Below are positions 1 through 64,000 of a stretch of DNA of 64,000 nt, in pieces. This stretch comes from Cloeon dipterum (lineage: Eukaryota > Arthropoda > Insecta > Ephemeroptera > Baetidae). Positions within the stretch are counted from its first letter, which is position 1, and each line of letters begins with the position of its first letter. The translations under genes were made by a program, and so were the position numbers. The notes under the pieces are model-generated. The model searched no databases. It was given only the letters and a program-made list of their open reading frames with translations, and had not been told where the DNA came from. The DNA lies in NCBI RefSeq assembly GCF_949628265.1, contig NC_088790.1, forward strand, positions 24,556,545-24,620,544, given 5' to 3'.

Positions 1-1079
1 TATCGGGATTCCTGCTACTGTGACGCAAATTCGCCGACCTCTTCCTGCACTCGCTCGGCACTCGCCCAGGTTGCATGCAGATCAATCATTTTACCGCTGC
101 GCCGTGTACATTCCAGGCTTTCGATTTTTCCGGAATGTTGAGTTGCAACTGGTTTTCGTATTTTTATTTTCCATCTTTTGAATGAGTGCAAAGAAGAGGA
201 GGAGGAGGAAGAGGTGAATAAGCCACTTCTACGGAGCCGCATGAAACTGTTTGTTTAACCTTGGTGGTTATAAATAAAAATCTTAAAATAGGCTCGTTTT
301 CTAGAGGAAGTGCCGAAAATAATTATTTAAACTGGATCATTACAGGACAATTATTGTGATTTTTTTTGTTTGTGGAATGTAACACAAATTTGCTAACAAT
401 TAAAATTCAGATTTTGGAATTGATTAAAATGCAAAGTTTGAAGTTCCATTATTTTGAATATTTAAACAGCGCACTCTTGGAAAGTGCTCTTTACCAATTT
501 TATTTTTTATGGTGGGCAGAAAAAAAGATTTTTCACAATGTTTAGGTTGAAAAAACAAACTAAAAATATGAAGTAAACGATCATTTTCATTGATTGGGCA
601 GTTTTTCCCTCAAAAATATTTGGTTAAAGTTGCAAAGAGACTGGAATTTTGGGAAAAAGCAAGAGAGTAGAATTAATTAAGAAAAAACAATATTTATATA
701 ACAAATTTCAAGACAAATAATTTCTTTTGCAATTTCTTTCTCAAACACAACCTGTTTGCGAATAGGACACCCTCTATGTATTCCAAACGAATATTGTTTC
801 CGATATTGCATGCTTGGGCCTGTTCGCAAATTGGAGGTTGTCACGCCGTGTAAGGGTTCTGCCGTCCGGGGGCAATCCAGTCGCGTGGTTCCGTCCGAAT
901 TAGCAGCGAGCATCCCACAATTTTCTGCAATGCCAACCAAAACCGAAAATTCGGACGCGGCTTTTCACAAAAAATATCTCTCAGGTCGCAGGGCACTTTT
1001 TAAGAGGTTTGAGAGAATAAAAACCGGTAACGGTTTACGATGTCACGCGTAGCATCACCGGTTTTTAGGACCGATTGTG
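1..1079. other. Non-coding AT-rich sequence
   Basis: No exon with convincing coding character and splice sites is seen. A less AT-rich patch lies around 760-1060; the short open frames there have no recognisable domain. Confidence 0.5.
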
Positions 1080-1850
1080 TTTGCGAGTAGGATTACTCAG
1101 AAGAAAAACATGCTAGGAAATTTTCAATTATATTTTTTCATAATATCAGGAATTTTTCTCTTGGATCGAATTCAGATAACCCGGAATCTTTGGCAGTTAC
1201 GAAAAGACACCCTTGAGCGCAACACGCGTCTGTTTTCAGCCCCGAATATTCTTCCATTTTTGCTGCGTAAATTAAAAAAACAATTATGTAATAAATTTTA
1301 AGCGAGAAATCTGCTGCAGAAAAATTCAGTTTGGAACCTGTCGTTTTAACTGTTAATTTATTAATTCAAAAACTCCCAAAATAGTTTTAAATCCTTCAAA
1401 CTGAGCCGTTTTTGTTTCAGGAATTTCTCTTGTTACGAAATCATACAATAATCAGATTCCAAGAATTTGATTAAAAAGCCCAGACACTTTTGCATTTACC
1501 CTGATATCGGTTTCAGGCAGACGCGTCTATTTTGGGTCTCTTTGCTGAACTCGTTAAGAATTTCCACCTCCACTCAAGGAATTTTTCTCGTTTTTTTTTC
1601 AATATCCGTTCAAGCGAGAAGTTTGTGAGAAAAAATTCTGCTTTGAGCTTGTAATTTAAATCTTTGATATTAAAAAAACTAAAATTAAAATGTATTTTCT
1701 GCCAAAAAGAGCCGATTTTCCAGGAATTTCTTGTGAAACGAGACCATCTAATGATCAGATTCGATACCCCGGAAACTTCAGCATTCCCCCTGATATCGGT
1801 TTCGGACAGACACCCTCGAGAGCAGCGCGTCTATTTTCGGCCCCGATAAC
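1080..1850 (+). repeat. Three diverged ~300-bp direct repeats
   Basis: The same string order recurs three times: an AGGAATTT(T)TCT start, then an AATCAGATTC-like block, then a GATATCGGTTTC-like block, then CGCGTCTNTTTTCRGCCCC. The CGCGTCT landmark falls near 1225, 1522 and 1827, giving a period of about 298-304 bp. Copies are well diverged, so this is an old tandem duplication. It lies directly left of a CpG-rich island. Confidence 0.6.
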
Positions 1851-1954
1851 AGGAGATAAGTGCTAGTGCGTCGGCCGGGTTGGGGCGTGCTCAGCACGCA
1901 CGCTCTCGGGTCGTGCCGAGTGCGTAAAAAGTGCGTTGGAAATTTCGAACAAAA

Positions 1955-1976
1955 GCCGGCCGGCCGGCCGGCCGGC
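1955..1976. repeat. (CCGG)n simple repeat
   Basis: Self-complementary CCGG units run without interruption for 22 bases. They could form a hairpin or cruciform within the CpG island. Confidence 0.9.
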
Positions 1977-1998
1977 TGGCTTGGCGGCGGCGGCGGCC

Positions 1999-2046
1999 AT
2001 GGCCGAATCCAAAGCCCCCGAAATGATTGTCGGGAAGAAAAAAAAT
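1999..2046 (+). CDS. Candidate plus-strand start exon
   Basis: A start codon in a strong context (GCGGCCATGGCC) opens a frame reading MAESKAPEMIVGKKKN, followed at 2047 by a consensus donor (GTGAGTG). There is no recognisable domain in 16 residues and no downstream exon was found. Its donor lies 15 bases from the donor of a minus-strand candidate exon, so the two would point towards each other. It could be a real first exon or chance in CpG-rich DNA. Confidence 0.3.
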
Positions 2047-2061
2047 TGTGAGTGTGCTCAC

Positions 2062-2141
2062 CTCGGTGCACCGTTCTCGTCCGACGAGGAGACGTGGTCG
2101 TCGGAGGAGCCGTGCTGTCCGGTGGGATCGTCGTAATCCAT
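2062..2141 (-). CDS. Candidate minus-strand start exon, acidic N-terminus
   Basis: On the minus strand, ATG at 2141 opens an acidic, Ser/Asp-rich frame (MDYDDPTGQHGSSDDHVSSS, then DENGAP) that ends at a strong donor (G|GTGAGC, intron from 2061 downwards). The composition is that of a disordered N-terminus of a nuclear or RNA-binding protein, but the gene is not recognised. The CpG-rich, CT-repeat-bearing DNA at 2150-2650 would be its promoter. The rest of the gene must lie below 2050 or outside the window. Confidence 0.45.
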
Positions 2142-2418
2142 CCCTTGGCGGGCCTCAAAACACGCGAAAACTAGTGGTGCGTCGGCCGGCGCGGTTCGGA
2201 CGATTGGCTGGCGTTGGCCGAAAGAGCGATTTGATTTTGCTTCCTTCCGCCAAGACACGAAACGCACACCGCGCACTCACAAAACTCTGCCTTGGCTGGC
2301 TCGCTCGCTCCTCTGGCGGCTTCTCTTCAGCGCTTGCTCCACAACTACTAAAAGACCCACTCAAAAAATATATCCCCTCCTCTCTCTGTTTTATTATGGT
2401 GGTTCCTTCTATCTCCAT

Positions 2419-2425
<7 letters not shown>

Positions 2426-2456
<31 letters not shown>
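2426..2456. repeat. (CT)n microsatellite
   Basis: Uninterrupted CT dinucleotides. On the minus strand this is a GA tract of the kind bound by GAGA-type factors in insect promoters, and it lies upstream of the minus-strand start exon at 2141. Confidence 0.95.
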
Positions 2457-2459
<3 letters not shown>

Positions 2460-2659
2460 TGCCGCTGCGTTTCTACTCGACTAGCAACATACTCACTCAC
2501 TCGCACTCACAAAAAGCCAGGCTTGTTCACGGAATTCGAGCGCGCGACAGGCCAAATTCATTCGTGTCGGAATTTCGCAGAGCGTCCTCGGGGGCGGCCG
2601 CCGATTTTTCGGGAATATTTCGACACCGAAAATCCCTCTAATTAATTTCGATTGCTCGG

Positions 2660-4340
2660 TCCTCTTCCTCTCGAAAAAAAAGAGAGCTGCCAGAGGCCCA
2701 TTCAAATTTGCCGGTAAAATCATTTTTTTTATGCTTCAAAATATTGATTTTAATCTTTCCTGTCTCTACCATAGAATGAGCACGCATCACGCAATTTAGA
2801 TTCAAATTTTGTTTATTACGGATCAGCAGGGCAACTGTGCCCCATACATCCACATCCAGAACTTAACAAAAAATATAACAAAGCATTTTTTTTGTATTTG
2901 ATAACAGAGGGAATTTAAGGACTTTGAATCAATATTTGGAACCATCTAAATCTTTTTTTTTTTTTGGCTAAACATATTTTTCAGCTAAAGAACAAATATT
3001 TTTAATCAATTCTAGTTCAACAAATCTTTTTGAATAAAATTTGCAAGATTAGTTTTAAGGATTAAACAAAAAAAAGAACAATAATAAAACTGTTTCCCTG
3101 TTCCTAAATGCATCCACTTAGCTTCTACTCACTTTTTATTGCTAAGTATTATGAGTAAAAGATACCGAAAATTCCCCAATATCTAAAGAAACAGGACATT
3201 TCTTACTGTAGTATTTCCGGAAAGAGGACTGATAAACCAAACGTACAAAATGCGAATAGATAAATTTCTTTAAAAAATGTTTAAGGAAGTATTTCAAAAT
3301 AATTAAAATATTGCAGTTAGAAAGTTTTTGAAAATTAGGTTTCGAAAAAATCTCTGTTGTTTCTGTCTTTTTCTCAATTTTATTAGTTTTTTCGTCGAAA
3401 ACAATTGGATAAGCCATCCTGTTGAGTGTACTGCAAGGAAAATTTTTCAATTTGTTTCCTCCTGAAGAGCTAAACAATAATCATAGAAAAAAGAAAAACG
3501 GGGAGAAAATAATCTTAATTAGACCTGAAAGCTCTTTTCAGAAGCCAAAACTATATAAGAATTGCAAAAAATTATATTGGGAAGTAAATCATTAGAAAAC
3601 TGAGTAAAAACAGTTTAACGCCTTCTGAATTAGTCCTTTTTGACGAAATATAAATTATATTTATAATGACTAAAATTAAAAAAAAAATCACCTGACAAAG
3701 CAAAGAAAATGTGTAAAAATCGTAACGAAATAAAATAATAAAAACAGGGATTGCCTAATTAATTAGCAAATTCTGAATTTACACATCTCTGAGATTTTGT
3801 TCTGCGCATTTTCGGATTTAAGAAAAAAATGTCTTATCTGGAAAAACCAGACATTTTTTGCTGTTGTTTTTCGGAAAAAGCAAATGAGCGAACCTTGGAT
3901 TTAAAAATAGGTCTTTACAGGCCATCAATTTAGAAAGTTTGCATTGTTGTCGATAGCAAGTTAAATCATTGGATCTGTTGATTGTTAAAATAAACAACAG
4001 CTCGTCTCTACAAATGGATAATTAAATCAGGATCTAGTAACAGTTCAATTTCAGATTCTACCTAATGTATCGTAACATTAAATGATTTTTCCATTTGATT
4101 TCAATCCCTCTCGTCGCGGTCTATCAAATTTTAATGAGAAATTACCTAAATTGTGATTTTAGGGACACAATGCTTGATTATAATGCAAACTTTTGGGCCG
4201 ATTTTCTCTCAAATTTAAACGGAATCCTGGGGAAATTTACCCCAATCTTTAGAAATTATTTAAATTTAAGGTTAAAAGTATTTTTAAATCTTTCTCTAGA
4301 GCTTTACTTGAAAAACAAAGCACATAATATTTAAACGTTC
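2660..4340. other. AT-rich non-coding DNA
   Basis: Intron-like or intergenic sequence with homopolymer A and T runs. No supported exon, RNA gene or transposon was found. Confidence 0.5.
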
Positions 4341-4349
4341 ACAGTGCTC

Positions 4350-4900
4350 GATCATTGTTGAAAGACGGTTCGGAAAGAGGCAACCAGCGCGTCATTTCTC
4401 AACTGCAATTTTCTGACTTGGGCGTGTTGTACATACGAATCGTATGTACACAACAACAGTGCGTCTGTGTGCTGTTGAAACTCGTTAAACTCATTACGCT
4501 GATTGCTTTGCGTGCGCGGTGCTGCGGCAAGAATTTTGAGAAGAGCGACACCAGCGCAAAGCGCGCGCGCTCTCCTGGCGCAGAGCAATTAAAGCAGCCG
4601 AAATTTTCCACGTGGGTGAAAGCAGCAGATTTTTTTTTTTCAAAATCAAGCCGAGCAGAAGAGAGAAAAAGAGCGAGCGGGTGTGCTTTTCAAAGGCCTT
4701 TTCAGACGCATAAAAATAATTAGAACCTAGCGCCGTGATAATAACCAGAAAGGCTGGCGGCCGGCTTTTCGCTTAATCACGTGTTTAGCTGCTCTAGCTG
4801 CTCGTTTGTTGGATTTGCCTCCCGAGAGAAAAGAAGAAACAGCCCAAACTCGCGTGAATACGACCACTTCGCGCCTTGCTGGCAATCACACGCAGCACAA
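4350..4900. promoter_or_regulatory. GC-richer block, possible regulatory element
   Basis: CpG and GCGC-rich sequence (for example GCGCGCGCGC near 4561) stands out from the AT-rich flanks and contains a 23-bp palindrome. Overlapping open frames on both strands lack splice sites and domain similarity. Confidence 0.3.
4428..4450. other. 23-bp near-perfect palindrome
   Basis: Two 11-base arms, TGTACATACGA and TCGTATGTACA, are exact reverse complements around a single central A. This could be a dimeric transcription-factor site or a cruciform. Confidence 0.8.
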
Positions 4901-7900
4901 GTTCAACTTGATGTAATTCTCGAATAGGCGCAAAAAAATGAAATGCTTGAAAGATATGCGGACCCTGAGAAAAATTTTTCTTGCAGAGTTAGTTTGCAGG
5001 GCAGCTGATCTTAAAATAAAGCTATTTCAGAATGACGTCAATACTATGGACTTTCAAATTGGTTTATTGTTCAAATGGCTTTTCAGGATTGTAAAAAAAA
5101 TTCAAATTTGGAGGACCTTGATTTTTTTAAATTTAATTGCAAGGATTTCTGAAAAACAGATTTGTAAAAATTAAAGATAATTAATTTTAGTATTCTTACA
5201 ATCAAATCGTTAAATATTCCCTTCAAACAACCCCTATGATATAACCAATTATTGTAGATTAATTTTACTTAAAAAAACTAGCAATGATCATTCAAAACTA
5301 AACGCCTAGTCACTCTGTTCTCGAAAATTCTTTGGGGTTGATTTAGGAGGCTTAAGTATGTATTAAATATGTCCAAAATTGGGAATAAATTTGTTCTTAA
5401 GAAAACTAATTGATAACCATCGTTTTGAAAAGGTGAGGAAGTTGCAAGGGATGAATCTCTAAATTAAAATCCAATTTAAGGACATTTAAACAGTAAAAAA
5501 ATTATCTTTTCGGATTTTTGCACGATTTTTAGGAAAATTTGAAAATTTAAAAATTTTGACCGACTGAAAATTAGGAGAAAACTAGTAAATATTTTCCATC
5601 ATTTTAAAAATAAAAATAATTATTTCTGAAAATTAATTAATATAAAGAATATCATTTTTATTTAGGAAAAAACCGCTAAGTTCTTTCTAAAATAAAAATA
5701 ATTCGCCATTTGGCCAAACCCTGGTATTTATAAACTGCAACAAACTTTATTTCTCTAAAGAATAATTCAAAAAACGTAAAATTATCCTGGAAGAAATGGC
5801 TAAAAATTCAACCCTGACGGATTTAGATCATAACTTTATTTCCTCGTGCCTTAACAAGAACCCCACCAATTGATTTGCAAAGCCACGATTTGATTTCCTC
5901 GGCTGGAAACCGCCTGCTACACGTGTTGGTTTTCTTCACGGGCAAAGAAGCAGACCTGCCAACCGAGCGGCGGCAATAAAAAGTCGATTTTTAGCCTCGA
6001 GACGCGCGCAATCTAATAGACCAGTTTCCCATGCAAATCGTCGGCTAATAGAGCGTATTCTAATTCCACTACTTACCCCCATCCGTTGCTAATCTCGTGT
6101 TCTACACCGTTCGAATCCCCCATCATCATCATCATGCTCTCTCCTACAAAAATTCTTAATTTTTAGCATGCTCAGACAAAACTCAAGGCCGTTGTACCTT
6201 TAGAAAAGTGGAACTACCGCACTTGGCAAATTACAGACACACACTAAAATTATTTACGATTTGGCTGATAAACGCTTACCTTTTCCTCTTATTAAAGCTG
6301 ATTCTGGCACGTTCAACCACGAGAGCAGTACCAAAGCAGACCAGTCCTACGAACAGCACAAAAATGTTTTTTTTTAATATTTTTAAATTTCTAATATCTA
6401 TAAGGAGTATAAGCATAGTTTTTTTTTTGTTTTATTAATAAATTCATTTTTTTATTTCTACGAAACAAAGCATAATTTTTTAAATTTAGAAGTTGGACCA
6501 TTTTTATATCATTACTTAAGGCAAAAGCAGATTTTAATATTTTTAATTGTATTAATTAAAATTCCATTCAATAAATAATTTTCATTTTAAAGCGGTGCAA
6601 GGACATGCCATTTCATTTAATTATATAAATTTAACTGTGTTTTAAATATCTTTTCTATCTTGAACTCTTAAGAAAACATTTCTCCACGCGTGTACCAAAC
6701 ACAGCCTCTTTCTCCTTGTGTGACACAAAGGCGATTCTTTTTCTCTCTCTCTTCCATGGGAATGGCCTTCGTTCTGATAAACCGACAGCTCTGGGTGCCT
6801 TGCCTGCGCCAATATGCGGCCCGTAGCGAAATTTATGTGATGCGAGAGCACAGGTCCCCGCACCCAGCATCACTAGCAGGCGAGGCGTGTTCGCCAAATT
6901 CGCATTCGGCCACCTTGAGAATGAGCATTTGAATAATACTATCGCCGTGTTTCCTTGTCCCTCGTGTACTCGGATTTGCTTCTAAGTATGGAACAAATTC
7001 TAACCGTGTTTCTAGGAAAGGCAAACACTAGAAATTAAAATTGATATCCTTAAAACGGAAATTACTTTACGTAACTGACGTAGCAATAAATTTATTTAAA
7101 TAAAAAATGGTTTCCACTGCACGAATAAATTCCATTCAAAGATTTTCTTCAAAATGGAAAGAGATTTTAAAATTTAATCATTCAAAATACAACGTTTATC
7201 AGGGGTTTAGCAAAACATTAATTAAAAAATTGAATTTATTGTCCAAAATTTTCAACACTTTTCCAGGTGAGAAAAATGTACTGGAAATTTAAAATCAGCA
7301 CGAATTTTATGAAATCTAAATTACTTTGAAGGAGGGCAGGATAAATGACAGTTCTGAACATCCAAAAAACAATATTATGGTTCCAATAAAAACAAATCAT
7401 CAAAGGAATTCGAATCGATACTCAGCCAATTTTCCAACTGCGTGATTTGCAGGCTGCGGACTTTTGATTGGCAAACAAGTGTGAGCGCAAAATGACCCCC
7501 TCCCTCGTCGCGCGAACAATTGCGGCGCCGCTCTCGGCAAATTCTCGCATGCACAAACAAGTACATACGTGGTCGGTCATACAGGTTCAATTACCCCCCA
7601 CCATGAGCAGTCATTACACTCTTGCCGTTCTCGCAGGTAACTCCTTCAGCACTCGCATGCCGGCTTTCATTCACCGGCCGAAGCTGGCTCCGGCCGGACA
7701 ATGCTCGACGCCTTTCGCGATTTTTTTAGCAAAAAGAAATTATGAGTTTTAAAATGCACTCTATAATAGAGTTATAAAAATTTAAATTTTTAATTTTAAA
7801 AGAAAGGGGATAGACATAAAATTTAAAAATTAAAATAATTACTTTCTAAATAAACACCATAAAAATATTTTATTAGTGTCTGCAGAACAATAAAATAAAA

Positions 7901-8070
7901 ATTTCCAGGCAAAATTCTGCTGTCTGCACCCCTTGAGGGAGAGTGGATCATCCCTTACCAACAACAACAACAACAGAATCAACAAGTAGGAAGAGGCAAT
8001 GCCGGGATTTGCCAACCTGCCAGTGCAGCATTCACCGTTCATTTTTTTTTTAAATAAACAATGTTTGGTA
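4900..8070. other. AT-rich non-coding DNA with small GC patches
   Basis: Mostly AT-rich. GC-richer patches lie near 5880-6130, 6680-6920 and 7480-7700, with a (CAA)n run near 7962-7975. None shows a supported exon. If the RRM exon to the right is real, this is the likely position of its downstream introns. Confidence 0.4.
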
Positions 8071-8075
8071 CAGAC

Positions 8076-8259
8076 CATTGAGTCTGGCGATCGCCCTGCT
8101 GGCGTGCCGCGCCGAAACGCACTGGACGAAGGCATGAGTGCCGCGTTTCAGGGTGGCCGACGCGAACAGCACCCCGTGCTCGTGCAGCAGCCGTTCCAGC
8201 CGCTCCCTGTCGAGCACGCGGCCCAGGTTGCCCAAATAAATTTTGGTCCGGCTGCTCAT
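8076..8259 (-). CDS. RRM-domain start exon, IGF2BP/IMP RRM1-like
   Basis: Read from ATG at 8259, the frame begins MSSRTKIYLGNLGRVLDRER and continues through LKRGTHAFVQCVSARHASRA to IARLNG. This is the core of an RNA-recognition motif: RNP2-like IYLGNL at residues 7-12, RNP1-like region ending HAFVQ, and a helix-2 A-I-A-x-L-N-G end. The short loop (LKRG before AFV) resembles the first RRM of insect IMP/IGF2BP proteins, which regulate mRNA transport and translation; that family placement is tentative. The exon probably ends at a GT in AATG|GTCTGT, a weak donor. The DNA around it is CpG-rich, unlike its neighbours. Remaining exons would lie below 8 kb or outside the window and were not found. 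Confidence 0.5.
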
Positions 8260-8400
8260 GGCTTCGGCCGAAATACGCTAACGCGGCCGAACTTCCTGTC
8301 CATGCTCGGCTCGTCGCAAATGGGGAAGGTGTTTTGATGCACCCGGCCGGCGACGCAACGCGAGCTTCACGCGATCAAGTTTTGCATTTTATTTTTCGCG
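8260..8400 (-). promoter_or_regulatory. CpG-rich sequence upstream of the RRM exon
   Basis: GC- and CpG-rich DNA lies immediately upstream (minus strand) of the RRM start codon and stops abruptly near 8400. It fits a 5' UTR and core promoter without a TATA box. Confidence 0.35.
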
Positions 8401-11400
8401 TTTGAATTTTGGCGTCAACTCCAGATGCTGGAGATTGGCGGGAGTTTTGGACACGGTTACGATTTCAAATGAAATAATTGGTTTTTCATTAGATCTCACA
8501 AGAAAAACGAGATTAACAGACGTGAATTCATGTTTGCGTTGGTTATTTAAGTAACTATCTTATTTTTAGCTGTATAAATAATTTAATTTTTACCCTAAAA
8601 CATAAGTGATGAGCTTTAAAAATAGAAAACCTGAAGAAAGTACCATTCGGTTTGGGAATTTGCATCACAATTTATTTCTGCAATGAGCAAAAATCAAATC
8701 AGGGCCAAGTGGAAATTAAATTTCAGATTTTGATTAATTTCATTGACACCTAGTCCAGCATGTTTTCCCCTTCATTTCGATTCTTCTCATCGCATTCTAT
8801 CTCACGGTGTCCAAATTGTCAGGCAAAATTCCAAATTTTTTTAAATAAATCAATAAAACAGTGCTCGCCGTTTGATTAACATGCAATTTAGGAACCCGAT
8901 TTAAAAAAAAATAAACAGCACTATTATTTTCCTTGAAATGGAAAATATTTGTTGATTTCAACAGTCAGGACGTTAAAAATGTAAATATTTCACTTGCACC
9001 TATATAATTGATTTTTTCTTCAAAATGGCGACAATTGTGCACCACTAATTTTTAATATTTCGATTTGCCTTGTTTATGTATTTTGTTGGACAATGAGAAA
9101 TTACGCATCAATTTTTCAAAATGAAACGGTGGAATGTTTGCAGAAAAAAACCATGACGACAAACCACATTAACTGCCGTGGAGCCTGTTGCGAATATTCT
9201 TCCACCGCAAAAACGAGATCAATGAAAAGCTCCTGAAGTACAGCGTCTCATTTTCATTTTGCTCTTCATCAAATTCCCATCACTGGCCATATAGAGGATA
9301 AAACGGCGGCGAATCGAGTTCTAGAAAATTGCAACCGGTCTATCTAGGCCGCTATTTTTCAATAGGCCTCCCTTTCTTTCTCTTCTCCTCTCTTTATGCG
9401 AGGCACGAAAACCGGAGTCCGCGCCACCACCCCTCGCGGCTGCATTCCACGCTCTATGAGCAGCAGCCCCTCGTTGGCCCGCCGGCCGGCAAAAGTGCAT
9501 CCGTGCATCATGTGAGAATGCAGTCGCCATGTTTGAATTGATGCAAAATGGACCGATAACTGCGTTGCACGAGCCAATGACAAATGCGGAATAAAATTTG
9601 CACAAACGCCCTTCTTGGAAGGAGAATAAAAAAATTATCTAACCATTTTATATTAATTAAATTGATTTAATTTTAATTAACAAACCTAAATCAATCAATA
9701 AAATGAAAACATAATGTCCTAGCTAATCATTGGATTTATTTAAAAATAAAAATCTTTGACAGATTGCTCCCAGAGCAGGAGCACAATCGACAATGAAGAA
9801 TTTACGACACAAAAGAAAATTAACGCTGCAACGGCCGAGTGCATGCTCCCTCCTGCCTGAGGGATAAATAAATAATCTAGTCCACGTCATCCCCCAAAAG
9901 TGAATGAAAGAAAAGTCAATCGGCCTCTACATGAACGTCCCAGAACTCACCTCAACTTTGAATGAGCTGGTTTCGACTGGGATTTCTTCCTAATTGAAAG
10001 AAATTTGGTTTCAGTGAAACACCACCGGCACGAAAAACAACAAACAGCAAGAAGCCCTGACTGACTGCAGCCTCTGGCGGCGGCGTTGCCTTTTTCTCCG
10101 TTGAGATAGGACCCGAACGCTCACTCTCCTGCGCCACCGACTTATCTGTTTTCTCGATTGTCCCAGACCCGCACCGATCGGAGGTTTTGCTTTTAAACGA
10201 GAGGTGGATTTTTCAGAGAGCGTCACATGAGCATCACTCTCCGCCGTGAAAAAAGAAAAAAAATAGAAATAATGAGGATTTTTCACTGAAATATTTGCAG
10301 TATTCGTTTACTGTTTCATTCATTACAACTCAATCTTAAATTTACTTGACAAAAGGACGATGATTCGTTACCTTTTTAGATGAAAATGTTTTTTTATTAA
10401 ATGTGACAAGCTTAAATTAAAGTAATCGACATTTTCTCGATACTGTTTACCAGTTTTTTAAGGATAATTTTAGACAAATAATCTTTGAATTATCTGATAA
10501 AATTGTACACTGTTCTAGACGGAATTTAAAGAAATCATTGCTGTTTAGTTAAAATATCCTGTTTCCAAGGTTGAAAAACATGTATTCATTAATGCAGTGC
10601 TCTGTTTATATTATTTAAATTTTTTACATTATATTTTCAATATTTCAAACCTCAACTTCCGCTATGAATTGACAGGAAATTATCAGGCAAATTGAGGGCA
10701 GAAATAGCACCTCTACAAAGCAGTTTTCGTCTATAAACTCTAATTTTAGATATTTGCTTTGAAAAGACAAGAATTATTTCTCGCGCAAGGAATTGGGAGA
10801 CGGTAATGCATCAGTTTGGCTAGTTGACGTTTACAAAATTGAAGAGAAACTAGTATCAGTCCTCCTCCAGCCGCTTCCTTCTGCCCCACGCATCACGCCT
10901 GTGTAAACGAAATTTCATGGTCACGAGAGATTTCCATCCCTTTGTAAGCCTGCAGCTTGATCATGATGAATGTTCTTCCCTGACTGCCCTGAACAAGGAA
11001 GCTTCAGGGGGTAGCGCATGGGAAGAAGAAAATGAGCTTTTAGCTTGGCCTTTTTAATTTGGATCGCATTTTGAAGAAAATAAACAATGCAGCACGATTT
11101 TTAAAAGGTTTCTCAGGGGTGCTTGTATAGTGGAGGACATTTCTGCGTCATGGACAACCTGGGGAGGGAGATTTTTTTCTTTCTTTCTTTCCTTACAAAA
11201 AGAACATGAACAAACACGAGCGGAAGGAGGAAAAACTTGCGCCGTAGAAATTAGCAAAAATGTTCCTTTTCAGTTTGCTTTTTGCAAACACACAGCGGGT
11301 TAGTTGGGATTTGAGTGAATGCCGCTGTTGGTGAAAGCAAGCAGCGAGGGCTGCGCTGAAAGAGACCAGAGATGCGAGGGAAAGATTTTGCAGCTTTGCA

Positions 11401-14400
11401 TGCAAAATTACACAGCAACCGAGGGGTTCCAGTTGGGTGGTAAAATCTTTTTTTCCATTTCAAATATGAATCCATGAAAACAATCTGAATATCATTTGCG
11501 AGGCGAGGAATTGAATTTGGGAAAGAGAGGATATATGAGGTGTTAACTTGGGTTTGCACAGTGTTCTTCCTCTGACTGGATGGCCGGCCAGGTTTTTACT
11601 GAGAAAAAAAGTTAAAAACTTCCAGTTATTCCAATAATATAGGCTTTACTGCAATTTTTTTCTGTCACATTTACGTTAAGAAAATTAAATCTTTTAGATG
11701 GACTTCATCTTTAGATTAGGATTCAATTTATTTCAATGTTTCAATTTTAAAAGACTAGATTGATTCAAAAGTATTATTTGGCAATTTTTAGACATAAATT
11801 TTTTTAAAGCTTCTAAAGGTTTTAAATTGTATGTTTTTATTTTTGCCTGTAAGAAGGCAGTGTCAGATGAATTTACAAATCAACAATAATTTAACTACAT
11901 TTAAGATCACAATAATACTGTGTTTGAAATGTTCCACAGCTTGACCTTCATTTTGTAGCTTAAACGATTCCACTCGCCTTGATCTGTTAAGGAAAATTCT
12001 GTATTTTTTTTCCATCTGCACACCGTTGTTACGGCCGAGTCGAGAGCCTTCAGAATACGTTTACTTCGACCCTGATTTGACCCTTAGGGCCCCTTGAGGG
12101 TCCTCATTGTCCGAGACACGATTTTGAGCACACCAGGGCGATTCCTGGAAGCTTTCAAAGAGTTCCATTGCCAATAGAGAGCCCGATATTGATCACCCGA
12201 GGGCTACCCTGACGCCAGGGTTCGATTTTTTACTTGTTCTGATGGTCTTTCCTGAGATCAGGTGCGATCCAACACATGTTCCGAGGCTAAAAATCAACGG
12301 AATTGACAGTTTTGATTTTTCTATATTCCCTTGAGCTCGAAAATACCCGTTTTTCAACCCCTGTCCGAGAACTGCAGGTTGTTTCTCAATCCCAAATTTT
12401 TTTCTAAGATTGCTATACACGCTTAGTGTAACATTTTGTCCCATATTTCCAATAAAAATCCAAGGGCTCTTCTAAAAAATATTTGAATTTGAAAAATATA
12501 CTCAAAAACCTTTAAAAAAAATATAATTTTGCAAATATGAAAAATATTGGGCGTCTAATAAGCCTTTGTTTGGCACAGAGTTTGAGGTTCTAGCTCTGAT
12601 ACAACTCGAGATATTAATGTGAACTCCGCCGGGGTTTCCAGATATTACCCGGCTTTTCCGGGAAAGGTTCTACTGATACCTCCTAGTGATTACGACACTT
12701 CTACACGACCCCAACAGCGTATCAAAGAAGCAAAAAGAAAATATTAAAATCCTGGAATCACCTATGTGGTAAGACGACAACAATATCAAATAAAAATGCT
12801 GCATTTGCATTTTAAAAACAAACATCCGCATATTCAAAAGAGTATGCGCCTCAGTGTGGAGGACACGCGACTATTTGCTAAAAGGCCCAATAAATTGCAG
12901 CGCCATGCCGCAGCACAATGGCTGCAGGGGCAAAGCAATGTTGACTGCGCGAATTCATCAAACCAAACGCAGCCAGGGTGATTGAAATCGCCAATTGCGA
13001 GTGCGAGCGTCAGACCCACCCTCGCAGCCACCCAAGCATCCCAGCCACCCGCCCGCCCGCCCGCCCGAATCCAATATCAGCGCCGACGGCGACGGCAGCG
13101 CGAAAAAGAGCGGCGGATTAAATATTCCGCTTTTCACTTTGTCAACGTTTGCATCCCCAAAAATGCCTCACGCAAGCACCGCGTCGAGTATAATGTGTGA
13201 GCATTTATCGAAAGAGAGAGAGAGAGAGAGAGAGAGATGAGCAGCGCGTCCTCAGTCAGATCAATAGAGCCTGCTCTCGGTTTCGCGCGTCAAATAATGC
13301 CCTCGTGGCGTACAGAGCGAGTACTTGCGTATTGCTCAGTGCGCAACTTGGCGCGCCCTTCTCTTTCTCTCTCGCTCTCTCAATGGACCACCATCTTAGA
13401 ACTCGCCGGCAGAACGGCACTGTGCGAATTTTCGCCAACACGTTTTCGGCTAAAATTTCCCTTGAGAAGACAAAATTTAAATCTTTCTTGGAATATTCAT
13501 TTTACAGTTAATTTCTTGTCTTCATTTATTGCAAAATATTTTTCATTATTTTAAATTAAACAAGTTGTGACGGAATATCGGCATGAGTTAAATCAATTTG
13601 TAAATTTTAGAAAGGAGATAATTTAAATTTACTGTGACTTCAGAAGAGAAAACTCGATAAATAAATATATGATAATAATTATATCCTTTCATAAGTGAAG
13701 TTGGATTTTGGAATAACGAGAGTTAAAGCCTAAAAGTCCATTTAAAAATAATATTAAATTAGATGTGATATTTAAACGGTAACAATAAGAATGTGAGAAC
13801 TTTTGAAAATATTTTAATACAGCTTAAATGACAATAATTGTCTGTTGTTTTATTTTCTTTGCTTAAAGAAACTTCAATTCTATAAAAAATTAACCTTAGA
13901 GATGTACCTGAATATAGTATTTTGACAGTGAATCATAATGGAATTTTTAACAATTCAAATAAAAGAGTGCGTATTTTGTTCCCATTTATGATTAATTGAA
14001 AATTAATTATATCAATTAGTGCGGATGTTTGTGGAATGATGTCTGGAAAAAATCAGAATGATGTTAAAAAAACTGGAAAAAATCCATAGTTGCGGTGGTG
14101 GAAATATTATATTTTCTGGTACGGACAGGAAATGAAAATTTAATTAAATTGTGCAAAGGTTTCACTGCTGAAATTGATTCTGCTATTTGTCTCTAATTAA
14201 GCAATTTTTTAATTTTGTTTTGAAGTGACCCTGCAAGCAAAATATAGACATTTCCACCTCAAAATAAGGATTTTTCACATTTATTTATTTTGATAACTAT
14301 GGAATATAACGGGAGTTTTTATTCTAAATTTTGAAGAATTTAATTTAAACGATTATTTATAACATATTTTAAGCCTTAGCAGCAATAAAAAAATTAATTT

Positions 14401-17400
14401 GAAACAAAAAGAACGATCTTTAATAGCAGTAAACCGTGGGGAAAGACATACAAAAGAGAACAAAAAATATTGAGGTTTCCCATGTAATTTAATCAGTTTT
14501 ATACGGTTAAAATATTTTAAAATGATGATTATCGAATAAAAAACAACTGTCTGAATTTAATTTCCAGTATGTTCTCTTAATTTAAAAATACGTTAGATAT
14601 TGTATTTTCCAAGTAAAGATTTCAGATTTTGTTATCCTTTTATCGCAATTTGGTCCAAGTTCTCTGTGGTTAGGTTAAAATTACCTCTGCATCTCCAGCA
14701 CTAAAAGCTCTGTCGAGTGAAAAATGTGGCTGGCAGACAGAATTTTCAGAGATGTTTGTCCGCGCATGAGGAAAAAGCTGAATAAAGAATAACAGGCTTC
14801 GATTCCCCTGGCAGCAGATGCTCGCAAGGTGCACGGGGATGTTTGTTGTTGTTGACTAAAAAGTGTGTTCGTTAAATGTATCCCCCTCCTTCAGAATCCT
14901 GTTAAAGTGCCGACTTAAAACCTTTGAATTTTATTTTTATTGAGATTGACGAAAGCAAAACAAATTTACCAATAATTTCATTTATTTCCAGTTTTAAATT
15001 CAGTTGAATTTACTTGGAATGACGAGAATCTGGCACTTAAACGACCATTCCTCTTGATTTTGAACTCCAGAAAAGCCTGTTAAAATTAGAAACTTCTAGG
15101 AAGACGCGATTTCTTTTTTATTACCATAAGCCCTAACAGCAGGAAAACGCTTACAGAAGGAAAGGAACCTTCAGGAGCGGCTTCATAGTTCATAGATGAT
15201 AATGGGACTGGATTTAGCCTTGAAATGGTTCATGCCTAGAGCTAGAGCAGCGCGGCCGCGGCACACACACACAAAAGATTGAAAGCCGGCCGGCGAATCT
15301 GACCTGCTCCAACAATCGCGCTAGGCCAAGCGTATACTACAGCACAGGAAAAGCAAACAGCGCGGCGAAACGAAGGGTAGCATCCTTTGTTATATTTCGG
15401 CAGCGCGGCCAGCATTTTCTATAATGAGGGGCGACTTGAGGGAGCGCAGCGCAATATCTGGCTTTCGGGACGCGACTTGGGGTTGATGCACCTTTAGAAA
15501 CGAATTCTTTAGGCGAGGACCTAACCATTACTTTAAGATTGTATGCCCGTAGAAAATCGGAGGACAAAATTAACCGACGCTTCCTGCTGGTTGAATTATT
15601 ATACAAGCTTAACTTGAAAATGATTTTTGTTTAACTTTTTTGACAGGGAACGCCGATTTTTTACAATACTCTATTTATCTTGACAGAATTAAAAATCGTG
15701 CGAGACCAAAAATCACGTCTTTAGTTAATATTTGGTGATATCCTAAAGAATAATTTCAAATAAAATATTATAAACAAACTACTGATTTAATTGTTAAAAA
15801 TATTTTAAATTAAAACGATTAATTGAGGGGTTTTCAATTAAGAATGACTAAAAATACGAACATGTTCAAGTATCCATAATATAAAAAATATACTGTACAC
15901 AGTAAAAAATTTAACTTCCCTTAAACCAAATTTAATTTTCAATCTGTTAAATCACTTGGGATTTTACCCTCATTTTAACGAATATTTCAATAAATTGAGT
16001 CATCTTTTAAAATGTCATCAACTGATAAATAAATTCTTAAATTCCCTAATTTTTAAAATCAATCTAACCGAGTTTTGAGGGAGCTTAAAACCACATTTCG
16101 CACAAAAGACTCAATAATTACGGCAATTATTATTCTAAAATCTTGTGTGCGAATGCGATTAAATTTTTGAGCAGTGCTCGAGCTTTTCGTTTTCACAAGA
16201 GGGGCACACGAGAAATGGCAAAGTTGGTGCATTTCCTGGGCTGGGTGAAGGGTGCTCGAGAGCGATTTCGCGCTAACTTGGCGAAACTCACTCTCTCACT
16301 CGGACTGTCAACGAGCGAGCTTGGGTCCATGCACGAAAACTTGAAGAGGCGCTTAATAAATATATAAATGCAAACCGAGCCAAGGGGTTGGCAACGTTAA
16401 TGAGAGTTGGAAATAATTTCTCGAGTGATAACATAAAAACTCACCCTCCTATTGTTGTTGATAATACCCTCCCCAGGTCAAGTGTAGCGGCCGCCGATTG
16501 GTTCCCGCACCGTCAGCCATGATGTTTTTTTCTTTTAGGCATCGGAAAAGAGGGGGAAGGCGGCGTTGCCGATTCACCCACCCGGCTCACTGGGTTCGGC
16601 ACCGGCGTCAGGCCGATAATTGTTATTCCCTTTTCTCCATTTATTCGCTTCGATTTCGGCTGACGAATTACGAATTACGGCCACCCTTCGATTTCATCTT
16701 AAACCTGCTCATTTTACGGCGGTAAACGAGTGGAAAATAACGCCAAGCCGATTTTACTATTAAATTTTTCTCAATGAGAAGATCGTCACGCAGGAGATTA
16801 TACGCTCCTCTTAAATGGATCAAAAGTGGTGTTTATTTTTTTGCGTAGCACAGCTGTCTGGTGACAGCTCAGATTATAAGGGAATTGATTTTTAATATCA
16901 AAATGACATTTTAATACCGATAAAAATAGTGAAAGAAAAAATGCTACATCAATTTGTCCGACCAAAGCTTTTTGTGTATTGTTTAGAAATTAAATATTAA
17001 AAATATAGATTGCTTAAGGTAAAATTTAAATATTCTTATCAATTTAATTTGATTTTTACTATTTCCATAGCACAGACCTGTGGTCAAAACCTCTTTCTTG
17101 GCTGAGATTTTTTATTTTCGAATTTTTTAATTTCCAATAGGTCATCAGTAAAAAATTAATATAATGAGTTTATCTGTTTGAAGCTAAAATTAACGAACAA
17201 ATCTTGTAACATCGCTGACGTCATTTTTTTTAATTGCTCCAATAAAATGAAAAAAGAGACATCTTTTTAGTAGCCCCTAATTCAATTAATTAATTTATTT
17301 CATTGTAAAAAGCACCTGAACAAACCCCGATATGACCAAATTAATTTGATTCGTGGACCGGCAGGGGGTCCATACCCTCAATCATGACCTTGAAAAGTCA

Positions 17401-18690
17401 TAATTATAATTATTTTCAATCCAATGTGAGTCAAAACCACACGAAATCTGCGCGAAAATGTTCATATTTCCAATAGACCATGATTTTCAGGGTGCAACAC
17501 ACCACAATTTTTCAACTTTGACTTGGAATTTCTTTAAGAAAAATTAGAAGAAAGTATAGGCCACTAATTTTTGCCATGCTGTTGCCACGTGCATGGGCTA
17601 CATTTTAGCCGTTTTCGATTTTAGAAATTTTATGTGCCAAGACATGCAAGTTTTTTTTTGGAAAATTCGAACTGATTTTTATGACCTACAAAGTTGGTCA
17701 CCATGGACATCAAAAATATAATTATTTTGGTACCAATTTTTCCCCAAACCGAACTAAAGTTCAAATTATCTGGAAAATTTACCCTTTTTTAAAAATCGCA
17801 AACTTCAAGCCCCTGTAAAATAGGCAAATTTAAGAATTTTGACCCAATATTTTAGGGATCAAAATTGGACATTACCTCCACCAAATTTCATCAAGATCTG
17901 AATAATTATGCCAAGAGGGGTATTTAATTCATATCTAACCATAGATACCAGGTTCTTAAAAAAGTATTAAACGATTCAAATGAATAAAAAATCATTATCA
18001 GGCCGAAGATAATTCAATTACAACCCACCATACTTTTCAAATTGTAAATATAATATCTCCAAAATAATTCAAAACATTATTTCCTCTATTACATAATTAT
18101 CTAACAGGTAAAAAGACTAGATAATGAATACCCTTCCATATCGTGTTGGAATTTATTTGCAATACTAACAAATGAAGAAATAATTAATAAAATCTAAAAC
18201 ATATAAGAAATGCATTTACTCGGAAAAAAGCGTAGGCCACTCTCTTCGCGCGGCTATTACATACATTAATTGCATTTGCATGTTTCGCAATACATACACC
18301 ATACATGAGTTCGTGATTGGCATCTTTTTTCACTTCTTTAACCTTTAGGTTATTACATAAAACGCATGGGTGAGAGTGTGCATGCAAATTTCTCCACTTT
18401 TTGCGTACGAAAAAACTTATCCCTGCATTCAGTTAAATTGCAAGTGAACGTATGTGCCGTATGTGCGTGTACCGGCGAAATTGCTCGCGATGGATGGAAT
18501 CAGTGACCCTGGGCATCGGAGGAGTGAAAAACACCTTCGAAAGAGGATGAAAACCAAACCCAATTCCCCATATTCCAGCCTCCCAATTGAAGGAGATAAA
18601 TTCGGATTGTGTCCCGCGTGCTAGACATGAGGTAAATAGTGCAAGTACTTACAATTACAGTCGCAAATACCGCGTGCACCGAGTGCTTGT
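8401..18690. other. Long non-coding stretch with scattered CpG patches
   Basis: About 10 kb without a supported gene. GC-rich patches at roughly 9400-9560, 10030-10240, 12890-13440, 15240-15490, 16140-16370 and 16470-16720 could be enhancers or unrecognised first exons. 17300-18000 is compositionally different (fewer A/T runs) and may be an old unidentified insertion. No tRNA, rRNA or transposase was seen. Confidence 0.4.
13213..13237. repeat. (AG)n microsatellite
   Basis: Uninterrupted AG dinucleotides inside a CpG-rich patch that also has four GCCC units near 13050-13066. Confidence 0.95.
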
Positions 18691-18816
18691 TCTCCTTTTG
18701 CAAAAAAGCCGGCGTCTGATTGGCCGGCGGCGTGCAGGTGGCTACGCCCCCCTCAGAACAGCTGAGCTGTGTCGATTTGTTGTGTTGCGATCGTCCCGCA
18801 TGGAATTTGGCCCAAA
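18691..18816 (+). promoter_or_regulatory. Probable UBLCP1 promoter and 5' UTR
   Basis: CpG content rises immediately upstream of the UBLCP1 start codon (for example GGCCGGCGGCGTGC near 18722). No TATA box is visible at a plausible distance, which fits a housekeeping gene. Confidence 0.45.
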
Positions 18817-20847
18817 ATGAGCTCCAAATTCAAAATTGTGGTCAAGTGGAGTGGCAAGGAGTACCCGATCGAGACACTGACCGAAAGCGATGACGTGGCC
18901 GCCCTCAAGGCCGCCATCCAAGTGGCCACCGGCGTCCGTCCTGAGAGGCAAAAGTTGCTCAACCTAAAAGCCAAAGGTGAGTTCGTAGAATGAATGCAGC
19001 GATTTCGGTCTCTTTATGAATAATTTGGTCTGCAGACGACGTGACAGTGCTTTCTACCTTGAAGCTCAAACCCGGCTTCAAACTCATGCTGATGGGTTCG
19101 TTGGAGGAGGATGTTTTGGCCGCCGCTCCTCCGCCGGAGGAAGAGATGCCCGAGGTCGTCAACGATCTCGACATTGAGGATGAGGAGGTGGCCATTGAGA
19201 AGAAAGAAGTGTACCTGTCTAAGGTACAGGGTTGAATTTTTTAATACCTGCATACACATAGAATGCACATTCATAACAAAGATAATATTAGGTAGATAAT
19301 TTTTTTTTAATTAATTTAAATTCAAAATTACATAACATCTAGATTTTACTTAAGATAACAGCTTAAAGGTGGGGAAATTCTAAAATTGATGCCCGTGAAA
19401 GGGGGCGTTCCCTATATTTGGGCTCAAAAACGCCTGAAAATGAAATTTTAAGCGTGCAAGACGAAGTACGGCTTGTGATTTGGTTGAGATATCATCTTAA
19501 AATATTCGCCTTCAACCTAAATTTCAATTCTACGCAAGTTTTACATTTAATACAATTAAAATGTCAAGGTCGCCTTTCGCGACCTTTTTCAGGGAATATG
19601 ATTTTGCAGGGCAATAGCCCCCTTTGAATTTTAATAGGCTCAGGGCAATTATGTGGCTTCTGAAATTCTGCACAAATTTAACAAAAGTGGCGATCATAGA
19701 TTAAAATTTAACTCATCAATTGAAAATAGCCTTGCGTTGATTGAATTAAATTTAATGTTGAATATTTCCAGATTGAAAAGAGAATCCAGCAATATGAAAT
19801 TAAGATTTTAAACGAGCCAAGAGAAGGGAAAAAGTTGTTGGTCTTGGACATTGACTACACCCTTTTCGATCACCGCTCAGTGGCTGAGTCGGGATACGAA
19901 TTGATGCGTCCATTTTTGCACGAATTCCTCACCTCTGCTTACGAAGTGAGTTTATTTTCGTAGCTATCATGAATGGGGTTTTCTAACTCTGGACTTGTCG
20001 CAGGACTATGATATTGTGATATGGTCTGCTACCAGTATGAAGTGGATCGACGAGAAGATGAAATTGCTCGGCGTCACGAACAATCCCAAATACAAAATCA
20101 CCTTTCACCTAGATAGTCTAGCTATGATCTCAGTTCACACAAAGAAATACGGTGTTATTGAGGTAATTAAGCTGTATGAAAAGAGTTTTAGTTGTATTAC
20201 AAATTTTCCTGCCAAAAGTTTATATATTTTTATCAAAACTTTAACTAATTTTTTTATAATCTCAGTTTTTCGGTCAAAAGATAAAATACGGATTCCAAGG
20301 TCTAATTTTTTCTACGACGTAAACTAAATTTTGCAGTTTTTAAATTTTAATAGCTCGCATTTTTGTTTGCTTAAATTTCTACATTAAGAAAAATTGCAGA
20401 AAGAAACAAAAAAATCACTGTTTGTTGTTGTTTTACTCTTACCACGGTTAGTGGCGCAAATATTTTAATGTAAGGCCAGCAAATTAATCCTTTTATCCCC
20501 AAAGATGTAGTTGAACTGTGTAGCAATCTGAAAACTAATTGACTGATTCGCAGGTAAAGCCTTTGGGTGTGATCTGGGGCAAATTTCCGCAATACTCGCC
20601 GAGCAACACAATCATGTTCGACGACATCAGGCGCAATTTCATCATGAACCCTCAGACAGGTCTAAAAATTCGTCCCTTCAAGAACGCCCACCAAAACCGG
20701 GCCGTAGACCGAGAACTGGTGCAGCTGGCCGGCTACCTGAAGGGCATCGCGCAGCTCGACGACTTCACGCAACTGAACCACAAGCATTGGGAGAGGTTTG
20801 GCTCTTTGCACAAGTCCAAGAAGAGGCGCTCAAAAGAAGAGCAATGA
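18817..20847 (+). CDS. UBLCP1: Ubiquitin-like domain CTD phosphatase UBLCP1
   Basis: Five exons: 18817-18976, 19036-19223, 19772-19945, 20004-20162 and 20554-20847. All introns are GT-AG and join in frame to a 324-residue protein, close to the human length (318). Residues ~1-75 form a ubiquitin-like domain (begins [20 protein letters not shown]). Residues ~130 onward are an FCP1/SCP-type HAD phosphatase domain with the catalytic D-x-D-x-T motif ([15 protein letters not shown]), the IVIWSAT motif, and the acidic [13 protein letters not shown] loop that completes the active site. The tail is basic (KKRRSKEEQ). UBLCP1 binds the 19S proteasome through its ubiquitin-like domain and dephosphorylates it in the nucleus, lowering proteasome activity. 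An in-frame upstream ATG at 18769 is not used because the family starts at MSSKF. The gene looks intact and ordinary. Confidence 0.97.
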
Positions 20848-21202
20848 AAGAAAGAAACTCCCACTACTTACTAGAGTGACCTGAACTGTTCACTTGTTGT
20901 TGGAATATCTTGTTCAAGAAATAATGTGCAGTTTTAATGAAAATGTTAAGAATCGTCAGGTCAGGTGACCTGCTTAATTCCAAAATTGGATTAATTTTAG
21001 TGTCATTGGAAAGCTGAAAACAGATGAGCAATTTTATAAGACTAAATTTTATTTAGCTGTGTTAGTTTCGGGTGTTGAGCTCTCTTCACCGACCAATGTA
21101 TTTGTAAAATCTATTGATTTTCTCATTTTCAACGACTGCAGTGTCATCTCTTGCTCATTATACTTACTTTTCTCTCTCGCAAATGCTAAACTTAGTTCTG
21201 TC

Positions 21203-23079
21203 ATGAATATCATTGCCAATTTGGAGTAAGTTTCTCACATTTAATTTGTTTCATTTCTCCGTCAATTATTAAAATTGAAAATTCTTTAAATTCGTGGCTT
21301 TTTATTTAGCACAGAGTTTTTCCTGTCAGGCTGGAGACCAACGTACAAAGTGAAAAGCCTAAAATGTCTATGTCTTCGTGCTTTTACACAGTATTGCAAT
21401 TCTCTGTCGGCGAAGGAATTCAATATTCAGCCTCTGCAAAATATCCGTGTGTATAATTTTTAGCAGCTTATTTAGCGTGTTCTAAAACGCCAAATTTTTA
21501 CTTTTTCCAGCCAACTGCGTCGTTCAAGATGTGCTAAACTTGGTTGTGGATGATTCCCAGCTTTTGCCTGCAAAAAAGGAATTTTTCTTGCTTCTCTTAA
21601 ATAAATACGTTTCTCAATTCAATTTCAGACCCTTCAAGTGCCTCGATATTGACACTTTGGGTTTCATACACGATTGCCTGATCGAAAATTGCTCTGAATT
21701 AAGGGAAATTGAGTTTGTGGAAGATAAAATTAATTTAGAGGACGAAGTTCCATCTTTAAGAAAGCTTCAACCCAGGGATTTGTGTCATTGGAGCAATCTT
21801 CGCGTGGCAAAGTGCGGAGATTACGCTTTGAATGACTTGATGCTGAAGGAAATGCAAATTAATTTGCACCAACTAGAGTAATAAGAAATGAAAATTAACT
21901 ACCTCAATAATCCTATAAATCCATAAACTTTTACAGGACCTTTGAATTTTCCCTCTCTTCTGATGGAGATTTAAGCCTGGAAGGACTGTGGTGTTTCAGA
22001 GAAATGAAAAATCTAACTGATATTGTGGCAAACGCTATGAGCAGCTCAAACCACAATTTAATTTCACAAATTGCCTGTCTTCCACCAAAGCTGCAGAGAT
22101 TTGGGTCGAATATTTTTGAGGATGAAGATACATCAAGCCTAAAAATAATTAATCGAATAGGAGCAGAATTAAATCCACACAAAATAATTACTTTAATTAA
22201 CGTAACCTTGATGGAGGTTCCATTTTCTTGGCCAATAAATATATGCGTGGAAAATTTAGAGCTTATCAGTTCTCCTGGGATGAATTTTGGAGAATTTGTC
22301 TGTGAGACAATGGCAACTTCAGGGTTGAAAAAAATCATATTTGACTCAGTGCTGCCGAATCAAATTCATGTGATTTTTAATAAAATGGGCCACGGTTTGC
22401 TTCACATGGAAATCGTCACCAAGAAAGGAAGCTTGCGGCGATTTGAGACGGACAGACTGGATTTGTTCAAAATATTTTCTGCAACTCCAAATCTGCGAAA
22501 TTTCAAGTTTCTCGCACCGTTTCGCTTGCAAGGAGCTGATCCATGTGCTGAATTGATACCAGAACATTTTAAACAAATTGTTTCTTTTGAGGTAATGCGG
22601 TATTATTACTTTTTATCATTATGGCTGTATTTTAAATTGATTTTATGATGTTTTGCAGATTCTGTTTTTGAATGGAGACGGTAGCCAAAATGCGATGAAA
22701 GAACTTTTCAAACTAGTTTTGAGAGGAGCTGAGAACTACTCAAATTTAATCATCCACACTGATGCAGATTTAGAAGTGACAATTGAATTATTTAAAATCC
22801 AAAATCAATTTGTAAAAAACATTCAACAATTTAAAGTCTACAACACTCTGGACCTTAATCAGGAAAAACTCTTTCAGGCAAGTGTACATTGATAAAATTA
22901 TTTTGTTTGAACAGTTTTAAATTTGATAAAATCCAGGTTATAGCGGGCATTGCATTGCAATGCATTCATTTGATTTGCGAAAAATTGTGCTGATGAACAC
23001 AAACAAAGATTTTCAGAATGCAAATAAGAAGTTTCTGGAGTTTGTTGTCAACATGGGAATAAAAACTATTTTGAGATAG
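21203..23079 (+). CDS. Uncharacterised leucine-rich-repeat-like protein
   Basis: My model has six exons: 21203-21225, 21310-21446, 21511-21877, 21937-22591, 22659-22881 and 22937-23079. All borders are GT-AG and the phases agree, giving ~515 residues. The N-terminus holds a short SLKCLCLRAF...LQNIPNCVVQDVLNL segment like the F-box-type start of insect LRR proteins. Then come irregular L-x-x-L-x-L segments, for example LRELxxxE (SELREIEFVEDK), CHWSNLRVAKCGDYALNDLM and ATPNLRNFKFLAP. No catalytic motif, signal peptide or membrane segment is evident. The F-box-like reading and LRR fold are inference from pattern only. The gene follows UBLCP1 by ~350 bases on the same strand. Exons 1, 2 and 6 are the least certain. 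A GC donor (CAG|GCAAGT) at 22878 is an alternative end for exon 5 but breaks the frame of exon 6. Confidence 0.6.
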
Positions 23080-23345
23080 ACAGATTTTAATGAATTTGAT
23101 TAATAATTCCATCATAAAATTCATGGAGGTCATCAATAATAATGATCTGTTCATCCTAATGAATTGAGACTAGGTGCATGGATTTTATTTGGACTAAAAG
23201 ATATTTTCTGAGCAAAAAATCACAATAACTGTAGTTTTTTGTTTAAGTATAGTGGCCTGAAACAAGATGAAGCATTATTATATTCTGAAAGAGTTTGTTA
23301 AGAGAGTGCATATTATTTCAAGTCAAAATTAAAAGAATCGTTAAG

Positions 23346-23630
23346 TTATTTTCTATAAGAGCGGTTGCAGCAAATGTGGGCAGGTAGTATATTTTGTTGT
23401 CGTCCACGGTACTCCGAGATTTTGATGAAGAGGCACAACATCTGGCGTCCGCCATGCTACGGAGAAAAATCGAGAATGTTTTGTTATTTATTCTCCTGTA
23501 AAATTTAAGCTGTTTGCAGCTAATTTTATCGACGACTCTATATATGAGAAAGCTTACCTTTTCACTCTCTTCAGACTCAGCTAAAGCTGATGGCAAGGGC
23601 AAGGAACTTGATTCAAAAAGGATATTGATG
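23346..23630 (-). CDS. Last two exons of an unknown minus-strand gene
   Basis: On the minus strand an acceptor (GCTTTTTCAG) precedes an exon at 23630-23558 that ends at a good donor (AAAAG|GTAAGC). A 101-base intron ends in TCTCCGTAG, and a second exon runs from 23456 to a TAA at 23346. The join is in phase and reads INILFESSSLPLPSALAESE, ESEK, then HGGRQMLCLFIKISEYRGRQ to CCNRSYRK. The product is not recognised. It converges with the LRR-like gene. Its upstream exons would have to lie beyond the repeat unit that begins near 23697, so the repeat sits in an intron or has cut the gene. An alternative small frame starting MADARCC at 23455 overlaps the last exon. Confidence 0.4.
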
Positions 23631-23753
23631 CTGAAAAAGCAAAAGTGCGAACAGACGCCTCGCTACAACCAACCAAAACAACGAGAAATTAAAAAATTCG
23701 TGCGGAGTTATTATTGTTTCATTGCTTTAAGCGCTTTTAGCGAAATATTTGGT

Positions 23754-23769
23754 GGCCCTGAAAAGGGCC
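23754..23769 (-). terminator. Histone mRNA 3' stem-loop (copy 1)
   Basis: Minus strand reads GGCCCTTTTCAGGGCC: a 6-bp stem and 4-base TTTC loop matching the consensus GGYYCTTHTHAGRRCC, followed by ACCAAATA. It begins 49 bases after the TAA of the H3-tail-like gene. SLBP binds this element to direct U7-dependent cleavage without poly(A). Confidence 0.85.
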
Positions 23770-23818
23770 GGTTTTTGGCGGCTTGAGTGGGACTGTTTTG
23801 AAGAAGAAGAAGCAGCGG

Positions 23819-24109
23819 TTATTCGCTGTCCTGCTGTGAGCCAGAAGACTCAAACTCTTCATTCGTTATCTGGAACACCTCCAAATCCACGAAAATCTCT
23901 TGTTCTTCGTCTGGAGGACGAGCAATTTCGGTCCGCACTGCAGGTGCAGGCGTTATCTTGATCGTCTCGAAAATAACGAAAATCTCTTGTTCTTCGTCTG
24001 GAGGACGAGGAACCTCGGTCCGAACTGCAGGTGCAGTTCTCCTAGGTGGCCTGACATAGCCTCCCGTTGACATCCTCGCAGTCAGCTTTCGACGCTTTGC
24101 TGGAGGCAT
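23819..24109 (-). CDS. H3-tail-like mini-protein with K9M (copy 1)
   Basis: The intronless frame encodes 96 residues. Residues 1-17 read MPPAKRRKLTARMSTGG: a basic nuclear-signal-like start, then the histone H3 K4-G13 tail (K-Q-T-A-R-K-S-T-G-G) with Q5 changed to L and K9 to M. No histone fold follows. A YVRPPRR linker leads to a proline/acidic region made of two 29-residue direct repeats (each beginning APAVRTE and containing RPPDEEQEIFV) and an ITNEEFESSGSQQDSE end. The start is taken at 24109 because a longer in-frame ATG at 24214 lies upstream of a TATA box. A perfect histone stem-loop lies 49 bases past the stop. Expression is therefore probably S-phase-linked and SLBP-dependent. K-to-M at H3K9 traps SET-domain H3K9 methyltransferases in known systems; a similar decoy role here is inference. 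Confidence 0.6.
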   Translation of the reverse strand: MPPAKRRKLTARMSTGGYVRPPRRTAPAVRTEVPRPPDEEQEIFVIFETIKITPAPAVRTEIARPPDEEQEIFVDLEVFQITNEEFESSGSQQDSE

Positions 24110-24146
24110 TGTACGTTTGAACCGTATAAGTCGACCTGAGAAAGCC

Positions 24147-24182
24147 GAGTGAGAGAGAGCCCTGAGGATAGGAAATATATAT
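24147..24182 (-). promoter_or_regulatory. TATA box and initiator-like site (copy 1)
   Basis: Minus strand has ATATATATTTCC at 24182-24171 and, about 30 bases downstream, TCACTC (24152-24147), close to the insect initiator. This leaves a ~40-base 5' UTR before the ATG at 24109, the compact layout of replication-dependent histone genes. Confidence 0.55.
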
Positions 24183-25029
24183 GCAGAAAAATGGGGGTCG
24201 TGAAGGGATGCCATACAAACAAAAAGCTAAAACACGGAGATTTCCTAAAAGCGTATGTTAAATTGGGACCAAAAACTCGGAGATATCGCGTCCTGTGTTA
24301 AATTTAAAAGAAAAATTGACTTGGACATTCGGAGTCAAGCAGTCCGAAACCCGGAGATATCCAGTCGAAACCCCGCAGGTTGGCAGCCTTAGGTTTCTAC
24401 CTTTTTGACGGAAATAACAATAAGTAAACATAATATGTTCGACTAATGTCATTTAAAATTTAATTTTTAGCAAGTTAAGGATGAAATTTGGGCTGCCACG
24501 TAGCAAATCATGTTATTTCTGGTATATTTTAACTGCCTGCCAGTTTATAGAGTCCAAGGTTACTTATTTGAACAGTTACAGGCAACTTTATCCCACGCTC
24601 AGCACGATTTCTTGCTCATTATATCGGAATTTCGGAGTTTTTCAGAAGAAACTGAGGTCAAACCACTGAAATATTAAGCGAAAATTGAACTGAACCTGGA
24701 GTTGAAAGCGGATAAAGTCGTAAATTCGGAATTTATTGCACCAATCAATCGTAATATCGAATTAAAGAAGACAAAGAAACACAACTAAGAAAATTAAATA
24801 ATCAACTGGCATTTTTAAAAATTTTTTGAGATAAAATGCGGATACTGAATGAAAGTAAAAGGTCAACTTGCTTATCTCAAATATAGATAGTGTTAATATC
24901 ACTAACGCAATTCAAATTTTTGTTTTAATAGGCACTTTGCCTGATGCCGAGTGATGGCTTGAGCCCTCTGGGCAGTGCTGCCTCTCTTAGCCAGTAACTT
25001 AACGATTGTTGTTTTTAGGAGTCCGCAAT

Positions 25030-25365
25030 GATTCCGCGAAAATATAAGTAGCAAATAGAAGAATGATCAATGGTAAAATTGTGATACCGCTCTTGACTAA
25101 TAGAATCGTGGAAGCAGTACTCTATAAACTCCGTACCATGCTCCTGAATCTCGCTAGCCATCAAAAGTGGAACAACTTTTGCGCTTTTTTTTCTCACTCG
25201 GTGGTTTCATTATTCTTTTATCGTTTACAGCAAAATGAGGCTTATGAAATGCGCTGGGACGATGCCTTTGCTCCTCAACTATTAGCTCTCCAAAATGATT
25301 CAGTTCCGCACGATAATTTTGCCTATTTACTGACTCAATCGCTTCCATTGTCATTCCAGCAATAA
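25030..25365. other. Overlapping open frames on both strands (copy 1)
   Basis: Plus strand carries a MINGKIVIPLLTNRIVEAV segment and, in another frame, NEAYEMRWDDAFAPQLLALQ to LSFQQ. The minus strand, read from 25354, gives MTMEAIESVNRQNYRAELNH, then HRPSAFHKPHFAV. Both are found in every full repeat unit. Length differences in a poly-T/A run near 25184 break the minus frame here. No family is recognised, and which strand was coding is unresolved. Confidence 0.3.
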
Positions 25366-26641
25366 ATATGGCATGGCTTGTGAAGTGATTTTACGCTCAT
25401 CTTGGACAGGCTCGAATTGGGACGGTAAACCGAATAAAAATCGAAATTTTCTAATGAAATTTTCGCGACGGAATTTGAAATCGCAGATTCATTTAGAGTC
25501 GTGAGAAAACCTGAAACGAAACAATGTATGTAGAGATCTGAAATTTAAAATAACTTTTCTTACGACAGGCGCGATTTATTTTAGGGAAACCCTGGAAATG
25601 GATAACGGCCACACTCAATGCCCGGTTGGAAACTTTGTCAATTGGTCTGAGTGAATTGATCCTAAAACAGTAACAAACAAATTAACGCATCTCTTAAATT
25701 AAGTTTTTTTTACTTTAAGTCCATGATTCAGAACCAAGCCTTTCATGTTATACAGGGGCTTCTGTACATAATTTACGGATTAGGTCCGGATCCATGAACT
25801 CTTGAGTACTTTTCTTTTTTCTCTGCTTCAACGGTCTGACAATATTTTTTTTCATCATATTTAGGACCGCTATTAAGTGGGGGTTTCAAAAAGGTCATAT
25901 TTGTCAATTACTTCTGTCTTATTAAAACATATATTGAAATTTTCATTCATTGTTTACAAAATGCTTTGCTTTCATGGGGGACATTTTGCGCACTTCAGCG
26001 TCGAACACGCAACACCAACCTGAGTCCATCTATTGGGGTTAGGAGGGACTGCACGAGCTAGAGCCCGGGAATATTTTTCTGGACAGGAAGCCGGTTGAAA
26101 AGTTTCAGGTGAAATTGACCTTCAAATTTAGGAGGTTAATTTGACGGGACTTTTGGCGTTCAAATGTTTTGTAGGTGACACGGATAACACCTTAAAATAT
26201 ATTTGCTTACAGTGCTTGTCAATAGATAGAGAAATTCCAGGTTGGAAGTTCGGGAAAGGGGACGCAGTCAACATGAGTTACAGCAGTCCATCACCTTTCA
26301 TCATTCACAACAACTAGATTTTCAGGTATTTTTGAGATACCGAGTAAATAGGGAGCGCTCCCAGTCCTGATCAAGCTTCAAACCTGGAATTTCACTTATC
26401 TACATTGACAAGATTAAACAAATACTTAAGTGTCACGTAAAAATTTCAACGCCAAAAATACCGTCCAATGTCCAATCGAACTCCAAATTGTCTAAATCCG
26501 TCTGAAACTGCTTCGATATTAAAATTTGATTTCACACACCAGAGTGAAATGGATCTGAAATAAGAATGATGATTATATTTAAAATTTAAAATTAAAACTT
26601 GACACGCTTAACTCCAAACTATAATAATTTTGAGGCACATT

Positions 26642-26893
26642 TCATGTGGAATGACGAATGACAAGCAAGCCAGGATTTGCCGGGAAGCAGTTTTCACGTT
26701 TCAGGTTTTCCCAGAAAATTAGAACATATTGCCAGGACTTAGCCGAATCCGGGAAATCATTTTCAGGTAAGCTCCGGACAAAAAATGTATCCACGTGGAC
26801 TTGACACTCTATGCACTGGAGGGAGATTAAAAGATTAGAAGCTATATGTCCACCAACAGAGCATTTCGCAGCTAAAACAGAAAAGGATATCAT
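26642..26893 (-). other. Repeat-encoded minus-strand frame (copy 1)
   Basis: 83-residue open frame beginning MISFSVLAAKCSVGGHIASN, with near-identical counterparts at 53668-53919 and shorter ones at 58280 and 62595. It has several cysteines and a hydrophobic start but no recognised domain. It may be only repeat sequence. Confidence 0.25.
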
Positions 26894-27772
26894 ACCAGAG
26901 TCAATGTTCCAAATAGGCAGGCCCCAGTATTTTAAGATGATTTTGAATAAAAACTGACCTCGACGTTATCCTCATTTACAGCTGAATATAATTCCAAAAA
27001 TTATTGATCCTGATCAATTGCTTTAAGTTTTAATACTGTAATATTTAATTTTATTTTAGAATAATTTTTTTCGCATATGAAATAAATGCCACAAATTACG
27101 TATTTCTAATCACTTTTGCAACATTCAAGTTTTCACTGTTTTATTTTTTTCAGAACAGCTGCAACCAATTCTGACTATAACGTGGATAGTCATTTATTAT
27201 TGGCCCTTTTATATTGCAAATTTTGAATTGAACAATATAATATTAGTTCAGATTCTCCAGTTTGCCCGGATTACTCGAGAAACTGATCCAAATAGGCAAG
27301 CCCCGGTATTTTAAAATGATTTTGGACAAAAACTGACAAAATATTCGTTATTTACAGCTGGTAAAATTCCAAAAATTATTGCTCATGTTCAATTGCTTAA
27401 GTTTTAGCAGTTTAATAATAACTATATTTTTTAATTGTAGATCAAATATTTTCACATAGTATGAATGCGACGCAATCTGTATTTCTAATCCCTTTTGCGC
27501 GACAATCAAGTTTTCACAAGTGTTAAATTTTTCAGAAAAACTGCAACCAATTATGTCTATAACGTGGATAACCATTTATTATTGACCCTATTATATTGCA
27601 AAATTTTGAATTGAACAATATAATAATAAGAATATAAGCTTATTGTTCAAATATAATGTGAGGTGATTATATTGCAAACTTTAGAAATTGTTACTGTTGC
27701 AACAGATATTTCAAAACTATAGGGATGGAGCAGTTTCATTCTCATTTTTTGGGTGCACGCACAATCTATTTG

Positions 27773-29747
27773 GGGGTTAATGTACTGTGCGTTAGTTCCG
27801 ACTTTCAAATGTGCCTGTCTTCAGCTAAAAAATATGACCCTTAATCGCCACACCGCCTTTGTTGATCGGGATTTTGAAGAAAATGCGACTCTTTTAGTAT
27901 TCAAGCTGCGCATTGCAACAGCTTTTCAACAAAATGTGAGTGAGAACAGGAGATGAAAAGTGACATTTTTAGTAACAGGGATTTTAAAGCCGGGGAATAA
28001 CATTTTCTTATTTATGTATTGGCGAAACCAAATTGAATTTATGTATGAAGGCTTTCATTTACACTGGTAAGCTCTCTAATTCAAAAGTGTTGATCATTTG
28101 GCTTAACAGTAAGTTTGAAATGGTTAAAACTATAAAACAAAAAATGCAAATATACTCTAAGCTAGATAATATTAATTTCTCCATTTTTAAATGTTTAAGA
28201 GGTTATAGCATTATGCAATTTAGAAAAATAAATTAAAATAAAATTAGAAAATACGTATATATTTTCTAGAATTTCCCTTGTAATGAATAGGAAACTGCGA
28301 ATTACAGAAATGCGTCTTTCTCGGCGATTCGCACGGCTGATTTCGCAAAAATGATTTAACGCGAATTTAAAAATATCAAAATGATCGAATTAACGACCCC
28401 AGCAATAGCATTTTAAAATGAAGAAGATAAACACTTTCTTAGAGAAAAAACAGAATGTCACAAATTACCCAATCCAATGATTGGTCTCGTTAAATATAGA
28501 AACTGTATAATTAACTCGATTTTTTAATTTTTGGTTATTGCCAAAGTCTGCCTGATGTAAATTGTTTATTGTGAAATAGAAAAAATCTCTTTATTGTAAA
28601 TGAAAGCCTTTACAAATAAATTAGGTTTTAAGTACTAAATAAAATACAAATTTTACCCTAGCTTGAAAGGTATTTTTTTAGTCTTCTGCGAGAGATGTTT
28701 TTCGAAGAAAAGCTGTTACTTCTGCAGATTGAACAAAAAGTCATTTTCTTTGTTCTCGATCGACAAAGGCGGCATAGCAAAATATAAGACATTAATGATG
28801 ACATATTATGGGTCATTCTTGAATTGATAGGCATTTTAAACAACGATCGCGCGTGCTTTCTTCCTTATATTGCTGACGTGAGTGCATTGTACTCTAGAAC
28901 CAAAAATAAGAGCGATAGGAAATCTGTTGTTACGTTGTGACAGTAAAATATTATCTCACATTGTTATGTTTTAGATACCCTGGTATTTTATTCATTCAAC
29001 CCAAAACTTACAGTAATATCCAAGGGCCAGTTACAAAATAGCTGTCCACGTTATGGTCAGAAATTCATTGCAGCTTCCTGAAAAAAATAGCCGTTTTATT
29101 CTTTCTTGCAGACCCTCTTCTATTGATTCTCTCTTACGTACAGGTATAATCCTATTTTCAACATTTCCACTAACTTTAACCATGTTCTTGCAATCGGATG
29201 GTTATTTTGTAAACTTATACATCGGTGAAAATGTCTTCTCTTACTATTAAGCATATTTTATGTATGTATTTATGATAATTTTTGTATTATTTCTATAGTA
29301 CCATGTACAAATAGTTGGAATTTAATCAAACGATGCGTAAATACATAATTGTATGCATGGCGACAGCGATCACAAAAAAATGTGTATTTGAAAAATTCGT
29401 AAAAGCTTAGAAATTCATCCTTGTCCCGGAAAAAATTGCACAACTTTCAACAACCAAACGCGAATTTCCTTGTTGCGAGAAAAGGTCAACAATCAATTCG
29501 ACAATGAAAATTTGAGTGCTTGTTGAACGATGCGCAATTATGCCGGGACCAAGACGAATTCCTGGCAGGTTCAAATTATCTTAGGGTGATCTTATGCATA
29601 CATATTATCAAAAAACAGTGTGCTTTAAAAAGGGATAAAATGCATGATAAACATTAAGATTAATATTTTACATAATTATCATACTTACAAAAGATTTCAA
29701 TAAATCAGCTGCCGCTGCAAAGCTCTCTGGTCATGCATTTGCATAAC
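27773..29747. other. Intergenic DNA with relic repeats
   Basis: 28210-28700 is a diverged copy of 52900-53430 (shared TTTCTAGAATTT, TCTCGGCG, CGCACGGC landmarks). 28975-29125 is similar to 47085-47205 (shared CCAAGGGCCAGTTA and GGTCAGAAATTCATTGCAGC). No supported gene. Confidence 0.5.
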
Positions 29748-30096
29748 TACCCTGCGAAAAATCTTCATTAGCCAATAATACCAATGATAATTTAATCATA
29801 AGCATTATTGGAATAATGTTAATAAATGATGAATAAAAAATGATTGCAACACAATGTTGCGGTAATATTAAAAAAATAATGAAAAACAAATGTAAATAAG
29901 TTATTATCTTAAGCTTGTTTTAATATTACACCAATGTTAATTCAATGATATCAGTGCGCATGCGTGAATGCGTGCGCATCCATGAGTCGCACACTCTGCT
30001 ACTCCGTCCGCCATCACCGCATCAAGAAACAAACACTGAACGGCTAACGGCTACGCTTCATGCAATTTTCGTTTTGTTCTTCGTTCTGCGAGTCGT

Positions 30097-30535
30097 TTGT
30101 CTGCTCTTAAGAGTTTAAAATACACCCATGTAAGGATCCTTGATGTTATCAACACACGCACCGTTCAGCAAATATTACAGGTAATGAGAATTATTCGTTT
30201 TTTACTTTGTTTTCATTCCAATTCGCGGTTACAAATTTTTACTGCTGCACGCAGTGAGAAAACGAGCCGTAACTTTGATACAACATCGAATTTTGATGCA
30301 ATTTTTCGTTGACAGGCCGGGCGAGGATGGCTTCGACCCTGTGGAGCAGACGATGAACGAGCTGGAAGAGGGACAAGGACAATGCGCGGCTGGACAAGAA
30401 GATGGCGAAGTTCGTCGGCTTTGAGCCGGGCCACTTTTCACGTCGCCGCCTAGTGCCCAAGGACATCCACGACCCGCACCCGTTTACCTTGTGGACTTTC
30501 TCCTCATGTTGCTGCCCTAATCGTCTTTTCTGATC
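30097..30535 (+). pseudogene. Captured host-gene fragment in the transposon
   Basis: A CpG-rich island at 29950-30100 is followed by a frame (LKSLKYTHVRILDVINTRTV to QQILQ) ending at a donor, CAG|GTAATG (30181). A 135-base intron follows, and then an exon from 30316 reading EDGFDPVEQTMNELEE. One frameshift later the frame continues as RDKDNARLDKKMAKFVGFEP and GHFSRRRLVPKDIHDPHPFT before a stop. The even, GC-rich codon use and preserved splice sites say this was a real gene; the frameshift says it is now broken. Family not recognised. Confidence 0.5.
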
Positions 30536-31068
30536 GAGAACTACCCTAGCTCCATGAACATCCACCTTCCACGAAAGTGGCCCCACGTACCGCCACACCA
30601 ATAAACTACTTTGGAACTCAAAATAATTAATTTTATGTCCTTGCGTCATGCGTTCGTGCAGAATTGCATTTGTATTCACCCGGTATTTTTCTCCACTGGT
30701 TTTTAATTGCTGTTTGAGCAACTCAATTTTTACCAATTTATTGCGCATTAAATTGACTTTTGTCATTTCCTCCTAGGTATTAATATTATATAAAATTAGA
30801 GGTCGGAGTGGTCAAAATTTACAAGTAGATATTTCCTTTTAAATTTTCATTTGCCTCAATTTCTCAATAAATTTATCTCAGACAATTTTTCTAGTCGCAT
30901 GAGCAATTTAGAAAAATATTGAAAACTTAAGTGAAAACATGGCCTGCAAGAAACTGGTGAAAATTGATAAAAAAAACCTTATTGCTACCACTTCACTGCA
31001 TTTTTTTTAATTTGGGCGTTTTGGAACCTTTGGTCCTTGACTTAAAAAATATTAATGACTTTTATGAG

Positions 31069-31493
31069 CACTGGCACCAAAAAGGGCGGTCAGAAATTGA
31101 TGAGGTACTTGTCATGTGTGCTAATGGCCTGAACTTTATATTATACAGAGCCGCCATTATTGTTTCCCATTTTTGTCACTGTCAATGCGGCCCGTCGGGC
31201 CGAACGATTTGAGAAAATCAAAAGTGGCACTCTAATTAAAATTAATTTTGCATTTAAATTTTTCAAAATTCGTTAATAACAATGCTAGAACTGACAGTTA
31301 TTATTAAATGCCAAATTAATTTTAATTAGTGTGTCACTTTTGATTTTGTCGAATCGTTCGGCCCGACGGGCCGCATTGACAGTGACAAAAATGGGAAACA
31401 ATAATAGCCGCTCTGTATAATATAAAGTTCAGGCCATCAGCACACATGACAAGTCCCTCATCAATTTCTGACCACCCCTTATTCATGCCAGTG
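31069..31493. repeat. ~425-bp fold-back inverted repeat
   Basis: The sequence from CACTGGCA (31069) to about 31257 is the reverse complement, with few mismatches, of about 31305 to TGCCAGTG (31493). Shared landmarks on both arms are TTGATGAGG, TGTCATGTGTGCT, CCATTATTGTTTCCCATTTT and GCGGCCCGTCGGGCC. Arms are ~185 bp and the loop ~45 bp. It is nested inside the TIR transposon. Confidence 0.85.
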
Positions 31494-32035
31494 TCGACGT
31501 CGCTCTGTGTCCCGACAGGACGACGATTTGACTAAGTGGCCAACATGTATTATGTAGTGCTGATTTTAAGTATTTCCCTACTTAAACCCAACGACTTTGT
31601 CTCAATCCCTGCTGTGCACTTCAATGTACATTGTAAAACTAGAATGCTGTGACTAGAGAGAAACCCAACTGTTTTATGTGAAATGACGTATAAATAATTT
31701 TTTATAAGTTATATAACTCTTCTGTGACTTACAAGTGTTACAATAATTTGTCTAGATATAATAAAAATATAAAATAATTAAATAAAACTATGTATCTCAT
31801 TCAGAAAACCCCTAATTACCAATATTCTACGGAAATTAGGACATCATTTAATTTCCATTTGAAATTAATAATAACGCAATGATAGCGGCCAATATTGGTG
31901 CCAATATTAGAACAATATTGAAAAAAGTCACATTTTCACATTGATATAACATTAGACGCCAATATTAAAACAATAATGGTTATTGGGAAATAATATTACC
32001 CTAATATTAAAACAATGAAGATTTTTCGCAGGGTA

Positions 32036-34671
32036 TACTGTGCTGAATCTGGATGCACATACATAATAATCTTGCTTTAAAAGTCTCTCTTTAAGCGGGT
32101 TCTCTGTCTGCGGCACATTCCTCGAATACTAAAATAATTTCAATCAAAACAATAACAATGCAGTATTATGTGCAGTGCAACTGAATGGTGTGCACTAAAT
32201 AACTCTTAAAAAGACAAATGACTGCTTGAGAAGTCAATGAAACAATGCGGAGTGCGGAGGATGAGATGCATCACATACATTTCTTCCCCTACTTTTGTGC
32301 CTTCGCAGTGTTGTAACATTAAAAAGCAGCATTTTTCGCGCAGGTTCGCGTTAAGTTATTTTTTTTTAAATTTTGAACATTATCGTCACAATAACCGAGA
32401 AACATTTAAAACAGTATGCAAAATTCGTACATGAAATTGTGCTGCATACATTCGGTTCACATCGCGCCGTGGTTTTCCCTCGACCAATCATTTGCTTTGT
32501 TACAGGCAACGCAAGGGTCGCAGGGAATGAGCTGAGTAGGAAGAGAAAATGCGGTGTGCGGTGGGATGGAAAAGTGAGAAGTGAATGACTGGATGTGTCG
32601 GTATGTAAACATGATAAATTTCGTGTGTTATGTGGCCAATGTGTTTGTTGTTTGTTCCTGCATTGCATTGTGTCAGTGTCAGTTTGGTGTTCGCTTGTGA
32701 ATTAGGGGTGCCAGGCAACTGAACAGCTGTAAACCGGAGATTTTCCATATTAAGCCTATGTTAAATTTCAGGACCGAAAACCGGAGATGCCTCTTTGTGA
32801 ATTATCCGAATTTAAGTGGATTTAAGTGCGATTTTTGCTGGATTTCTCATCAGAAATGTCTCCGTGTGTGAAAAAAGTGAGTGCTCGTGGTAAAAAGAAG
32901 CGTCGCCGACAGCTGAAGATAGACACGAAACTCGGATCATGAGAAGCAACAATCAACTGCAACCGCCGTTTCGTCTTGTGCTCCAATTGTCTCCTCATTG
33001 TCAGATAATCTCTACAACAAAGTGAGTACGATCCATGCATGCGTTGAAACTCATTACTTTTCGTTCATTTATTAGTATGATCAGTGGACATTATATATTT
33101 AATATTACAAAATCCAACAATTTACAGGAAAGTTACATTTTCCACTGTGTTACACATCGTTCCAGTTCTAATGAGAATCCCATTTAAAAATTGCTAGGGA
33201 AAAATCGAAAAAAACGATGCGCTCGTATTTTTTATACTCCAAGCTCGCTGCCTGAAATTACAAGTAAAATCAGACAACAGGCCAGACTACACAGCTTTTG
33301 TTCTACAGTTCAAAATCGAATGCTCTTAACTGGAGATTTATTTGCTCTATTTTTCTAAACAGCGGCCGATGGTTAAAATTTGCTGTCGACGTTAAAAAAT
33401 CGTATTAATTTTTTTCTTGGTTAAAGGAACGTTTAAAATGGGTATATTGGCCGGGACTCACCCTACTCGCCCTGATGGGTAAATTGGAAGGAGGGAGCAT
33501 TAATAATGCTCTCATGGGGAATGCGTGAAGATGACTCAAACCCCCAAAATTGTTGTAATGACTATTTGTTACCGCTGGACGACGCAACACACTCTTAACT
33601 TAAAATGTGAGAGTTGAGCGAAAAGTGGGAATTATCTAAACTCTAAACCCAGACAGTTTGTTTTCCTTGTTTCTAATTCAAGTAAATCACATTTTAAATA
33701 TCTATTTTTTACTTTACGTTGCTAAAAACTAGAGGTAAATGATATGTTTTTCTTTTGCTAAAAGGAAGCAATATTTTAAAAAATCGTCGAATTAATTTTT
33801 AGTATCCGCTACGGACTAACACAGCAGCCGCCATCGTTGAGCTCTCCGAGCATCGGTCTATTGCTGAGAATAAATTCTGGGTCGAAGTTGGAGCCTCGAC
33901 AGGGCAGAGCAATACAATAGAGCGTTGCGCATAATCAAATAAAGGGCTCAAGTATATTATCACACTCCCAACAGTTCACTCGTCATGTTGTTGGTGGAAA
34001 ATCAATTATAATACAAATCTTTGATGAGATATATTATTCCGGCGATTGGCTGGGTCGAAAGAAATTATTTTAAGTGACTAATTGTAAGATTCTTCGTTAA
34101 AAATTCTTCAATGGATGAGAATGCACAGTGGCAGAATGAGTAATCTGGAATCACACCAGAAAGTGGCTAAAGATCGTGATGAACCAGCAGCAGCATCTAT
34201 TCGCAGACGGCTTTCCAATTTTTTTGTGCTGCAATATTTAGTCTGTTATGTGGTGCAACACGCCTCGGATACGGTGCGGGAGGCGTCGCGAACCGAGAAA
34301 CCCCATGCCGAGTGCGCCTGGCGGCTGGCGGTGCTGCGGTCGCCGAGAGATGCGCCGACGGCTCGGGCTTGCGCGGGTGATGCGATGCCTCTGACAAGGT
34401 GCGGGAGGAAAATTGTTGGCTATTTGTGATCTCCCAATGTTTTTTAATTTTGCTATAACTGCCAACGCTCTGATATGTATCTAAATTTATTGATTTGTTA
34501 TTTTTCCAATTAAGAGAAAGTGACATAGTAAATAAGTAGTTTGGAATAGTTAAAAAGTCGAATCCCGTCTCAGTCAAATTTAACAGGGGCGACCAGGGAT
34601 TACGGGATTCCGTCCCGTCCCTGAGAAATTCCTTGATGGACGGGACGAATTTGGTATTTCGGGACAGAGAC
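32036..34671. other. Intergenic DNA, no supported gene
   Basis: 32727-32800 shares CCGGAGAT, TATGTTAAATT and GGACCGAAAAC motifs with 24230-24300 and 37480-37545, so it is a relic of the same repeat component. GC-rich 34250-34400 has open frames on both strands without splice sites or domain similarity. Confidence 0.4.
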
Positions 34672-35915
34672 AATCTGTATCGGGATGATGGAAACTAACG
34701 GAAAATTCAAATCTGAGCTCTATACGTCAGGGAAATTTAACAATTCATGGGGATCTTTGCTAATTTTATTAAAACCTCTTTGCCGCAAATGTTTCGTGAA
34801 ATCTAATCGTAATCATTCAATTGAAAGCCTTCTAGACTAGACGTACTGGAAGCTTAATTTGAATTCTCTCTGCACAGGGTTCCGAAAAACCCGGGTTTTT
34901 TACATTTTGCCCGACCCACCTGGGTTTTATTGGGGGGTAATATGGGTTTTTTGTTTTTTTTTTGGGTTTTTTAATTTGCTATTCTCTGCATTTTTTTCAA
35001 GAAACGAAGAAATTTAATCCTCATGTCCGGGACTTGCCAATTTTTCAAAGTGCAGCACTACTTTTTAGCGTTAAAAAAACGCCAAAAAAACGAAATTTTA
35101 TTATTTTCCAGCATTTTTTTGTTTTTGATACTAAAAATATTGCAGCCTTGGGTAAAATAGTGGGTTTTATTGGGTTTTTTAGCCTGGTTTAACCCGATAA
35201 AACCCGGGTGGGTTTTATCCGGGTGGGTAAAATTCGGAACCCTGCTCTGCAGCCGCAAATATCTCACTACCAACTTCCATAGCCGCTGCTTGTTGTGCCG
35301 CAGACGGGGCGCGCGAACCACCTTCCGCGAGAGAGTGACGCGAACGCGAGCAGCGCTGCTCTATTTACGTGGAGCGTGGGGACCGGCGTGTGAAAAACTA
35401 GAATGTCTCTCTTTCACGTAACGCGCCGCCCACTCGCTGCCATCAAACCCGAATTTTTGATTTTTGATCATGGACAATCTGTAGCGGGATGATGGAAACT
35501 AACGGAAAATTCAAATCTGAGCTCTACACACGTCAGGGTAATTTAAAAATTCATGGGGATCTTTGCTAATTTTATTAAAACCTCTTTGCCGCAAATGTTT
35601 CGTGAAATCTAATCGTAATCATTCAGTTGAAAGCCTTCTTGTCGTACTGGAAGCTTAATTTGAATTTTCTCTGCGGCCGCAAATATCTCACTACCAACTT
35701 CCATAGCCGCTGCTCGTTGTGCCGCAGACGGCGGGCGCGAACCACCTTCCGCGGGAGAGGCAGGCGAGAGAGTGACGCGAACGCGAGCAGCGCTGCTCTA
35801 TTTACGTGGAGCGTGGGGACCGGCGTGTGAAAAAACTAGAATGTCTCTCTTTCACGAAACGCGCCGCCCACTCGCTGCCATCAAACCCGAATTTTTGATT
35901 TTGGATCAGGGACAA
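34672..35915. repeat. ~435-bp direct duplication
   Basis: Unit A (34672-35475, interrupted by a MITE) and unit B (35476-35915) share GATGATGGAAACTAACGG, GCCGCAAATATCTCACTACC and GAGCAGCGCTGCTCTATTTA landmarks. A third partial copy lies at 54800-54980. Its origin (host or element) is not recognised. Confidence 0.8.
34875..35244. mobile_element. hAT-like MITE with matching empty site
   Basis: 370-bp element with 12-bp terminal inverted repeats (CAGGGTTCCGAA and TTCGGAACCCTG), flanked by CTCTGCA at 34868-34874 and 35245-35251. The paralogous unit B near 35665-35690 has only TTTTCTCTGCGGCCGC, the uninserted site. The CAGGG start suggests hAT, whose target duplications are normally 8 bp; here 7 are exact. 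The interior is rich in GGGTTTT runs and no coding sequence is seen. Confidence 0.8.
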
Positions 35916-36604
35916 TCTGCAGCGGGACGAGAGCAAGTTTTTCCGGCAGCAATGGCTGCATTAACAGTCTAAGGATTCTCAGTTTGTCAGTTCGGGAGCA
36001 CATACGTATTACAAACATAAGATAAAATTATTAAGAGAGTACGTAATATATATTTCATGTTTCAACAAAGATTTTTGTAGCGAGACAAATCATTAAATAT
36101 TGTCCCACGTTTCTAGTAAATAGAAAATTTGATCTGAAATACGATCTGCGTGCTCAGATCGATCTAACCTTTACCGATACTAAAATTACCAGTTCCGTTT
36201 AAGTAGTAGGTGAATTCAGTGTTCGCCAATTTTGAAAAGCGTAAATTATGTAGCTCACTGAGGCAATAATTTTCAATTTTTATTGGTAGTTTTTTCGCAT
36301 TTTATTGCCACCATTATTGCACGTATTGGAATCTCCAATTTTTATTATGTGTATATTTACGTATTGACCAAGCAAGAATCAAAACTAAAATGCATAAATA
36401 ACAGAGCAATATTATCGTTCAAAAAGAACTGAACACCCAGGAAAGAGTGGTTGGGAAGATGAAATCAAAATTTTAACAGTGCGTCGTTAAGAAACTGTAA
36501 GTTTTGTTGGTGAAATTTTCAACCCTTTTGGGCTAGTGCTTTCGTCAGTGCTCCTCAAAATCAACCACTCAACGCCCAACCAAAACATCTCGTAACAGCG
36601 AGAA
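35916..36604. other. AT-rich spacer
   Basis: No supported gene or recognisable transposon end. Confidence 0.5.
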
Positions 36605-36784
36605 AATATTTTTACTTTAAGTCCAACAGCATCATGACCAAGAAGTAACTGTTGAGGGTCTTTCCTTCACCTTTGCTTCAACGGAGTGATATTAAACATT
36701 TTAAATCATATTTATGACCGCTATTTAATGGGGGTTTCAAAAATGTCGTATTGGTCAGTTACTTCTGTCTAATTAAGACATAAA

Positions 36785-37075
36785 TTGAAATTTCATTACA
36801 TTGTTTATCGCGGCTGGACCACGTGTCCGTTCTCCTTTGGTTCCGACTCGGTGGTGGCGGTTGTGAGACAGGGTCAGCCTCAACCACAACCAGTGAGGTG
36901 GCAGGTGGCCCGGCTCACCAAAACCCTGTCATACGAGGGCAAGGCCACGGGTGCTGCGGGGGCCACCGCAGGCCGCAGCTCTTCGGAGGTCTTCCTTTGG
37001 CAGCCTCTGCCGCCATCTTGCCGTGTGCGGCAACTGCTTCATTCATGCGGCGTTATTATTTTTTCATTGCTTTAA
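36785..37075 (+). other. GC-rich open frame of the repeat (copy 2)
   Basis: 96-residue frame, with VVRQGQPQPQPVRWQVARLT and SYEGKATGAAGATAGRSSSE as landmarks, much more GC-rich than its flanks. The same cassette is at 55220 and 59530, nearly identical. No family recognised. It converges on the stem-loop of the minus-strand H3-tail-like gene. A captured gene piece is plausible, and a frame on the opposite strand cannot be excluded. Confidence 0.25.
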
Positions 37076-37099
37076 GCGCTTTTAGGGAAATTATTTGGT

Positions 37100-37115
37100 G
37101 GCCCTGAAAAGGGCC
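37100..37115 (-). terminator. Histone mRNA 3' stem-loop (copy 2)
   Basis: Perfect GGCCCTTTTCAGGGCC on the minus strand with the ACCAAATA flank, 46 bases after the stop of the H3-tail-like gene. Confidence 0.85.
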
Positions 37116-37161
37116 GGTTTTTGGCGGCTTGAGTGGGATGGTTTTGAAGAAGAAGCAGTGG

Positions 37162-37353
37162 TTATTCGCTGCCCTGCTGTGAGCCAGATGACTCAAACTC
37201 TTCAATCGTTATTGTGGACGTTTCCAAAACAACGCGTATTTCTTCTTCATCCTCTGAAGGCCGAGGATTTGGAGCTGGAGGCTGCTTGTGTGGCCTGACA
37301 TAGCCTCCCGTTGACATCCTCGCAGTCAGCTTTCGACGCTTTGCTGGAGGCAT
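37162..37353 (-). CDS. H3-tail-like mini-protein with K9M (copy 2)
   Basis: 63 residues, intronless. The first 21 are the same as copy 1 (basic MPPAKRRK, then LTARMSTGG and YVRP). After that comes a shorter HKQPPAPNPRPSEDEEEIRV region and the common ETSTITIEEFESSGSQQGSE end. It has only one acidic module where copy 1 has two. The start at 37353 is chosen because the longer in-frame ATG (37458) lies before the TATA box. Upstream promoter and downstream stem-loop are both intact, so this copy is probably expressible. Confidence 0.6.
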   Translation of the reverse strand: MPPAKRRKLTARMSTGGYVRPHKQPPAPNPRPSEDEEEIRVVLETSTITIEEFESSGSQQGSE

Positions 37354-37390
37354 TGTACGTTTGAACCGTATCAGTCGACCTGAGAAAGCC

Positions 37391-37426
37391 GAGTGAGAGA
37401 GAGCCCTGAGGATAGGAAATATATAT
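37391..37426 (-). promoter_or_regulatory. TATA box and initiator-like site (copy 2)
   Basis: Minus strand ATATATATTTCC (from 37426) followed ~30 bases later by TCACTC (37396-37391), the same arrangement as in copy 1. Confidence 0.55.
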
Positions 37427-39191
37427 GCAGAAAAATGGGGGTGGTGAAGGGATGCCAAACAAACAAAAAGCTAAAACACGGAGATTTCGCAAAAGCGTAT
37501 GTTAAATTGGGACCAAAAACTCGGAGATACCGCCTCCCGTGTTAAATTTAAAAAAAAAATAGACTTGGACATTCGGAGTCAAGCAGTCCGAAACCCAGAG
37601 ATATCCAGTCGAAACCCGGAGGTTGGCAGCCTTAGGCGTCGACCTGCTTGACGGAAATAACAATAAGTAAACATAATATGTTCGACTAATGTCATTTAAA
37701 ATTTAATTTTTAGCAAGTTAAGGATGAAATTTGCGCTGCCACGTAGCAAATCATGTTATTTCTGGTCTATTTTAACTGCCTGCCAGTTTATAGAGGCCAA
37801 GGTTACTTATTTGAACAGTTACAGGCAACTTTATCCCACGCTCAGCACGATTTCTTGCTCATTTGATCGGAATTTCGGAGTTTTTCAGAAGAAACTGAGG
37901 TCAAACCACTGAAATATTAAGCGAAAATTGAACTGAACCTGGAGTTGAAAGCGGATAAAGTCGTAAATTCGGAATTTATTGCACCAATCAATCGTAATAT
38001 CGAATTAAAGAAGACAAAGAAACACAACTAAGAAAATTAAATAATCAACTGGCATTTTTAAAAATTTTTTGAGATAAAATGCGGATACTGAATGAAAGTA
38101 AAAGGTCAACTTGCTTATCTCAAATATAGATAGTGTTAATATCACTAACGCAATTCAAATTTTTGTTTTAATAGGCACTTTGCCTGATGCCTTGCTGCCT
38201 CTCTTAGCCAGTAAGTTAACGATTGTTGTTTTTAGGAGTCCGCAATGATTCCGCGATAATATAAGTATGGATTTTCAGAGGTCAATAAAAATAAAACCGA
38301 GAAGCGCTATATTTTTCATCAAACAGATGTTGAAGCAATTAGAAGAATGATCAATGGTAAAATTGTGATACCGCTCTTGACTAATAGAATCGTGGAAGCG
38401 GTCACGGTACTCTTTAAGCTCCGTTCCATGCTCCTGACTCTCGCTAGCCATCAAAAGTGGAACAACTTTTGCGCTTTTTTCTCACTCGGTGGTTTCATTA
38501 TTCTTTTATCGCTTACAGCAAAATGAGGCTTATGAAATGCGCTGGGACGATGCCTTTGCTCCTCAATTATTAGCTCTCCAAAATGATTCGGTTCCGCACG
38601 ATAATTTTGCCTATTTACTGACTCAATCGCTTCCATTGTCATTCCAGCAATAAATATGGCATGGCTTGTGAAGTGATTTTACGCTCATCTTGGACAGGCT
38701 CGAATTGGGACGGTAAACGGAATAAAAATCGAAATTTTCTAATGAAATTTTCGCGACGGAATTTGAAATGGCAGATTCATTTAGAGTCGTGAGAAAACCT
38801 TAAACGAAACAATGGATGTAAAGATCTGAAATTTAAAATAATTTTTCTTACTACTAGCGCGATTTATTTTAGGAAAACCCTGGAAATGGATAACGGCCAC
38901 ACTCAATGCCCGCCCGGTTGGAAACTTTGTCAATTGGTCTGAGTGAATTGATCCTAAAACAGTAACAAACAAATAAACGCATCTCTTAAATTAAGTTTTT
39001 TTTTCTTAAAGTCCATGATTCAGAACCAAGCCTTTCATGTAATACAGGGGCTTCTGTACATAATTTACGGATCAGGTCCGGATCCATGAACTCTTGAGTA
39101 CTTTTCCTTTTTCTCCGCTTCAACGGTCTGACATTAATTTTTTTTCATCATATTTAGGACCGCTATTAAGTGGCGGTTTCAAAAAGGTCAA

Positions 39192-42100
39192 GTATCGGTT
39201 TTTATTCGGTTAACCGTCCCTATTCGAGCATGTCAAAGAAGAGCAAACGAGTCCTTCGTTAAATATGCCACATTTCTTTCTGGAATGAAAATTAGAGCGG
39301 GAGTCGGTAAATAAGCATAAGCAAAATTTTCGTTTGGAACCGAAACTTTATAGGGAGCTAATAATTGAGAAGGAGAGGAAAACTATTAGACCACAGAAGC
39401 GGATTTATCTTAATATATGAAATGAAATACGGAAATTCGCGGATTATGGAAGGTCAGAGTGGTTATTGCCATAAATTGAACGCCATAAATTATCAACTTT
39501 CACGGAGTGTGGCAGAAAGAATATTGATAAAAGGTTAACGCTGATATTCCATTCAAGTGTTGAGATTGTAAAATGGATAAATATTTCTTTTTTAAAATGA
39601 ATAGGGGATGGGGAAGAACTTTTGTCTACGAATTCATTGTCAGAGAGCCTCTATGTAATTCAGCAAAAATGCCACATTTGTATTCGTTATTTAATCTTTA
39701 AATGCAAAAGAAATCAAGGTTAGCCACCATTTTCAAGAAATCAGCTGATTTTTCTCCCATCCAGCATGTTTAATCAACATTTTAACTCTACTTTGCTGCC
39801 AAGCCAAAATGAATTAAAATCAACGGCTAATTGAAAGCAAGCACAAATCTGCTTTTAATTGAGGGGACATTATTTGGTTTTTTCAATACACCAAGAAGAG
39901 GGTAGCGGCGACCCAGCAGCGAGTTCGTGCGCCATCAAAAAGGCCCATGGTTTATGGTAGATTACTTGATACTGGGTTCACCTAGCGGTATAGTTCCGAA
40001 TTACGTTGAAGATCAACTCTTGGCCTTTCGAATGATACCAACAAATAAATGGGCAGCTTAAGTAATTATTCAAGATTTAAAGCATGAAGGGTCTGCGCTC
40101 TCAAAGTGAGTACGGGGAGTATTTAAAAGCGATGTAAGCTCGCTCTCACAGTCAGTCTCTTTTCTTACTCACGGTAAGAACCAAAATGCTCGCTCGCTTC
40201 AACCTTAACTGAGAGCTAGTTTTTTTTTGATCTCACAGTGAGATCCAAAATCGTCCGGCCGCCTCTGATACACGCGATGAGACTCAAAGTTACATTAATA
40301 ATTATAGAGCCGCATTTTGCTACACGCCTAGAGAATTCTTTTCTCTGAATGTGACCTGGCTTTAACAGCGCGTTTCCGTTATTCGTGAGCATTTCAGATT
40401 GTAAATTATGAGGATCTGACTGTGATTGGAGTGAGTCAATTTTATCGCGATGGGTTACAACTTTCAATTATTTATCTTGCACAGGGAGCTTTTCGTCTCA
40501 ATTTTCGTACGGGAAAGGATAGATTGATGTTATGGTCATTACGACAGCACGTTTTAGTTCCTCGTCATTGGCTTTTCGACAGCCTAATTCAAAAGAATGG
40601 ACAGCAGAACTGGTAGTTCCAAGTTTCTTACGATATTTTTGTGACAGTCGGAAGGAGGGGTTTTTACGTGGCAACATTCAGGCGATATCGCAACGCCGCT
40701 TCCTCATAGAAAGCATGGGTTAGCAGTGATGAAGGGGTAGCAGTGTTGAGCTCATGCGCGGCGTTGCCACATAGTTCAAGGCCGTAGCGAAATTTAGTCG
40801 TAGGGTCAATTAATCTTGGAGTGGAGTGTGAGATCCTGAAATGAGAAAATGGATGTAAAGATTTGAAAATTAATCATAATTAACTAGAGGTCTCAGCCGC
40901 GAGAATACAGACGACTGCTGGCAGGAATGGCTTTGCTGAATTTTTTCCCAGGGGCGGCTGGCGCGGCTGACAATATTTTTAATGGAACTTTTGATTGTGC
41001 TTATCAGCCTGAGCGGTAAAAAGCGCAAAATTGCAGGAAACCCCGCAAATAAAGTTTTTAGCCATGGAGTGGGTTTTCTGGAAAATGCAATTTTTGCAAG
41101 CCATGGAAGCAATAATAGTAAAAAAGAGTCACTATCTCCACCAACCTATTTTAAAAGTGAGCACTCTTGCGAGGCTTACAATTGACATACTGTTATTTAC
41201 TGACAAAAAATATCTAATTTTTTTAAAAGTAAATTTTAGAAATTTGAAAAATTACGAATCTAGTAAGGGTCGAGGGGGACTAAACAGGGACAAGGTAAGG
41301 AGCTAACAGGGACGGGAAAGGGACGAACCCGGGAGAAAAAATGGGAACTGGACAGGGATGGGATTATTTTTTCAGGGACGGCACCAAAAACCCGTTCGGT
41401 TCCCCTCTCTAGGCTGGCTGAGACCTGTATAGAGTTAATTAATTTCGCTTACGCCTCGCGATTCCAAACATTACCATAATCTTCGATATTCAATTTTCGG
41501 TTCCAACTGCTTTCTCCTAATTGTTTTATCCAGTTCGTCCTGGACTGGAAAAAAGGGATTAATGTGTAAAATAAATCAAGTATTTTAACGCTTATGAAAT
41601 TGCTGGTTAGCTCGGTAGATCGTCCAGATTTTCCAGTTTTTCATCCAGTTTTCATCATCGTCCAGTTTTTCATATCATTTTTCTTCTTTGGGAGATTGAT
41701 AAAGGGTTGAAATAAAGAAGACCGTTGAATTCAGATGAAGAATTTGGTTGGTGCATTAGTTACAGTCGGAAATCCGATCGGACTCTTAATAAAATACTAG
41801 AACTGAAATGGTTTACAATAATAAGTTACGAATCCTTTTGTTTGAATGACGGTTTAGCTTACGAATGTGAACTTAGCAGCAGCTCGCGTTAGCCGCTCGC
41901 GAGAAGATAACCGCTTTTTCAGCAATGTTGCCAACCTAAAAATTTTAAGAGGTTTTGGGGGTTGCTCGTCTCATTTTAAGGGATGGGGGTGGTTTTGACA
42001 GTGCTTAAACGATATGAAAAATGTCTTAGAGTCGAAAAGTTATTGGAGGAGCTCAAAAATGGGTCCAAGTTTACAGTAAAAAATTAAAGGGGTGGATTTT

Positions 42101-42274
42101 CCAGAGGGTACATGCCCTATCTCGGTCTCATTTTGAAATCAAACTGAATAAATCATGTCGATTTGAAGGACTTTGACCAGCCCTAACTCGAGATTTTTAA
42201 ATTAAAGAACGAAAATGGCGCTTGGTGATGATGAAATTATAATAAAAATATAAGACTTCAATTTTGAAAATTCA
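39192..42274. other. Intergenic DNA, no supported gene
   Basis: Open frames near 40422-40723 lack similarity and splice context. 41260-41400 is rich in GGGACGGGA/AACAGGGA runs related to the GGGACGGGAC string near 34640 and 54860. No transposase or RNA gene seen. Confidence 0.4.
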
Positions 42275-43325
42275 AATCCAACATAAAAAATAAAATCTTA
42301 TAAGAGAATTGTTTAAGTAGTAAAAAAAACCTAATATCAAAACCAATTTTAAAAAAGCCAATGTATGTCCTTCGAAAATTGCCTGGTTTTCACCCTTTTT
42401 AATGACCCTGGCTAAAACCAGCCAGTCAAAATCATTTGAAAATCCCCCCCTCTCCCCAACCCCCCTCGAGCTGACTGCTATTTTATGCATCTTTAAAGAG
42501 AGAGAGAGGTAATAATAAATCAGTTTAATTTTTTCCTTTTACTAGAGAGATTAAATTAAGTGGAGCACACGTACGATATTAAAAAACATTTTTACGGAAT
42601 ATTTTATATTAACAACGCCTTATCGCGGTTTCTTGTCTGAGAGTGTAAAGTGCTTCAAATTTAGAAAAAACGTCTTAAATAGAGCCATGCTATGTTAGTG
42701 ATTTTTACAGTGTTATTTAGCGTTTTCCGGTGAAGGACTATCTATTCAGACGGTCTCGAAATTTAACAAAAGATTAACAAACTGTATAACATCTTTATTC
42801 ACCCTAACCGCATTAATTTTCTTGTCGTCAGTCGTCATAATGTGTATTATGTTTAGCAGGTGGTAAAGTCCACTGGGTGGCTTTTATTCGTATTTAAAAA
42901 AAATAACAACTTCTCCATTGTGTCGCGTAACCCTTTTTCCGCTCGCAGCACTGCACCATATTTGGCACCTGTCGGCTATGCAGTTCCTGCTTGACACTTT
43001 ATTGCCATTTGTTCATGTGACTCAATTTTAAAATCTGTCCTAAATATATTGTAAATGGATAAAAAGCATACGTGAAACCGCTGTAAAAACAACTCAGGTC
43101 GACACCTACTGCGCTCAACAAGAAATTATGACAAATTTTTACGATTTAAAAGATATTTCTACGCATGGATGATTTTTACCAAGAATAGATTAATATCATA
43201 AATTGCTTTTTACCTTTTGACTATACTGTTCACAGTTTCTTTGTGTTAAAAACATAATCCTGATTGACGACTCCTTTTTCGAGAGGTACGACATGCAACA
43301 CAATGTGACAATACACGCTATAAGA
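42275..43325 (+). repeat. ~1.05-kb repeat flanking the SLC12 pieces, copy A
   Basis: Matches 49828-50880 over its length (AAAACCAATTTTAAAAAAGC, GTGGAGCACACGTACGAT and GCAGTTCCTGCTTGACAC landmarks). Parts recur at 46690-47060 and 47490-47813, and inverted at 44150-44580. It probably marks the ends of duplicated SLC12 segments. Confidence 0.7.
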
Positions 43326-44149
43326 AAATTCATTTTCAAGGGGTTTAAAGTATAGGGGTGGAGGGTAAGAACCCCTAAACCCTTCAGCTGCTCAGGGGAA
43401 GTCAAGACGAGTCTAATGGTGAAAAGTTTTTGCAATTATGATGGTTAGAACCCGAGATTTGGAGTTGCACGCTGAAATAATGAAATTTAAAGCCTTGCTA
43501 AAACAAAACTATTTTGATCTTATACATTAAATAAATTGCGGTTTTGCGGTAATTTTGCGGTATTGGTTAAGACCGATGCGGTTGTGGTGCGGTTGCGGTT
43601 TTTGATTTAAAAAATGCGGTTACCATGGTAATGAAAATTGACACCGCACAGTGCTCTACGTGCCAACATAAACATATGTAACTTATGTCCCCCTTTAACC
43701 CCCTTGAACCAACTGTATCTCTGTTATTTGGAAAAATTGATTAAGGTAATAATATCAATGTTCTGGATTTTGACCAGACGGGCATTTTTGGGCATAAATT
43801 GGCAATTTTAAAATAGTCAGTGTCACGACAGATTAAATTGTTTTTTTTGCGTGTCTTTAGAAAAAACAAAGAAGGAGAATTTGAGCAAAGGTTTGCGTTG
43901 GCTTAATGCTGGAAGCGAACGGTGAACGGTCTTTGGACATTTGGTTAAATATGTTGTTGATTGAAGTGGCATTCTTCTTCTTTCGGGACAAAAATGGACT
44001 CCACCTCTGTGTGCCGGCCGAACTCTACTCTTGGCTCGTGACGCGCACGGCATCATTTTCTTCTTTTCCTTTATCTTTACATGGGACACGCGTCAAGAAC
44101 CGTTCTGATTTTCTTTTAGCGAATAGGTACATTGTATTCCATCTCCCAT

Positions 44150-44580
44150 TGTGCCTCTCAATATTGGAGACGTCAATCAGGATTATCTTTTTTCACACAA
44201 GAGACTGGTGCAGGAGTCAAAAGAGGAAAAGCAATATAAATTAATGGTGAAAATCATCCATGCAGAGAAGGATCTTTTAAAGCTTAAAAATTTGTCATAA
44301 TATCTTGTTGAGCGCAGCTGTAGGTCTACTTGAGTTGTTTTTACAGCGCGGGGATTCACATATTCTAGGCCCCCCTTCAAATACGAACAAAGAGTCACCC
44401 TTGACTAACTGTAACTAATAATTCATATTATGAGAATTGACGACGAAGAAAATTATTGCAATTGTCACCCCGTTAAAGTTTAGGGTGAATGAAGATGTTA
44501 GTTGGTTTCTTTCTTGTTACATTTGGGGACATCTTACATAGATGGTCTTTCTCCGGAAAACGTTAAAAAATACTAAAAAA
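44150..44580 (-). repeat. Inverted diverged copy of the 1.05-kb repeat
   Basis: On the minus strand this reads AACGTTTTCCGGAGAAAGAC, then CTAACATCTTCATTCACCCT, then a TTGTCGTCAATTC-like stretch, matching 42720-43260 in order. It is more diverged than the direct copies. Confidence 0.55.
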
Positions 44581-45130
44581 TCATTCAAATTATAACGAAG
44601 GAAAAATGCTAATGATGCTTAATCAATCATTTCCTTCCCACGTGAATATTTTGTTCCTTTTAGGTGTAATTAAAAGTTAACAACTAAAATGACCTCCCAG
44701 AAAATAATGCCCATTGAGACGCCCACAACGAGTGTTTCCTCGCTTTCAGAATAATAAATTGACTGACCCTGAAGTAGAGTATTTTTTTATTAAATGATAA
44801 TAAATGATTATACAATCGGATCCTTATGCCAACTGAAAGACCAATAAAATAGATAAACCAACAGTTCTTTTTTATTGTGTTTTAATCACCTTGGTACTAT
44901 ATATATGTAACGTAAACATTGCCCACTTATTTATTCGAATCAAGAGTCAATAAACTTTGATTGGAGAAGTCTATTGGAAAGCGGGAACGGGGAAACAGTT
45001 GTATCTATTTTTAGTAATTGTTTCATCGCGTTTTCCGGTCTTGGTCGTCAGTCCTTATTTGATCTTCAATTTGTGCAGAGTGCTCTCGCCTGGAAGGCAA
45101 CGGATATTGTCATTTTTTCTTGACGGAGAA

Positions 45131-46569
45131 ATGTCTAATTTGCGGCCGTCAGCCCATTCAGGTCTGTGGCTGACTCCGGAGGCCCTGCCCAGGCTCGAGC
45201 TTTACCGCAGTCAATCTTTACAGAGTAAAAAGAAGCCGACGCTTGGAGAGCTGTACGAAGGGGTTACTGAGATTGAGGTTCTTCATTTCTGATGAATATT
45301 AAAACCAGATTTGACTTCTATTATTATTTTCTGCAGCTTTGGAATTAAAATAAATTGAAATTCGTCTTTTTCATGAAGCATATCTCACGATTTATGTTCA
45401 AAATTACTTTTATCTTGATCTCTTTCTTTTATTTTTAAGGATTTAAATCATAATAATAGAAAACATCAAAGGAACCTTTTTTTAAATTTAGCAAAGTAAT
45501 TTTTGGACTATTGCTCGTTCTACAATTAATCAATTTTTAACTATTGCCAACATCAAGGATTTGTTTTTCACTCTAAAATTTCACCTGGGTAACCTAAAAA
45601 AATTGTTTAAAATTAATAATTTCGTAACGTCCCCAGTCGTTTAAGCATAATTTTTTACTAAACGTCTCGCACTCCAATAAAATATTTATAATTCGAACTT
45701 AAAATTAGGAGGCGACCGATCCAAGTATTAAAAGTGAAAGCGGTCGCGAGATAAAGTTAGGATGGATCCAAGGAGTGCTGAATGCCGTCCTCCTGAACAT
45801 ATGAGGTGTTATGCTGTTTCTCCGACTCTCTTGGGTCGTGGCACAGGCCGGAATAGGCGAGTGTTTTTTATTTCTTTCAGACCATAAGTTATAACTGGCT
45901 CTCAATATTGTATTTGTAGAGTATTCCTTTTAATCTTTCTCTCCTATATAAGTTTCGGCTTCGCATAATAGAACCCTATTTCATGGATAATACAAATCCT
46001 TTTGTGAAATTACTATTTATTGTGAAGGCGAAACTTGTAGGAATTAATATTAAAAGGGGGTAGTTTTAAAGCAACGAAGGTGAAGTCAGTTTTTATTATA
46101 ATGGTATAAACCAACCTCAAGTGTCGCCACATTAATTATGAATTTTGCTTTTTGTAAAATTTTAGCTTTGTGTTTGGTCACCGTCGTATTTTCGGCCATT
46201 ATTTGCGTGATTACAACTCTGTCTATCTCCGCTCTGTGCACCAACGGAGAGGTGAAAGGAGGTTAGAAAATTGAATCCAATTAATTGTCCACCTGCAAAC
46301 ATTTATATTTCGAAGGAGGAATTTATTACGTAATCTTACGCACTCTCGGGGCAGAATTCGGTGCTTCGATCGGGGTTGTGTTCGCGTTTGCAAACACGGT
46401 GGCGGCTGCGATGAACACGGTCGGCTTCTGTGACGCGCTGATCACTGTGTTGCACGAGTTCGACATCAAACTCATCGACGGCGGCTTGCACGACGCACAA
46501 ATCTGCGCCACCATCTCCTTGCTCGTCATGATTTGCATCTGCATCCTCGGCATGGACTGGGAAGTCAAG
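45131..46569 (+). pseudogene. SLC12 NKCC-like cotransporter, 5' fragment I
   Basis: Four exons join in phase: 45131-45277, 45709-45856, 46166-46261 and 46316-46569. Exon 1 starts MSNLRPSAHSGLWLTPEALP and has the TLGELYEG motif typical of insect NKCC N-termini. Exon 2 is [36 protein letters not shown] (TM1); an in-frame TGA at 45802-45804 replaces the conserved Trp of NIWGVMLF. Exon 3 is TTLSISALCTNGEVKG. Exon 4 is GGIYYVILRTLGAEFGASIG to ILGMDWEVK (TM2-4). NKCC proteins import Na, K and 2 Cl across the plasma membrane. Intron 2 uses a GC donor (ATAG|GCGAGT). Coding homology stops after exon 4, where the 1.05-kb repeat begins, so this copy is a fragment. Apart from the TGA, the exons are open. 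Confidence 0.8.
45417..45930 (+). repeat. ~515-bp near-identical duplication, left copy
   Basis: Nearly identical to 47814-48327, including SLC12 exon 2 and its stop codon. A recent event, much younger than the divergence from the copy at 51710-52075. Confidence 0.9.
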
Positions 46570-46689
46570 GTAAATCTGATATTATTTGTTTTAAACTGAT
46601 TTGCCTCGTGCTATGCAACCGGCTAAGCACTGATGCTCGTCGTCTCAGTGTTCAACACTTCTACAAGGTGTTAGGAGATTTTTTTATTG

Positions 46690-47060
46690 ATATTTATTTA
46701 ATGAAACACCAACATTTTAAAATCTCTCCTAAATGTATTGTACACGGATAAAAAACATATGTGAAACCGCTGTAAAAACAACTGAGGTGGACACCTACTG
46801 CGCTCAACAAGAAATTATGACAAATTTTTACGATTTAAAAGATATTTCTACACATGGATGATTTTTACCAAGAATAGATAAATATATATTGCTTTTTCCC
46901 TTTTGACTATACTGTTCTCAGTTTATTTGTGTGAAAAAGATAATCCTGATTGACGTCTCCTTTTTCGAGAGGCACGACATGCATCACAATGTAATAATAC
47001 ACGCTAATAGAAAATCAGAACGGCTCTTGAAGGGTGTCCCATATTACTTTAATCATTCAT
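46690..47060 (+). repeat. Partial copy of the 1.05-kb repeat
   Basis: Shares the GTGAAACCGCTGTAAAAACA, TTTACGATTTAAAAGATATT and CTCCTTTTTCGAGAGG landmarks with 43020-43320 and 50570-50890. Confidence 0.7.
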
Positions 47061-47211
47061 TCCCTTCTCACGTGAAAGTATTTTATTCAAAAAACCCAAA
47101 ACTTACAATAATATCCAAGGGCCAGTTATAAATGGCTATCCACGTCATGGTCAGAAATTCATTGCAGCTCTTTTGAGAAAAATAACCTTTTTATTCTTTC
47201 TTGCAGACCCT

Positions 47212-47485
47212 GCTTCATTCATGCGGCGTTAATTTTTTTTTATTGCTTTAAGCGCTTTTAGTGAAAATATTTGGAACCCTGAAAAGGTCCGGTTTTTGGC
47301 GGCTTGCGTGGGAGGGTTTTGAAGAAGCAGGGATTATTAATTTGCTGCCCTGCTGTGAGCCAGATGACTCAAACTGTTCCTTCGTTATCGTGATCGTTTC
47401 CGCGAAACCGCAAATCCCTTCTTCTTCGTCTGGAGGGCGAGTATTTGGAGCTGGAGGCTGCTTTGGTGGCCGGAAATAGCCGGAA
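47212..47485 (-). pseudogene. Truncated H3-tail-like gene (copy 3)
   Basis: Minus strand from 47482 reads GYFRPPKQPPAPNTRPPDEE, EGICGFAETITITKEQFESS and GSQQGSK. The H3-tail motif and start codon are missing: homology ends exactly at the G-Y after the tail. The usual stop is lost (GAATAA changed to AAATTA). The stem-loop at 47275-47290 has decayed (GGACCTTTTCAGGGTT on the minus strand), losing base pairs. Decay of both gene and stem-loop here contrasts with their joint preservation elsewhere. Confidence 0.75.
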
Positions 47486-47489
47486 TAAA

Positions 47490-47813
47490 TATTTTTACTG
47501 AATATTTTATATGAACAACGCTTTATCGCGGTTGCTGGTCAGCGAGTGTAAAGTGCTTCAAATTTAGAAAAAACATCTTAAAGGAAGTCATGCTATGTTA
47601 GTGATTTTTACAGTGTTATTTAGCGTTTTCCGGAGAAGAACCATCTATATAAGACGGCCCCGAAATTTAACAAAATATATAACATCTTCGTTCACCCAAA
47701 CCGCATTAATTTTCTTGTCGTCAGTTGTCATAATATGAATTATGTTTTGCAGGTGGAAAAGTGCAGTGGGTGTCTTTTGTTCGTATTTTAAAATACATAA
47801 CAACTTCTCCATT
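47490..47813 (+). repeat. Partial copy of the 1.05-kb repeat
   Basis: Matches 42590-42930 and 50100-50450 (GTCATGCTATGTTAGTGATT and TTAATTTTCTTGTCGTCAGT landmarks). Confidence 0.7.
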
Positions 47814-48327
47814 GATCTCTTTCTTTTATTTTTAAGGATTTAAATCATAATAATAGAAAACATCAAAGGAACCTTTTTTAAAATTTAGCAAAGTAATTTT
47901 TGGACTATTGCTCGTTCTACAATTAATCAATTTTTAACTATTGCCAACATCAAGGATTTGTTTTTCACTCTAAAATTTCACCTGGGTAACCTAAAAAAAT
48001 TGTTTAAAATTAATAATTTCGTAACGTCCCCAGTCGTTTAAGCATAATTTTTTACTAAACGTCTCGCACTCCAATAAAATATTTATAATTCGAACTTAAA
48101 ATTAGGAGGCGACCGATCCAAGTATTAAAAGTGAAAGCGGTCGCGAGATAAAGTTAGGATGGATCCAAGGAGTGCTGAATGCCGTCCTCCTGAACATATG
48201 AGGTGTTATGCTGTTTCTCCGACTCTCTTGGGTCGTGGCACAGGCCGGAATAGGCGAGTGTTTTTTATTTCTTTCAGACCATAAGTTATAACTGGCTCTC
48301 AATATTGTATTTGTAGAGTATTCCTTT
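47814..48327 (+). repeat. ~515-bp near-identical duplication, right copy
   Basis: Right-hand partner of 45417-45930, offset by 2397 bases. Confidence 0.9.
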
Positions 48328-49827
48328 TAGTTAGGCTAGGTACAAGGAGTGCTGAATGCCATCCTCCTGAACATATGAGGCGTCATGCTGTTTCTCCGAC
48401 TCTCTTGGGTCGTGGCAGAGACCGGAATAGGCGAGTGTTTTTTTATTTCTATCAGACCACAAGTTATAACTGGCTGGTTTTTAAAAATTTCAATGTTGTA
48501 TTTGTAGAGTATTCTTTTTAATCTGTCTCTCCTATACGTTTCGGCTTCACAATAGAACCCTATTTCATGGATAATACAATTCCTTTTTTGAAATTACTGT
48601 GAAGGCGAAACTTGTAGGAAATAAAATATTAAAATGTGTGAGTGTGGTGAAACAGACTTCAATGCGCGCGCGAGAATCATTCAGGGTCGCGTTCTCAGAG
48701 GTGATAACGCCTTGCACCCGCGCTTACAGCCACCCCCGACTCGCAGTGTTTTCGGCCAACGTGCATTTTCTTTCAGGGTCGTAAAACCCTGGAACGACTT
48801 GCCACCTGTGCTCAAAAACAGCACCGCCGCGCAATTCCCCGCTCTTCTGAAGCAGCAATTGTGGAGTGATTTTCAATTTTTAAAGTGTTTTGTGATCGTC
48901 CAAAATAGTGCTAAGTTAAAATTCGAACGGGCGCATCGCGACGACTACGGTCTGTTTTATCGATTTTTCGCTAGCTTTGTAGCCCTTTTTCATCTGTATA
49001 TAACCTGACATTGCATTTTACATGTATATTGACTTAGATGAAATTAAACAAATATAATAAATATAATAATAAAAGGAGTAAAATTTGAAAGCAACGAAGG
49101 TGAAGTCAGTTTTTATTATAATGGCATAACCAACCTCAAGTGTCGTCACATTAATTATGAATTTTGCTTCTTGTAAAATTTTAGCTTTGTGTTTGGTCAC
49201 CGTCGTAATTTCGGCCATTATTTGCGTGATTACAACTCTGTCTCTCTCCGCTCTGTGCACCAACGGAGAGGTGAAAGAAGGTTAGGAAATATAATCCAAT
49301 TAATTGTCCACCTGCAAACATTTATATTTCGAAGGAGGAATTTATTACGTAATCTCACGCACTCTCGGGGCAGAATTCGGCTCTTCGATCGGGGTTGTGT
49401 TCGCGTTTGCAAACACGGTGTCGGCTGCGATGAACACGGTCGGCTTCTGTGACACGCTGATCACTGTGTTGGACGAGTTCGACATCAAACTCGTCGACGG
49501 CGGCTTGCACGACGCACAAATCTGCGGCACCATCGCCTTGCTCGTCATGATTTGCATCTGCATCCTCGGCATGGACTGGGAAGTCAAGGTAAATCTGATA
49601 TTATATGTTTTAAACTGATTTGCCTCGTGCTATGCAACCAGCTAAGCACTGATGCTGGCGTCTCAGTGTTCAACACTTCTACAAGACGTAAATTGATTTT
49701 TATCAAGAAACTTTGAAGGCATATGGCAAATAAACACATTTTGAAACAATAGATTGTTCCAATTTTATTCAGGCACAAAATTTTCTGGTTGTAATCATTG
49801 CCGCAGCGATGGTGGACTTCACAAAAT
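48106..49827 (+). pseudogene. SLC12 NKCC-like cotransporter, fragment II
   Basis: Contains exon 2 (48106-48253) with the same TGA (48199-48201), and a second, diverged partial exon 2 (48331-48428) with TAG for the Trp of GWIQG as well as the TGA at 48376. A LINE fragment lies between these and exon 3 (49185-49280), exon 4 (49335-49588) and the start of exon 5 (from 49773, AQNFLVVIIAAAMVDFT). Exon 4 reads GGIYYVISRTLGAEFGSSIG and keeps the S-R-T-L-G form usual in the family, where fragment I has L-R. Exon 5 runs into the 1.05-kb repeat at ~49828. No exon 1. The splice sites of introns 3 and 4 are intact. Confidence 0.8.
48634..49075 (+). mobile_element. 5'-truncated LINE 3' end
   Basis: Open frame whose middle reads RSVFGQRAFSFRVVKPWNDL, then PPVLKNSTAAQFPALLKQQL. 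This is the conserved C-terminal end of Jockey/CR1-type reverse-transcriptase ORFs (F-x-x-R-x-x-x-x-WN-x-LP). It ends in a short 3' UTR and an (AATAT)n-like tail. It interrupts sequence that is continuous in fragment I (GAAACTTGTAGGAA...GCAACGAAGGTGAAGTCAG, 46028-46092). Only the last ~110 codons remain. Confidence 0.8.
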
Positions 49828-50975
49828 TGATTCAGTAGTAAAAAAATCTAATATCAAAACCAATTTTAAAAAAGCCAATGTATGTCCTTCGAAAGTTGCC
49901 TGTTTTTCACCTTTTTTAATGACCCTGGCTAAAACCAGCAAGTCAAAATCATTTGCAAATCTCCCCCCCCCTCTCCCGAACCCCCCTCGAGCTGACTACT
50001 ATTATATGCATCTTTAAAGAGAGAGATGTCATAATAAATCAGTTTAGTTTTTTTCATTTTACTACAGAGATTAAATTAAGTGGAGCACACGTACGATATT
50101 AAAAAACATTTTTACTGAAAATTTTATATGAACATCGCTTTATTGCAGTTGCTTGTCTGAGAGTGTATAGTGCTTCAATTTTAGAAAAAACGTCTTAAAT
50201 AGAGCCATGCTATGTTAGTGATTTTTACAGTGTTATTTAGCGTTTTCCGGTGAAGGACTATCTATTAAGACGGTCTCGAAATTTAACAAAAGATTAACAA
50301 ACTGTATAACATCTTTATTCACCCTAACCGCATTAATTTTCTTGTCGTCAGTTGTCATATTATGAATTATGTTTTGCAGGTGGTCAAGTGCAGTGGGTGG
50401 CTTTGGTTCGTATTTTAAAATAAATAACAACTTCTCCATTGTGTCGCGTAACCCTTTTTCTGCTCGCTGCACTGCACCATGTTTGGCACGTGTCGGTTAT
50501 GCAGTTCCTGCTTGACACTTTATTGCCATTTGTTCATGTGACTCAATTTTTAAATCTGTCCTATATGTATTGTAAATGGATAAAAAGCATATGTGAAACC
50601 GCTGTACAAACAACTCAAGTAGACCTACTGCTGCGCTCAACAAGAAATTATGACAAATATTTACGATTTAAAAGATATTTCTACACATGGATGATTTTTA
50701 CCAAGAATAGATTAATATATATTGCTTTTTCCCTTTTGACTATACTGTTCCCAGTTTCTTGTGCGAAAAAGATAATCCTGATCGGCGTCTCCTTTTTCGA
50801 GAGGCACGACATGCAACACAATGTGACAATACACGCTAAAAGAAAATCAGGACGTCTCTTGAATGGTGTCCCATATTACTTTAATCATTCATCCCCTTTT
50901 CACTTGAATAATAGCGATAATATAGCCTTTGTTTTTTGTTCCCTTTTACATGTTATTAAAAGTGAACAAATAAAA
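49828..50975 (+). repeat. ~1.05-kb repeat, copy B
   Basis: Counterpart of 42275-43325. It contains a 179-residue open frame (50439-50978, landmark SFFERHDMQHNVTIHAKRKS) whose equivalents in the other copies are broken. No family recognised. Confidence 0.65.
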
Positions 50976-51424
50976 TAGCCGCAAAGCAAATTTAATGAGT
51001 ATTTGATCTTCAATTTGTGCAGAATGAGTGAGCGACCTCGTTTTCAGAATAATAAATTGAATGACCACATTACTTTTATTAAACCGATAACAAGTTAATT
51101 GCTCATAACTGGTTTTATAATCGGATCTTTACACTAAATGAAAAACCAATAAAATAGATAAACCAACAGTTCTTTTTTTATTGTGTTTTTTATCATCGTG
51201 GTACTATATTATATAATGTAACGTAAACATTGCCCACTTATTTGAATCAAAAGTCAATTAACGCTGGGATAGAAAAAAGTTGGAAAGCGGGAACGCGTGG
51301 AAGCAGTTGTATCTTTTTTAGTAATTGTTTCATCTTGGTCGTCAGTCTTTATTTGATCTTCAATTTGTGCAGAGTGCTCTCGCCTGGAAGGCAACGGATA
51401 TTGTCATTTTTTCTTGACGGAGAA

Positions 51425-52328
51425 ATGTCTAATTTGCGGCCGTCAGCCCATTCAGGTCTGTGGCTGACTCCGGAGGCCCTGCCCAGGCTCTAGTTTTACC
51501 GCAATCAATCTTTACAGACAAAAAGAGGCCGACGCTTGGAGAGCTGTACGAAGGGGTTACTGAGATTGAGGTTCATCATCGCTGATGAATATTAAAAACA
51601 GATTAGACCTCTATTATTTTTTCTGCGGCTTTGGAATTAAAATAAATTTAAATTCGTCGTTTTCATTAAGCATATCTCACGATTTATGTTCAAAATTACT
51701 TTTATCTTGATCTCTTTCTTTTATTTTTAAGAATTTAAATCATGAAGGGAAACTTTTTTAAAATTCAGCAAATTAATTTTTGGACTATTGCTCGTTCTAC
51801 AATTAATCAATTTTTAACTATGGTTAACTTCGAGGATTTGTTTTTCACTCTCAAAATTTCACCTGAAAAACCTGAAAGTAAATTGTTTAAAATTTATAAT
51901 TTCGTGACATCCCTATTCGTTTAAGCAGATTTTTTTTACTGAACGTCTCGCACTCCAATAAAATATTTATAATTTGAACTTAAAATTAGGAGGCGACCGA
52001 TCCAAGTATTAAAAGTGAAAGCGGTCACGAGAATAAGTTAGGCTGGATCCAAGGAGTGCTGAATGCCGTCCTTCTTTCCAAAGGATACTGGAAGAAGGAC
52101 GAGCCGATCATAGGATACGTGCTCACCTTTTTAGTCGCTTTGACCTTTATTATAATTGGTAAACAAATATTAAAACGAAAGTGTATCGAAATAATTGTCG
52201 TTTTATCCGACTTGAACGCCATTGCACCTTTGATCTCTAATTTCTATCTTGCGTCGTACGCGTTAATCAATTTCTGCACCTTCCACGCTTCCTTTGTCAA
52301 ACCCACCGGTTGGCGGAATTCATTCAGG
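51425..52328 (+). pseudogene. SLC12 NKCC-like cotransporter, chimeric fragment III
   Basis: Exon 1 (from 51425) is broken by TAG at 51491 (Glu in fragment I) and a small deletion. The exon at 51990-52328 starts as exon 2 ([20 protein letters not shown] to QGVLNAVLL). It then switches, without an intron, to a much later NKCC exon: [20 protein letters not shown], then [20 protein letters not shown] and [18 protein letters not shown]. Seventeen extra codons after FIII (52160-52210) look like a former 51-base intron whose acceptor is now CG instead of AG. Removing it restores the family order FIII-DLNAIAP. This is a deletion-fusion pseudogene, or an exon rearranged by recombination. Confidence 0.8.
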
Positions 52329-52379
52329 GTAATTTTAACATTTTATACTATTTTTATAGTTACTTGATTTAAAAAAAAT

Positions 52380-53430
52380 TCTCCAACGGCGAAGCAGCTT
52401 TTTAGCTTCAAAAGTAAAATCCAGAGGTTTGAAAGGGGTGGTTATGAAGTTACCTTAAACCCTCAGTTGGTCAGAGGAGGTCGCGCAGAGCATTTATTTA
52501 TAAATTACACGCCTAGGACCAAAGATTTATTAGTGAATGTACTTAAAAAAAAAACTAAAAAAACATGCCCCCAAAACTAAAAAATTGGAAGAAAAAAATC
52601 ATTCCGAAATTTTCTCACTTTTCCACGTGTGCCTTGAGGCCTGCTATTGAAGAGCTGTTGTGATTTTAAAAATTCTCCTAAAAGAAAAGGTGCGACCTAT
52701 ATTCATTTGCTTATTAAGGGATAAATTAATTTGATGATTCAAATTGTTAAAATTTAAAAACCTTTTTTACTTTATTCCGAGGCATATAGAAATTTTTATC
52801 AAATTTTCTTTCTTTGCTTGAATTTCTTTTTAATGGCCCATTTGTAGTTATTTTTAAAAACATATTTTAGCATTTTATAATTTTGAAAAATACAATTTTA
52901 ACAAAAATTAGAAATAACTTGCATTTTCTAGAATTTTTTAATTGTTATGAATTGGAAACGTGAATTGCATAAATGCGATTTTCTCGGCGTTTCGCACGGC
53001 AGATTTCGGGAAAATAATTTAACACGCATTTAAGAATACGAATGAGCGAATTAATGTCACCCCAACATTACCATTTAAAAATGAAGAAGATAAACACTTT
53101 TAAGAGAGTAAAAACACTATTCTTTCCAGAATGTCACAAATTACCCACCCCAATGATTGGTCTCGTTAAGTAATCTTGAATATTGCTTACCAAAGAAAAA
53201 ACTAAATAATTAACTCTCGATTTTGAATTTTTGTTAGTTGTCTTATTCCGCCTGATGTAAATTGCTTATTTTGAAATAGAAAACATCCCTTTAGTGTAAA
53301 TGAAGGCCTTTACAAATTTAATTAGGTTTTAAGTAAAATAAATACAATACAATTTCATCCTAACTTGAAGATGGCATTTTTTATCTTCTGCAAGAGACAT
53401 TTTTCGAAGAAAAGCTGTTACTTCTGCAGA
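52380..53430. other. AT-rich DNA with relic repeat
   Basis: 52900-53430 is a diverged copy of 28210-28700. No supported gene. Confidence 0.5.
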
Positions 53431-53434
53431 TGCA

Positions 53435-54795
53435 GATTAAACAAAATACTTAAAGTGTCACGTAAAAATTTCAACGCCAAAAATCCCGTCCAATGTCCAA
53501 TCGAACTGCAAAATGTCTTAATCCGTCTGAAACTGCTTCGATATTAAAATTTGATATCGCACACCGGAGTGAAATGGATCTGAAATACGAAATGATGATT
53601 TTATTTAAAATTTAAAATTAAAACTTGACACGTTTAACTCCAAACTATAATAATTTTGAGGCATATTTCATATGGAATGACGAATGACAAGCAAGCCAGG
53701 ATTTGCCGGGAAGCAGTTTTCACGTTTCAGGTTTTCCCAGAAAATTAGAACATATTGCCAGGACTTAGCCGAATCCGGGAAATCATTTTCAGGTAAGCTC
53801 CGGACAAAAAATGTATCCACGTGGACTTGACACTCTATGCACTGGAGGGAGATTAAAAGATTAGAAGCTATATGACCACCAACAGAGCATTTCGCAGCTA
53901 AAACAGAATAGGATATCATACCAGAGTCAATGATCCAAATAGGCAGGCCCCAGTATTATACGATGATTTTGGATAAAAACTGACCTCGACGCCATCCTCA
54001 TTTACAGCTGAATATAATTCCAAACATTATTGATCCTGATCAATTGCTTTGAGTTTTAATACTTTAATATTTTATTTGATTGTAGATCAATTATTTTCGC
54101 ATATGAAATAAATGCCACAAATTACGTATTTCTAATCACTTTTGCAACATTCAAGTTTTCACTGTTTTATTTTTTTCAGAACAGCTGCAACCAATTCTGA
54201 CTATAACGTGGATAGTCATTTATTATTGGCCCTTTTATAATGCAAATTTTGAATTGAACAATATAATAATAGTTCAGATTCTCCAGTTTGCCTGGATTAC
54301 TCGAGAAATTGATCCATAAATAGGCAAGCCCCGGTATTTTAAAATGATTTTGGACAAAAACTGACGACAAAATATTCGTTATTTACAGCTGAATAAAATT
54401 ACAAAAATTATTGATCCTGATCAATTGCTTAAGTTTTAGCAGTTTAATAATAACTATATTTTTAAATTGTAGATCAATTATTTTCACATAGTATAATTGC
54501 CACGCAATCTGTATTTCTAATCCCTTTTGCGCGACATTCAAGTTTTCACCATAGTTAAATTTTTCAGAACCAATTCTGTCTATAACGTGGATAGCCAATT
54601 ATTATTGGCCCTTTTTTATTGCAAATTTTGAATTGAACAATATAATAAAAAGAATATTAGCTTATTATTCAAATATAATGTGAGGTGATTATATTGCAAA
54701 CTTTAGAAATTTTTACCGTCGCAACAGATATTTTAAAATTATAGTGATGGAGCAGTTTCATTCTCATTTTTTGGGTGCACGCACAATATATTTTA
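53435..54795 (+). repeat. 3' part of the repeat unit (partial copy)
   Basis: Corresponds to 58010-59345 of the tandem unit, including the minus-strand frame MISYSVLAAKCSVGGHIASN (53668-53919). It ends at the same GGGTGCACGCACAATATATTT terminus. It lacks the H3-tail-like gene. Confidence 0.75.
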
Positions 54796-54799
54796 AAAT

Positions 54800-54980
54800 A
54801 GTCTCAGTCAAATTAACAGAGACCAGGGATTGTGGGATTCCGTCCCGTCCCTAAGAAATTCCTTGAGGGACGGGACGAATTTGGTATTTCAGGTATTTCG
54901 GGACAGAGACAATCTGTAGCGGGATGATGGAAACTAACGGAAAATTCAAATCTGAGCTCTACACACGTCAGGGCTGATTT
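54800..54980 (+). repeat. Partial copy of the 435-bp repeat
   Basis: Matches 34560-34735 (GGGATTCCGTCCCGTCCCT and GGAAACTAACGGAAAATTC landmarks). Sits at the left junction of the tandem repeat array. Confidence 0.75.
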
Positions 54981-55219
54981 TTTTGTTGGTTTCTGCAGGT
55001 TAGTGAATTGATCCTAAAACAGTAACAAAAAATTAACTCTTAAATTAAGTGTTTTTACCAACAGCATCAGGACCAAGAAGTAACTGTTGAGGGTCTTTCC
55101 TTCACCTTTGCTTCAACGGAGTGATATTAAACATTTTAAATCATATTTATGACCGCTATTTAATGGGGGTTTCAAATATGTCGTATTGGTCAGTTACTTC
55201 TGTCTAATTAAGACATAAA

Positions 55220-55510
55220 TTGAAATTTTATTACATTGTTTATCGCGGCTGGACCACGTGTCCGTTCTCCTTTGGTTCCGACTCGGTGGTGGCGGTTGTG
55301 AGACAGGGTCAGCCTCAACCTCAACCAGTGAGGTGGCAGGTGGCCCGGCTCACCAAAACCCTGTCATACGAGGGCAAGGCCACGGGTGCTGCGGGGGCCA
55401 CCGCAGGCCGCAGCTCTTCGGAGGTCTTCCTTTGGCAGCCTCTGCCGCCATCTTGCCGTGTGCGGCAACTGCTTCATTCATGCGGCGTTATTATTTTTTC
55501 ATTGCTTTAA
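55220..55510 (+). other. GC-rich open frame of the repeat (copy 4)
   Basis: Nearly identical to the frames at 36785 and 59530; the differences from copy 2 include MKFYY for MKFHY. Its conservation is too recent to show selection. Confidence 0.25.
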
Positions 55511-55534
55511 GCGCTTTTAGTAAAATTATTTGGT

Positions 55535-55550
55535 GGCCCTGAAAAGGGCC
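55535..55550 (-). terminator. Histone mRNA 3' stem-loop (copy 4)
   Basis: Perfect GGCCCTTTTCAGGGCC on the minus strand, ACCAAATA flank, 46 bases after the stop of the H3-tail-like gene. Confidence 0.85.
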
Positions 55551-55596
55551 GGTTTTTGGCGGCTTGAGTGGGATGGTTTTGAAGAAGAAGCAGTGG

Positions 55597-55812
55597 TTAT
55601 TCGCTGCTCTGCTGTGAGCCAGATGACTCAAACTCTTCAATCGTTATCGTGGACGTCTCCAAAACAACGCGAATTTCCTCTTCTTCTTCGGCTGGAGGCC
55701 GACGAATTTCGGTCCGAACTGCTGGTGCAGTTCTCCTAGGTGGCCTGTAGTAGCCACCTGTAGACATCCTCGCAGTCAACTTCTTCCGCTTTGCTCGCTT
55801 TTCTTTGTCCAT
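55597..55812 (-). CDS. H3-tail-like mini-protein with K9M (copy 4)
   Basis: 71 residues. The start differs from copies 1 and 2: MDKEKRAKRKK (basic, nuclear-signal-like) replaces MPPAKRRK, and the upstream DNA is unrelated with no TATA box evident. LTARMSTGG then follows at residues 12-20, with Met16 at the H3 K9 position. Next come YYRPPRRTAPAVRTEIRRPP, AEEEEEIRVVLETSTITIEE and FESSGSQQSSE. The H3-like block is conserved although the sequence before it has been replaced and its codons differ silently from copies 1 and 2. Confidence 0.6.
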   Translation of the reverse strand: MDKEKRAKRKKLTARMSTGGYYRPPRRTAPAVRTEIRRPPAEEEEEIRVVLETSTITIEEFESSGSQQSSE

Positions 55813-56553
55813 GATTTTGATGTTTCGGATATCTGTTCAACTCGGCTCGTCGTAGATCAATGAACGCTTGAATAACGCTTAAAATTCTTGGAGGGAAAAA
55901 ACTTTACACGTCATCGTAACACCTATCTGAGTCCATCTATTGGGATAAGGAGAGACTGCACGAACTAGAGCCCGGGAAGCATTCAGAATCTCCGAATTAC
56001 CCGGACTACTCGAAAAAAATTCCGAATCCCGAGCAGAAGTATTAAAGGTTATATGAGTATCGAGCCAAGATCGGGTATTTTTCTGGAAGCTCGGTGAAAA
56101 GTTTCAGGTGAAATTGACCTACAATCTTTGGAGGTCGATTGGGCGGGACTTTTGGCGTTGAAATTTGTGGGTGACGTGGGTAACACCTATGTTTGCGTAA
56201 TGTGGTGGAGTTGAAGGCGGATAAAGTCGCAAATTCGGAATGTATTGCACCAATCAATCGTAATATCGAATTAAAGAAGACAAAACAACACAACTATAAC
56301 ATTAAATAATCAAGTGGCATTTGTAAAAAATATTTAAGATTAAATCCAGACACTGAATGAAAGTAAAAGGTCAACTTGATTATCGCAAATATAGATAGTG
56401 TTAATATCACTAACGCAATTCAAATTTTTGTTTTAATAGGCACTTTGCCTGATGCCGAGTGATGGCTTGAGCCCTCTGGGCAGTGCTGCCTGTCTTAGCC
56501 AGTAAGTTAACGATTGTTTTTTTTAGGAGTCCGCAGTGATTCCGCGATGATAT

Positions 56554-56944
56554 ATGTATGGATTTTCAGAGGTCAATAAAAATAAAACCAAGAAGCGCTA
56601 TATATTTCATCAAACAGATGTTGAAGCAATTAGAAGAATGATCAATGGTAAAATTGTGATACCGCTCTTGACTAATAGAATCGTGGAAGCAGTCACGGTA
56701 CTCTTTAAACTCCGTACCATGCTCCTGAATCTCGCTAGCCATCAAAAGTGGAACAAATTTTGTGTTTTTGCCTCACTCGGTGGTTTCATTATTCTTTTAT
56801 CGTTTACAGCAAAATGAGGCTTATGAAATGCGCTGGGACGATGTATTTGCTCCTAAACTATTAGGTGTCCAAAATGATTCGGTTCCGCACGATAATTTTG
56901 CCTATTTACAGACTCAATCGCTTCCACTGTCATTCCAGCAATAA
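56554..56944. other. Overlapping open frames on both strands (copy 4)
   Basis: Plus strand: 87-residue frame from 56554 (MYGFSEVNKNKTKKRYIFHQ, TDVEAIRRMINGKIVIP), then a frame change into NEAYEMRWDDVFAPKLLGVQ. The minus-strand counterpart of MEAIESVNRQ is interrupted here. Unrecognised; probably a decayed gene of the repeat. Confidence 0.3.
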
Positions 56945-57481
56945 ATATGGCATGGCTTGTGAATTTATTTTACGCTCATCTTGGACAGGCTCGAATTGGG
57001 ACGTTAAACGGAATAAAAATCGAAATTTTCTAATGAAATTTTCGCGACGGAATTTGAAATGGCTGATTCATTGAGAGTCGTGAGAAAACCTGAAACGAAA
57101 CAATCGATGTAAAGATATGAAATTTAAAATAACTTTTCTTACGACTCGTGCGATTCTTTTAGAAAAATCCCGGAAATGGCTGTTGGCCACACTCAATGCC
57201 CGGTTGGAGACTTTGTCAAGTGGTCTGAGTAAATTGATCCTAAAACAGTAACTAAAAAATTAACGTGTCTCTTAATTAAGTTTTTTTACTTGATGTCCAT
57301 TAGCATCTGGACCAATTAACGGTTGAGGATTTTCCACTTTCTTTGCTTCAATGGACTGATATTAAACTTTTTAAATCATATTTAGGACTGCTATTAAGTG
57401 GGAGTTTCAAAAAGGTCCTATTTGTCAGTTACTTCTGTCTAATTAAGACATAAATTGTAATTTTAATTCATTGTTTATAAA

Positions 57482-57935
57482 ATGTTTCGAATTCTTGGGG
57501 GAAAAATATCACTTCAATTAAAACTGGCAACACCTGAGTCCATCTATTGGAGTGAGGAGAGACTGCACGAAAAACCGGGAAACTTTCAGAAGATCCGGAT
57601 TACCGGACTTCTCGAGACAATTCCTGATCTCAAGCAGAAGTATAAGAGGTTATATGAGAATCGGGCCATTATCGGGTATTTTTCTGGACAGGAAGCCCGT
57701 TGAACAGTTTCGGGTGAAATTGACCTTCAAATTTAGGAGGTTAATTGGACGGGACTTTTGGCGTTGAAGTATATGTAGGTGACACGGATAACACCTCAAA
57801 ATATATTTGCTTAGAGTGCTTGTCAATAGATAGAGAAATTCCAGGTTGGAAGTTCGGGAAAGGGGACGTATTCAAGATGAGTTACAGCAGTCCTTTCATC
57901 ATTCACAACCAGATTTTCAGGTATTTTTGAGATAC
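57482..57935 (+). other. Decayed coding-like region of the repeat (copy 4)
   Basis: Reads MFRILGGKISLQLKLATPES, IYWSEERLHEKPGNFQKI to YFSGQEAR-stop, then in other frames RVKLTFKFRRLIGRDFWR and DGTFGVEVYVGDTDNT to CLECLSIDREIPGWKFGKGD. The frame changes mean it is broken or spliced in an unknown way. Related segments occur at 55.93-56.2 kb (direct), 26.0-26.3 kb and, inverted, near 58.03-58.1 kb (TLDGIFGVEIFT on the minus strand). Family not recognised. Confidence 0.3.
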
Positions 57936-58030
57936 CGAGTAAATAGTGAGCGCTCCCAGTCCCGATCGAGCTTCAAACCGGGAATTTCACTAATCTAAAT
58001 TAACAATTAGATTAAACAAATACTTAAGTG

Positions 58031-58471
58031 TCACGTAAAAATTTCAACGCCAAAAATCCCGTCCAATGTCCAATCGACCTCCAAAATGTCTAAATCCGTC
58101 TGAAACTGCTTCGATATTAAATTTTTTAACACACAAGAGTGAAAGAAGAAATGATGATTATATTTAAAATTAAAACTATGCACGTTTATCTCGATACTAA
58201 ATATTTTGAGACATATTTCGCATGCTGGAATGACGAGCAAGCCGGGATTTCAAGAGAAGAAGTTTTCACGTTTCGGGTTTTACAAATACATTAGAAGATA
58301 TTCCCGGGACTGGGCCGAATCTGGGAAATCATTTTCAGGAAAAGGTAAGCTCCGGACAAAAAATGTATCCCCGTGGACTTGACACACTATGCACTGGATG
58401 GAGATTAAAAGATTAGAAGCTATATGTCCACCAACAGAGCATTTCGCAGCTAAAACAGAAAAGGATATCAT
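58031..58471 (-). other. Repeat-encoded minus-strand frames (copy 4)
   Basis: 58471-58280 reads MISFSVLAAKCSVGGHIASN, shorter than at 26642 because of substitutions. 58240-58031 reads through to VDWTLDGIFGVEIFT, an inverted relic of the plus-strand DGTFGVEV segment. No known domain. Confidence 0.2.
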
Positions 58472-59529
58472 ACCAGAGTCAATGATCCAAATAGGCAGGC
58501 CCCAGTATTATAAGATGATTTTGGATAAAAACTGACCTCGACGCCATCCTCATTTACAGCTGAATATAATTCCAAACATTATTGATCCTGATCAATTGCT
58601 TTGAGTTTTAATACTTTAATATTTTATTTGATTGTAGATCAATTATTTTCGCATATGAAATAAATGCCACGCATTATGTATTTCTAATCACTTTTGCAAC
58701 ATTCAAGTTTTCACTGTTTTATTTTTTTCAGAACAGCTGCAACCAATTCTGACTATAACGTGGATAGTCATTTATTATTGGCCCTTTTATAATGCAAATT
58801 TTGAATTGAACAATATAATAATAGTTCAGATTCTCCAGTTTGCCCGGATTACTCGAGAAATTGATCCAAATAGGCAAGCCCCGGTATTTTAAAATGATTT
58901 TGGACAAAAACTGACGACAAAATATTCGTTATTTACAGCTGAATAAAATTACAAAAATTATTGATCCTGATCAAGTGCTTAAGTTTTAGCAGTTTAATAA
59001 TAACTTTATTTTTAAATTGTAGATCAATTATTTTCACATAGTATAAATGCGACGCAATCTGTATTTCTAATCCCTTTTGCGCGACATTCAAGTTTTCACC
59101 ATAGTTAAATTTTTCAGAACCAATTCTGTCTATAACGTGGATAGCCAATTATTATTGGCCATTTTTTATTGCAAATTTTGAATTGAACAATATAATAAAA
59201 AGAATATTAGCTTATTATTCAAATATAATGTGAGGTGATTATATTGCAAACTTTAGAAATTTTTACCGTCGCAACAGATATTTTAAAATTATAGGGATGG
59301 AGCAGTTTCATTCTCATTTTTGGGGTGCACGCACAATCTATTTTTAAATAGTCTCAGTCAAACAAGTCCAACAGCATCAGGACCAAGAAGTAACTGTTGA
59401 GGGTCTTTCCTTCACCTTTGCTTCAACGGAGTGATATTAAACATTTTAAATCATATTTATGACCGCTATTTAATGGGGGTTTCAAATATGTCGTATTGGT
59501 CAGTTACTTCTGTCTAATTAAGACATAAA

Positions 59530-59820
59530 TTGAAATTTTATTACATTGTTTATCGCGGCTGGACCACGTGTCCGTTCTCCTTTGGTTCCGACTCGGTGGT
59601 GGCGGTTGTGAGACAGGGTCAGCCTCAACCTCAACCAGTGAGGTGGCAGGTGGCCCGGCTCACCAAAACCCTGTCATACGAGGGCAAGGCCACGGGTGCT
59701 GCGGGGGCCACCGCAGGCCGCAGCTCTTCGGAGGTCTTCCTTTGGCAGCCTCTGCCGCCATCTTGCCGTGTGCGGCAACTGCTTCATTCATGCGGCGTTA
59801 TTATTTTTTCATTGCTTTAA
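59530..59820 (+). other. GC-rich open frame of the repeat (copy 5)
   Basis: Same protein as the frame at 55220. Confidence 0.25.
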
Positions 59821-59844
59821 GCGCTTTTAGTAAAATTATTTGGT

Positions 59845-59860
59845 GGCCCTGAAAAGGGCC
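59845..59860 (-). terminator. Histone mRNA 3' stem-loop (copy 5)
   Basis: Perfect GGCCCTTTTCAGGGCC on the minus strand, 46 bases after the stop. Confidence 0.85.
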
Positions 59861-59906
59861 GGTTTTTGGCGGCTTGAGTGGGATGGTTTTGAAGAAGAAG
59901 CAGTGG

Positions 59907-60122
59907 TTATTCGCTGCTCTGCTGTGAGCCAGATGACTCAAACTCTTCAATCGTTATCGTGGACGTCTCCAAAACAACGCGAATTTCCTCTTCTTCTTCG
60001 GCTGGAGGCCGACGAATTTCGGTCCGAACTGCTGGTGCAGTTCTCCTAGGTGGCCTGTAGTAGCCACCTGTAGACATCCTCGCAGTCAACTTCTTCCGCT
60101 TTGCTCGCTTTTCTTTGTCCAT
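59907..60122 (-). CDS. H3-tail-like mini-protein with K9M (copy 5)
   Basis: Protein identical to copy 4 (71 residues, Met16 at the K9 position), from the recent tandem duplication. It doubles gene dose in the manner of replication-dependent histone clusters, although here the unit is ~4.3 kb and carries no core histone. Confidence 0.6.
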   Translation of the reverse strand: MDKEKRAKRKKLTARMSTGGYYRPPRRTAPAVRTEIRRPPAEEEEEIRVVLETSTITIEEFESSGSQQSSE

Positions 60123-60875
60123 GATTTTGATGTTTCGGATATCTGTTCAACTCGGCTCGTCGTAGATCAATGAACGCTTGAATAACGCTTAAAATTCTTG
60201 GAGGGAAAAAACTTTACACGTCATCGTAACACCTATCTGAGTCCATCTATTGGGATAAGGAGAGACTGCACGAACTAGAGCCCGGGAAGCATTCAGAATC
60301 TCCGAATTACCCGGACTACTCGAAAAAAATTCCGAATCCCGAGCAGAAGTATTAAAGGTTATATGAGTATCGAGCCAAGATCGGGTATTTTTCTGGAAGC
60401 TCGGTGAAAAGTTTCAGGTGAAATTGACCTACAATCTTTGGAGGTCGATTGGGCGGGACTTTTGGCGTTGAAATTTGTGGGTGACATGGGTAACACCTAT
60501 ATTTGCGTAAAGTGCTGGGGTTGAAGGCGGATAAAGTCGCAAATTCGGAATGTATTGCACCAATCAATCGTAATATCGAATTAAAGAAGACAAAACAACA
60601 CAACTATAACATTAAATAATCAACTGGAATTTGTAAAAAATATTTAAGATTAAATCCAGACACTGAATGAAAGTTAAAGGTCAACTTGATTATCGCAAAT
60701 ATAGATAGTGTTAATATCACTAACGCAATTCAAATTTTTGTTTTAATAGGCACTTTGCCTGATGCCGAGTGATGGCTTGAGCCCTCTGAGCAGTGCTGCC
60801 TCTCTTAGCCAGTAAGTTAACGATTGTTGTTTTTAGGAGTCCGCAATGATTCCGCGATAATATAAGTATGGATTT

Positions 60876-61255
60876 TCAGAGGTAAATAAAAATAAAACCA
60901 AGAAGCGCTATATATTTCATCAAACAGATGTTGAAGCAATTAGAAGAATGATCAATGGTAAAATTGTGATACCGCTCTTGACTAATAGAATCGTGGAAGC
61001 AGTCACGGTACTCTTTAAACTCCGTACCATGCTCCTGAATCTCGCTAGCCATCAAAAGTGGAACAACTTTTGCGCTTTTTTTCTCACTCGGTGGTTTCAT
61101 TATTCTTTTATCGTTTACAGCAAAATGAGGCTTATGAAATGCGCTGGGACGATGCCTTTGCTCCTCAATTATTAGCTCTCCAAAATGATTCGGTTCCGCA
61201 CGATAATTTTGCCTATTTACAGACTCAATCGCTTCCACTGTCATTCCAGCAATAA
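60876..61255. other. Overlapping open frames on both strands (copy 5)
   Basis: The minus strand has the longest open version, 122 residues from 61244: MTVEAIESVNRQNYRAEPNH, then FGELIIEEQRHRPSAFHKPH, KRIMKPPSEKKSAKVV and SISQERYHNFTIDH. The plus strand has the MINGKIVIPLLTN frame and NEAYEMRWDDAFAPQLLALQ to LSFQQ. The minus frame has a soluble-protein composition; neither is recognised. Confidence 0.3.
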
Positions 61256-61790
61256 ATATGGCATGGCTTGTGAAGTGATTTTACGCTCATCTTGGACAGG
61301 CTCGAATTGGGACGGTAAACCGAATAAAAATCGAAATTTTCTAATGAAATTTTCGCGACGGAATTTGAAATCGCAGATTCATTGAGAGTCGTGAGAAAAC
61401 CTGAAACGAAACAATGGATGTAAAGATCTGAAATTTAAAATAACTTTTCTTACGACTGGCGCGATTTTTTTAGAAAAATCCCGGAAATGGCTGTTGGCCA
61501 CACTCAATGCCCAGTTGGAGACTTTGTCAAGTGGTCTGAGTAAATTGATCCTAAAACAGTTACTAAAAAATTAACGTGTCTCTTAATTAAGTTTTTACTT
61601 GATGTCCATTAGCATCTGGACCAATTAACGGTTGAGGATTTTCCACTTTCTTTGCTTCAACGGACTGATATTAAACTTTTTAAATCATATTTAGGACTGC
61701 TATTAAATGGGAGTTTCAAAAAGGTCCTATTTGTCAGTTACTTCTGTCTAATTAAGACATAAATTGTAATTTTAATTCATTGTTTACAAA

Positions 61791-62245
61791 ATGCTTCGAA
61801 TTCTTGGGGGAAAAATATCACTTCAATTAAAACTGGCAACACCTGAGTCCATCTATTGGAGTGAGGAGAGACTGCACGAAAAACCGGGAAACTTTCAGAA
61901 GATTGGGATTACCGGACTTCTCGAGACAGTTCTTGATCTCAAGCAGAAGTATAAGAGGTTATATGAGAATCGGGCCAATATCGGGTATTTTTCTGGACAG
62001 GAAGCCCGTTGAACAGTTTCGGGTGAAATTGACCTTCAAATTTAGGAGGTTAATTGGACGGGACTTTTGGCGTTGAAGTATATGTAGGTGACACGGATAA
62101 CACCTTAAAATATATTTGCTTAGAGTGCTTGTCAATAGATAGAGAAATTCCAGGTTGGAAGTTCGGGAAAGGGGACGTATTCAAGATGAGTTACAGCAGT
62201 CCATCACCTTTCATCATTCACAACCAGATTTTCAGGTATTTTTGA
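61791..62245 (+). other. Decayed coding-like region of the repeat (copy 5)
   Basis: Counterpart of 57482-57935 with the same frame breaks and a few substitutions (for example GIT for RIT, TVLDL for TIPDL). Confidence 0.3.
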
Positions 62246-62345
62246 GATACCGAGTAAATAGTGAGCGCTCCCAGTCCCGATCGAGCTTCAAACCTGGAAT
62301 TTCACTAATCTAAATTAACAATTAGATTAAACAAATACTTAAGTG

Positions 62346-62786
62346 TCACGTAAAAATTTCAACGCCAAAAATCCCGTCCAATGTCCAATCGACCTCCAAA
62401 ATGTCTAAATCCGTCTGAAACTGCTTCGATATTAAATTTTTTAACACACAAGAGTGAAAGAAGAAATGATGATTATATTTAAAATTAAAACTATGCACGT
62501 TTATCTCGATACTAAATATTTTGAGACATATTTCGCATGCTGGAATGACGAGCAAGCCGGGATTTCAAGAGAAGAAGTTTTCACGTTTCGGGTTTTACAA
62601 ATACATTAGAAGATATTCCCGGGACTGGGCCGAATCTGGGAAATCATTTTCAGGAAAAGGTAAGCTCCGGACAAAAAATGTATCCCCGTGGAATTGACGC
62701 ACTATGCACTGGATGGAGATTAAAAGATTAGAAGCCATGTGACCACCAACAGAGCATTTCGCAGCTAAAACAGAGTAGGATATCAT
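62346..62786 (-). other. Repeat-encoded minus-strand frames (copy 5)
   Basis: Counterpart of 58031-58471. Confidence 0.2.
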
Positions 62787-62975
62787 ACCAGAGTCAATGT
62801 TCCAAATAGGCAGGCCCCAGTATTATAAGATGATTTTTGATAAAAACTGACCTCGACGCCATACTCATTTACAGCTGAATATAATTCAAAAAATTATTGA
62901 TCCTGATCAATTGCTTTAAGTTTTAAGACTGTAATATCGTATTTAATTTTAGATCAATTACTTTCGCATATACCC

Positions 62976-63760
62976 TGAAAGCTAATAAAAATTGCTAATT
63001 TTTAATTGGTTTGCATTTCTATGTTATTTTGGAAATATAATTAAAATTGGGTAATATTAATATTAAAACTTTATTTATTTTATGGCAAGTCATACACATG
63101 ATGTCATTCTTCTCCAAAATGCAAGCTATCCATTGATAATTGCAAACATAACACAAGATTATACTATCAAAATTAATTACAAAAGAAAATGTCACAACTT
63201 TTTTTCATTTAAGACCTCCTAACATTTTGCCTTTTAACCTTTCTTGAATATTTTCATAAAGCTAAATTTCAATGAACTCTGTTAAAGATAAATTTTTCAA
63301 CGAAATAAATCATTGAAAAATACACTTAACTACTGTGAATGCCAGATTTTGAGGCACCGTTTATTTTTTGTGTTATGGTTAAACTGGTCTATTATAAGTT
63401 CTAAATATGAAGCAAATTATAACGCACAAAACTGGTATTGCCCGCGAATACCAGCAAGTTAGGAAAAATTCCCAGCCCCGCACACTTTATTCCGGAAATG
63501 GCCCATGCCTATTGAAGCTAATATAAAATAGCATTTTTCCGTGCACGATTTTCACAATTTATTTCTAAACGGGCATGAAAGAAACTTATTTAAATTTTTG
63601 GAAATACAGCTGTTATAGCAGGTTGGGATTCAGGGTAATTCAAAATAGCGGCCGCATTACCATCAAATTTAAAGCTATACCGGTGAACGATTTAAATGAC
63701 TGAAGCTTGTGTTTGAAAGGACCTGATGCTACTATTGCTTTTTGCGCTCTTAGCGGCAAA
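62976..63760. other. AT-rich spacer
   Basis: No supported gene. It separates the tandem array from the divergent H3-tail-like gene at the window edge. Confidence 0.5.
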
Positions 63761-63767
63761 ATTGGTT

Positions 63768-63783
63768 GGCCCTGAAAAGGGCC
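63768..63783 (-). terminator. Histone mRNA 3' stem-loop (copy 6)
   Basis: Perfect GGCCCTTTTCAGGGCC on the minus strand, 23 bases between it and the TAG of the divergent H3-tail-like gene. The flanks (AAATC before, AACCAATTTT after) differ from the other copies, so the stem-loop itself has been preserved. Confidence 0.85.
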
Positions 63784-63806
63784 GATTTCTGCTGCAAGTT
63801 GTGAAT

Positions 63807-64000
63807 CTAGACGCCTATTTGTTCACGTTCTTCTTCAGTCATGCTACGGACGTCTTCGATGTTGTGAGGTGAGTCGGCGGCGAGTGAGACCAAGCCCTCA
63901 AATGTTTGCTCTTGAGGAAGAGCGATGGCTTGTTCCAACGGCCGGGGACGATAAGGCCTGTACCTTCCGCCGGTTGACATCCTCGCTGTTTGTTTTCGTT
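63807..64000 (-). CDS. Divergent H3-tail-like protein with K9M (copy 6, partial)
   Basis: Its start lies beyond the window edge. The visible 63 residues begin RKQTARMSTGGRYRPYRPRP. Against histone H3 this keeps K4, Q5, T6, A7, R8, S10, T11, G12 and G13, with K9 as Met and K14 as Arg. The remainder (LEQAIALPQEQTFEGLVSLA, ADSPHNIEDVRSMTEEEREQ, IGV) is unlike copies 1-5 but is again acidic and ends the protein at a similar length. A faint match of EGLVSLAADS...IEDV to the H3 C-terminal AYLVGLFEDTN region is possible but not convincing. It is the copy closest to H3 and is not part of a full repeat unit, so it may represent the parental host gene. Confidence 0.65.
   Translation of the reverse strand, partial: RKQTARMSTGGRYRPYRPRPLEQAIALPQEQTFEGLVSLAADSPHNIEDVRSMTEEEREQIGV

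Follow-up and report, generated by a model that had tools for sequence, protein, structure and literature searches.

A histone-type gene family of Cloeon dipterum encodes H3-like tails with methionine in place of Lys9: candidate natural inhibitors of H3K9 methyltransferases

At least nine intact genes, clustered on a single contig of the Cloeon dipterum genome, encode small proteins with a near-exact histone H3 tail near the N-terminus, in which methionine occupies the place of Lys9 (TARMSTGG). Judged from sequence, we put at about 60% the probability that these proteins are natural, S-phase-coupled H3K9M-type inhibitors of H3K9 methyltransferases, acting on their targets as EZHIP acts on PRC2.

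The window, i.e., the whole stretch of 64,000 nucleotides analyzed, spans C5:24556545-24620544 of a 33.2-Mb contig in a genome of 190.1 Mb and 10 contigs. By eye, the right ends of contigs C1 and C5 resemble each other and their left ends share an AT-rich repeat (L064, L065, L069, L070); TTAGG arrays were absent from the 800 bases sampled at each of 7 contig ends. An exon that we read as Orco-like is in keeping with an insect genome. The frame K-Q-T-A-R-M-S-T-G-G, which the sequence-only reading had placed at 63807..64000, was confirmed: it runs on the minus strand from 63998 to 63810, with the stop codon TAG at 63809-63807, translates as RKQTARMSTGGRYRPYRPRPLEQAIALPQEQTFEGLVSLAADSPHNIEDVRSMTEEEREQIGV and matches H3 residues 4-13 save Met for Lys9. 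The start codon sought past the window edge is an ATG with its first base 7 bases outside (C5:24620551; region including the adjoining sequence, MPKRKQTARMSTGGRYRPYRPRPLEQAIALPQEQTFEGLVSLAADSPHNIEDVRSMTEEEREQIGV), preceded by TATAAA 76 bases upstream. With the adjoining DNA included, the 66-residue protein starts with MPKRKQTARM (N-terminus MPKRKQTARMSTGGRYRPYRP...) and its Met is in register with H3 Lys9. The initiator Met is usually cleaved before Pro, and its removal would leave the internal Met exactly at position 9.

That reading had also counted five relatives in the window, four intact and one broken, which is correct. The features are as follows (window positions, except for the last line):

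63807..64000, minus strand: gene KQ1, MPKRKQTARMSTGG..., 66 aa, ATG 7 bases outside the window; two near-identical copies in the cluster
63768..63783, minus strand: KQ1 histone stem-loop core GGCCCTTTTCAGGGCC, exact 16-base core, 23 nt past the stop
63734..63741, minus strand: KQ1 AAAGCAAT, resembling a histone downstream element, 26 nt past the stem-loop
59907..60122, minus strand: gene B2, MDKEKRAKRKKLTARMSTGGYYRPPRR..., 71 aa
59845..59860, minus strand: B2 histone stem-loop, exact core; passes the Rfam cut-off
55597..55812, minus strand: gene B1, protein the same as B2
55535..55550, minus strand: B1 histone stem-loop, exact core; passes the Rfam cut-off
47344..47508, minus strand: decayed copy D12, C-terminal homology only, without ATG or tail motif; stem-loop degenerate
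37162..37353, minus strand: gene A2, MPPAKRRKLTARMSTGGYVRPHKQ..., 63 aa; TATATA 72 nt upstream of ATG
37100..37115, minus strand: A2 histone stem-loop, exact core; passes the Rfam cut-off
23819..24109, minus strand: gene A1, MPPAKRRKLTARMSTGGYVRPPRR..., 96 aa, with an internal duplication; TATATA 72 nt upstream of ATG
23754..23769, minus strand: A1 histone stem-loop, exact core; passes the Rfam cut-off
C5:24623058-24623249, plus two further copies: tail-less paralogue N, MGENKEIEGNSNACNRYRLRRRRYQRL..., with a histone-type 3' end

An in-frame ATG upstream of A1 was dropped as its start; A2 has TTG there. Elsewhere in the window, two near-identical reading frames (46285-46599 and 49304-49618), presumably resembling an SLC12-type cotransporter exon, represent a local duplication.

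The suggestion that these genes form a family was borne out by whole-genome searches, in which copy numbers are lower bounds. At least nine intact TARMSTGG genes (three KQ, two A and four B) lie at C5 24.58-24.67 Mb, accompanied by at least three tail-less paralogues (N) and at least four decayed copies, and all copies found lie within C5 24.58-24.68 Mb. Matches off the cluster, at C3:33991925 (E 0.027, two stops), C2:34234760 (E 0.75, one stop) and C4:9681473 (E 1.72), were judged to be chance.

The KQ tail is identical to H3 residues 4-13 but for K9M, while the A and B tails agree with H3 at K4, 6-8 and 10-13, have Leu for Gln5 and are shifted by 3 or 6 residues. All nine genes carry, outside a histone, the target-site tail motif with the substrate lysine replaced by Met; R8, S10, T11, G12 and G13 are kept as well, and positions 1-3 are not H3-like. 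Among the copies found, Met is absent only from the decayed ones and from the tail-less N type. Genome-wide, the degenerate pattern TARxSTGG occurs at 23 places, and its reversed control at 10. Of the 23, 9 carry Lys (8 canonical H3 genes and 1 H3.3-like), 9 carry Met, all in the cluster, and 5 are others, including one TARASTGG with no histone context visible in 601 bases. This tally argues against a chance origin of the K9M tail. The eight canonical H3 genes found encode the ordinary tail, and the cluster genes encode the motif Arg as AGG. The earlier proposal to look in the genome for the K9M motif next to a histone stem-loop is answered by these 9 genes, each with an exact stem-loop. A K27M-type pattern was too loose to be informative (296 places versus 196 in the control), and none of 49 pattern matches in viral contigs was confirmed. 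The gene at C1:22103737-22104076 (L029, L030; Pfam Histone E 6e-29, two exons joined by hand) is H3-like but divergent, has a longer loop 1 and probably encodes CenH3.

The claimed histone-type 3' end holds for all 12 intact copies, N included. The genome contains 52 exact matches to the stem-loop GGCCCTTTTCAGGGCC and 0 to its reversed control; 13 of the 52 are in the cluster, where each of the 12 intact genes is followed by one and the decayed copy D13 by the remaining one. In 12/12 intact genes the stem-loop starts 23-49 nt past the stop and is followed, 25-26 nt further on, by AAAGCAAT (AAAGAAAT in N), so that each combines a frame without intron, a 3' stem-loop and a downstream element, as replication-dependent histone genes do. 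Around the canonical H3 genes (eight loci), exact AAAGCAAT was found within 50 bases after 10 of 18 stem-loops and, with at most one mismatch, after 17 of the 18 tested. The A1, A2, B1 and B2 stem-loops pass the curated Rfam Histone3 cut-off of 34 bits; those of KQ1 (25.9 bits, E 2.6e-4) and N1 (28.1 bits, E 3.9e-5) score below it. A TATA box was present in each of the five A, KQ and N genes tested, at 72-116 bases upstream of the ATG, and absent from the 160 nt before the ATG in both B genes tested. Stem-loop mRNAs of the histone type normally belong to S phase and carry no poly(A).

Exact stem-loops also occur at other places in the genome. At C5:2603081 (L054, C5:2600500-2605000), a frame that we take to be RNF146-like ends about 73 bases before one; it has RING-like cysteines and a WWE domain (Pfam E 5e-6), and adds a further non-histone gene to those that have a histone-type 3' end. 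A 199-residue frame with no Pfam match, macrodomain-like in appearance, ends about 25 bases before the stem-loop at C3:35107024 (L050, C3:35105500-35108500). The one at C4:32858379 (L052, C4:32856900-32859900) has a downstream AAAGCAAT and no clear gene in front.

The description of KQ1 as a small protein without a histone fold agrees with the Pfam searches, in which 7 family members gave no match at E<=1, and with the structure model. Whole A1, A2, B1 and KQ1 score against H3 at a level reached by 3-27 of 2000 shuffles, through the tail; their sequence after the tail compared with H3 14-135, like the whole N1 protein compared with H3, does no better than shuffles. A truncated H3 was accordingly rejected as their origin, since no detectable similarity to the H3 core follows the tail, and descent from an H3 gene is suggested solely by the tail and the 3' end. 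The AlphaFold2 model of the 63 in-window KQ1 residues, made without an alignment (mean pLDDT 69, pTM 0.23), weakly and at low confidence indicates an unstructured tail followed by four short helices. Among 60 of the 79 matches of a KQ1 sequence search against the PDB, the best was Psb27 (E 0.22-0.4), dismissed as chance; H3 chains appeared from E 0.75, mostly on residues 1-16.

Four Pre-SET matches above the Pfam cut-off were found in the genome. The Pre-SET gene with a chromodomain is read, from these two Pfam domains, as SUV39H; another is SETDB1 in our own reading of its translation, and a third is read as EHMT, with a Pfam SET domain and a weak ankyrin match below cut-off. In the published biochemistry, Clr4 is less active in vitro when an H3K9M peptide is present, and its SET domain, with SAM, binds this peptide more strongly than the wild-type tail; the G9a SET domain with SAM binds it too, and in the G9a-SAM crystal residues 3-12 of ARTKQTARMSTGGKA are ordered (PMC5030085). 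The stretch conserved in the cluster (T6-G13; K4-G13 in KQ) overlaps this footprint. EHMT1/GLP was enriched more on H3K9M than on the unmodified peptide, and for EHMT2/G9a binding of the two was about equal in one study (PMC9677696), so that enzymes differ in how strongly they bind. In fly embryos, overexpression of H3K9M leads to loss of H3K9me2/3 (PMC8116211). The cell effects of K9M described in these three studies come from whole H3K9M histones (PMC5030085, PMC9677696, PMC8116211); for EZHIP, the K27M-like peptide alone was enough to inhibit PRC2 in vitro (PMC6513997).

In the mechanism we propose, intronless stem-loop histone-like mRNAs would yield small proteins that display the H3 tail, with Met9 as pseudo-substrate, and enter the nucleus by means of their basic N-terminus. 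TARMSTGG would occupy the peptide groove of the SUV39H, SETDB1 or EHMT SET domain; as Met cannot be methylated, the SAM-bound enzyme would be held, and H3K9 methylation would fall where the genes are on. The action would take place in S phase, probably in the germline or early embryo. Expression of the family, as well as the nuclear entry, binding, tissue and biological role of its products, is what we infer in this scheme. An inhibitor function would agree with the H3K9M peptide biochemistry and with the candidate target enzymes in the genome.

Alternatively, the tail might serve as a decoy for another H3-tail binder (an H3K9 demethylase of the KDM3/KDM4 type, an H3S10 kinase or an importin), with Met9 merely escaping methylation, in which case H3K9 methylation would rise or stay level. 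The retention of R8, S10, T11, G12 and G13, residues touched by other enzymes too, speaks for it, as does the tight binding of a K4M peptide to LSD1. However, a kinase or importin lure would not need Met9 in 9/9 genes, the A1, R2 and T3 used by readers of the H3 N-terminus are not kept, and what is conserved overlaps the published G9a footprint (PMC5030085). We consider a decoy unlikely, and the overlap with the SET footprint, set against positions 1-3 that differ from H3, favors a pseudo-substrate inhibitor.

The layout of the cluster bears on a second alternative, a conflict gene family (drive, gamete competition or parental conflict) working through chromatin on any target, with fast birth and decay of copies. 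The order B-KQ-N is seen three times as a tandem unit with mosaic flanks. The types are related by duplication: the 3' ends of KQ and N are about 76% identical over 196 bases, and the upstream DNA of B matches that of KQ at 79-83% over 255-355 bases. All four decayed copies are without ATG and motif, in three of them the stem-loop is damaged, and one intact gene has an internal duplication. This pattern, and the precedent of EZHIP with its duplication, loss and diversifying selection (PMC12713659), support conflict, but tandem duplication by itself is common, and as a rival account it seems to us a little less likely than a decoy. It describes a biological role and is compatible with the inhibitor mechanism. 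A role driven by conflict, of the kind proposed for EZHIP, is suggested by the duplications, the decayed copies and the fast divergence outside the motif. A protamine-like protein that packages sperm or embryo chromatin and reuses the H3 tail is very improbable: the N-termini are basic and the mRNA ends histone-type, yet the C-terminal halves are acidic (EEEEEI..., EEEREQ) rather than arginine-rich, and packaging would not require an exact TARMSTGG.

Selection was assessed on changes within types. Pooled over KQ (4:1), B (5:1) and N (2:1), there were 11 synonymous and 3 nonsynonymous changes against a neutral expectation of about 78% nonsynonymous (binomial 1.2e-5; 2.5e-4 at a 70% share), indicating that these frames are selected. 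This opposes the scenario, raised in the sequence-only reading, of a random residue at the Met position combined with frameshifts. The A1-A2 pair was excluded from the pool, as their second halves align badly; outside the motif it has 12 synonymous changes (0.32 per site) and 23 nonsynonymous ones (0.18 per site), a weaker constraint. TARMSTGG is identical in 9/9 intact A, B and KQ genes, with silent differences between types in up to five of the 8 codons and 0 amino-acid changes; since Met has a single codon, silent change is uninformative on Met9 itself. Outside the motif, KQ compared with A/B has a share of 0.47-0.55 of its nonsynonymous sites changed, on a poor alignment in which the synonymous sites of these pairs are close to saturated (0.82-1.08). 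Fisher tests of nonsynonymous sites, motif versus rest, gave 5e-5 to 5e-6 for KQ versus A/B and 0.04-0.064 among A and B, and those of synonymous versus nonsynonymous changes, motif versus rest, 0.0085-0.014 for KQ pairs and 0.064-1 among A and B, for a motif chosen afterwards as conserved and for pairs that share sequences and are not independent. Neutral H3-gene debris amplified by segmental duplication, to which the tandem duplications, the decayed copies and the weaker constraint on A1-A2 would be congenial, is disfavored to the point of being barely credible by the 11:3 ratio, by frames, stem-loops and motif intact in 9/9 genes, and by the loss of the ATG as well from the four decayed copies.

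Counted against the inhibitor reading are the three intact N paralogues, which have kept the histone 3' end and have no tail, as well as the A1-A2 changes, the B genes without TATA box, the KQ1 and N1 Rfam scores, the about equal binding by EHMT2/G9a and the use of whole H3K9M histones in the cited work on cells. Histones with lysine changed to methionine are familiar from cancer mutations and as laboratory tools, and the literature search turned up EZHIP as the sole natural protein of this kind. The earlier statement that no natural protein of this kind has been described survives among the matches listed in this limited search, which covered few subscription papers; TARMSTGG appeared there in two papers, in each as a synthetic peptide. 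With slightly better than even odds, the family would provide the first natural H3K9M-tail inhibitor of H3K9 methyltransferases, made from S-phase histone-type mRNAs and offered as a pseudo-substrate while new nucleosomes are marked: an independently arisen insect counterpart of EZHIP, aimed at constitutive heterochromatin. If true, the same trick has evolved twice, against a different silencing system, and there is a genetic handle on a scheduled turn-down of heterochromatin in an animal. It also becomes testable whether a free K9M tail outside nucleosomes controls H3K9 methylation in vivo.

Among known systems, the non-histone substrates of EHMT share a short linear motif resembling H3 around K9; they are candidate substrates with a methylatable Lys (PMC10611923), in contrast to the Met of the cluster. 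The laboratory H3K9M histone has TARMSTGG in common with the family, and in peptide form it is an inhibitor of Clr4 and a ligand of G9a with SAM (PMC5030085), but it is an engineered, full-length and nucleosomal protein, whereas here separate genes without a recognizable histone fold are involved. The replication-dependent H3 genes of the same genome have the intronless frame, the stem-loop, the AAAGCAAT-like element and residues 4-8 and 10-13 of the KQ tail; the cluster differs from them in Met9, in having no detected H3-core similarity after the tail, and in being a minor tandem family away from the canonical H3 genes found. EZHIP (CXORF67), the PRC2 inhibitor of placental mammals, is likewise a non-histone protein with a tail-like motif and Met at the target Lys (PMC6513997), with duplications and rapid change outside the motif (PMC6513997, PMC12713659). 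Its peptide as given in PMC6513997 looks, by eye alone, unlike the cluster tail. The EZHIP motif is K27-like and that of the cluster K9-like, which implies other enzymes, and here a near-exact H3 tail near the N-terminus is combined with a histone-type 3' end.
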